Source: Thiotrichaceae bacterium
Lineage (GTDB): Bacteria > Pseudomonadota > Gammaproteobacteria > Thiotrichales > Thiotrichaceae
DNA length: 41,885 bases
Direction of reading: 5' to 3'
NCBI GenBank assembly: GCA_026989145.1
Contig: JALSJU010000118.1
Span: 1 to 41,885 of the forward strand
The position numbers and the translations under genes were made by a program. A model generated the notes under the pieces. That model had not been told where the DNA came from, did no database searches, and was given only the letters and a program-made list of their open reading frames with translations. Numbering within the stretch: the stretch's first letter is position 1; each line of letters begins with the position of its first letter. Of the stretch, positions 1-41,885 are shown piece by piece.

Positions 1-1
1 T

Positions 2-106
2 GAAGTGAGACGTAATAGTTATTCTATTGCGCCGATCTTCGTGGAAAATATCGACGGATTTGGCAAGCTAAAAATAATTGGACTTAATCAGGAATTCCTT
101 AAGTGA
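2..106 (+). CDS. C-terminal end of an unidentified protein (partial)
   Basis: An open frame enters from the left edge and ends at TGA 104-106. It gives about 34 residues ending in GLNQEFLK. No domain can be recognised from this fragment. It is on the same strand as pyrF, 57 bp upstream, so the two may be co-transcribed. In many gammaproteobacteria lapB precedes pyrF, but this tail does not show the cysteine-rich end of LapB, so I do not assign it. The frame could be chance, although 34 codons without a stop followed by a pyrF-sized gap look gene-like. Confidence 0.4.
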   Translation, partial: EVRRNSYSIAPIFVENIDGFGKLKIIGLNQEFLK

Positions 107-163
107 GTGGTTGGTGTTTGAGAGAGTCTAATAATAGAATTTGAAATGGGTAAATACTGAATT

Positions 164-853
164 ATGAGCAGTAAATTAATAATAGCACTTGATTACTCAA
201 CCGCTGATGAGGCTTTACGTTTTGTTCGCTTGTTGAGTCCAAATTTGTGCCGATTAAAAATTGGTTTTGAGTTGTTTATTGTTTCAGGCCCTGATCTTGT
301 TAAAAAACTTGTTGATATGGGTTTTGATATTTTTTTGGATCTTAAGTTTCATGATATCCCAAATACAGTAGCATCTGCATGTCGTGCTGCATCAGGTTTA
401 GGTGTGTGGATGATGAATGTGCATGCGAGTGGCAGCGATGTCATGATGCGGACCGCCAAACAAGCCTTAATTGATTGCGACTCCTCTGTAAAACTAATTG
501 CTGTAACAATACTTACCTCGATGGATGCTCAGCAATTATCTAAAGTTAATATTGCTTATCAACCTAATGAGCAAGTTAAACATCTAGCAACACTTACACA
601 GAAATCAGGTTTAGATGGTGTAGTTTGTTCGGCGCAAGAAGCTAAAATTTTAAGAAGGCAACATGGTAAGGAGTTTCTCCTGGTAACACCGGGTATTCGA
701 CCTGAAGGTTCGGAGAAAGGGGATCAAAAACGAATTATGACGCCAGCTCAAGCTTATAATGCAGGGGTTAGTTATATTGTGGTGGGGAGGCCAATAACGC
801 AGTCAGATGAGCCATTAAAGGTTATTGAAGAAATTAATAATGATATGAGTTAA
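164..853 (+). CDS. pyrF: orotidine 5'-phosphate decarboxylase
   Basis: This cytoplasmic enzyme decarboxylates OMP to UMP, the last step of de novo pyrimidine synthesis. The 229-residue length is normal for bacterial PyrF. The N-terminus starts with the beta strand LIIALDY. The catalytic Asp/Lys motif DLKFHDIPNT lies at residues 59-68. The C-terminal phosphate-binding segment reads YIVVGRPITQSDEP, preceded by LVTPGIRPEG, both typical of the TIM-barrel family. The ATG at 164 puts the first strand where the family expects it, although the Shine-Dalgarno is weak. The gene converges on mgtE with only about 10 bp between stop codons and no visible terminator. Confidence 0.97.
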   Translation: MSSKLIIALDYSTADEALRFVRLLSPNLCRLKIGFELFIVSGPDLVKKLVDMGFDIFLDLKFHDIPNTVASACRAASGLGVWMMNVHASGSDVMMRTAKQALIDCDSSVKLIAVTILTSMDAQQLSKVNIAYQPNEQVKHLATLTQKSGLDGVVCSAQEAKILRRQHGKEFLLVTPGIRPEGSEKGDQKRIMTPAQAYNAGVSYIVVGRPITQSDEPLKVIEEINNDMS

Positions 854-863
854 GGATAGGAGA

Positions 864-2240
864 TCAAGCAAGAAAGCTACGAATATAAGGCAGTAATAAT
901 GTTGCTAAGCCCAGTACGGCAGCGTAACCAACAACATCCGTTACCGTTGTTAGTAAAACACTACCTGCGAGTGCAGGATCAATGCCTAACTTGCGCAATG
1001 CGATCGGTAAAAGTACCCCTGTTAGTGGCGCTATTAATAAGTTAAGAAGCATGGCAATAGCAACGATGATACCGATGCTGGTGTCATCAAAAAATAGCAC
1101 TGAAATAACAAATACAACTAATGCCCAAATTACACCATTGATAAAACCGAGCAGAAGTTCTTTAATGAGTAGTGATCGGGTATTTCCAGAATCGATTTGC
1201 CCTAGTGCCATACCTCGAATCACCAGTGTGAGTGTTTGGCTGCCAGCGATTCCGCCCATGCTTGGTACAATGCTCATTAATACTACCAGCGCAATGGCAG
1301 ACTCTAGAGTTTCAGTAAATTGATTAATTACCCAAGCAGCCAAAAACGCCGTGAGTAAGTTGGTACCTAGCCAAATGGCACGACGTTTTACACTTGGAAT
1401 GACCGAGGCAAACAAATCTTCTTCTTCATTTAAGCCTGCCATACTCATCATTGAATGTTCAGCTTCATCACGTATTACATCGACCACGTCATCAATGGTT
1501 ATTCGCCCCAATAAGTTTCTATTGTCATCAACGACTGGTGCTGAAATTAGGTTTCTATCTTCAAATAAGCTGGCAACCTCACTACTTGGCATATTGGCAG
1601 GAATCGCTGATTGTTGATCATCCATTATCGTATTAACGGTTGCATCGGGTTGGCTGGTTAGAAGTATTGAAATAGGCAAAATACCTAGATATTTATTATA
1701 TTTATCAATAATGATTAAGGAGTCAGAGTGCGTGGGTAGCTTATCTTGCATGCGAAGATAGCGTAAAACAACATCGACGCAGACATTAGCGCGGGTAGTG
1801 ATTACGTCGGTATTCATCATGCCGCCAGCAGTATCTTCATCGTAGGCTAACACAGCTTCGACACGTTCGCGTTGCTGGCGGCTCATGCCTGAGAGTGTTT
1901 GCTCGATTAAGCGGTTAGGTAAGCCTTGTAAAAAATCTGCAACATCGTCTACTTCAAGATCTTTAACAGCTTCAACGAGATCATCAGACGCCATTTCATC
2001 AACTAGGCTAGCACGTGCTTCTTCGCCAAGTTCAATTAAGGTTTCACCTTCATTTTCAGGCTCTACAAGATCCCAGAGGTAACGACGACGAGCAGGAGGC
2101 GATGATTCTAGTAGGTGAGCAATCTCAGCGGGGTGCATGGCATTTAGCATGCTTTGTAATTGGGATAAGGACCCCGACTCGATGGTGCTTCTTAAACGTG
2201 TGAGTCGTTGTTCTGTATTTTGATGGAGCTGATGAGTCAT
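864..2240 (-). CDS. mgtE: magnesium transporter MgtE
   Basis: This is an inner-membrane Mg2+ channel gated by cytoplasmic Mg2+. The order is as in the family: an N-terminal alpha-helical domain (about residues 1-130, with repeated short helices such as HPAEIAHLLE and DVADFLQGLP), two CBS domains (about 135-255, starting at EDTAGGMMNTDVITTR), then a membrane domain of about five helices from residue 285 on. The conserved pore segment MSIVPSMGGIAGSQTLTLVIRGMALG is present. The length of 458 residues is typical. It stands alone, convergent with pyrF and 120 bp downstream of rapZ on the same strand. Confidence 0.95.
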   Translation of the reverse strand: MTHQLHQNTEQRLTRLRSTIESGSLSQLQSMLNAMHPAEIAHLLESSPPARRRYLWDLVEPENEGETLIELGEEARASLVDEMASDDLVEAVKDLEVDDVADFLQGLPNRLIEQTLSGMSRQQRERVEAVLAYDEDTAGGMMNTDVITTRANVCVDVVLRYLRMQDKLPTHSDSLIIIDKYNKYLGILPISILLTSQPDATVNTIMDDQQSAIPANMPSSEVASLFEDRNLISAPVVDDNRNLLGRITIDDVVDVIRDEAEHSMMSMAGLNEEEDLFASVIPSVKRRAIWLGTNLLTAFLAAWVINQFTETLESAIALVVLMSIVPSMGGIAGSQTLTLVIRGMALGQIDSGNTRSLLIKELLLGFINGVIWALVVFVISVLFFDDTSIGIIVAIAMLLNLLIAPLTGVLLPIALRKLGIDPALAGSVLLTTVTDVVGYAAVLGLATLLLPYIRSFLA

Positions 2241-2359
2241 GCCAACAAGTGCAGGTGGATTGAGTTGGGCGTAGTTTACCAGTAAATCTATTTAGAAAAG
2301 TGGCTTTATTTATTAAACTTGAATCTGCATTGAAGTCACGGTCTCAGGTAATATTTTTG

Positions 2360-3214
2360 CTACGAAAGCTCTCTGTGTTGGACAATAATATTATCTTTGT
2401 AAATACTACCAAAATGCTTTGCAAGTTGCTCAATAAGGTAGACTGAGCGGTGATGTCCACCGGTGCAACCAATCGAGATAGTTAAGTATGCGCGTTGGCT
2501 TTTTAGAATTTCTGGTATCCAATCTTCTATAAATGAGGTGAGGTCTTGCTCCATTTTTTGCACAAGCTTTTGCGATGATAGCCAGTCAATTACTTCCTGT
2601 TCCTGTCCAGTGTGTGAGCGTAACTCAGGTACCCAATACGGATTTGGCAAACAACGTACATCAAATAAATAATCAGAATCCCTAGGGGTACCGTACTTAA
2701 AACCAAAGCTTTGGAATAACAGTGAAACTGATTGTCTTTCGGCGCCACAAATTCGAGTTCTTATTTGGCTAGCTAACTCGTAAATATCTGTGATACTAGT
2801 ATCAATTTTAAGATCAGCTATTTTTCGAACCGGAGAGAGTAATTCATACTCTTTAGCAAGCGAGTCTTTTAACGTTCTCTCTGAATTAAACAAAGGGTGT
2901 TTACGGCGTGACTCATCAAAACGTTTTAGTAACACGGCTTTACCAGCGTATAAGTAAAGGATATCTGTTTTAAAGCGGTCTTTTAGTTGCTGTACCTGCT
3001 CAGGAAAGAATTCAAGAAACTTTCCGTTCACATCACTTCTTACATCAATACCGATAGCTACTTTTTTTTGTTCGGTTAATGCGCTTGTTTCGAAAACAGT
3101 TTCAAGAAACTCTAAGGGTAAGTTGTCAATACAGTAATAACCTTGGTCTTCAAGCGTGTGTAGCGCGAGTGACTTTCCTGCTCCAGACATTCCGCTGACG
3201 ATTACTACATGCAT
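2360..3214 (-). CDS. rapZ: RNase adapter protein RapZ
   Basis: This is a P-loop protein of the YvcJ/RapZ family. In enterobacteria it senses glucosamine-6-phosphate and directs RNase E to the small RNA GlmZ; whether that circuit exists here is not shown. The Walker A motif GMSGAGKS is at residues 8-15, followed by ALEDQGYYCIDNLP-type residues typical of the family. The C-terminal signature TISIGCTGGHHRSVYLIEQLA is intact. The 284-residue length is standard. The gene lies 7 bp downstream of ptsN, in the conserved rpoN-hpf-ptsN-rapZ order. Confidence 0.95.
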   Translation of the reverse strand: MHVVIVSGMSGAGKSLALHTLEDQGYYCIDNLPLEFLETVFETSALTEQKKVAIGIDVRSDVNGKFLEFFPEQVQQLKDRFKTDILYLYAGKAVLLKRFDESRRKHPLFNSERTLKDSLAKEYELLSPVRKIADLKIDTSITDIYELASQIRTRICGAERQSVSLLFQSFGFKYGTPRDSDYLFDVRCLPNPYWVPELRSHTGQEQEVIDWLSSQKLVQKMEQDLTSFIEDWIPEILKSQRAYLTISIGCTGGHHRSVYLIEQLAKHFGSIYKDNIIVQHRELS

Positions 3215-3221
3215 TATTAAT

Positions 3222-3716
3222 TTAAACTCTTCTGTGTTGTTTGATGGGAGGCTGTAAGGTTAATAAGGAGTTAAAGTGCTGGCTTAAAAACTCTGGGTTT
3301 TTAGATTTTATAAGGCTATGAAGTTTATCACTAATAGCGAGTGTTTGAGTCATGTTTTTGATGATGTGGGTATAGTCCATTCGTAGTTCTTCAGGTATCA
3401 GTAAGGCTAAAAAAATAGAAATACCCTTATTATCGATGCTATCGGTTGTCATTAAAGGCTTTTTTAAAACTAATAAAGCAGCTCGTGGATAAATTATTTC
3501 AATATGGGCGCGAGGTAGCGCAATTTCATTTCCGATACTGGTGTTTCCTAGCTTCTCACGTTGAATGAGTGCATCAAAAATACGGTGGGCTGAAATTTCA
3601 CTTTGTCCTTCTACTAACAACTTAGTTAATAAATCAAAAATATGTTTTTTACTGACAGATTTTTTAATAAATTTTATTCGTTCTGGTAGAAGAATAGGGG
3701 GCGTTCTTTCAGTCAT
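3222..3716 (-). CDS. ptsN: nitrogen-regulatory PTS EIIA component
   Basis: This is the EIIA-Ntr phosphocarrier, a regulator rather than a sugar transporter, usually phosphorylated by PtsP/NPr. The phosphorylated histidine lies in the motif NEIALPRAHIEI. I use the ATG at 3716 (MTERTPPILL, 164 residues). A longer frame beginning at a TTG at 3746 would add ten residues with no ribosome-binding site and no family support. It lies between hpf and rapZ in the rpoN operon. The C-terminus (HRRV) is slightly extended and basic. Confidence 0.9.
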   Translation of the reverse strand: MTERTPPILLPERIKFIKKSVSKKHIFDLLTKLLVEGQSEISAHRIFDALIQREKLGNTSIGNEIALPRAHIEIIYPRAALLVLKKPLMTTDSIDNKGISIFLALLIPEELRMDYTHIIKNMTQTLAISDKLHSLIKSKNPEFLSQHFNSLLTLQPPIKQHRRV

Positions 3717-3845
3717 CAAGTCACTTTTTATATATTTCGTAAGCAAATGATACGTGTTTTTTGGTCTTTTTTAAAAGTTTAATTGTTGATTATTACACTT
3801 ATTAGCGCCTTTGACATTAAAATGATTAATGCAAAGGCGTTTTTG

Positions 3846-4172
3846 TTAGTTAATTGCTAAGTTACGGTGGCACCCTTCATTACGGTGATGGCTGCGTAAT
3901 TTTTCTTTATGTTTTAAAATTTGTCTATCTAATTTGTCAGCTAAAGCATCAATAGCCGCATACATATCATGCCCCGATGCATTAGCAAAAATATGATTGC
4001 CACTGACATTTAATGAGGCTTCTGCTTTATTGCTGTGTTTTTGTGTTTCTAGAATAATATGGATATTTAGCACTTGGTCAAAATGTCGTTTTAAGCGGGT
4101 AACCTTATCTTTGATGTAATTATTAAGTAGAGGGGTTACGTCGATGTGATGACCGGTTATATCTAACTGCAT
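3846..4172 (-). CDS. hpf: ribosome hibernation promoting factor, short form
   Basis: This small beta-alpha-beta protein binds the 30S A and P sites and stabilises 100S or hibernating ribosomes in stationary phase. The sequence begins MQLDITGHHIDVTPLLNNYI and contains the basic helices of the HPF/YfiA family, including KVTRLKRHFDQ and ILKHKEKLRSHH. The ATG at 4172 gives 108 residues and has an AAGGAG Shine-Dalgarno 7 bp upstream. An upstream in-frame start at 4226 would add an unrelated 18-residue stretch and is rejected. It is the short form with no C-terminal dimerisation domain. The position directly downstream of rpoN is the conserved one. Confidence 0.95.
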   Translation of the reverse strand: MQLDITGHHIDVTPLLNNYIKDKVTRLKRHFDQVLNIHIILETQKHSNKAEASLNVSGNHIFANASGHDMYAAIDALADKLDRQILKHKEKLRSHHRNEGCHRNLAIN

Positions 4173-4272
4173 TGTATACTCCTTTTCTAGGTTATTGCGA
4201 ATCCACTGTCTTGGAAGCCCTTCCAAGGTGGTCGCTGTGAAGTGGAATTAACTATTACTTATAACTTTACCC

Positions 4273-5736
4273 TCATGCAAAAACCTTGCGGTCATGGGAT
4301 GATGGTATCGTTAATGCTTCACGGTACTTGGCGACAGTACGTCGCGCTACGTTGATTCCCCGCTCTTTGAGCAGGTTTGTCAATTTGTTGTCACTTAGCG
4401 GTTTAGCAGGGTCTTCGTTGTCGATCATCTTCTTGATCATGGCACGAATTGCTGTTGCTGAGCACTCTCCGCCCGTATCAGTACTGACATGGCTAGAGAA
4501 AAAATGTTTGAATTCATAGATACCACGCGGTGTATGCATGAATTTATGCGTGGTTACGCGTGATATTGTTGATTCATGCAGGCCTAGTTGATCGGCTAAA
4601 TCCTTTAATACCATTGGCTTCATGGCTTCATCGCCATACTGTAAAAAAGCTTGTTGACGTTCAATGATAGCTTCAGCAACATTCACAATGGTATGGTTGC
4701 GATTATCAAGACTTTTAATAAACCAGCGCGCTTGTTGTAAATTATCTTTTATATAGCGTGTAGCTTCTTGCTGCTGGCTGGGATTAGTAGCAGTGTTAGA
4801 GACTTGTGTGTTTTCTTTATTTAGCATATCTGCGTAATAATGATTAACTTGTAATTCGGGTTGGATATCGCTATTGAGTGAAATTCTCCAGCGCCCGTTT
4901 GTTTTTCTAACATAGATATCAGGGGTAATATAGTCCGCTGACTCCGTGCTAAATATTTTCCCTGGTTTTGGGTCAAAGCTACGTATTAATGTCATCAATG
5001 TTTCTAGTTTTGATGAGCTTAAACCCAAGGATCTTTTTATACCTGTATAATCCCTTTTTTCGAGTAAGTCCAGATTTTTTGATAAAAGGCATGCTGCTTT
5101 TTTATACAAAGGGTGATTTTTAGCCGATTTGTTTAATTGCAATAATAAACATTCACCGAGGTCCCTAGCAGCAATACCCGTAGGGCCAAGGTTTTGTACA
5201 AACGTAAGCACGGCTTCAACCTCATCAAAATCAATGAGTAGTGAGTCTGATAGCGAATCAAAGACTTGTTCAAGATTTTCGGTTAGATAGCCATCGTCAT
5301 TGATGTAGTCAATAATTAAGCGGGCAATGGCTTTGTCTTGAACGCTTAGGTTGCTCATATCAACTTGCCAGAGGAGGTGATCATGTAGCCCTTCTGGGTT
5401 ACTGTGCATGGTTTCTATAAAATCAGAACTACCTGATTCTGAAGCGGTGTTTTTTACCTTCCAGGCTGGGTCATAAACATCATCCCACTCAGCATCAATG
5501 TTGAGTTCTTCAGGAATAGTCTCGGTTAGCGTACTGTTTGATTCTATTTCACTGGGAGTCGGATCATCAGCACGCTCATCTCCGACTTTCTCGAGTAGCG
5601 GGTTAGATTCTAAAACTTCTTGAATCTCCTGTTGTAACTCAACTGAAGAAAGTTGTAAAAGACGGATAGCTTGCTGTAATTGAGGTGTCATGGACAAGGA
5701 CTGTCCAAGCTTTATGCTGAGTCCTTGTTTAATCAT
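4273..5736 (-). CDS. rpoN: RNA polymerase sigma-54 factor
   Basis: This sigma factor recognises -24/-12 promoters and needs AAA+ activators. Region I is glutamine- and leucine-rich (SMTPQLQQAIRLLQLSSVELQQEIQEVLESNPLLE, about residues 16-50). An acidic region II follows, then the core-binding domain. The DNA-binding part contains the helix-turn-helix LADQLGLHESTISRVTTHKF and the RpoN box ARRTVAKYREAL near the C-terminus. The 487-residue length is normal. It lies downstream of lptB after a 148-bp AT-rich gap that may hold its own promoter. Confidence 0.97.
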   Translation of the reverse strand: MIKQGLSIKLGQSLSMTPQLQQAIRLLQLSSVELQQEIQEVLESNPLLEKVGDERADDPTPSEIESNSTLTETIPEELNIDAEWDDVYDPAWKVKNTASESGSSDFIETMHSNPEGLHDHLLWQVDMSNLSVQDKAIARLIIDYINDDGYLTENLEQVFDSLSDSLLIDFDEVEAVLTFVQNLGPTGIAARDLGECLLLQLNKSAKNHPLYKKAACLLSKNLDLLEKRDYTGIKRSLGLSSSKLETLMTLIRSFDPKPGKIFSTESADYITPDIYVRKTNGRWRISLNSDIQPELQVNHYYADMLNKENTQVSNTATNPSQQQEATRYIKDNLQQARWFIKSLDNRNHTIVNVAEAIIERQQAFLQYGDEAMKPMVLKDLADQLGLHESTISRVTTHKFMHTPRGIYEFKHFFSSHVSTDTGGECSATAIRAMIKKMIDNEDPAKPLSDNKLTNLLKERGINVARRTVAKYREALTIPSSHDRKVFA

Positions 5737-5884
5737 CGTTGTTATTATTTTTAAGCATCATGGTAAAACTATAGCATGATGACTAAATAAATTAACTAAT
5801 AATTGATTAATGGTATGATAATTGCTTAATGCTAGAAAAACATGGCTTATAAGGTTTGTTATGGCTTGAAAGAACTGATGGGCG

Positions 5885-6622
5885 CTAAAGTTTAAAATCT
5901 TTGCCGAGATAAATTTCACGAACCAACTCGTTACTCAAAATATTCTCGGCGGTACCTTCGGCAATGATAACCGAGTTACCTAAGACGTAAGCACGATCAC
6001 AAATACTTAGTGTTTCTCGAACATTGTGATCTGTGATTAATACGCCAATGCCGCGATTCTTTAAATGAGTAACAATTTTCTGGATTTCTAAAACTGAAAC
6101 AGGGTCAACCCCTGCAAACGGCTCATCCAGTAATATAAAGGCAGGGTCTGTGGCTAAGGCACGGGCAATTTCAACGCGGCGACGCTCGCCACCTGATAAA
6201 CTGATGCCTAGGCTGTCTCTAATATGAGTGACTTGGAATTCTTCGAGTAAGCTTTCTAACTTATCGTAGCGTTGTTGTTTGTTTAAGTCTTTGCGGATTT
6301 CTAAAATGGATAAGATATTATCTTGGACGGTTAGTTTGCGAAAGATACTGGCTTCTTGTGCCAAATAGCCGACCCCATGACGGGCTCGAAGATGCATGGG
6401 TAGTTTCGTTAAATCAGTTGATGTATCACCATCGGTTAAGCTAACCGTGCCTTTATCACAAGCTACTAAACCAACGACCATATAAAAACAGGTGGTTTTA
6501 CCCGCACCGTTTGGGCCTAATAAACCGACCACTTCAGCGCTGTTGATATGCATCGATACGCCTTTGATGATATCGCGTTTACCATAGCTTTTATGGAGGT
6601 TTTCAGCTGCTAGAGTTGCCAT
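5885..6622 (-). CDS. lptB: LPS export ABC transporter ATP-binding protein LptB
   Basis: This is the cytoplasmic ATPase of the LptB2FGC complex that extracts lipopolysaccharide from the inner membrane. Walker A GPNGAGKT is at residues 36-43. The ABC signature [15 protein letters not shown], Walker [14 protein letters not shown] and the switch histidine in [12 protein letters not shown] are all present. Its 245 residues match the family. It abuts lptA directly, with the lptA stop next to the lptB start, in the order lptC-lptA-lptB-rpoN. Confidence 0.97.
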
Positions 6623-7150
6623 TTACTTTGCTTTATTACTTGGATAAAAAATTGCTTTAACACGCCCAGATTTTGCTTTTTTTGAAGTTTTTCCCGCTTT
6701 TAATTCACCGGTACTAATTGAATACTCAATGTGATTGCTATTAAAGGTGTCGGTATGCTGTGATAAAGAGGCATTGCCATCCATGATTAAACGCTTGGCT
6801 TTTACTTGATATTGGATATGTTTAGCGCTTCCTCGGGCTAGTTTTCCATCATCCATTTTTTGTTGAAATTTCACAGGAAAGCCTTTGGCCGTTATTTTTG
6901 AAATTTCATTATTGGGTGCATTAATTTCGATGCGGTTGGCCTTGATTTGTAGTGATCCCTGTACAATTGAGACATTACCTTCGTAAACCGCCAGTCCTTT
7001 GGTTTTATTAAATAACACACTATCAGCATTAATATGCACGGGTTGCTCAATATCGCTTTTTAACGCGAATGCAGGATTTATTATAAGAAAGAGTGATAAA
7101 ATCACTAAGCGCGTGATTCTATCGAGCGGGTTTAAATTCAATGTGTACAT
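6623..7150 (-). CDS. lptA: LPS transport periplasmic protein LptA
   Basis: LptA forms the periplasmic beta-jellyroll bridge that carries LPS between LptC and LptD. A signal peptide is visible at about residues 1-29 (hydrophobic LVILSLFLIINPAFA with an AxA-type cleavage site). The OstA-like domain follows, with typical segments HINADSVLFNKTKGLAVYEGNVSIVQGSLQIKANRIEI. The lysine-rich tail (GKTSKKAKSGRVKAIFYPSNKAK) is common. The start overlaps the end of lptC by 32 bp, suggesting translational coupling. Confidence 0.94.
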   Translation of the reverse strand: MYTLNLNPLDRITRLVILSLFLIINPAFALKSDIEQPVHINADSVLFNKTKGLAVYEGNVSIVQGSLQIKANRIEINAPNNEISKITAKGFPVKFQQKMDDGKLARGSAKHIQYQVKAKRLIMDGNASLSQHTDTFNSNHIEYSISTGELKAGKTSKKAKSGRVKAIFYPSNKAK

Positions 7151-7685
7151 TGGAGTGAATCCTCAGTGCTTGTTCATTCAGTTTACTGCTAAAACCTGTG
7201 CCTTCAAGTTGTCCAAAATCTGTCTTCAGTATAACTTTAGATTTTGATGAAAGCTCTTTTTTTAAAGGGTCGAAAACTAAATCACTGCTGGTTAGCTGAA
7301 ACTCTTCTCGCTTATTGCCCCCCGCTTTATTTAAACTAACGTTACCAGTGAGTTTGATAAGCGCACCTTCATCGGTTTGTATGGCTGACTCTGCTTGTAG
7401 TGAAACAATTCCTCCATCGCTATCTGTGGCAGTAATAAAGGGGTTGAATATTTCACTGTGCCCTGAGGATTGTTGATGCGTCAAATTTTGTGCTTTTAAT
7501 AGATAACGCATCGAGCCATCGGCTTGTGTGTTGAGTAGGGTGAAGTCGCTTAGGTAGTAATCAATTTTCTTGGCATTTTGCGGGAGGATAATATCTTTGT
7601 ACGATTTCCAGCTGGAGTTGAGCCACGTAAAGCTCAGTGCAATAACAATAGCGATAATTAAAAATGTGAGTCCGCCTTTATTCAT
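7119..7685 (-). CDS. lptC: LPS export protein LptC
   Basis: This is a single-pass inner-membrane protein that hands LPS from LptBFG to LptA. One N-terminal membrane helix (GGLTFLIIAIVIALSFTWL, residues 4-22) is followed by a periplasmic beta-jellyroll of the LptC family, with the recognisable segments YYLSDFTLLNTQADGSMRYLLKAQ and LIKLTGNVSLN. It has 188 residues. It lies 6 bp downstream of kdsC and overlaps lptA. Confidence 0.92.
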   Translation of the reverse strand: MNKGGLTFLIIAIVIALSFTWLNSSWKSYKDIILPQNAKKIDYYLSDFTLLNTQADGSMRYLLKAQNLTHQQSSGHSEIFNPFITATDSDGGIVSLQAESAIQTDEGALIKLTGNVSLNKAGGNKREEFQLTSSDLVFDPLKKELSSKSKVILKTDFGQLEGTGFSSKLNEQALRIHSNVHIEFKPAR

Positions 7686-7691
7686 TGTTTG

Positions 7692-8222
7692 CTATTTTAC
7701 GATGTAGTCTTGATAAAGCTGATCTAACTTGCCCTGTGAAGACAGTAAAAACTCACATACTTCACGTACTGCACCCTTGCCCCCGGCTAAATCAGTTACC
7801 CAATCGCAGTTGTCTTTTACAAACCAGTTTGCATCATTTACCGCAATTGAAAACCCGACTTGACTCATAATGGGTAAATCAATCACATCATCACCAACAT
7901 AGGCTATTTGCTCTTTCGTATAACCCGTCTTTTTAAGTAAATCGGCGTATGCGGGGAGCTTGTCACGATAACCTTGGTAGATTAAATCTGGGTTGATTTT
8001 TAGGTTTTCAGCACGGTGTTTTAAAAGCTCAGAGGTTCTCCCTGTAATTAATGCAACTTCAATATCATTTTCTAATAACAGGCGAATGCCGTGACCATCT
8101 TTTGAGTTAAACGCTTTGTATTCGCTACCTGAATTGTCAAAATAGAGGCTACCATCAGTGAGTACGCCATCGACATCAAGAATGATGAGTTTAATTGTTT
8201 TTGCTAATGCTTCGGGTTTCAT
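7692..8222 (-). CDS. kdsC: 3-deoxy-D-manno-octulosonate 8-phosphate phosphatase KdsC
   Basis: This HAD-superfamily phosphatase dephosphorylates Kdo-8-phosphate, a step toward the LPS inner core. The catalytic motif LDVDGVLTDG contains the nucleophile Asp16 and acid/base Asp18. Motif II is the TGR in VALITGRTS and motif III is YVGDDVIDLPIM. It lacks a cap domain, as is usual for the tetrameric C0-type KdsC. The 176-residue length is typical. It lies 8 bp downstream of kdsD. Confidence 0.96.
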   Translation of the reverse strand: MKPEALAKTIKLIILDVDGVLTDGSLYFDNSGSEYKAFNSKDGHGIRLLLENDIEVALITGRTSELLKHRAENLKINPDLIYQGYRDKLPAYADLLKKTGYTKEQIAYVGDDVIDLPIMSQVGFSIAVNDANWFVKDNCDWVTDLAGGKGAVREVCEFLLSSQGKLDQLYQDYIVK

Positions 8223-8230
8223 AAATATCT

Positions 8231-9247
8231 CTATACTATGCCGGCTTTTAACAAGTCATGCATGTGGATGATTCCAATGACGAGGTTTTTACTATCTACC
8301 ACAGGCAACACCGTTATTTCTTTTTCTTGCATTAAGTTAACGGTATTAATGGCAAGCTCGTCGGGTATTGTTGTTAAACAACTCTGATGACAAATATCAC
8401 CGATAGCCGCAGATGTTAAATCAATGCCTTCTTCAAAACAGCGGCGTAAGTCACCATCGGTAAATATCCCAAAGAGTTTATTGTGTGAGTCAGCAACAAC
8501 GATGGCGCCAAGTTTTTTACCAGTCATTTCTAAAATAGCCTGTTTCAAGGGCGTATCAGGCAAGCATAGTGGGATATTATCATTTTGATGCATAATGTCC
8601 TTAACATGAACCAAGAGTCGCTTACCCAAGCGCCCGCCGGGGTGAGAACGTGCAAAATCTTCCGCAGTAAAGCCACGTGCTTCTAATAAGGCTACTGCCA
8701 AAGCATCACCCATGACTAAGGTGACAGTAGTGCTTGAAGTGGGCGCCAAGCCCATGGGGCAGGCTTCTTTTTCAACCGCAATATCCAGGTGGTAATCAGA
8801 GATGCTTGCTAATGGCGATGTAATATCACCTGACATAGCAATGACTGTTGCGCCAAGGCGTTTAACTAAAGAGGCAAGGGTGAGTACTTCTTCGGTTGTG
8901 CCGGAGTTTGAGATAGCAACCACTACATCATCGCCCGTAATCATACCTAAGTCGCCGTGTAAGGCTTCCCCTGGATGAACAAAAAAAGCAGGGGTTCCGG
9001 TGCTAGCAAGGGTTGCAGCAATTTTGTTGCTAATATGCCCTGATTTTCCCATGCCTGAAATAATGACCCGACCTTTGCAAGCAAGGATCGCGTTGCAAGC
9101 CTGCACGAACTGCTCATTTAAGCGTTCTTTAAGTGCTGTAATTGCCTCAATTTCAGCATCAATAACCGCACGTGCAAGACCGATAAAATCGTGTTTTGTG
9201 GTGCTTTTTGCAGTATTGTTTGTGGTGTTAGGTGAGTCAGCGTTCAT
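8231..9247 (-). CDS. kdsD: D-arabinose 5-phosphate isomerase KdsD
   Basis: This enzyme converts ribulose-5-phosphate to arabinose-5-phosphate for Kdo synthesis. An N-terminal SIS domain (about residues 50-185) contains SGMGKSGHISNKIAATLASTGTPAFFVHPGEALHGDLGMI. Two CBS domains follow (about 215-335). The length of 338 is slightly above E. coli KdsD because of a Thr/Ser/Asn-rich N-terminal extension (about 25 residues). It precedes kdsC and follows yrbG in the same transcription direction. Confidence 0.96.
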   Translation of the reverse strand: MNADSPNTTNNTAKSTTKHDFIGLARAVIDAEIEAITALKERLNEQFVQACNAILACKGRVIISGMGKSGHISNKIAATLASTGTPAFFVHPGEALHGDLGMITGDDVVVAISNSGTTEEVLTLASLVKRLGATVIAMSGDITSPLASISDYHLDIAVEKEACPMGLAPTSSTTVTLVMGDALAVALLEARGFTAEDFARSHPGGRLGKRLLVHVKDIMHQNDNIPLCLPDTPLKQAILEMTGKKLGAIVVADSHNKLFGIFTDGDLRRCFEEGIDLTSAAIGDICHQSCLTTIPDELAINTVNLMQEKEITVLPVVDSKNLVIGIIHMHDLLKAGIV

Positions 9248-9270
9248 TAACTATCCTGAGTGATTAGATC

Positions 9271-10254
9271 CTAGCCAGCAGTTGTTTGAAAATAAATTAA
9301 GCCTTCATAAGCAATAAATAGAGCAAATAAAACAGTACCTTTTGCGGCTGTAATTTTATAGCGACTGCTTGCAAAACAACCAAAGCTAAAAACAAGTAAG
9401 AGCACGGTCAAGCCTAGCATAATTGGCATATCTCTGGATAATAAACCTTCGGGTAGGGGAGATAATGGGCTTATTAAACCGGGTATGGCGAGTACAGCTA
9501 AAGTATTAAAGAGGTTTGAGCCAACAATATTACCAACAGCTAGATCATGCTCGCCTTTGCGAGCACTGCTCATGGTTGCAGCTAGCTCAGGGAGGCTTGT
9601 ACCGATGGCGACAATGGTTAAACCAATGACTAACTTACTGACCCCGAGTTGAATGGCAATGTTTGAAGCACCCCAAACCAATAATTTAGAGCTGATTAAT
9701 AAAATACCTAAGCCAACAATCGTCCAAATAATAGAGCTATTGAGCGGTTGTTTTTCAGGTAGTTCTTCAATAGTATCATCAATTAACGGGTCATGCGTTT
9801 TCGACTCTTTTCTTGCAGATGAAATCATCCATGTCAAGATAATAGCTAAAACAATTAATAAGATGATGGCATCTGAACGAGAAAATGCATTATCCATCAG
9901 AAGCACCCAAGCAAGTACCGCAGACGCTAATACTAACGGAAGTTCTTTTCTTAGTAATTGAGACTGAACGGGTAATACAAACAACATCGCAGTTACCCCT
10001 AAAACCAAAGTGATATTGGTAATGTTTGAGCCAATTGCATTGCCTAATCCAAGCCCTGGGCTGCCTTCTAAAGCGGCGGCGGCAGAGACGAGCATTTCTG
10101 GCGCAGAAGTTCCCAAGCCAATAATTAACATGCCGACTATCAACGGAGAAACCCCCATTATTTGCGCAATGCTGGAAGCACCATCAACAAATTTATCGGA
10201 ACTCCAGATGAGTAAAACCAGCCCGACAAGAATCGCCGCAGAAAAAAGTAGCAT
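9271..10254 (-). CDS. yrbG: calcium/sodium antiporter, YrbG/CaCA family
   Basis: This integral membrane exchanger has two homologous Na_Ca_ex halves and about ten membrane segments in total. The alpha-1 repeat GLGTSAPEMLVSAAAALEGSPGLGLGNAIGSNITN and the alpha-2 repeat AIGTSLPELAATMSSARKGEHDLAVGNIVGSNLFN carry the ion-binding acidic residues of the family. Its 327 residues fit. It is the first gene of the yrbG-kdsD-kdsC-lptCAB run. The substrate (Ca2+ against Na+ or K+) is assigned by family only. Confidence 0.9.
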   Translation of the reverse strand: MLLFSAAILVGLVLLIWSSDKFVDGASSIAQIMGVSPLIVGMLIIGLGTSAPEMLVSAAAALEGSPGLGLGNAIGSNITNITLVLGVTAMLFVLPVQSQLLRKELPLVLASAVLAWVLLMDNAFSRSDAIILLIVLAIILTWMISSARKESKTHDPLIDDTIEELPEKQPLNSSIIWTIVGLGILLISSKLLVWGASNIAIQLGVSKLVIGLTIVAIGTSLPELAATMSSARKGEHDLAVGNIVGSNLFNTLAVLAIPGLISPLSPLPEGLLSRDMPIMLGLTVLLLVFSFGCFASSRYKITAAKGTVLFALFIAYEGLIYFQTTAG

Positions 10255-10410
10255 AAAAAGTTTTCTTTTGTTTTTTAGATTGAAGAATTATACAGAAAAC
10301 TTAGAGCGGGTAAGTCACTTTCACTGTTTTTTTGAAAATAGCGATAGATAGATGTGCTCAAGGGCCCCCAGATTATTAGCTTGCCAGAACTTAGCTAGGG
10401 TGTTTAAACA

Positions 10411-12768
10411 TTACGCTGTCAGACTAGCAAATAGTGTTGGTAATTTCTCTGGCAATTTATCTACATTGTCAATAACGGTGTAATTATTCTCACCAAAAAT
10501 ACGTTTTACATAACTGTCTGCATTAGGATCTAGCGTTAAACAATACGTTAGTACGCCAGTGCTATATAACTCTTCCACGGCCTTTTTAGTATCATGGCGT
10601 AGATGTTGAGGATCACGCTCATCAATATCCGCAGGCTCTCCATCTGTTACTAACAAAATTAGCTTACGTTTTTCTTGTTGCTTATGTAAATGATGCCCCG
10701 CATGACGTAGTGCCGCTCCCATCCGGGTCGATAAACCGCCTTGCATACCTGCTAAACGAGATTTTGCATCGTCATCAAAATGCTGATTAAAATCTTTATA
10801 GCGATAATACTGCACATCGTGTCGTCCATCAGAAGCAAAACCGTGTAAGGCAAACGGATCTCCGATACCTTCAATTGCAGTAGCGACTAAGGTTGCGGCT
10901 TCACGAGTAAGTTCAAGTACGGTTTTATCAGAACCCGCCATTTTTTCATTGGTTGATTCCGATAAATCCAGTAGCACAACAACGGATAAATCACGCGTTT
11001 TTAATACATTACGCATGGTGATACGTGGGTTAGGTTGCTCTCCCATCCGAATCGATATCATCGCATCGACAGCGGCATTAATATCAATTTCATCACCATC
11101 TTCCATACCGCGTTGGCGTTGCACGCCTTCGGGGGTTAGTAGATCGATAATCTGACGGATACGATGAGCGATAGGTTTGTGCTCTATTAAAATGTCATCA
11201 ATTAATTCGGGGTCTGCTTTGGGTTGACGACGTTCAAACACAGTTGCCCAATCGGGACGATGTAACTGAATTTGGTAGTCCCATTCTTGATAATGGAACG
11301 GGTCTGAAATCGGCTCTTTTCCCCACGCCTCATTAAAACTGGCTGCATCATCGGTTAAATCGTCTTCGTAAAAACGCATAACATCTTTACACACCCAAAC
11401 TTCTTGTGCATCGTCACCAGCTAACTCACAGTCTACTTCGTGTGCCATCATTAATGGGCTTACATCACGGCGCACTTGTTTCTGGCTGGCAGACACATAT
11501 TCAAAACCTGCTTCACCATGAAATTCTGCAAAATGCCAAACAATGCGGTTATCATCACGATAGGGAATACGGTGGCGTTCTAAAATGCGCAAACTGGGGA
11601 CGGCTCTTCGACCGGTAAAAATATTAAATAACTCAACACCCATCATCCATGAGAAATTATTATCATCTTGTTTCTCTTCAATTTCAGCATGGAACTTTTG
11701 GGCAAACTGGTTGAGCTGTTCATCATCAGAGGTGACACTGCTATCAAGCAACATTAGTGCCATATGCTCTAATACTGCAACGGTTTCATGTTCGATAGGT
11801 TCTTCAAAATCTAACGTCATCAGCGTTTTCCAGAGCTTTTTTAGGCCTGGAAAAGCATTCACTGCTTTGTATTCAACACGAGCATCTTCAACAAGCCCGA
11901 TGAAAAACATTTGCGCGGGGCTTAGTTCTTCACCTGAAATTGCACTATCGGAATAACATAAATGAGATGCCATGTGCGCCGCGGTTGCACGGTATAACTC
12001 CAAACCTGCGACGAGTACTTCATCATCAACTTTAATGTCATCAACTGCATCTGGCATAAACAGGATGTTGCCTTCAACATAGGGACGAAAGTCAGCAAAA
12101 TCAGCACCAGTAGGACGTAAGAAAAAATCACGTCCCCAAAGTGCACGAAGATAAAAATTCAGCTTTCGTTGTACTTTTACAAACAAAACTCCACGACGCT
12201 CTTTCTCAAGCATGGCGCGACTGTCTTGGGATTCTAAATTAAAGTATGAGGTAAGATTATTAAAATCACGACGATACGCTTGAGCACCAAAGTTAGCCCA
12301 TCGACGCAGACCACTTAAGGTTAATTTAGAAAGCAGCTCATCAATATGATTCAACATCGGGCGTAAACCACGCGATGCGGTTGAAGCTAATTGATGAATC
12401 AGAGTAAGATAACCTCTTACAAGTGAGGCATCCCCTAAACGTCGAGAGGCAGCAGGTAAACTTGATAATAGTAGAGAAATCACTTCGCCAGAGGTCATTG
12501 AAGATAACTTCATGGCAGCATTAACCACATCAGGGATAATATCTTCACCACACTCTTTGGCAACCATTGGAATCTCTTCCAAATAGGTAATCACCAAATC
12601 ATTGCCACGTCCTAAATTACACAGTGCTTTTGCACCATCCATGTAATCACCAAGACCAGCGGGTGACATAATACGGGTTGCTTCATGAAAGGTACTCTCT
12701 AGTACATCTTTCACTTCTGGAGCTGCTTCCTCCAAAAATTCTGCGTAATCTTCTAGCTGAATAGACAT
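10411..12768 (-). CDS. cbbO: RuBisCO activation protein CbbO (form I operon copy)
   Basis: CbbO is the adaptor that, with the hexameric AAA+ CbbQ, remodels inhibited RuBisCO. The protein has 785 residues. The N-terminal two thirds is the CbbO-specific helical region; the C-terminal part is a von Willebrand factor A domain with MIDAS motif DLSES at about residue 600 and the later TDGEPADI segment. It lies 65 bp downstream of cbbQ1 at the end of the cbbLS operon, so it probably serves form I RuBisCO. It is clearly paralogous to the protein at 23585-25897 over its whole length. The N-terminus MSIQLEDYAEFLEEAAPEV is well placed after the start. Confidence 0.93.
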   Translation of the reverse strand: MSIQLEDYAEFLEEAAPEVKDVLESTFHEATRIMSPAGLGDYMDGAKALCNLGRGNDLVITYLEEIPMVAKECGEDIIPDVVNAAMKLSSMTSGEVISLLLSSLPAASRRLGDASLVRGYLTLIHQLASTASRGLRPMLNHIDELLSKLTLSGLRRWANFGAQAYRRDFNNLTSYFNLESQDSRAMLEKERRGVLFVKVQRKLNFYLRALWGRDFFLRPTGADFADFRPYVEGNILFMPDAVDDIKVDDEVLVAGLELYRATAAHMASHLCYSDSAISGEELSPAQMFFIGLVEDARVEYKAVNAFPGLKKLWKTLMTLDFEEPIEHETVAVLEHMALMLLDSSVTSDDEQLNQFAQKFHAEIEEKQDDNNFSWMMGVELFNIFTGRRAVPSLRILERHRIPYRDDNRIVWHFAEFHGEAGFEYVSASQKQVRRDVSPLMMAHEVDCELAGDDAQEVWVCKDVMRFYEDDLTDDAASFNEAWGKEPISDPFHYQEWDYQIQLHRPDWATVFERRQPKADPELIDDILIEHKPIAHRIRQIIDLLTPEGVQRQRGMEDGDEIDINAAVDAMISIRMGEQPNPRITMRNVLKTRDLSVVVLLDLSESTNEKMAGSDKTVLELTREAATLVATAIEGIGDPFALHGFASDGRHDVQYYRYKDFNQHFDDDAKSRLAGMQGGLSTRMGAALRHAGHHLHKQQEKRKLILLVTDGEPADIDERDPQHLRHDTKKAVEELYSTGVLTYCLTLDPNADSYVKRIFGENNYTVIDNVDKLPEKLPTLFASLTA

Positions 12769-12833
12769 TTTTGTTTTCCGTTAATTATTAATCTACACAC
12801 TGTGCAACGACTCTGTGCGAACGAATAACAGTT

Positions 12834-13649
12834 TTAACCAAAGAATGTTTGCACGGCTGCATTTAAAGTATCTCGCATATCAGGATCATCCGTTAACGGT
12901 GTAACCATTGTCATACTACACGCCACCTCTGCTTCAACACCGCTACCAATGAGTTGTGCCGCATAGACTAATAAACGCGTTGATATGCCTTCATCTAAAC
13001 CATGACCTTTAAGGTTACGAGCGCGATGTGCAATTTGTACTAACTTACCCGCAGTTTCTTTATCAATACCCGCTTCTTTGGAAACAATCGATACTTCTAA
13101 TTCTTCTTCTGGGTAATCAAAGTCCATCCCACCAAAGCGCTGTTTAGTTGATTGCTTTAGGTCTTTCATTAAACTCTGGTAGCCAGGGTTGTAGGAGATT
13201 ACCAGCTGAAAATCAGGGTGCGCTTCAACTTGCTCACCTTTTTTATCCAGTGGCAATACACGACGGTGATCGGTTAAGGGATGAATCACAACCGTGGTAT
13301 CTTGTCGTGCTTCAACAACTTCGTCCAAATAACAAATGGCACCAATTCGTGCTGCTGTTGTTAATGGGCCGTCTTGCCATTTTGTACCGTCTTTATCAAG
13401 AAGAAAGCGTCCCACTAAATCAGAAGCAGTCATATCTTCATTACAAGCTACGGTGATGAGCGGTTTTTTTAATTTCCACGCCATGTATTCTACAAAACGT
13501 GATTTACCACAACCTGTTGGCCCTTTAAGCATCATCGGCATACGTACACCGTAAGCGGCTTCATAAAGAGATACTTCCTGATTGGTCTCTTCGTAGTAAG
13601 GTTCTTTATTAATGATGTATTGGTTTGGATCTACTTTTATATCAGACAT
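12834..13649 (-). CDS. cbbQ: RuBisCO activase AAA+ subunit CbbQ (form I operon copy)
   Basis: This MoxR-type AAA+ ATPase, with CbbO, removes inhibitory sugar phosphates from RuBisCO. Walker A GPTGCGKS is at residues 43-50, Walker B ICYLDEV at 105-111, and SYNPGYQSLMKDLKQSTKQRF contains sensor 1 and the arginine finger region. The length of 271 is normal for CbbQ/NorQ. A GGAAG Shine-Dalgarno lies 7 bp upstream of the ATG. It sits 151 bp downstream of the 104-residue ORF in the operon. It is closely similar to CbbQ2 at 22764-23579. Confidence 0.95.
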   Translation of the reverse strand: MSDIKVDPNQYIINKEPYYEETNQEVSLYEAAYGVRMPMMLKGPTGCGKSRFVEYMAWKLKKPLITVACNEDMTASDLVGRFLLDKDGTKWQDGPLTTAARIGAICYLDEVVEARQDTTVVIHPLTDHRRVLPLDKKGEQVEAHPDFQLVISYNPGYQSLMKDLKQSTKQRFGGMDFDYPEEELEVSIVSKEAGIDKETAGKLVQIAHRARNLKGHGLDEGISTRLLVYAAQLIGSGVEAEVACSMTMVTPLTDDPDMRDTLNAAVQTFFG

Positions 13650-13800
13650 AATATTCTTCCATATTTATCACATGAATTAGATAGGCTTGATAAGTGTTTT
13701 ATTTGCCAACATGCTAGGTGTAGACACTAAAACAATTATGAAGCGTATCGTTATTAATTTGCGTTGTTGTGAGGTTAAGCTACCTAAATGATAAGTCGTG

Positions 13801-14115
13801 TTATTCGTCTTCATCACAGGTTTCATCTTCACCAGACCAACCGGCAGCTTTAGCATCTTCAAACGCTTGACCATGAATTTTCTGATGACGCTCTTTCAAG
13901 TTTTCAGGTAGATGGCTGACTAAACAACCGTATTTATCCCATTCCGTATTCACTTTTTGTAATAAAGCATCAATTCTTCCTAGATCCCAACCTTCACAGG
14001 TCTCATCATCTGCAACTAATGAAAACACTTTTGCATCACGGATGATTTTTCCGATCGATGTCATACCACCATTTATTTCATTGTTCAGACCGATATATTG
14101 ATTTGGTTTTGCCAT
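13801..14115 (-). CDS. small acidic protein of unknown function in the cbbLS-QO operon
   Basis: This is a 104-residue soluble protein I cannot assign to a named family. It has no signal peptide or membrane segment. The C-terminus is strongly acidic (GEDETCDEDE), and a second acidic patch VADDETCEGWD lies near residue 40, so the sequence ETC occurs twice. Gene order cbbL-cbbS-this-cbbQ-cbbO on one strand argues for a role in form I RuBisCO assembly or activation. A hairpin in the upstream gap (14156-14199) may set its level relative to cbbLS. Base composition matches the neighbours, so it does not look newly acquired. The Shine-Dalgarno is weak. Confidence 0.8.
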   Translation of the reverse strand: MAKPNQYIGLNNEINGGMTSIGKIIRDAKVFSLVADDETCEGWDLGRIDALLQKVNTEWDKYGCLVSHLPENLKERHQKIHGQAFEDAKAAGWSGEDETCDEDE

Positions 14116-14152
14116 TATAAATTTCTGCTTTATTTTAAATTAACAACTAAAT

Positions 14153-14203
14153 AAAAAACCCTGACTTAAACTAACAAGAAACATTAGCAAGTCAGGGTTT
14201 TCA
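14153..14203 (-). terminator. hairpin between cbbS and the small acidic ORF; probable partial terminator
   Basis: On the minus strand AACCCTGACTT pairs with AAGTCAGGGTT around a loop of about 20 nt, followed by a run of six T residues. It lies between the cbbS stop and the next gene of the operon. It fits a partial terminator or mRNA-end stabiliser that keeps cbbLS transcript high and cbbQO transcript low. Complete termination is unlikely because no separate promoter is evident downstream. Confidence 0.7.
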
Positions 14204-14224
14204 TCGTAATACCTGACTATCTAA

Positions 14225-14581
14225 TTAGACAGTTTTACCACGATGAACAACCATGGCAGTACCTGCACATTGTGCGAAGTTATCAAGCCCTAATAAACGA
14301 ACATGATTTGCTGGGTGTGCTGTTTTACACGCTTCAATTTCTTTTAAAACAACATCAACATCAGTCTCACCAAATAAAGGTAACTTCCACATGTACCAGT
14401 AGTTACTGATCGCATTCTCTGGCTCTGTATGTTCAATTACAGGATTCCAGCCTTTATCTAAAATGTACTGAATTTGAGTACGGGTTTGTTCTTCAGTCAG
14501 ATCGGGTATGTATGAAAAGGTTTCAAACTTACGGCTATCTGCGTTACCTATGCTTGATGCATAATCTTGCACGTCACTCAT
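14225..14581 (-). CDS. cbbS: RuBisCO small subunit, form I
   Basis: This is the small subunit of the L8S8 form I enzyme. The 118-residue sequence shows the conserved start [37 protein letters not shown], then [46 protein letters not shown] Shine-Dalgarno precedes the ATG. It lies 106 bp downstream of cbbL, with a strong hairpin in the gap. No carboxysome genes are in the window, so this is probably a free, non-carboxysomal IA/IAq-type enzyme, consistent with the cbbQO genes that follow. Confidence 0.97.
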
Positions 14582-14640
14582 AGTATTTCTCCAATATAAT
14601 TAATTATTAAATGATAAAAAGTTCTTAGTCTATTTGCCGC

Positions 14641-14668
14641 CTCTAGCCTTGGAAAACCAAGACCAGAG
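14641..14668 (-). other. 12-bp stem-loop in the cbbL-cbbS gap
   Basis: On the transcribed strand CTCTGGTCTTGG pairs with CCAAGGCTAGAG around a TTTT loop, a 12-bp stem if two G-U pairs are allowed. No T-run follows the 3' arm, so it is not a classical terminator. A role as an mRNA processing or stability element that balances large and small subunit synthesis is inferred. Confidence 0.6.
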
Positions 14669-14687
14669 AGAATATGGCAATAACTAA

Positions 14688-16106
14688 TTACTTATGAGCA
14701 ACGTCCAGCTTATCCACTGTATCGAACTCAAACTTGATTTCTTTCCAAGTTTCCATCGCAATCTTAAGCTCAGGGCTATGCTTCGCAGCATTAGTAAGGA
14801 TGTCCTTACCTTCTTTCTCAAGCTCACGACCCGAGTTACGTGCCTCAACACATGCTTCAACCGCAACACGGTTAGCTGCTGCACCAGCTGCATTACCCCA
14901 AGGGTGACCTAATGTACCACCACCAAACTGAAGACAAGAGTCATCACCGAAGATGTTAACTAGTGCAGGCATATGCCATACGTGGATACCACCCGATGCT
15001 ACTGGGATAACACCAGGCATTGAACCCCAATCTTGGTCGAAGAAGATACCGCGTGAACGATCTTCTTTGATGTATGAATCACGCATAAGGTCAATCCAAC
15101 CCAATGTCGCTTCACGATCACCTTCCAGCTTACCAACAACCGTTCCAGAGTGAAGATGATCACCACCAGATAGGCGAAGGATTTTAGTTAGAACACGGAA
15201 GTGAATACCGTGGTGCGGGTTACGATCAAGTACCGCATGCATTGCACGGTGAATGTGTAACAACATACCGTTGTCTTGACACCATTGTGCTAACTGAGTA
15301 TTTGCAGACCAACCACCGGTGATGTAGTCATGCATGATGATTGGTGCGCCAATTTCTTTCGCGTATTCCGCACGCTTCATCATTTCATCTGATGTTGCTG
15401 CCGTTACGTTTAAGTAGTGACCTTTACGCTCACCTGTTTCTGCTTCTGCTTTATGGATAGCTTCCATAACGAAATCAAAACGTGCTCTCCAACGCATGAA
15501 TGGTTGCGAGTTTACGTTCTCATCATCTTTAGTGAAATCAAGACCACCACGCAGACCTTCATAACAAGCGCGACCGTAGTTCTTTGCTGATAAACCAAGC
15601 TTAGGCTTGATAGTACAACCTAAAAGAGGACGACCATATTTATTTAAGATATCACGCTCTTGTTGAATGCCCTGAGGTGGACCATTACATGTCATAACAT
15701 AAGCAATCGGGAAACGAATATCTTCAAGACGTAGAGCACGTAATGCTTTAAATCCGAATACGTTACCTACCAATGAAGTCATTACGTTTACTACCGAACC
15801 TTCTTCAAAAAGGTCAATTGGGTATGCGATAAACGCGAAGAAACAAGTATCATCACCTGGTACATCTTCGATTGCGTATGCACGACCTTTGTAGTAATCA
15901 AGATCAGTCAATAAGTCAGTCCATACTGTAGTCCAAGTACCTGTTGAAGACTCAGCGGCAACTGCTGCTGCAATCTCTTCACGTGGCACACCATCTTGTG
16001 GGGTTACTTTAAAACAAGCCAGAATATCCGTGTCTTTTGGGGTGTATTCTGGCATCCAATAAGTTTCGCGGTATTCTTTTACACCCGCATCATATTGCTT
16101 AGCCAT
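14688..16106 (-). CDS. cbbL: RuBisCO large subunit, form I
   Basis: This is the catalytic subunit of ribulose-1,5-bisphosphate carboxylase/oxygenase, the CO2-fixing step of the Calvin cycle. The 472 residues match proteobacterial (red-unrelated, type IA) CbbL. Catalytic Lys168 is in CTIKPKLG, the carbamylated Lys193 in [13 protein letters not shown], and loop-6 Lys326 in [11 protein letters not shown]. An AGGA Shine-Dalgarno lies 8 bp upstream of the ATG. It heads the operon cbbL-cbbS-ORF-cbbQ-cbbO and is divergent from cbbR1 across a 342-bp region holding a LysR-type palindrome. Confidence 0.98.
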
Positions 16107-16448
16107 AGTTTAATTCCTGTTAGTTAATAATCAGTCGATTTCTCGAATAACAGATAGTGCGCCAACCGAACTATAAATAAAACTAAGACTTTAGTGTGTG
16201 TAAAATAAGATATTCTTATGTATTAGGTGGTTTTTAATACATCGAAAAAAACTGACTATTTATTATTTATTTCTGTTTTACAGGAAATATTTATTTGCGC
16301 ACTATTGATAAGCAAACATCGGAAAGAGATGTTTCAATATAACGATTTATTATATTTAAACAGGTAAAGCTGCTTGATTATTACTTGTTATTTGAGCTGA
16401 GCAAGCTCTCTTGAAGAATTCCTTTGAAATTTAAAGATTACATAAAAG
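16107..16448. promoter_or_regulatory. cbbL/cbbR1 divergent control region
   Basis: This 342-bp AT-rich gap separates the starts of cbbL (minus) and cbbR1 (plus). It holds no convincing ORF. The clearest element is the 15-bp palindrome ATAAGATATTCTTAT at 16205-16219, which fits the LysR-family T-N11-A rule. A possible cbbL -10 (TATAGT) is at 16170-16175 on the minus strand. An inverted pair ATAGTGCGCCAA (16154-16165) and TTGCGCACTAT (16295-16305) brackets the palindrome. A weaker match to the cbbM/cbbQ2 operator (TCAGTTTT...TTAAAA) lies around 16229-16255 on the minus strand. Confidence 0.6.
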
Positions 16449-17360
16449 ATGCCACATATATCACTTCGCCAAATTCGTATTTTTGATTCAGTAGCGCGCT
16501 ATAAAAGTCATACACGTGCAGCTGAAAAGCTTTATATGACCCAGCCCGCTGTCTCTATGCAAATGAAACAGCTTGAGGAAAACTTAGGTATTGAACTCTT
16601 TGAGCGACAAGGTCGATCTTTATCATTAAGTCATTCAGGAAGAAAACTTCGAGAGTACAGTAACCATATTATAAATGCATTCGACAGCATGATTGACTTC
16701 GCAGATAAAGTTAAGGGTTGTCATACGGGGCATTTAACAATTTCTGTCGCTACAACAGCGAATCATTTCACTACACGAATTCTTTCTGCTTTCTCCGAGA
16801 AATACCCCGATATAACGATAAGCTTAGATGTAACTAATCGCCAAAGTATTTTACGGCAACTTGATAACTTTGAACCAGATATGGTGATTATGGGGGAGCC
16901 GCCTAAAGGACACGGCTTACTTTCAGAGCAATTTATGGCGAATCCATTGGTTATTATTGCGCCACCTAATCATCCTTTGCTAACAAGTAAAAAGCCACTC
17001 ACTATTAAGCATTTAGATGGCGAAAAATTTGTGGTGAGAGAGAAAGGTTCTGGTACCCGCGAGTGTATAGAGCGGCATTTTAAACAATCAGGAATCTGCT
17101 GTGCAACAACACTTGAAATGACCAGTAATGAAGCAATTAAACATGCGGTTTCAGCAGGCTTTGGATTAGGTATTGTATCGCTTCATACGATAGAGTTAGA
17201 ACTTAAAAATAGGCACTTGAGTATTTTGGATGTGGCAGGTTTCCCTCTTGAGAGACATTGGCATCTAGTCACTCGTCAAGGCAAAGCTATATCTCCTGTA
17301 GCTGAAGCTTTTAGAAATTTTTTGCTTGAAAAGGCTGAGCAATATGTGTCTCAAAAGTAG
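16449..17360 (+). CDS. cbbR: LysR-type regulator CbbR, form I associated
   Basis: CbbR activates Calvin-cycle operons and senses metabolites such as RuBP, PEP or NADPH, depending on species. The N-terminal winged helix-turn-helix (residues 1-62, with TRAAEKLYMTQPAVSMQMKQLEENLGIELFERQG) is followed by a LysR substrate domain. Its 303 residues and the divergent position from cbbL support CbbR rather than a generic LysR. It is very similar over its length to the second CbbR at 20201-21127 (shared VSMQM, ATTANHF, VVREKGSGT, FPLERHWHLV). Confidence 0.93.
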   Translation: MPHISLRQIRIFDSVARYKSHTRAAEKLYMTQPAVSMQMKQLEENLGIELFERQGRSLSLSHSGRKLREYSNHIINAFDSMIDFADKVKGCHTGHLTISVATTANHFTTRILSAFSEKYPDITISLDVTNRQSILRQLDNFEPDMVIMGEPPKGHGLLSEQFMANPLVIIAPPNHPLLTSKKPLTIKHLDGEKFVVREKGSGTRECIERHFKQSGICCATTLEMTSNEAIKHAVSAGFGLGIVSLHTIELELKNRHLSILDVAGFPLERHWHLVTRQGKAISPVAEAFRNFLLEKAEQYVSQK

Positions 17361-17493
17361 TCTTATTTGTTATTCTACGTTCACCTATATTTTCTGTTGA
17401 TAATAGACGGGTAATTCTTCTTTGCTATGATTGTATTTAACTCGAATAAATCGATGTTTTATATAAAGTCTCAGAATTTTTACGAAGTTTACT

Positions 17494-18399
17494 ATGATTA
17501 ACTATAAGCATTTGCGTTATTTCTGGATGGTAGCTAAAGAAGGTAGTATCGCTAAAGCCAGTAAATTATTGTTTCTTGCGCCACAAACAATCAGTGGACA
17601 ACTGACTCAATTAGAAGAGCAGCTTGGCGTCCGGCTTTTTGAAAAATCGGGACGAAATTTAAAACTCACTCAAAGTGGCAAAATTGTACAGAGCTATGCC
17701 AATGATATTTTTTCATTGGGTAATGAGCTTCAGGAAATTATTCATAATAAACCGTCTAAAAGAATCCCACATTTAAAAGCCGGTATTGCAAATACTATCC
17801 CGAAATCTATTGCTTATCATTTATTGGAGCCTGTTCTTCATCTTGATGAGCCAATGCGCATTATCTGCCGTGAAGATAACCTATCAACATTATTAAATGA
17901 ACTCGCTGAACATAAGTTAGATATTGTTATTTCTGATCGAGCTATGCCGAGTAGTAAAGGAATCAAAGGCTTTAATCATAATCTTGGTAAATGCGGAATA
18001 ACTTTTTTTGCAACCGAATCTTTGATTGATACGATGAAAGGCAACTTTCCTCAATGCTTAGATAAAATGCCGTTGCTTTTACCTGGTGAGACTTCATCAA
18101 TAAAAAACAAACTGATGCTTTGGTTTCGTAATAAAAATATTTTCCCTTATATTTTGGCAGAGTTCGACGATGGTTCCTTAATGAAAGCATTTGGGCAAAA
18201 AGGCGCAGGTATTTTCATTGCTCCATCAATCACAGCGAAAGAAGTAGAGGCTTCGTATAATGTTAAAATAATTGGAGAAACCGATGATGTTGTGGAAACA
18301 TTTTATGCTATTTCTATTGATCGTAAAGTAAAGCATGTGGGGGTAGTAACGATTTTAAGTAATGCACGTGAACAATTCTTTCTATCGAGTGATATGTAG
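17494..18399 (+). CDS. nhaR: LysR-type regulator, NhaR-like
   Basis: This 301-residue regulator has an N-terminal helix-turn-helix (YKHLRYFWMVAKEGSIAKASKLLFLAPQTISGQLTQLEEQLGVRLFEKSGR). It shares with NhaR the start INYxHLxYFW, the PQTIxGQ motif, LLPGxxSxxxxKLxxWF and FDDxxLMKAFG. In enterobacteria NhaR activates the Na+/H+ antiporter gene nhaA and others. No nhaA is in the window, so its target here is unknown. It lies 133 bp downstream of cbbR1 on the same strand and converges on cbbM, so it may have been recruited to the carbon-fixation locus, but proximity is the only evidence. Confidence 0.85.
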   Translation: MINYKHLRYFWMVAKEGSIAKASKLLFLAPQTISGQLTQLEEQLGVRLFEKSGRNLKLTQSGKIVQSYANDIFSLGNELQEIIHNKPSKRIPHLKAGIANTIPKSIAYHLLEPVLHLDEPMRIICREDNLSTLLNELAEHKLDIVISDRAMPSSKGIKGFNHNLGKCGITFFATESLIDTMKGNFPQCLDKMPLLLPGETSSIKNKLMLWFRNKNIFPYILAEFDDGSLMKAFGQKGAGIFIAPSITAKEVEASYNVKIIGETDDVVETFYAISIDRKVKHVGVVTILSNAREQFFLSSDM

Positions 18400-18440
18400 A
18401 CTATTTCTTCTACACTTATTTGACGTTTGAGGTAGAAAGC

Positions 18441-18479
18441 AAAAAGCCCTGATACTTGAAAAGTAACAGGGCTTTTTTT
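18441..18479. terminator. bidirectional terminator between nhaR and cbbM
   Basis: AAAAAGCCCTG and CAGGGCTTTTTTT form an 11-bp stem, extended by ACTT/AAGT, with A-runs and T-runs on both sides. It lies between the convergent stops of nhaR and cbbM and can terminate transcription from either side. Confidence 0.9.
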
Positions 18480-18502
18480 ATATCATAAATTAAACGAATT
18501 GT

Positions 18503-19885
18503 TTACTTATGAACGCCTAGCTTCTCTCTCCAACCTGGGTAAAGTTGGTCAGCATCGCCTGGGAATGACTCAAAAGCACGAGCAAATTCATTGTGCTCTT
18601 TAGCAAATTCAATAGGGTCTGCACCTGCTTTCCAACACTCAAATGCTTGACGTAGTGACTTCGCACCCGCTGCAGGTGAGTCGATATGACCGTAAGAACC
18701 ACCACCAGATGTGTTGATTAGGTTACCGTGGCCTAGGTTCTCGAAGAATCCAGGAAGACGAAGCGCGTTCATGCCACCAGAGATGATGGGTGTAGTCGGC
18801 TTCATTCCGTACCACTCTTGGTGGAAGAAAGGGCCATCTGCACTATCTTGCTCGATCATGTAGGCGATATTTCTATCATCAGCACCACCTTCCATTTTAC
18901 CGTAACCCATTGTACCTACGTGGATACCTGAGGCTCCCATAAGACGAGAAAGTTTAGCAAGAACAAATGCCGTGTAACCACGAACTGATGAAGGTGAAGT
19001 GATCGCACCGTGACCCGCACGATGGTAATGTAAGTACTGTGATGGGTAGTTACGACGAGCAGTAGTAACCATGCCACAACCACCCACATAACCGTCAACC
19101 AAGAATGCAACGTGATGCGCGTTCTCGCCGAAAGTTTCTAAGATGTAGTCTGCACGAGCACACATTTCGTGATGATCGTCAGCGGTGATATTAGCAGAGA
19201 ATAATTTAGCTTCGCCTGTTTCGTCTTGAGCGCGTTTCATTGCATCAGCAACAAGAGGCGTTACATCTTTCATGCGTGCGTAAATTTGGTTTCCTTGTGG
19301 CTCATCGTTCTTGATGAAGTCACCACCCAGCCAGAACTGGTAAGCAGCTTCTGCAAATGGCTTAGGACGAAGACCTAGTTTAGGCTTAATGATAGTACCC
19401 GCGATGTAACCACCGTTTTCACGTGGACGGCCAAGAACATTCCAAAGGTCTGTAATATCAACAGAAGGGCCATCGAAGATATCAAGCATTGCTTTTGGTA
19501 CATGAAAATCAACCATTTGTGCGCACTGTACATCACCCATGCCTTGGTTATTACCAATTGCAAGTGTAAGGAACGATACAACCATCGCGCGACCGTCAAT
19601 AAGGTTGCGGTCAAATAAGCCGTTAGGGTAAGCGATCTTCATGATGCCTTTAGCTTCATCAATCTCGTAAACCATTGCATCTAGGTCTTTAGTGAAATCA
19701 TCAGTGGTTGAAACTTCAACGTTGGTGCCTGTTGATGACTCAGCTGCAAAGTGAGCAGCAGTTTCTAAATAACCACCAAAACCTGGCATTGGTGTCATAG
19801 TGTAAGCAACAAGAATGTGCCCACCTTCTTTTATAAGCGTATCTTCGTCAAGACTTAAGTCTGCATAACGACCGGACTGATCCAT
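18503..19885 (-). CDS. cbbM: RuBisCO form II (large subunit only)
   Basis: This is form II ribulose-1,5-bisphosphate carboxylase/oxygenase, which works without small subunits and suits high CO2 and low O2. Its 460 residues match CbbM. Catalytic Lys168 is in GTIIKPKLG, carbamylated Lys192 in [14 protein letters not shown], and loop-6 Lys330 in [11 protein letters not shown]. An AAGGAG Shine-Dalgarno lies 7 bp upstream. It is divergent from cbbR2. The predicted promoter is about 215 bp upstream of the start, giving a long leader that contains an inverted-repeat element. It is transcribed alone, ending at the 18441-18479 terminator. Confidence 0.98.
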
Positions 19886-19922
19886 TTGGAACTCCTTCTT
19901 TAATATTAAAATTAGTTATAAG

Positions 19923-20073
19923 TTGAGACCTTTGCACGAGTCGGATGACGAGTAAAAATGGTTAAAATTCCACTGCTTTTTGTTGAAAAACTCGCTATTA
20001 GTTTCGTTTTCCACCTCAATCAGTAAAATTTCACCCGATTTTCTATCGTCACCGACTCGTGCAAAGGTCTCAA
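19923..20073. mobile_element. MITE-like element in the cbbM leader (copy 1)
   Basis: A perfect 20-bp terminal inverted repeat, GAGACCTTTGCACGAGTCGG, occurs at 19925-19944 and in inverted form at 20052-20071. Similarity continues inward (ATGACGA / TCGTCA). The element is about 150 bp with no coding capacity. It resembles non-autonomous derivatives of IS5-type elements, but no transposase is in the window to confirm this. It lies between the putative cbbM promoter and the cbbM ribosome-binding site, so it should be transcribed as a large hairpin. I could not define a target-site duplication. Confidence 0.75.
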
Positions 20074-20104
20074 ATTCTGAACATCTATCAGATTTTCAGT
20101 GCGG

Positions 20105-20143
20105 GAAGTATACAGTTGGTTTAAAATAATTAAAACTGATTAA
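20105..20143 (-). promoter_or_regulatory. cbbM promoter and probable CbbR operator
   Basis: On the minus strand this begins with TTAATCAGTTTTAATTATTT and ends with CTGTATACTTC. Both blocks recur at 22696-22733 before cbbQ2. TATACT (20107-20112) makes a good -10, with no matching -35, as expected of an activator-dependent promoter. The upstream block contains T-N11-A arrangements typical of LysR sites. CbbR2, encoded divergently next door, is the obvious candidate regulator. Confidence 0.75.
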
Positions 20144-20200
20144 ATAAGATGAAAACATAATTTATGCTTATGCTTAAATATTTTGAAATGAGATGAAAAT

Positions 20201-21127
20201 ATGAATATAACACTACGCCAATTACAAATATTTGAATCTGTTGCTCAAACACAAAGCTATACACGCGCGGCTGAAAGTTTATTTATGACGCAACCTGCGG
20301 TCTCCATGCAAATGAGACAGCTTGAAGAGACAGTAGGTTTAGATTTGTTTGAAAGGCAAGGTAAAAAAATTGTAATCACTAGAGCAGGGGAGAAATTGCG
20401 TAAACACGCCAATATCATCACTGATCGTGTTGAAGTCATGCAAAGCTCAATTGCTAAATTAAAAAAAGTGCAGCATGAGCAGATAAAAATATCAGCAGCC
20501 ACCACCGCCAACCACTTTGTTACTCATATGATGGCAGAATTTAGTCGTCAGCACCAAGATATTAAAATCACGCTAGATATAACAAACCGTGAAACGTTAG
20601 TAAAACAATTACAAAACTATGACCCAGATTTCGTGATAATGGGAGAGCCACCTACTAAGCTTGATTTAGATTCACGATTAATTATGGAGAATCCTCTCAT
20701 TGTTATTGCGTCTCCTGAACACCCAGTTGTAAAAAAATACAAATCAAAAAATGTACCAATGGATAGGGTGCTTAAAGAATCATTTGTAGTACGTGAAGAA
20801 GGCTCGGGTACAAAAGCAGCCATCCGTAGGCACTTTAAAAAAAATGGTTTAGATTTTGTTAGTTCTTACGAAATGAGCAGTAATGAATCCATTAAGCATG
20901 CTGTGGTTGCTGGTTTAGGTCTAGGAATCGTAGCATTACATACGATCAAATTAGAACTTGAAGCCGGTAAGTTGATTATTCTAAATGTCGAGAATTTTCC
21001 GTTAGAGCGTCATTGGCACTTGGTGTCACGCAAAGGCCGACGATTGTCCCATGCCGCGATTGAGTTTCAGACCTTTATTTTAGAGAGTGCAAGTGATTAC
21101 CAAAAGGGCTACGAACATTTCCTATAA
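20201..21127 (+). CDS. cbbR: LysR-type regulator CbbR, form II associated
   Basis: This 308-residue LysR regulator has a helix-turn-helix at residues 1-62 (TRAAESLFMTQPAVSMQMRQLEETVGLDLFERQG) and a substrate-binding domain from about residue 90 (ISAATTANHFVTHMMAEF). It is divergent from cbbM and lies upstream of the cbbQ2O2 branch. Its start and that of cbbM are 315 bp apart. It is a paralogue of CbbR1. The paired arrangement suggests that each RuBisCO form has its own CbbR, with cross-regulation possible. Confidence 0.93.
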   Translation: MNITLRQLQIFESVAQTQSYTRAAESLFMTQPAVSMQMRQLEETVGLDLFERQGKKIVITRAGEKLRKHANIITDRVEVMQSSIAKLKKVQHEQIKISAATTANHFVTHMMAEFSRQHQDIKITLDITNRETLVKQLQNYDPDFVIMGEPPTKLDLDSRLIMENPLIVIASPEHPVVKKYKSKNVPMDRVLKESFVVREEGSGTKAAIRRHFKKNGLDFVSSYEMSSNESIKHAVVAGLGLGIVALHTIKLELEAGKLIILNVENFPLERHWHLVSRKGRRLSHAAIEFQTFILESASDYQKGYEHFL

Positions 21128-21206
21128 TAAAATCCCCCCAACTTCTTTGAAAAGCTGTTCTATACTCCAAGACTCCAAGCTATTTTGAAGTTAATAGGTT
21201 TTTGAA

Positions 21207-21923
21207 ATGAAACAATCTCTGATAAATCTTTGGTATCGAGACACCAAAGAAAGCCCTCTTTATGTTAATGAAACTGCTGTGCGCATTAGAGCAGGTATCC
21301 TGCTACTGATTCCCTTATTTTTAGGGTTAACTCTATACGATGTTGTTTATACATCCAAATATCTAGTTGATACAAATACACTTGTAGATACTTATGAAAC
21401 TAATATGGATGATCATATAATCTACGCTGCAGAGGTTACACATCGAGTGTACGAATATTCATTGCAAACAGGATTAATTTTTTATGTGTTATTTGAATTA
21501 CTTTCAGGAATGTTTGTATTTACATCTCGGTTTTCACCTTCGATATTCATTAGTAGTTATTTTGCAAAAAATCACCCGCCGGTTTGGAAACCACTTGCAC
21601 CTAAGCGCTTTGCTTGGACAATTGGCGCACTTGTGGCATGTACGTGTCTAATTTTCTTTAACCCTGATACCTTTGCCGGTTGGGTTAATGCGCTATTTGG
21701 GCGGGAACTACTTACGACTACTGAAAATTTTATGCCGAAAGGAACGGGGACAAGTTTAGTCTGGGTTTGTTTAAGTTTTATGTGGCTTGAAACGGTATTT
21801 GGTTTTTGTGTTGGTTGCAAGATTCATGCATTGCTAGTCAAAGTAGGAGTGATTAAAGAAGAGTGTGAAGCATGTAATAATCTCGACTGGGACCAAATAG
21901 CAAAAAATAAAAATCAGGTTTAG
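21207..21923 (+). CDS. DUF4395-like membrane protein
   Basis: This 238-residue integral membrane protein has about four hydrophobic segments (residues about 28-50, 85-115, 130-150 and 185-208). The C-terminus carries the motif GFCVGCKIHALLVKVGVIKEECEACNN, with two CxxC pairs, which recalls the GFCxGC ending of DUF4395 proteins. A metal or thiol role is possible but not shown. It follows cbbR2 by 79 bp on the same strand and precedes a DUF302-like exported protein. Its function and its link to the RuBisCO genes are unknown. The domain name is recalled, not searched. Confidence 0.7.
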   Translation: MKQSLINLWYRDTKESPLYVNETAVRIRAGILLLIPLFLGLTLYDVVYTSKYLVDTNTLVDTYETNMDDHIIYAAEVTHRVYEYSLQTGLIFYVLFELLSGMFVFTSRFSPSIFISSYFAKNHPPVWKPLAPKRFAWTIGALVACTCLIFFNPDTFAGWVNALFGRELLTTTENFMPKGTGTSLVWVCLSFMWLETVFGFCVGCKIHALLVKVGVIKEECEACNNLDWDQIAKNKNQV

Positions 21924-21944
21924 TCTCTATTTATTTTTTGATAG

Positions 21945-22059
21945 GGGATTTTACACGAGTCAATGATGAAAGAAGTTTGTGCGAAGTTTCGCTTTGAGGC
22001 GAGAAAATAATGAAATTTTAGTCATATTTCCTCGTCACTCTAGTCGTACAAAGGCCCTT
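21945..22059. mobile_element. decayed MITE-like element (copy 2)
   Basis: The right end TCGTCACTCTAGTCGTACAAAGG matches the right end of the element at 19923-20073 at most positions. The left end keeps the core ACACGAGTC followed by ATGATGA. The inner segment GAAATTTTAGTCATATTTCC also aligns with copy 1. At about 115 bp with degraded inverted repeats, it looks like an older copy of the same element. It lies between the DUF4395-like and DUF302-like genes. Confidence 0.6.
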
Positions 22060-22109
22060 AAATAGAGTAAACTGATTATTTATCAGATTATGCATAGCAA
22101 GAAGTTTAA

Positions 22110-22613
22110 ATGAAATTATTCAAACCTTGGTGTAACCCCTTTTTCTTCGTCGGTTCAGTAGTGCTATTGTTGTCTACAGTGGTCGTAGCTGATTCGGTTT
22201 CTTCTGGCTTAGAGAGTGTAGAGAAAAATAAACAGATTCGGCTTTTTAGCACGGAATCAAGTTACGCTGATGTGAAAGATGATCTGTTAGCTGCAATCGA
22301 AGAAAGGGGCTTAGTTATTAGTTATATCGCTCACGCGAAAGCGATGTTTGATAGAACGAAAGAGGTTACTGGTGAAAAAGAACCCATTTACGATAACGCT
22401 GAAATTCTATTGTTTTGTAAATCTGACCTTTCTTATAATTTGGTAAAAAAGAACCCGCACAATCTTATCTTTTGCCCTTATGCCATCTCATTATATGTTT
22501 TACACACTGAGCCTAAGCGTGTGTATTTAAGTTATAAAGAGCAAGATAATTCTCAAGAAGTGACTAAGCCAATTAATGAATTGTTGAAGGGTATTATCTT
22601 AGATGCGCTATAA
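22110..22613 (+). CDS. DUF302-like exported protein
   Basis: This 167-residue protein has an N-terminal signal peptide (FFFVGSVVLLLSTVVVADS, cleavage around residue 27). The mature part resembles DUF302: a strand followed by SYADVKDDLLAAIEERGLVISYIAHAKAMFDRTKEV, then NAEILLFCKSDLSYNLVKKNPHNLIFCPYAISLYVLHTEP with the family's LPY-like core, then VYLSYKEQ. DUF302 proteins are often found near sulfur-oxidation and respiratory genes, but their function is not settled. It is probably periplasmic. It lies between copy 2 of the repeat and the cbbQ2 promoter. Confidence 0.75.
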   Translation: MKLFKPWCNPFFFVGSVVLLLSTVVVADSVSSGLESVEKNKQIRLFSTESSYADVKDDLLAAIEERGLVISYIAHAKAMFDRTKEVTGEKEPIYDNAEILLFCKSDLSYNLVKKNPHNLIFCPYAISLYVLHTEPKRVYLSYKEQDNSQEVTKPINELLKGIILDAL

Positions 22614-22695
22614 CTAGGTCAATCAGGTCGTCCTTAAAGCGATTTAAGTTGCCACTCTATTTTAAATATAATCATTTCTTATCTTTTCATCGCTT

Positions 22696-22733
22696 TTAAT
22701 CAGTTTTAATTATTTAAAACAGCTGTATACTTC
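22696..22733 (+). promoter_or_regulatory. cbbQ2 promoter and probable CbbR operator
   Basis: TTAATCAGTTTTAATTATTT at 22696-22715 is identical to the first 20 bases of the cbbM operator, and CTGTATACTTC at 22723-22733 is identical to its end. The -10 is TATACT (22726-22731) and transcription should start near 22738, about 26 bp before the cbbQ2 ATG. This placement rules out the longer TTG-initiated reading of cbbQ2 at 22734. Confidence 0.75.
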
Positions 22734-22763
22734 TTGCATCAAATTTCATTAGGAAGATACACA

Positions 22764-23579
22764 ATGTCACAATCAGAACTAGATATCGAACAATATAAAA
22801 TCACTGATGAGCCTTATTACGAAGCCCAAGGCGATGAGGTTAAGTGGTATCAAGCAGCGTATGATGCACGTTTGCCGGTGATGGTAAAAGGACCAACTGG
22901 TTGTGGTAAGTCGCGCTTTATCGAACACATGGCGTATAAATTAGGCAAGCCGTTAATCACCGTAGCGTGTAATGAAGATATGACTGCCTCAGATTTAGTC
23001 GGGCGTTATTTGCTAGATGCAAACGGCACTCGCTGGTTAGATGGCCCATTAACGGTAGCGGCACGTATTGGCGCTATTTGTTATTTGGATGAAATTGTTG
23101 AAGCACGTCAAGATACTACGGTTGTGATCCATCCATTAACGGATCACCGTCGAGAGCTTCCTTTGGATAAGAAAGGTGAGATGATCAAAGCACATCCAGA
23201 TTTTCAATTAGTCATTTCCTATAATCCTGGCTACCAAAGCCTAATGAAAGAGCTAAAACAATCCACCAAACAAAGATTTGTTGCGATGGACTTTGATTAT
23301 GCACCCGCTAAGGTAGAAGAGGGCATTATTGCTAAAGAAGCTGGTGTGGATGCCGATATTGCTAAAAAGTTGGTAAAAATTGGTGGTGTAGCGCGTAATC
23401 TCAAAGGTCATGGCTTAGATGAAGGTATTTCAACCCGTTTATTAGTTTATGCGGCAAGCTTGATGAATCACGGAATCAATCCACAGGATGCTTGTAAGAT
23501 GGCGCTGGTTCGTCCTATTACGGATGATGCCGATATAAGACAGACTCTTGATCACGCCATAGATTCAGTATTTGCGTAA
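22764..23579 (+). CDS. cbbQ: RuBisCO activase AAA+ subunit CbbQ2 (form II associated)
   Basis: This is a MoxR-type AAA+ ATPase paralogous to CbbQ1. With the ATG at 22764 (AGGAAG Shine-Dalgarno 7 bp upstream) it has 271 residues, the same as CbbQ1. Walker A GPTGCGKS is at 43-50, Walker B ICYLDEI at about 105-111, and the SYNPGYQSLMKELKQSTKQRF segment follows. It has its own promoter, nearly identical to that of cbbM, and is followed after 5 bp by cbbO2. In other autotrophs cbbM, cbbQ and cbbO often form one operon; here they are split but apparently co-regulated. Confidence 0.94.
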   Translation: MSQSELDIEQYKITDEPYYEAQGDEVKWYQAAYDARLPVMVKGPTGCGKSRFIEHMAYKLGKPLITVACNEDMTASDLVGRYLLDANGTRWLDGPLTVAARIGAICYLDEIVEARQDTTVVIHPLTDHRRELPLDKKGEMIKAHPDFQLVISYNPGYQSLMKELKQSTKQRFVAMDFDYAPAKVEEGIIAKEAGVDADIAKKLVKIGGVARNLKGHGLDEGISTRLLVYAASLMNHGINPQDACKMALVRPITDDADIRQTLDHAIDSVFA

Positions 23580-23584
23580 TTTCA

Positions 23585-25897
23585 ATGACAACAACCGAAG
23601 AAACAAAAAAACTCCCACCCGAGCTGCAAAATTTTCGCAACCAACTCAAGTGTAGTTTTGAGCAGATTGATGATGTGTTTGAAGAGTGCATTATTGATGC
23701 GCAAACGCGACTGACGAATCAAGGCGTTCAAGACTACTTAAAAGGTGCTTCGCTAATTTGTATGATCGGGCGAGGTGTAGAGCCGGTATTGCAGTTTATG
23801 GAAATTATTCCTGAGCTTGCCGGTCGTTTAGGCGAAGAGGTTATTACTTTAGTTTCTGATGGGGTGTGGGAAGTATCACGTACCCCAAATGGTGTTGCTA
23901 TCCCACCGTTTATGGCAACCTTGCAAGAGGCCGGCCGTCGTTTAGGGTCCTTAGAACAATTTGAAAATTATTTGAGTATTTTATTCAGCATGATGGAGCG
24001 CACCACAGGCTCTATTCATGGTCATCACACCACGATGCCTAGCCCTGGCTTGCCTGACTTATTGAATCAAATGCCTTATTTATTAAGCCAAATCTCTCTT
24101 GAAGGGTTAAAAAATTGGGTTGATTATGGCGTGCATAATTACGGTAACCACCCAGAGCGCCAAATAGATTATTTTACGCTACAATCTGCCGATGCGCGCG
24201 CGATGATGCAAAAAGAACGTCATGGCACGTTATTTGCCGATAACGAACGAAACTTGGGTATGTATCTGCAAGGGCTTTGGGAAGATAAAGAATATCTTGT
24301 ACCCTATTCAACAGGCTTTGATGAATTACGACAGCCAATCCCATATTACGATAAACTCGGTATGCGGATTCCTGATGTATACGATGATTTTATCAAAAAC
24401 ACCGATGGTGATGAAATAACCGTATCAGGTATCAACCGGTATCGTGCTGTACTTGCGCACATGGTCGCGCATCGTCGCTGGAGTTCACAAATTGTGGCGG
24501 ATAATTTCAGCCCGTTTCAACGCATCTCGATTGATTTATTAGAAGACTCGCGTGTTGAATATTTAGCAATGAAGAAATACCCTGGGTTAAGAAGACTATG
24601 GTTATCACTGCATCCCATACCAGTTGAGGGCGAGTGTAACGAAAAGGGTGTGTCGTGTATTCGTCATCGATTGGCGATGCTTTCTTACGCATTGTTAAAC
24701 CCTGATCATGGTTATCAAGATAAAGATATTTTGATCACCGTTGAGCAGTTCCATAAATTTATGGAAGAGGCCGAAGCCACAGATACAGAAACCACGACCA
24801 AAGATATGGTTAATTTGGGGCTCGGTTATATCACGCGAACGCGTCGCCAAGAGGATCAAGCCGCAAAAGTCTTTTTTGATAATACCTTAGTTGATTATCG
24901 TGATGATAATCGTGCCATGTGGGTGTTTATTGAAGAAGGTGATGATGAAGAGCAGTTTGAAAACGAACCTAATAAGTCTGAAGATGAAGAAGAAATTCCC
25001 GCACTGCCACCACGCCATTACCCTGAGTGGGATTACAACACTAAAAGCTATCGCCCTGATTGGGTGAGCTTGTACGAGAGTTTACACCCCTCTGGAAACC
25101 CCGCTGATATTGATAGGTTGCTCGAAAAACACGCGGGTTTAGCAAAGCGCCTAAAGCAGATTCTTGATATGTTAAAGCCACAAAATTATGTACGTGTGCG
25201 TTATCAAGAAGAAGGCAGTGAGCTTGATTTAGATGTGGCAATTCGCTCCTTAATCGATTTTAAAGGGGGCGCACAGCCCGATACGCGCATTAACATGAGC
25301 CACAAGCACGATGGCCGTGATATTGCCGTGACCTTGTTGCTAGATTTATCAGCCTCGATAGATGACGTGCCGCATGGAAGCTCCCAATCATTATTAGAAC
25401 TTAGTCAAGAAGCAGTTTCATTATTGGGCTGGGCAATCGATAATCTGGATGATAAATTCTCTATAGGTGGCTTTTTCTCAAATACACGTCATGATGTAAG
25501 ATACCTTCACATGAAAGGCTTTAATGAACGCTGGGATGATGAAGTTAAAGCACGCGTGGCAAAAATGGAAGCTGGCTTCTCTACCCGTATGGGCGCGGCA
25601 ATGCGTCACGCTGGGCACTACCTTGGTGCACAAAAAGCGGATAAAAAGCTACTGTTAATCCTAACTGATGGAGAACCGGCTGATATTGATGTCGATGATG
25701 ATAAGCTACTTATCAAAGATGCGCACAAAGCAGTCGGTGAGCTAGATATTGAAGGTATTTACACCCATTGCATTAGTTTAGATCCTAATGCAGATGAATA
25801 CGTTGGTGATATCTTTGGGTCTCACTTTACCGTGATAGATAATGTCAATCGCTTGCCTGAAAAGTTACCACAGTTGTTTATGGCACTAACAAAATAG
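23585..25897 (+). CDS. cbbO: RuBisCO activation protein CbbO2 (form II associated)
   Basis: This 770-residue paralogue of CbbO1 has an N-terminal CbbO region and a C-terminal VWA domain with MIDAS motif DLSAS at about residue 588 and TDGEPADIDVDDD further on. An acidic linker rich in Glu/Asp (about residues 440-475, EEGDDEEQFENEPNKSEDEEE) precedes the conserved YPEWDYNTKSYRPDWV. The start is 5 bp after the cbbQ2 stop, so the pair should be translationally linked. It probably adapts CbbQ2 to form II RuBisCO through a carboxylase Asp/Glu contacted by the MIDAS, by analogy with studied CbbQO systems. Confidence 0.93.
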   Translation: MTTTEETKKLPPELQNFRNQLKCSFEQIDDVFEECIIDAQTRLTNQGVQDYLKGASLICMIGRGVEPVLQFMEIIPELAGRLGEEVITLVSDGVWEVSRTPNGVAIPPFMATLQEAGRRLGSLEQFENYLSILFSMMERTTGSIHGHHTTMPSPGLPDLLNQMPYLLSQISLEGLKNWVDYGVHNYGNHPERQIDYFTLQSADARAMMQKERHGTLFADNERNLGMYLQGLWEDKEYLVPYSTGFDELRQPIPYYDKLGMRIPDVYDDFIKNTDGDEITVSGINRYRAVLAHMVAHRRWSSQIVADNFSPFQRISIDLLEDSRVEYLAMKKYPGLRRLWLSLHPIPVEGECNEKGVSCIRHRLAMLSYALLNPDHGYQDKDILITVEQFHKFMEEAEATDTETTTKDMVNLGLGYITRTRRQEDQAAKVFFDNTLVDYRDDNRAMWVFIEEGDDEEQFENEPNKSEDEEEIPALPPRHYPEWDYNTKSYRPDWVSLYESLHPSGNPADIDRLLEKHAGLAKRLKQILDMLKPQNYVRVRYQEEGSELDLDVAIRSLIDFKGGAQPDTRINMSHKHDGRDIAVTLLLDLSASIDDVPHGSSQSLLELSQEAVSLLGWAIDNLDDKFSIGGFFSNTRHDVRYLHMKGFNERWDDEVKARVAKMEAGFSTRMGAAMRHAGHYLGAQKADKKLLLILTDGEPADIDVDDDKLLIKDAHKAVGELDIEGIYTHCISLDPNADEYVGDIFGSHFTVIDNVNRLPEKLPQLFMALTK

Positions 25898-25911
25898 GGT
25901 AGATTAAATCT

Positions 25912-26382
25912 ATGAGTGAAAATAACCCTAAAAACACCGTAAAAGTTACTATTCCTTTTTCTTTTAAAGGCGTAGATCACGAGCCGTCCTGTGTTATTGA
26001 TCTTGATGCGTTTATTATGGGGGATCAAGATATTGAAGCTATTTTTCATGTCGTTGCGAGTCAAAATAGCATTGGTAACTATTCTTACGAATATGAAGTC
26101 TTGGAATCATCAAAAAAAATATTTAGTGAGCCAACTGGTATAGCGCATGAGTTTATCAACAATGATGGCTTTGACTTAGAAGGATTTAAACAAAAACATA
26201 GCGAAGAAGGCGTGTTTGAGAAATTACAAGCCATAGCGAGTCAAATTTTAGCTATAGATAACCTTGCAGATGAGCAGCATAGTTTGGTTAAGCAAGCATT
26301 GCAACAAGCCTATAAAATAGGTGTAGAAAATGCTAAAGAGAAAAAAGAAGAGCCTTTAATGCCTGATTTTGGTGGCTTTTAA
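25912..26382 (+). CDS. unknown soluble protein following cbbO2
   Basis: This 156-residue protein is 14 bp downstream of cbbO2 and so probably in the cbbQ2O2 operon. No signal peptide or membrane helix is seen. The first 60 residues are rich in beta strand (VKVTIPFSFKGVDHEPSCVIDLDAFI), then an acidic helical region (EEGVFEKLQAIASQILAIDNLADEQHSLVKQALQQAYKIGVENAKEKKEE), ending PDFGGF. I do not recognise the family. A part in form II RuBisCO maintenance is inferred from position only. Confidence 0.75.
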   Translation: MSENNPKNTVKVTIPFSFKGVDHEPSCVIDLDAFIMGDQDIEAIFHVVASQNSIGNYSYEYEVLESSKKIFSEPTGIAHEFINNDGFDLEGFKQKHSEEGVFEKLQAIASQILAIDNLADEQHSLVKQALQQAYKIGVENAKEKKEEPLMPDFGGF

Positions 26383-26403
26383 TTGAAGCTGCTCTAATTA
26401 TTA

Positions 26404-26829
26404 TCATTTATTTTTTAAGGCTTGCTTGAAGTCTATTACTTTCTCGCAAGATAATTTATCTAAACCTTGATCTTGCTTTCTATCATACAACTGTTGCGCA
26501 AATAAATGAAACTCGCCTTGCATGCGTTGCATGGTCTCAAGGGCTTGTTGGTCATAATACGCAAATTCATAAGGTACAGGGTCACTTAAACTTTCCCGTT
26601 GTTGCGGTTTAAAGTATCGCCAAGAAAACTCGATATGTGAACGACGGTGTGCATACACAAAAGCGACTTCTGTTTCATCAATAATTGCTTGGTATTGAAC
26701 GCTTCTGACAGGGATAAACAAGCAGGAGTGCTTACATTGATGAAATAAGGTGCGCATTAGGTTGTAGCTAGCTGCGGGTAGCTGTCGTTTTTCCGTGCCT
26801 AAAATTGGGTCTATTTGGAAATATTCCAT
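26404..26829 (-). CDS. conserved-looking unknown protein
   Basis: Starting at the ATG at 26829 (MEYFQIDPILGTEKRQL, with AAAGGATC upstream) gives 141 residues. An upstream frame start at 26886 would overlap the preceding gene and is rejected. The protein is soluble and rich in aromatic and charged residues (HIEFSWRYFKPQQRESLSDPVPYEFAYYD), with no motif I can name. It is the last gene of a minus-strand cluster with a nucleoside-recognition protein and a thioredoxin/HEAT protein, and it converges on the cbbQ2O2 operon. Confidence 0.7.
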   Translation of the reverse strand: MEYFQIDPILGTEKRQLPAASYNLMRTLFHQCKHSCLFIPVRSVQYQAIIDETEVAFVYAHRRSHIEFSWRYFKPQQRESLSDPVPYEFAYYDQQALETMQRMQGEFHLFAQQLYDRKQDQGLDKLSCEKVIDFKQALKNK

Positions 26830-26857
26830 GTGTGATCCTTTGTTCGTAGCGCAGTTT

Positions 26858-27829
26858 CTAGTTTTGATAGACAAAGACTTTTTCAAAGACAGAGTCTTTT
26901 AGCATTCTCACAAAGTGAATGATGAGTGTAATAAGTATCACTGAAAATATCAAACGTGCATACAAAATGCCTGATAAGTCTGCACCTAATAACATAATCA
27001 ATAAGGTATCTTCAATTAAGCTATGGCATAAAGCCAAAAGTGAGAGCGAGCCAAAAATGTCCATTTTAGATAAGTCACCTTTTTTGGCCTCATTGATTAA
27101 TAAGCCGCCACCATAGGTTAGCCCTAGAGTCACGCCAACGATGGTAATTGTGGTGGTGCGCTCACTTAAGCCCATTATTTTTAACAGTGGTTTTAATACA
27201 AAGATGAATATCTTTTCAATGCCTGTTGCTTTAAGAAGTCTTAAAAAAACCAAGAGCACGCTGATAATAAGCAAGACTTGAAAGAGCATTTTAAGTTGCT
27301 CTATAACCCATCCTGCCAAGGTAGCATCGGTAGCGAGACTAGGCTCCCAAACAGGCTGGTTTAGCTCGGTTAAAGAGCCACTCATGCTATAGAGTTTATG
27401 CAGTAATAACCCCAATAATAATGCACTGCCAATACGCAAAAGCAAGGTGAAAAGTATTCGCACACCGGCTTTTTGAGCAATCCGTACTTCAATCGGTAGC
27501 GCATGCGCCATGAGCATCATGCTACCTAAAATCGTTACTTGCGCAACACTGAGCGAGCCTGATGCAGAACTGCTCATAAAAATAACCATACCACCGTAAA
27601 TATTAGTGATCATGGTGGTAGCCCAAACTAAGCCGACGGAGGAGGGCAGCCCGACAAAACTCATGAAAGGTTCTAACGCTAACGCGATGTACTGAATGCC
27701 GCCAAGCTCTTCAATGATTTTTACAATAATAATGATCGGAATCATTATTTTAAACAGATTATAAGTGGTGTTGAATATGTCGTTTAATAAGTTGGTAAAC
27801 CATTTTGGAAATTTGTTAAGCATCAGCAA
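26858..27829 (-). CDS. nucleoside-recognition (gate) domain membrane protein
   Basis: This 323-residue integral membrane protein has about eight hydrophobic segments in two similar halves, as in the gate-domain family that includes spore maturation proteins and FeoB/CNT gates. Characteristic segments are IVKIIEELGGIQYIALALEPFMSFVGLPSSVGLVWATTMITNIYGG and the second-half FVLKPLLKIMGLSERTTTITIVGVTLGLTYGGGLLINEA. The substrate is unknown. The start overlaps the end of the upstream thioredoxin/HEAT gene by 14 bp (8 bp if the second Met is used), so the two are probably coupled. Confidence 0.85.
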   Translation of the reverse strand: MLMLNKFPKWFTNLLNDIFNTTYNLFKIMIPIIIIVKIIEELGGIQYIALALEPFMSFVGLPSSVGLVWATTMITNIYGGMVIFMSSSASGSLSVAQVTILGSMMLMAHALPIEVRIAQKAGVRILFTLLLRIGSALLLGLLLHKLYSMSGSLTELNQPVWEPSLATDATLAGWVIEQLKMLFQVLLIISVLLVFLRLLKATGIEKIFIFVLKPLLKIMGLSERTTTITIVGVTLGLTYGGGLLINEAKKGDLSKMDIFGSLSLLALCHSLIEDTLLIMLLGADLSGILYARLIFSVILITLIIHFVRMLKDSVFEKVFVYQN

Positions 27830-28493
27830 GTTCTTCTAATGAATCTGCAATGATTTCTTTGATTTCAGAGTTATTGATAGGGTCCTCTAACCCAGCTTTA
27901 AGATAAGGTAGCGCAGATTTATCCGCGGTGAAACCTAAGTAATGAAAAGCATCCGCACGGATACGGCTATCAGTGTGTTGGGTTAATTTACCGAGTTGTT
28001 CGGTGTAGCTTTTAAGCAGAGCCGTTGATGCGAACTCCTCAATTACAACACCGATGCCGATACGTGTGCTAAGTACGGTGCCAGCATCGCCGAGCAGGGT
28101 CATGATCACAGAAAAATGATTTGACTCATTGTGTAATTTTTTAATTACAGCATCAACCTGCCCATCGGATAATAAAAAGTCAAAATCAGCAATGACTTTA
28201 GTTTTAACATTATTTTCATCTTTAGCCCATTGGGCACGTTGCTTTAAGGCTTCTAATGTTTGCGCGCCAGTAAGTTGGTGCTGACCAATCTTTACCCACG
28301 GAACTGAGCGAACATTATATTGTTGCATCGCATCTGGAGTTTGTTCTAAATTTATGACTTTAAGGCTAGCAATATCACCTGCTTTAATCATTTTAGTTAA
28401 GGCATCTAAAACGCCAGGGCAATGTGCGCAAGAGCTGCTTAATAGCATTACAGCATCAGGAGATTTGATTGTTTGTGTAGCGTTATTTGTCAT
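27816..28493 (-). CDS. thioredoxin-fold protein with C-terminal HEAT repeats
   Basis: This 225-residue protein has a thioredoxin/glutaredoxin-like fold at about residues 10-90, with a CAHC redox motif at residues 22-25 and the cis-proline segment RSVPWVKIG. Helical HEAT-like repeats follow (ADAFHYLGFTADKSALPYLKAGLEDPINNSEIKEIIADSLEELA, about 175-225). No signal peptide is visible, so it is probably cytoplasmic. It lies just upstream of the gate-domain membrane protein with overlapping ends and 12 bp downstream of gluQ. I know of no function for this fusion. Confidence 0.8.
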   Translation of the reverse strand: MTNNATQTIKSPDAVMLLSSSCAHCPGVLDALTKMIKAGDIASLKVINLEQTPDAMQQYNVRSVPWVKIGQHQLTGAQTLEALKQRAQWAKDENNVKTKVIADFDFLLSDGQVDAVIKKLHNESNHFSVIMTLLGDAGTVLSTRIGIGVVIEEFASTALLKSYTEQLGKLTQHTDSRIRADAFHYLGFTADKSALPYLKAGLEDPINNSEIKEIIADSLEELADA

Positions 28494-28505
28494 GAGAAAA
28501 CCTAC

Positions 28506-29420
28506 TTATAGTACTTGGGGTAAAACTTGTGATAATACTTTGGGGATTTTATTTTGATTCCAATTTTGGATGGCAAAAGTCCATAAATCATCCAAATGAG
28601 CAAACTCACTCACATCGGGTGGAGATTGTCCTAAAAAAGTGAGCGCTTTAATCAGGGTAGCACGTTTATCGTTTGAATTTACTTCCGGGCTTTGATTTTG
28701 TTTGCTGAGTTTTTTGCCGTCATTGCTTATGATTACAGGAAAGTGTGCGTAATCTGGCGGTGTAAAGCCTAAAAGATTTTGTAAATAAAGTTGCCTAGGT
28801 GTGTTATCTAATAAGTCAGCTCCACGGGTGACTTGGTTAACCCCTTGGAAAGCGTCATCAACCACCACCGCTAATTGATAGGTAAATGAATTATCTGCAC
28901 GTTTTAAAATAAAATCACCCACATCAGAAGCTAGATTTTGGCAAAACTTTCCTTGTATTTGATCGGTGAAGCAATGTTCATATGAGTTTGCACGAATACG
29001 AAAGCTACAGTTATTTAAATCTTGTGTAGTTGGTTTATTTCTGCAGGTTCCGGGATAGATATAACTAAATCTTTGAGTGCTACTCAATTGCGCTGCTTGT
29101 AAAATTTTTCGGGTGCAGCTACAAGGGTATATAAAATCAGATAGCCGATCAAATGCTTCTTGGTAAGCTTTTGTGCGTTGGCTTTGGTAAAAGATCTCCT
29201 TATCCCATCGAAAGCCATAAGCTTCTAACTGATTAATGATGGTTTTTGTACACCTTTCTAGAGAGCGCTGCCTGTCTAAATCTTCAATGCGAAGTAGCCA
29301 GAGGCTATTTTTGTATTGTCGAATATTCAGATAACTTGCGGTAGCGGCAATTAATGAACCGAAGTGAAGCGGGCCAGTAGGTGAGGGTGCAAATCGACCA
29401 ATATGTCTGTTTTTAGGCAT
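28506..29420 (-). CDS. gluQ: glutamyl-queuosine tRNA(Asp) synthetase
   Basis: GluQ attaches glutamate to the queuosine base at the wobble position of tRNA-Asp. The HIGH-like motif RFAPSPTGPLHFGSLIAA, the RIEDLDRQRS segment, the zinc-binding YPCSCTRKI and the KMSKS-like GKKLSKQ are present. It lacks the anticodon-binding domain, as expected at about 300 residues. I use the ATG at 29420 (304 residues). A TTG at 29438 has a better Shine-Dalgarno (AAGGTG), but the site is embedded in the dksA terminator hairpin. The dksA-gluQ order is common in gammaproteobacteria. Confidence 0.93.
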   Translation of the reverse strand: MPKNRHIGRFAPSPTGPLHFGSLIAATASYLNIRQYKNSLWLLRIEDLDRQRSLERCTKTIINQLEAYGFRWDKEIFYQSQRTKAYQEAFDRLSDFIYPCSCTRKILQAAQLSSTQRFSYIYPGTCRNKPTTQDLNNCSFRIRANSYEHCFTDQIQGKFCQNLASDVGDFILKRADNSFTYQLAVVVDDAFQGVNQVTRGADLLDNTPRQLYLQNLLGFTPPDYAHFPVIISNDGKKLSKQNQSPEVNSNDKRATLIKALTFLGQSPPDVSEFAHLDDLWTFAIQNWNQNKIPKVLSQVLPQVL

Positions 29421-29454
29421 AAAAAAAGGTGCATACAAAGAAGCACCTTTTTTA
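29421..29454 (-). terminator. dksA terminator overlapping the gluQ start
   Basis: On the minus strand AAAAAAGGTGC and GCACCTTTTTTT form an 11-12-bp stem around a 10-nt loop, ending in a T-run that reaches the gluQ ATG. It should terminate part of the dksA transcripts and could hide the gluQ ribosome-binding site. Confidence 0.8.
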
Positions 29455-29506
29455 ACATTTATGAGGCGGCTATTCTAGTGCCGTCATTTAGTTAGTTAAC
29501 AATAAG

Positions 29507-29947
29507 TTAAGCAATTTGTCTTTCTTTAATTTCTTGCGTAGTTTTGCAGTCAATACACAAATCTGCAGTAGGACGCACTTCAAGGCGTTGCAGACCAATT
29601 TCGATGCCACAAGCTTCGCAGTAGCCATAATCATCTGCATCAACGAGTGCAATTGTTTTATCAATCTTGTTGATAAGTTTTCGCTCTCTATCACGAGTTC
29701 TAAGTTCAAGCGTAAACTCTTCTTCTTGAGTCGCACGATCAGCAGGATCAGAAAAGTTCGATGCCTCTTCCTGCATATGGTTCATTGTACGATTGACCTC
29801 TTCCATTAATGATTGTTTCCAAGCAACTAAGATAGACTTAAAATGTGCGAGTTGATCTTCATTCATGTACTCTTCATTTTTCTTAGCAACGTAAGGCTCA
29901 ATACCGTCAACAGGTAACGCTGATTTACGGGTTATTACTGATGTCAT
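29507..29947 (-). CDS. dksA: RNA polymerase-binding transcription factor DksA
   Basis: DksA enters the RNA polymerase secondary channel and, with ppGpp, represses rRNA promoters and activates others. The coiled-coil tip aspartates lie in SDPADRATQEEEF. The zinc finger has four cysteines: CEACGIEIGLQRLEVRPTADLCIDC. The 146 residues match the family. The neighbour gluQ is the usual one. The 408-bp gap upstream separates it from the divergent tRNA cluster. Confidence 0.97.
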   Translation of the reverse strand: MTSVITRKSALPVDGIEPYVAKKNEEYMNEDQLAHFKSILVAWKQSLMEEVNRTMNHMQEEASNFSDPADRATQEEEFTLELRTRDRERKLINKIDKTIALVDADDYGYCEACGIEIGLQRLEVRPTADLCIDCKTTQEIKERQIA

Positions 29948-30355
29948 ACTGTCTCTCCAAACACTTTGTATAGCTTTTGTATTTTATTAATAAGGCTGTT
30001 ATGAGATTATTTAAGGCGCGCATTATACATGAATTCCTTTTGGCGTAAATAGATGATTTACTTACCCTAATTGGTTTTACACAACACATTGTCCATCTAA
30101 TATAATAATATTATACGAGCATAAAATATTATATAGCGATTTTAGTGCCAAAAATCTTAGATGAGAAAAGAAATCAGACGAAAAGTCTTGGTCATAAGAT
30201 GGTAGGCTTATTTTGAAAAAGAACGAAAATTATTTTGTGGACAAAATAATTTTCAAAAACTTTTGTTGATTGCTTGACAGTTTTTAGCAAGGCACTTAAT
30301 ATACGCGCCTCGTTGAGAGTCTCTCTATTGGCATGAAAGACTTTATGATGCGAAA
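29948..30355. promoter_or_regulatory. dksA / tRNA-Gly divergent intergenic region
   Basis: No ORF is supported here. A consensus sigma-70 promoter for tRNA-Gly is present: TTGACA at 30274-30279, a 17-bp spacer and TAATAT at 30297-30302. Just upstream is a perfect 14-bp palindromic arm pair at 30225-30254 with a 2-bp centre. AT-rich stretches around 30090-30135 contain short palindromes and may include the dksA promoter on the minus strand. The 12-mer GGCATGAAAGAC at 30330-30341 recurs before tRNA-Leu (31069-31080). Confidence 0.75.
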
Positions 30356-30431
<76 letters not shown>

Positions 30432-30437
30432 ATTTTA

Positions 30438-30467
30438 AAGCCTCATTCATTGAATGGGGCTTTTTTG
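30438..30467 (+). terminator. terminator after tRNA-Gly
   Basis: AAGCCTCATTCA pairs with TGAATGGGGCTT (one G-T pair) and is followed by TTTTT. Confidence 0.9.
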
Positions 30468-30477
30468 TTTTAACGTA

Positions 30478-30589
30478 ACTATCCAGATTGCCCTGAAATC
30501 CGCTATTTCTGCGTTAGAAAATGATCATTTACACATATAAACTTACTTTTCGCCTTGAATTAACGAATTTCAGGCACAATCTGAGTAGT
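30478..30589. repeat. 112-bp element with long imperfect inverted repeats
   Basis: The left arm (30478-30523) and the right arm (30544-30589, inverted) align through CAGATTG, CCTGAAAT, then CG, TA, TTC and AAAA, over about 45 bp with one 2-nt indel. There is no coding capacity. It may be a MITE or a palindromic repeat family. No second copy was found in the window. It is unrelated in sequence to the 19923 and 21945 elements. It lies between the tRNA-Gly terminator and the tRNA-Cys-like gene. Confidence 0.55.
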
Positions 30590-30707
30590 TTCTATTCACC
30601 TTTACTATTGGCTGAGTAGTCATGTTTTAACAATTAATAAATTCAGGCTTCAACCTTTTATCGCTTTATTCGTGAAAAAAAACTGAAAAAATTGTATATT
30701 TGATCTT

Positions 30708-30777
30708 GGCTGGGTGGCAGAGATTATGCAACGACCTGCAACGTCGCTTACCCTGACTTGATCAGGCCCAGCCTCCA
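30708..30777 (+). tRNA. aberrant tRNA-Cys(GCA)-like RNA
   Basis: This 70-nt cloverleaf has a perfect 7-bp acceptor (GGCTGGG/CCCAGCC), discriminator T and encoded CCA at 30775-30777. The D-arm is GCA/TGC with a 7-nt loop that lacks the GG pair. The anticodon stem has CGAC/GTCG plus an A-C mismatch, with loop CTGCAAC and anticodon GCA at 30738-30740. The T-stem CCTGA/TCAGG is perfect, but its loop is only CTTGA, without TTCRA. The discriminator and anticodon are the main cysteine identity elements. A possible -10 (TATATT) lies at 30695-30700 and a terminator follows. Whether it decodes, acts as a Cys donor or regulates is unknown. Confidence 0.7.
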
Positions 30778-30787
30778 AACACTTAAG

Positions 30788-30816
30788 AAAAGCCTCATAT
30801 TACTGAGGCTTTTTTA
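30788..30816 (+). terminator. terminator after the tRNA-Cys-like RNA
   Basis: AAAAGCCTCA pairs with TGAGGCTTTT around a 6-nt loop, followed by further T residues. It is independent of the tRNA-Gly terminator and shows that the tRNA-Cys-like gene is a separate transcription unit. Confidence 0.88.
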
Positions 30817-30906
30817 TTGATAACAATTTAGTTAAAAAAATCCGTTAAAAATATTAAAATCTCTTTCCTATAGCCAAATTTTGATGCTATTATTCCGCGC
30901 TTGTGG

Positions 30907-30980
30907 GGCTGAGTAGCAAAGAGGTTATGCTGCGGTTTGCAAAACCGCCTAGCCCGGTTCGATTCCGGGCTCAGCCTCCA
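30907..30980 (+). tRNA. cysT: tRNA-Cys (anticodon GCA)
   Basis: This is a canonical 74-nt tRNA: acceptor GGCTGAG/CTCAGCC, discriminator T, CCA encoded, anticodon stem GCGGT/ACCGC with loop TTGCAAA (GCA), and T-arm CCCGG-TTCGATT-CCGGG. A possible -10 (TATTAT) is at 30888-30893. It provides the normal cysteine decoder, so the tRNA-like gene upstream is an extra. Confidence 0.96.
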
Positions 30981-31102
30981 TTTATATATTGCTGTGTCCT
31001 GTACACAAAAAGTGTTTAAAATGTCTACTTTTTAAATACTTGTGCAAGCCTAAGCACGTTAATCAAAAGGCATGAAAGACCATCTATTGTATTTTATACA
31101 AT

Positions 31103-31189
31103 GCCCAGGTGGCGAAATTGGTAGACGCAAGGGACTTAAAATCCCTCGGTGGCAACACCGTGCCGGTTCGATTCCGGCCCTGGGCACCA
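31103..31189 (+). tRNA. leuZ: tRNA-Leu (anticodon TAA)
   Basis: This is an 87-nt class II tRNA with acceptor GCCCAGG/CCTGGGC, anticodon stem AGGGA/TCCCT, loop CTTAAAA (anticodon TAA), a long variable arm CGGTGGCAACACCG, T-loop TTCGATT and encoded CCA. No strong terminator follows directly. Confidence 0.97.
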
Positions 31190-31482
31190 TTATTTCTCTC
31201 TTAAAAAGTAATGTCTGCTAGATTTTTATTTTTAATTATTCTGATATTTTCTTGTAATATCAGTTCTTCTTGTTCTTAAATATATTGAAATTTACTCAGT
31301 TAGACTTTTTGGTATGCTTGCTGACGATTCACTAAAGTTCGTTCTAATAATTTAGTTCATCATTTTAAACAACAAAACGGGAAGCTACCTAACGACTCGT
31401 TATGCTCATTCTAAAAATTTAGTGGGCTAGGTCTTTAGTTTTGAACAGTGCTACTTAATTATTAGGCCAAATGGTAAGCTGA
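31190..31482. other. intergenic region between tRNA-Leu and the SNF2 gene
   Basis: This is a 293-bp AT-rich stretch with no supported ORF. Two loosely similar segments ending in TTCTAATAATTTAGT (about 31340-31355) and TTCTAAAAATTTAGT (about 31411-31425) are present. I see no clear terminator or promoter. Confidence 0.5.
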
Positions 31483-34400
31483 CTAAACTTCGCGCATCAT
31501 TTCTAGCATGTCTGCGGCGCTCATTGAGCCACTCATGTCGGAGCCTTCTAGCAGGCTATCTGCTAGTTCACGTTTGTGTTGGTGCAGTTTTACTATTTTT
31601 TGCTCAATAGTATTTTCAGCAACCAGCCTGTAGATCGTTACGGGACGAGTTTGCCCAATTCGGTGGGCGCGGTCAGAGGCTTGGTTTTCAACTGCAGGGT
31701 TCCACCATGGGTCCATGTGGATGACGTAATCGGCGGCGGTTAGGTTTAAGCCTGAGCCACCTGCCTTTAAGCTGATTAAGAATAGGTCACCTTTGCCATC
31801 TTGGAACTCATCAACACGCATTTTTCGTTGTGCTACGGGCGTGCTGCCATCAAGGTATTGGTACGATATGCCTTTTGCATCGAGGTATTCACGGATAATG
31901 GCGAGGTATTTTACGAACTGGCTAAACACCAGCGCTTTGTGGTTATTTTCTAATAACTCCTCAACTAAGTTGCCAAAGTATTCCAGTTTACTGCCGGTTA
32001 GAGTGCTGTCTTCCATCACTAATTTAGGGTGACAACTGGCAAGACGAAGTTTGGTGATAGCGGCTAATACTTTGAGATGATTGCCGCCTTGCTGCTTTTC
32101 ACCTTTGTCTTTAGCGATGTTTTCTAGGGCGCTAACGCGTACTGCTTCGTACATGGCGCGCTCACCTTCAGATAGCGGTATTTCAACGGTAATTTCTGTT
32201 TTAGGTGGTAATTCATCCAATACTTGAGTTTTTGTACGACGTAAAATAAAGGGTTGAATCAAACGCTTTAAATGTTGCCGTGCATCGTTGTCGTTATCTC
32301 GCTCAATTGGGCCGATAAAGTGTTCCATAAATTGCTGTTGCGTGCCCAGTAAACCAGGATTGAGGAAGCGGAATAGGCTCCATAACTCGCCTAAGTGATT
32401 TTCAATTGGCGTACCTGTGGTGACTATTTTTAAGTCGCCTTGAAGCTTGTGTGCAATTTTTGTGCGTTTCGCATTGATGTTTTTAATCGCTTGGGCTTCG
32501 TCTAATACAATCGTTGCCCAATGCTTTTCAATAAACATATCACCGTCTTGTTGTAATAAGCCATAACTGGCGATAACTACATCGAATTCCTTTGCGCGAT
32601 CTAATAACTCTTGGCGACCACCATCTCGATAAAAGTAAGGCTTTAAGGTTGGTGCAAATTTATTTAGTTCAGACTCCCAGTTATTACTTACCGAGGTCGG
32701 TGCAACCACTAACACTGGGCCGAGGGTGGCACGCTCTAGCAATAAGGCAATAGTTTGTACCGTTTTACCCAAGCCCATATCATCTGCCAAACATGCGCCT
32801 ACACCCCATTTGGCGAGTCGGCTCATCCAGCGGAATCCTTCTTCTTGGTAGTCGCGCAGGTCGGCCTGCAAGGTTGACGGTACATCAGGGTGGTGACTAT
32901 CTAATTCTTGGATATCATGGATTTGTTTTTTCCACGCCTCATCGACGGTAAGCTCGCCCACCATATCGGTTAAATCTTCGAGCGCTAAAGATGCCAAGCC
33001 GCTGATTTTTGCACCATCTTCATTAAGCTCACTGTACCGGTGAATCGCATCCAACTTTTTCTTAAATTGACTGCTAAGAGAAATATATTGACCGTCCTCC
33101 ATTTGGATAAAACGGCCTTTATTGCCTTGAGTTAAACCAAGCAATTGGCGCAGCGACAAGACTAGACTAGGGTCGGTAGACACATTACCTTCAAGCTGGA
33201 ACCAATCACCGCTTTTATTGATACTCAAGCGTAAATTGTTGGTGTCAAAGCGCGAAGCGATGCGCATTACTTCGCCTTCTGGCCAAGCGACGATTACTTT
33301 GTCGCCTTCCGCTTGTAACTGCTCTAATAGCTCCAAACAGTTTTGTGGGTCTTCTAAAATGTACTCGTCATTAAACTCTTCTTCTTCGCCAAGAATGTTG
33401 CTATGGCGCAGTAGATTGTCGAGTTGCTGTTTTTCCGCAGCAAGGTCACGGGTAGTGGTGAGGCGTTTGCCTTCATGCTCAACTGATAGTTTAGAGCGAC
33501 CTTCACCAGCAGGAAAATAGGCGCCAAACTCACCAAATGGTTTAACCCGTAAGGTTACGCGTAAACCATCACCATAAGGCAGTAGGTTGGCATGGATGCG
33601 AGAATCCGGCTCAACCGTTTCGGCATCAACTACGCCTTCAAGATCAGATTGAATCTGTATCATTGGTGCAAGTGTAGTGAGTGTTTCGCGCAGATTTTTT
33701 TCAGCTTCACGTGGTATCACAATCCCGTTAGAAATAATCTCGCTAAGTTGCATGACCTGTTCTGATTTTTGGTAAATACACAGGCGGGTAGGGGTTTCTT
33801 TATGAATTAACCACTGGCTATCTTGCTGTGAATCATCAAACGGTGGGTAAAAACTGATGCGTAAGTTTTCGCCTTCTTCAGAAACTAATAACTCAAATTC
33901 ATTTTGTGATAAATCAATCGCGGTATTGCGCGCACCATCCCAAAATAAATGTGGATGCCCGACTAGCTTAGGCCATGCGTTGTTTAAATCCAGTGTAAAT
34001 TGTGGGCCTCGGTGGTAATAGCTATCATAATCCGGTTGTTCGTATATTGAACTTACTAAATCAAGGTCTTTGTCGCTTAAGGGTGGTAGCTCGTGTTGTT
34101 CTTTTTTAAGGCGTTTTAAGGCAATGTTTCTGCCTTTGCTCCACGTGCCTTTAGCTGTTTTTTTCTGTAATTTTGGGGTTAGGGTGTACTCATTATAACG
34201 GTCGGTATCAAGCATCCATACAATGCGTTCTTCGCTATCATTAGCCGTACCTTTTTCATCTTTAGGGGTGACCAACTGGTTCATTGCATTTAGCGCGCGC
34301 TCCCACTCTGCTTGCGGTTTTACAAGTTCAAACAGGCTGCTGGTGCCTAGCTGTTTGTGTAATGCTTCAGCCTCATCAAGGAACTTCTTTTTCTCACTTT

Positions 34401-35736
34401 TGTCATCGCTTGCTTGACCCAAGGCGTGCGCATATTCGGCCTGTAACCATTTGTAATTGCCTATGCTTGTTTGTTGGTGGCGAGCTTCTAAAACCTCGAC
34501 CACAGCATCAGATAAATCATGCCCCAGCCAATGTTTAATAACACTGTAAAAAAGGATACCTAAAAGGCTGTCTTTCAAGTCCACCAACGGTACATTAAAG
34601 TTAAAAATTCCGCTGATTTGGGTATCGGCATAGGCGTGTAAAATTGCGTGGTCAGTGTCGAATCGTGAGCCTTTATCAAGATGCTTGAAAGTCTTTAGCG
34701 CCAAATTAATCTGTGCAGAATCGCCACTCGCCAGTAATGCTAGCAAGTAAAACTTTTCAAAGTCATTATTAAATATAATGGCAGTGCCTTTGCGCTTATT
34801 ATTAAGCTCTCTAAAAAGCTCTACAGCATTATCATAGGCTTGAATGGCGCTTTCAATATTGCCATGAATTAACTGTTTGGCACTGTTCGCAAGGTGCCAA
34901 TGAACGTGATGGTCACCGTATTGCACCACCTCGGTATTGGTGTTTTCTAACAGCTTGCTGGTGTCTTGAATGTGCAAGCCTGCCGGTAACTCAGGAAAGG
35001 TTTCTAACTTACCCGATAAAATACTGTACTCCGCCTGCGTATCAAGCAAGGCAAGTTTAAATGCCTGTAAATTAGGGATTTCTTGCTCGCGTTTATGCAA
35101 TAAATCCCACAACTTAGCCTGATCGTGCAAACCATTTAAACCATAATCCACTAAATGAATAAACGCCACGCTAAACATAGAATCAGACAAAACTGCCAAC
35201 AATTTCTCATTTGCCGGCGTACCAAAAGTCGCGGGGTAAAAGCCGGGGTTAGATAATACCGACTCGTTGTACTGGTAGCGCTCATTTAATAATTTTAGGG
35301 TGCTTTCAAGCTTATCTGCTTTGCCCTGAAATAAATAAATACGCGCATGCGAAAGGCCGTGCTCAATACTCTGCCAAAGGACTCTGCCAAACGATTCCGT
35401 TGCCGAGAAGGAACGTAATACCTGCTCAGAATAATTGTTGAAGGTGCCATCTGAAATACTGCTTAACAGAATCTCCTCACTGAAACTCGGCGCACAAAAA
35501 TACTTGCCCTGACTACCCTCTAAAAAACCCGTATGAATCAAATCAACTAACACAGGGCGAATCGTATGCAAAGTAAAGGAATCGCCTTTTTCATCATTAA
35601 AACCAAGGTGGTGCGCGCAACTTGCCAACGGCGTAGCAGCCACAGGCGCATAAATAATGGAAATTATTTGTAACAGAGAACGTTCTAACTTAGGCAGTGC
35701 ATCAAAGGCTTTTTGATCAAAATCGGTTTGGCTCAT
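31483..35736 (-). CDS. large SNF2-family helicase-like ATPase
   Basis: This is a 1417-residue protein. The C-terminal part (about residue 950 on) is a SNF2 ATPase of the HepA/Swi2 type: Q-like [10 protein letters not shown], Walker [12 protein letters not shown] (about 980), DEAQ box (about 1080), [18 protein letters not shown], then the helicase C domain with [58 protein letters not shown]. The N-terminal 450 residues are helical and TPR-like; the middle has a SNF2-associated beta region. Such proteins are thought to remodel protein-DNA or RNAP complexes. There is no nuclease, methylase or other defence gene beside it, so I do not call it a defence gene. Confidence 0.9.
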   Translation of the reverse strand: [1417 protein letters not shown]

Positions 35737-35953
35737 AAAAATCTATTTCAATGGTTTTAGAATAACCGAGCAAGTATAAGCGACTTGGTTTAAATGTAAT
35801 AGGGCTTATTGCCCTAATCCTCGATAGAAATCACATTAATGGCGTAGAGAGTTGATTCAAAGGGATACTCTAAAGGTATTCGATTAACCTATGGGCGAAA
35901 AAAATATTTATCACATGCTGTGAAAATATATAGAAGAGAATATTGACACTTTA

Positions 35954-36904
35954 TTATTTTGTCACATCATCCCGCCATTTTGGGTGGTGGAAGTGTAAAC
36001 GGTGATCGCAAGATGTAGATACTACTGATGCATCAAGCGTGATGGTGCCGATATTCTGCCATACTTTTTTGTTGTTTATTTTTTTGCTGGCGACGGCGAT
36101 GTCAAAGATGAGTGGTTTGTCTTTAATGGCGAGTTCGTCTCTAAAGTCTTGCGCATCGCGTGTTTGACCTGCTTGTGCGCTTACTTTCATCCAGCGGGGA
36201 GTTATGACGGCTTTGTTGTTTGCTTCACCTAAGTAGGAGATTTCATAGACCTGTCGGATGCCGGGATTTTTATCGGCTTTAGAGAAAGTTCGTGCGACTT
36301 TTAGTGCGTAGAGCAGATTTTTTAAGACTTCGCTATTTTTACTGACACTTGGTTCATTGGTCAACGTTACGTCGGTATAGTGTTTGGCACGGGTACCGCC
36401 GAGGTCGTCAATGAGGAAGAAGTTAGCGGTGTTTTCTGGGTTTACTTTATTTGGGTTTAGCGTGGGAAATAATTTTCCCGCAAAGCCAAAGGCACGGATT
36501 TCTCCGCTACGGGTATTCGACATGGCGGTTGATGCGCGCACGATGATAAGAGCTTTGCTGTTTTGTTTGAAGTAACCGCTGTATGGGTTTTGTTGATTGA
36601 TTTGCCAAACGCCTTTGAAGCATACCCCGTTGGGGTGCGCTAGTTTATTAAAGCTGGGGATAATGTCGGCATGTTCATTTAAGGTTCTGCGTGAGTTGCC
36701 TAAAATGATGTCTTTGCCTTTTGAAAATAATTGTCTGTACGAAACGCGTTGCTGTGGTAGCTTGCTGACAGGGTCGGAGCTGATTTGTTGCCACACTTCT
36801 TGAAATTGGCTGCGAGGTTTTTTGGTGCTTGTTGTCATGGGTGGTGGGGTGTTTGCACAAGCCACTAGGCCCAGCAATAGTGGAATAATTAGAATTTTTT
36901 TCAT
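35954..36904 (-). CDS. lipoprotein with catalase-related fold (tentative)
   Basis: This 316-residue protein has a lipoprotein signal (MKKILIIPLLLGLVACAN, lipobox LVAC with Cys16). The mature domain has HPNGVCFKGVWQINQQNPYSGYFKQNSKALIIVRASTAMSNTRSGEIRAFGFAGKLFP, then NTANFFLIDDLGGT. This pattern (HPxGxCFxGxW, RxS, RxFGFAGKLFP) recalls heme-catalase-fold proteins of the SrpA/catalase-like kind. I cannot see a clear proximal heme tyrosine motif, so activity is uncertain. It is probably anchored in the outer or inner membrane facing the periplasm. It stands between acnB and the SNF2 gene. Confidence 0.75.
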   Translation of the reverse strand: MKKILIIPLLLGLVACANTPPPMTTSTKKPRSQFQEVWQQISSDPVSKLPQQRVSYRQLFSKGKDIILGNSRRTLNEHADIIPSFNKLAHPNGVCFKGVWQINQQNPYSGYFKQNSKALIIVRASTAMSNTRSGEIRAFGFAGKLFPTLNPNKVNPENTANFFLIDDLGGTRAKHYTDVTLTNEPSVSKNSEVLKNLLYALKVARTFSKADKNPGIRQVYEISYLGEANNKAVITPRWMKVSAQAGQTRDAQDFRDELAIKDKPLIFDIAVASKKINNKKVWQNIGTITLDASVVSTSCDHRLHFHHPKWRDDVTK

Positions 36905-36947
36905 GCTGAGCCTATTTATGTGGGTTGGTTATTTGGATGTTCCAGAT

Positions 36948-39560
36948 TTAAATTGGAATAATAGGTATCACTCCATTGGCAGCTTCTTGATAACTTTTAA
37001 TTTCATTAAAGTTTAAATAGCGGTAAATATCATCTGCCATGGTGTCTAAATCAGCGGCGTACTCCATATATTCATCCACGCTGGGTAGTTTACCTATAAT
37101 AGCAGCAATTGCAGATAGCTCGGCTGACGCTAAATAAACATCAGCGCCATCACCTAAGCGATTAGGGAAGTTACGTGTGGAGGTTGAAACAGCGGTGCTT
37201 TTAGGCGCGATACGGGCCTGGTTGCCCATGCAGAGCGAACAACCTGGCATTTCGGTGCGTGCACCGGCGGTGCCGAAAATACTGTAATAGCCTTCTTCGG
37301 TAAGTTGGGTTTCATCCATTTTAGTCGGAGGTGCTATCCATAATCGTGTGGGTACGGCACCTTTGGTTTTTTCTAGCAGTTTTCCGGCGGCGCGGAAATG
37401 CCCAATGTTAGTCATACATGAGCCGATAAAGACTTCTTGAATCGCGGTGCCGGCAACCTCTGAGAGTGGTTTTACGTCGTCTGGGTCATTCGGGCAGGCG
37501 AGTAAGGGTTCTTTGATTTCATTGAGGTCAATTTCAATAATTTCAGCGTATTCTGCATCTTTGTCTGCTTCTAGTAGTTCTGGGTTTTCTATCCAATCTT
37601 GCATTGCATCAATACGTCTTTGAATGGTGCGCTCATCACCATAGCCTCCAGCAAGCATCCATTTAAGCATGACGATATTGGAGTTTAGGTATTCAATAAT
37701 CGGTTCTTTATTGAGTTTTATGCTACAGCCTGATGCGGAGCGTTCTGCTGAGGCATCGGATAGTTCAAAGGCTTGCTCGACTTTGAGGTCAGGTAGGCCT
37801 TCAATTTCTAGCACGCGTCCTGAATAGACATTTTTCTTGCCTTTTTTCTCGACCGTGAGTAGCCCTTTTTGAATGGCGACATAGGGGATGGCGTTGACCA
37901 AATCACGTAGTGTAATGCCGGGTTGCATTTCACCTTTAAAACGCACTAAAACGGATTCGGGCATATCCAGTGGCATGACACCTGTGGCTGCGGCAAAGGC
38001 GACTAAGCCAGAGCCTGCAGGAAATGAAATGCCAATCGGAAAGCGGGTGTGCGAGTCACCACCGGTGCCAACCGTATCGGGCAATAACATGCGGTTTAAC
38101 CACGAATGGATGACACCATCACCGGGGCGCAGTGAAACGCCACCACGAGTCATAATAAAGTCTGGTAGGGTATGTTGCGTATCGACATCAATTGGCTTTG
38201 GGTAGGCGGCGGTGTGGCAAAATGATTGCATGGTTAAGTCCGCAGAAAAGCCTAAACAGGCGAGATCTTTTAGCTCATCACGAGTCATTGGGCCAGTGGT
38301 GTCTTGCGAACCTACGGTGGTCATTTTGGGTTCGCAATACATGCCTGCGCGTACCCCGTTGAGACCACAGGCTTTGCCGACCATTTTTTGTGCGAGAGTA
38401 TAGCCTTTACCAGTATTTACTGGCTCGATGGGTTTACGGAATAAGTTTATTTCCTCTAAGCCCAATGCCTCACGCGCTCTGGCTGTTAAACCGCGGCCAA
38501 TAATTAAAGGAATGCGACCATTGGAGCGAACTTCATCCAAAATCACATTTGGTTTTAGGTTGAATTTACAAATAACTTCGTCAGAGTCGTGGCGTTTAAC
38601 TAAACCTTCGTACGGGTAGATATCAATCACATCGCCCATATTGAGTTGTGAAACATCCATTTCGATAGGCAGTGAGCCTGCATCTTCAAGTGTGTTGAAA
38701 AAGATAGGTGCTATTTTGCTGCCAAAACAATAACCACCTTCGCGCTTGTTGGGGATAAATGGAATATCATCACCCATATGCCAAAGCACTGAGTTTACGG
38801 CGGATTTTCTGGATGAGCCTGTGCCAACCACATCGCCTACATACGCTAATGGGAAGCCTTTTTGTTTGAGCTCACTGATTAATTTTAACGGCCCAAGTTC
38901 GCCTTCTTTATCTGGTGTGATACTGTCACGGGGCATTTTTAACATGGCGTTTGCATGCAGTGGAATATCGGGGCGCGACCAAGCATCAGGTGCCGGGGAT
39001 AAATCATCGGTATTGGTTTCACCGGGGACTTTAAACACGGTGACGGTAATTTTTTCTGCCAGTTCAGGCTTGCTGGTAAACCATTCGGCATCAGCCCAAG
39101 ATTGTAAGATTGTTTTCGCATGTCTATTGCCGGCGTCGGCTTTTTCTTTGATATCATGAAAGGCATCAAATACTAGCAGGGTGTGTGAGAGTGCTTTTAC
39201 CGCAATTTCTGCAATGTCTTCATCATCCAAGGCTTTGATCAAAGGCTCAATATTGTAGCCACCGAGCATTGTGCCGAGCAGTTGTGTTGCTTTTTGCTTG
39301 TCTATTAGAGGTGAGTTTGCATCGCCTGTTGTAATCGCTGCTAAAAAACCTGCTTTTATATAAGCGGCTTCATCAACACCTGCGGGAATACGATTGCTTA
39401 ATAAATCAACGATATAGTCTTCTTCACCGGCGGGCGGTTTTTTTAATAGTCCAACAAGCTCAGCGGTTTGTTCTGCACTGAGTGGTTGTGGGTAGATGCC
39501 TGCTTGCGCACGCTTTTCAACATGTTTTTTATAATCGTTTAACATTGTACTCTCTAACAT
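36948..39560 (-). CDS. acnB: bifunctional aconitate hydratase 2 / 2-methylisocitrate dehydratase
   Basis: AcnB is a [4Fe-4S] enzyme of the TCA and methylcitrate cycles. From the ATG at 39560 it has 870 residues (E. coli AcnB has 865). The N-terminal HEAT-like domain begins [19 protein letters not shown] and is followed by the swivel domain. Cluster-binding cysteines lie in [12 protein letters not shown] and [13 protein letters not shown]. The start at 39560 has a GGAG Shine-Dalgarno; another ATG at 39545 matches the E. coli start. The two lie in a 15-bp tandem duplication. A further upstream frame to 39623 is unsupported. Confidence 0.95.
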
Positions 39561-39710
39561 TGTGCTCTCCGTGATGATCTTTAGTTGAGGATAACGTAAA
39601 CTAAATTGCTTTAGTAGATTCATCGTTAAATATGTTTTGAACTTTTATAACGCCTGTCAGAAATATGATTTTTAAAGTACAAATTACTTTCTCTCGATTA
39701 TTCCATTCGG

Positions 39711-39716
39711 TATAGT
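39711..39716 (+). promoter_or_regulatory. possible -10 of the gcvT leader
   Basis: TATAGT lies just upstream of the first riboswitch aptamer and is the best -10 candidate in the region. No good -35 was found at 16-18 bp. Confidence 0.4.
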
Positions 39717-39729
39717 AATAGCTCAGCAA

Positions 39730-39956
39730 AATCTCTCGCAGGAGAAGTTTTCTCGTAATTTATGTGGGTTAATTTAAGTTTAGCTTATTTACTTGAAAAT
39801 GCCGAAGACGCAAAACCGTCCGGAAACGCTCAGGCAAAAGGACTGCGAATAGAATGCTGGCTCTGGAGAGCGAAACAAAAAATGTTTCCACCGAAGGGTT
39901 TAACCTGCTGTTATTAGTATTAATCGTAGGGAATCTCTCAGGTATCAAGGACAGAG
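39730..39956 (+). ncRNA. tandem glycine riboswitch
   Basis: Two glycine aptamers occur in series before gcvT. Aptamer I (about 39730-39847) has AATGCCGAAGACGCAAAACC and CGCTCAGGCAAAAGGACTGCG. Aptamer II (about 39853-39956) has CTCTGGAGAGCG, CCACCGAAGGG and TCTCTCAGGTATCAAGGACAG. These match the conserved core of the class. With the terminator at 39955-40003 it should control gcvTHP in response to glycine, with glycine expected to favour read-through. Confidence 0.92.
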
Positions 39957-40005
39957 GGGCGGCAAATAGCATCGTGTAGCGGTGTGTTTGCCGCCCTTTT
40001 TTTTG
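39955..40005 (+). terminator. riboswitch expression platform terminator
   Basis: GGGCGGCAAA pairs with TTTGCCGCCC around a loop of about 25 nt, followed by eight T residues. It lies between aptamer II and the gcvT start, and its 5' arm adjoins the last aptamer stem, so ligand binding can compete with it. Confidence 0.9.
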
Positions 40006-40038
40006 GAAAAATTTTGTTAAAGATCAGAGGAAATTATC

Positions 40039-41139
40039 ATGTCGCAATCGTCACAACAGCCGCAACGAACCCCTTTATATGAGAAGCATCTGGAGTCAGG
40101 TGGTAAAATGGTTGATTTTGCAGGCTGGGAAATGCCAATCAATTACGGCTCGCAAGTTAAAGAGCATAAGCAGGTGCGTGAAGATGCAGGCATGTTTGAT
40201 GTGTCGCACATGGTGGTGTTGGATTTTAAAGGCGCCGAGGTTAAAGCCTTTTTACAAAAACTCTTAGCTAATGATGTGGCGCGCCTAAAAGATGCAGGTA
40301 AGGCGCTTTATAGCGGTATGTTAAATAAGCAGGGCGGTGTTATTGATGATTTAATCGTGTATTACTTAGCGGACGATTTTTACCGTGTGGTGGTGAATGC
40401 TGCAACTCGTGAGAATGATTTGAAGTGGATAAATTCCCAAATGGCAGCGTTTGATTTAACGCTGACAGAGCGTGATGATTTGTCTATGATCGCGGTGCAA
40501 GGACCGAGTGCGCGTGGCAAAGTGGTGTCTTTATTGTCAGAAGCCGATGCAAAGGTTGCCTCAGACCTTAAAATATTTTTTGGTGCTCAGCTGGGTGATC
40601 TTTTTGTGGCGCGTACCGGTTATACCGGTGAAGATGGTTTTGAAATTATTTTACCAAATCAGCAAGTAGCTGACTTTTGGGGGCAATTAATAGATGCGGG
40701 TGTTAAGCCAATTGGGTTAGGTGCACGTGACACTTTACGTCTTGAAGCCGGCATGAATCTATACGGCACTGATATGGATGAAGGTATCTCGCCGTTGCAA
40801 GCGGGCATGGCTTGGACAATCGCCTGGGAGCCAACAGAGAGAGACTTTAATGGTCGTGCAGCCTTAGAAAAAGAAAAAATGGAAGGCTCTAAAAGTAAAT
40901 TGGTTGGACTTGTTTTGGAAGATAAAGGTGTTCTGCGTGGTCATCAAAAAGTTATTACATCGCACGGTGAAGGTGAGATTACTAGTGGCTCTTTTTCACC
41001 TACTATAGGCAAGTCTATCGCGCTCGCACGTATACCTTCTGAAACGCAAGATAATTGTTTTGTTGAAATAAGAGGCAAGCAATTAGCAGTTAAGATTGTT
41101 AAACCGCCGTTTGTTAGAAATGGCAAAGTTTTAATCTAA
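40039..41139 (+). CDS. gcvT: glycine cleavage system T protein (aminomethyltransferase)
   Basis: GcvT transfers the methylene group from lipoyl-bound aminomethyl on GcvH to tetrahydrofolate, releasing ammonia. The sequence opens with [33 protein letters not shown], then MFDVSHM, and further on [13 protein letters not shown] and [18 protein letters not shown], all GcvT signatures. Its 366 residues are normal. An AGAGGAAAT ribosome-binding site precedes the ATG. It is the first gene after the glycine riboswitch and is followed by gcvH and gcvP. Confidence 0.97.
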
Positions 41140-41202
41140 CACTATAAGAAATCTGAACTACACACGCCAATTAATTAATAATGGATAAACTTGGAGAAAA
41201 AT

Positions 41203-41592
41203 ATGAGTAACGAAAACCCGAATGATCTTAAATACACTAAAACCCATGAGTGGGTACGCGATAATGGTGATGGAACAGTAACCGTAGGCATTACCGATCA
41301 CGCCCAAGAGCTATTAGGTGATGTGGTGTATGTCGAATTGCCTGAAGTTGAATCTGAGCTAACGGCTGAAGAGAACTGTGGAGTAATTGAGTCAGTAAAA
41401 GCTGCTTCTGATATGTACGCACCGCTTGAAGGTGAAGTGACAGAAGTCAATGAAGAGCTAGATGGCGAGCCAGAGCTTATTAATAGCGCTGCGTTCGGTG
41501 AAGGTTGGATTTTTAGCATGAAGCTAAAATCAATGGATGATCTTGACGAGCTCATGGATGCTGATGCTTATGAGTCTTTTTGCCAAGAGTAA
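41203..41592 (+). CDS. gcvH: glycine cleavage system H protein
   Basis: GcvH is the lipoyl carrier that shuttles the aminomethyl intermediate between the P, T and L proteins. With the ATG at 41203 (GGAG 6 bp upstream) it has 129 residues. The lipoylated Lys66 lies in CGVIESVKAASDMYAPLEGEV. The longer frame from 41191 starts at a TTG and is not needed. It lies 63 bp downstream of gcvT. Confidence 0.97.
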   Translation: MSNENPNDLKYTKTHEWVRDNGDGTVTVGITDHAQELLGDVVYVELPEVESELTAEENCGVIESVKAASDMYAPLEGEVTEVNEELDGEPELINSAAFGEGWIFSMKLKSMDDLDELMDADAYESFCQE

Positions 41593-41665
41593 TGGCTTTT
41601 TCGGTGTAACCAAGCCCGCCAATTTTTAACCCGTATTTTAACCGTACTTAGATAGATTTAGTCTT

Positions 41666-41885
41666 ATGAAAACATTGCCTTTAGATTCACTCATGCAACA
41701 TGATGATTTCACCTCTCGTCATATTGGTCCGCAGTCTGCTGATATTCAGCCTATGCTTGATGTTATTGGCGTTAGCTCGCTGGATTCGTTGATTGATCAA
41801 ACCGTACCTGAAAGTATTCGGCTTTCAGAAAAATTGAATTTAGACAAAGGTTGTAGTGAGCGTGAAGCATTAAATACGCTTAAGG
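41666..41885 (+). CDS. gcvP: glycine dehydrogenase (decarboxylating), N-terminal part
   Basis: The frame opens at the ATG at 41666 and runs off the right edge. The 73 residues visible include DDFTSRHIGPQSADIQPMLDVIGVSSLDSLIDQTVPESIR, the characteristic N-terminus of GcvP. Whether it is the long single-chain form or the first half of a split enzyme cannot be told. It follows gcvH by 73 bp, so gcvT-gcvH-gcvP form one riboswitch-controlled unit. Confidence 0.93.
   Translation, partial: MKTLPLDSLMQHDDFTSRHIGPQSADIQPMLDVIGVSSLDSLIDQTVPESIRLSEKLNLDKGCSEREALNTLK

Follow-up and report, generated by a model that had tools for sequence, protein, structure and literature searches.

Why should a bacterium hold, beside an ordinary tRNA-Cys gene, a second RNA with the same anticodon and acceptor stem in which the residues that stabilise the tRNA elbow are gone? 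The question is raised by a 70-nt element in contig JALSJU010000118.1 of a Thiotrichaceae bacterium (GCA_026989145.1). We refer to the whole stretch analysed, 41,885 nt in length, as the window, and give all coordinates on its forward strand. The tRNA-Gly, tRNA-Cys and tRNA-Leu genes of the window belong to a cluster that is common in gammaproteobacteria; the element – hereafter the variant – sits between tRNA-Gly and the canonical tRNA-Cys, 129 nt upstream of the latter gene.

30356-30431 (+): tRNA-Gly(GCC), upstream neighbour of the variant
30708-30777 (+): variant tRNA-Cys(GCA), 70 nt, defined from its sequence, the orthologue alignment and pair counts
30907-30980 (+): canonical tRNA-Cys(GCA), paralogue of the variant, with GG18-19, C56, C51-G63 and A38
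31103-31189 (+): tRNA-Leu(UAA), last gene of the cluster

Form and distribution of the variant

A first-pass annotation credited the variant with a 7-bp acceptor stem, discriminator T (U73), an encoded CCA, a GCA anticodon, a D-loop without GG and a T-loop of 5 nt, all of which were confirmed on the sequence. To these may be added a 3-bp D stem, a 5-bp T stem and a variable loop of 4 nt, giving a 7/5 form. The annotation also held that most of the anticodon stem had been re-paired: the stems are indeed compensated, but this one comprises only 4 bp, pair 27-43 (A.C) being open. Neither ARAGORN nor Rfam RF00005 (membership threshold: a covariance-model score >29 bits) gives a call for the window variant, permissive filters included, and the copy in genome G008 is likewise unreported by RF00005. 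Four orthologues from other species score 49-54.6 bits with the same model, and several are called by ARAGORN as tRNA-Cys(gca).

A BLAST-type search finds a single copy of the variant within its own genome and places it in eight of 12 genomes of Cocleimonas, a genus of sulfur bacteria, each time immediately upstream of canonical tRNA-Cys. The carriers include the isolate Cocleimonas flava DSM 24830, which rules out an artefact of MAG assembly; a phage or plasmid origin was likewise rejected, as IMG/VR and the phage and plasmid records yielded no match. A scan for the anticodon-arm pattern (genome_contigs, one genome per species) returned matches only in Cocleimonas / Thiotrichaceae records, and the pattern is absent from 51 other Thiotrichaceae genomes. 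Elsewhere in the family the covariance model recovered canonical tRNA-Cys and weak matches only (the order-level search returned just one family), and the Gly-Cys spacers of the other family loci examined hold no remnant of the variant. In some other genera of the family, tRNA-Cys is accompanied by two tandem tRNA-Gly(GCC) genes rather than one (L027, L029, L031, L035).

Four Cocleimonas genomes thus call for comment, the more so as the first-pass annotation had pointed to loss of the gene in relatives as a sign of a dying pseudogene. In three (G002, G003, G010) the covariance model found neither the variant nor canonical tRNA-Cys, and because the canonical gene is missing too, the cluster is probably unassembled there. 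The fourth, G006, does lack the gene: rated 100% complete, it has canonical tRNA-Cys and tRNA-Leu and no variant, which has either been lost, or moved and left unassembled, so that in G006 it is dispensable or unassembled. Directly upstream of tRNA-Cys in that genome, replacing tRNA-Gly and the variant, lie a cspA-type gene and an Rfam cspA thermoregulator leader (L026 950-1340 and L046; G006 C474).

A separate feature of the window is a glycine riboswitch aptamer (RF00504, 45 bits) at 39729-39855 (+), one arm of which carries a long insertion. It lies upstream of a gcvT-like ORF (40039-41139) and a gcvH-like ORF (41191-41592), an ordinary arrangement.

Selection on the fold, and the residues kept and lost

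The most prosaic account of such an element is that it is a decaying duplicate. The variant is the lowest-scoring tRNA of the C. flava genome (51.5 bits), it evolves faster than canonical tRNA-Cys (mean pairwise identity 84% versus 91%, with tRNA-Leu at 99%), it is missing in G006, and the lineage of the window genome has suffered a 2-nt deletion in the T-loop. The flanks, however, are saturated – 48% mean pairwise identity upstream, equal to shuffled sequence (48%), and 54% downstream – while the element between them still stands at 84%; moreover, the 70-nt form of the window genome recurs unchanged in a second species, G005, despite diverged flanks. A decaying gene should show broken pairs, and here none is broken: each of the six distinct orthologue sequences forms all 19 stem pairs (100% of stem cells paired), and shuffled and slid controls score lower than the orthologue alignment. 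Four pairs (6-67, 7-66, 50-64 and 53-61, alignment columns) covary with both sides changed, although with six distinct and related sequences the pair numbers should not be over-read. The first-pass claim of selection on structure is thereby upheld, and the random, uncompensated substitutions that it had named as the mark of a pseudogene did not occur in the relatives. We consider decay the most improbable of the explanations weighed here. Chance is excluded by conservation across a genus whose flanks are saturated; judged by these alignments, the 30708-30777 element is a genuine gene under selection, not a tRNA in decay.

In a tree of 23 sequences, variant and canonical genes are split at 98% bootstrap, and the variants branch outside Cocleimonas' own canonical tRNA-Cys sequences; finer branching, based on ~73 sites, is unreliable. 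The second tRNA-Cys may have arisen by a duplication predating the Cocleimonas crown.

A central issue is which parts of the molecule have been retained. GCA and U73 are the main determinants recognised by CysRS, and both are invariant across orthologues, as are A37, CCA, the paired blocks GGCTG/CAGCC and CGAC/GTCG, and G15 with C48. In E. coli, G15:G48 is a CysRS-relevant feature; pair 15-48 of canonical tRNA-Cys varies within the genus, being G-G in the window (30907-30980), A-T in C. flava, A-C in G008 and G-C in G004. Within the variant, conservation is highest in the anticodon arm. U33 is present in seven of the eight carrier genomes (C33 in G008), and pair 27-43 is open in most orthologues.

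What has been lost is as consistent. The pair G19-C56 stabilises the elbow and is a feature recognised by RNase P and by the ribosomal L1 stalk, and A36A37A38 is the MiaA motif. G18G19 and C56 are lost in every orthologue and present in canonical copies; C38 replaces A38 throughout. EF-Tu binding is tuned by T-stem pairs 49-65, 50-64 and 51-63 (PMC8219837): in all orthologues 51-63 is U-A, against C-G in canonical copies of the same genus, while 49-65 remains C-G. The first-pass statement that the elbow contacts are missing holds genus-wide, residues 19 and 56 being unpaired in every orthologue with a 7-nt T-loop. Its 5-nt T-loop does not generalise. The short loop is confined to the window genome and G005, and is a late change common to the window genome and this one sister species; the other orthologues have 7 nt and retain T54 and A58, so a T-loop-like fold probably persists in most of them. 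Given the roles of the residues concerned, the pattern is one of charging identity kept and translation features eroded.

The anticodon arm invites one further explanation. Its stem and positions 32 and 38 were remodelled away from the canonical tRNA and have since stayed nearly fixed, as might be expected if the changed arm protected a spare tRNA-Cys from an anticodon nuclease or a tRNA-cleaving toxin. Such a role would leave both the loss of the elbow and the leaderless promoter (below) unexplained, and we think it very improbable.

Promoter placement and terminator

The first-pass annotation had given the variant a terminator and a plausible -10 of its own. Both are present, and the position of the -10 carries a further prediction that had gone unnoticed.

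30672-30677 (+): weak -35-like hexamer GTGAAA, 17-nt spacer, not recognisably conserved
30695-30700 (+): -10 hexamer TATATT, ending exactly 7 nt before base 1, with the same placement in all orthologues
30788-30815 (+): intrinsic terminator (AAAAGCCTCA / TGAGGCTTTT, then a T run), read from the sequence and unflagged by a simple scan

The -10 block is the sole strongly conserved stretch upstream of the gene. Among orthologues the hexamer reads TATATT, TATAAT or TAATAT and invariably ends 7 nt before base 1; a comparable stem-loop and T run lies 3′ of every orthologue. Since transcription usually starts 7-8 nt past the hexamer, the predicted start falls at -1 or G1, with no leader: transcription of the variant should begin at tRNA base 1 or -1. 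Among 34 C. flava tRNA genes examined, the variant alone has a 5/6 hexamer at that position. Canonical tRNA-Cys has its -10 hexamer 13-17 nt upstream and a GC-rich discriminator (CCGCGC), whereas that of the variant is AT-rich. There is also scattered conservation near -54 (window 30650-30660), with C at -54 and T at -52 in six of seven sequences; as no clear -35 is conserved, this region is possibly an activator site.

RNase P recognises tRNA with the help of the elbow, which is absent here; a transcript without a leader would circumvent this enzyme. The variant would then be transcribed alone from its own promoter and, with base 1 at or next to the start, need little or no RNase P trimming.

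An independent unit with promoter and terminator in all species, and with the anticodon arm as its most conserved part, might also suit a regulatory RNA: a mimic of uncharged tRNA-Cys that, for instance, titrates CysRS or some other protein that binds tRNA, or else a source of fragments. Against this, every orthologue has the encoded CCA, U73 and the full CysRS identity, as charging would predict; we regard a regulatory role as distinctly unlikely.

The main rival to the explanation that we prefer is that CysRS charges the variant and that it decodes UGU/UGC in a minor or condition-specific role, perhaps during slow growth. The invariant GCA and A37, and a U33 lacking from a single carrier, are what a decoder would need; the cloverleaf is retained with compensated stems; and the AT-rich discriminator, set against the canonical CCGCGC, would fit expression in slow growth. 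Translation can tolerate lost elbows, as mitochondrial tRNAs attest, so that precedent exists for this aspect too. But a decoder does not readily account for the concerted loss of G18G19 and C56, the change of A38 to C, the C33 of G008 or the 5-nt T-loop in two species, and both cysteine codons are already read by the canonical tRNA-Cys. We judge it possible, if somewhat unlikely.

Candidate function and known systems

By analogy with known tRNAs, the explanation to which we give roughly an even chance is that the variant is a leaderless tRNA-Cys, chargeable by CysRS, that has become specialised for tasks other than ordinary elongation, furnishing a pool of Cys-tRNA for non-ribosomal or restricted use. 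Charging with cysteine is probable, since the known CysRS determinants (GCA, U73 and the acceptor stem) have been kept; having given up G19-C56, the MiaA motif A36A37A38 and C51-G63 of the EF-Tu-binding T stem, the variant would be a poor elongator. That its most likely use is such a pool is suggested by the tRNA-Gly of Staphylococcus. There is one clear CysRS per genome and no second CysRS in the genomes of the genus, which makes a shared synthetase the simple assumption.

Candidate partners were sought among known users of aminoacyl-tRNA. FemAB (PF02388) was found in 0/12 Cocleimonas genomes (the control matched in 3), PEARL (Lant_dehydr_N, PF04738) in 0/63 with the control itself silent, and CDPS gave zero matches, its control also silent. 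A bolder reading is that the variant is the first non-proteinogenic cysteine tRNA – leaderless, elbow-less, CysRS-charged and EF-Tu-avoiding – serving an unrecognised tRNA-dependent cysteine pathway in sulfur-oxidising gammaproteobacteria; this we put forward tentatively and hold to be rather unlikely.

The combination of retained charging parts and lost ribosome-related parts suggests a specialised job that can be tested. Nature would here offer an example of a tRNA gene that sheds ribosome-related features yet preserves its charging identity, and whose promoter has shifted to a position that makes 5′ processing superfluous; the type strain of the genus is in culture. Two questions come within reach of experiment: by what means a single aminoacyl-tRNA is kept out of translation in a cell, and whether there exists, beyond the pathways already known, a bacterial one that depends on cysteine-tRNA.

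Our literature search found no description of an elbow-less, leaderless tRNA-Cys; its coverage was incomplete and the novelty is therefore provisional. The selC* tRNA-Cys (Mukai 2017), as described in PMC7609411, has an 8/4, tRNA-Sec-like form with an A51a bulge and a long variable arm, carries U73 and usually GCA, and in some groups occurs with selB* and cysS*. On that description it resembles the variant as a second, structurally deviant bacterial tRNA-Cys with U73 and GCA beside a canonical copy; it differs in that the variant has a 7/5 form, a short variable loop and no second CysRS. Identity with selC* is ruled out by this architecture (7/5, 4-nt variable loop), as far as the described features go.

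The open top pair of the anticodon stem in most orthologues recalls the tRNAs with 4-bp anticodon stems, for which decoding work concerned tRNA-Trp(CCA) reading UGA (Fakih 2026; PMC13092985). The tRNA here is a tRNA-Cys, however, and a mismatch at 27-43 occurs in some of the canonical genes as well (G008). Global reassignment of UGA was considered and rejected: TGA still terminates a minority of long ORFs.

For promoter placement the closest parallel is Nanoarchaeum equitans, where a promoter at a fixed distance sets the transcription start at base 1 or -1 of the tRNA (PMC10100707), as predicted for the variant. In that RNase P-free archaeon all tRNAs are leaderless; here it is one tRNA, in a bacterium whose other tRNA genes are without the arrangement.

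For the tRNA itself the closest parallel is the non-proteinogenic tRNA-Gly of Staphylococcus, the substrate of FemXAB. In S. aureus GG18-19 is replaced by UU/CU, T-stem pairs (49-65 and 51-63) are changed, and binding to EF-Tu is weak (PMC4052509). Like it, the variant is an extra isoacceptor that has kept its synthetase identity, has GG18-19 replaced and has pair 51-63 changed. Unlike it, the variant carries cysteine identity in a gammaproteobacterial host without FemAB, leaves 49-65 unchanged, has lost C56 (with a 5-nt T-loop in two genomes), and has a promoter placed for a leaderless transcript.
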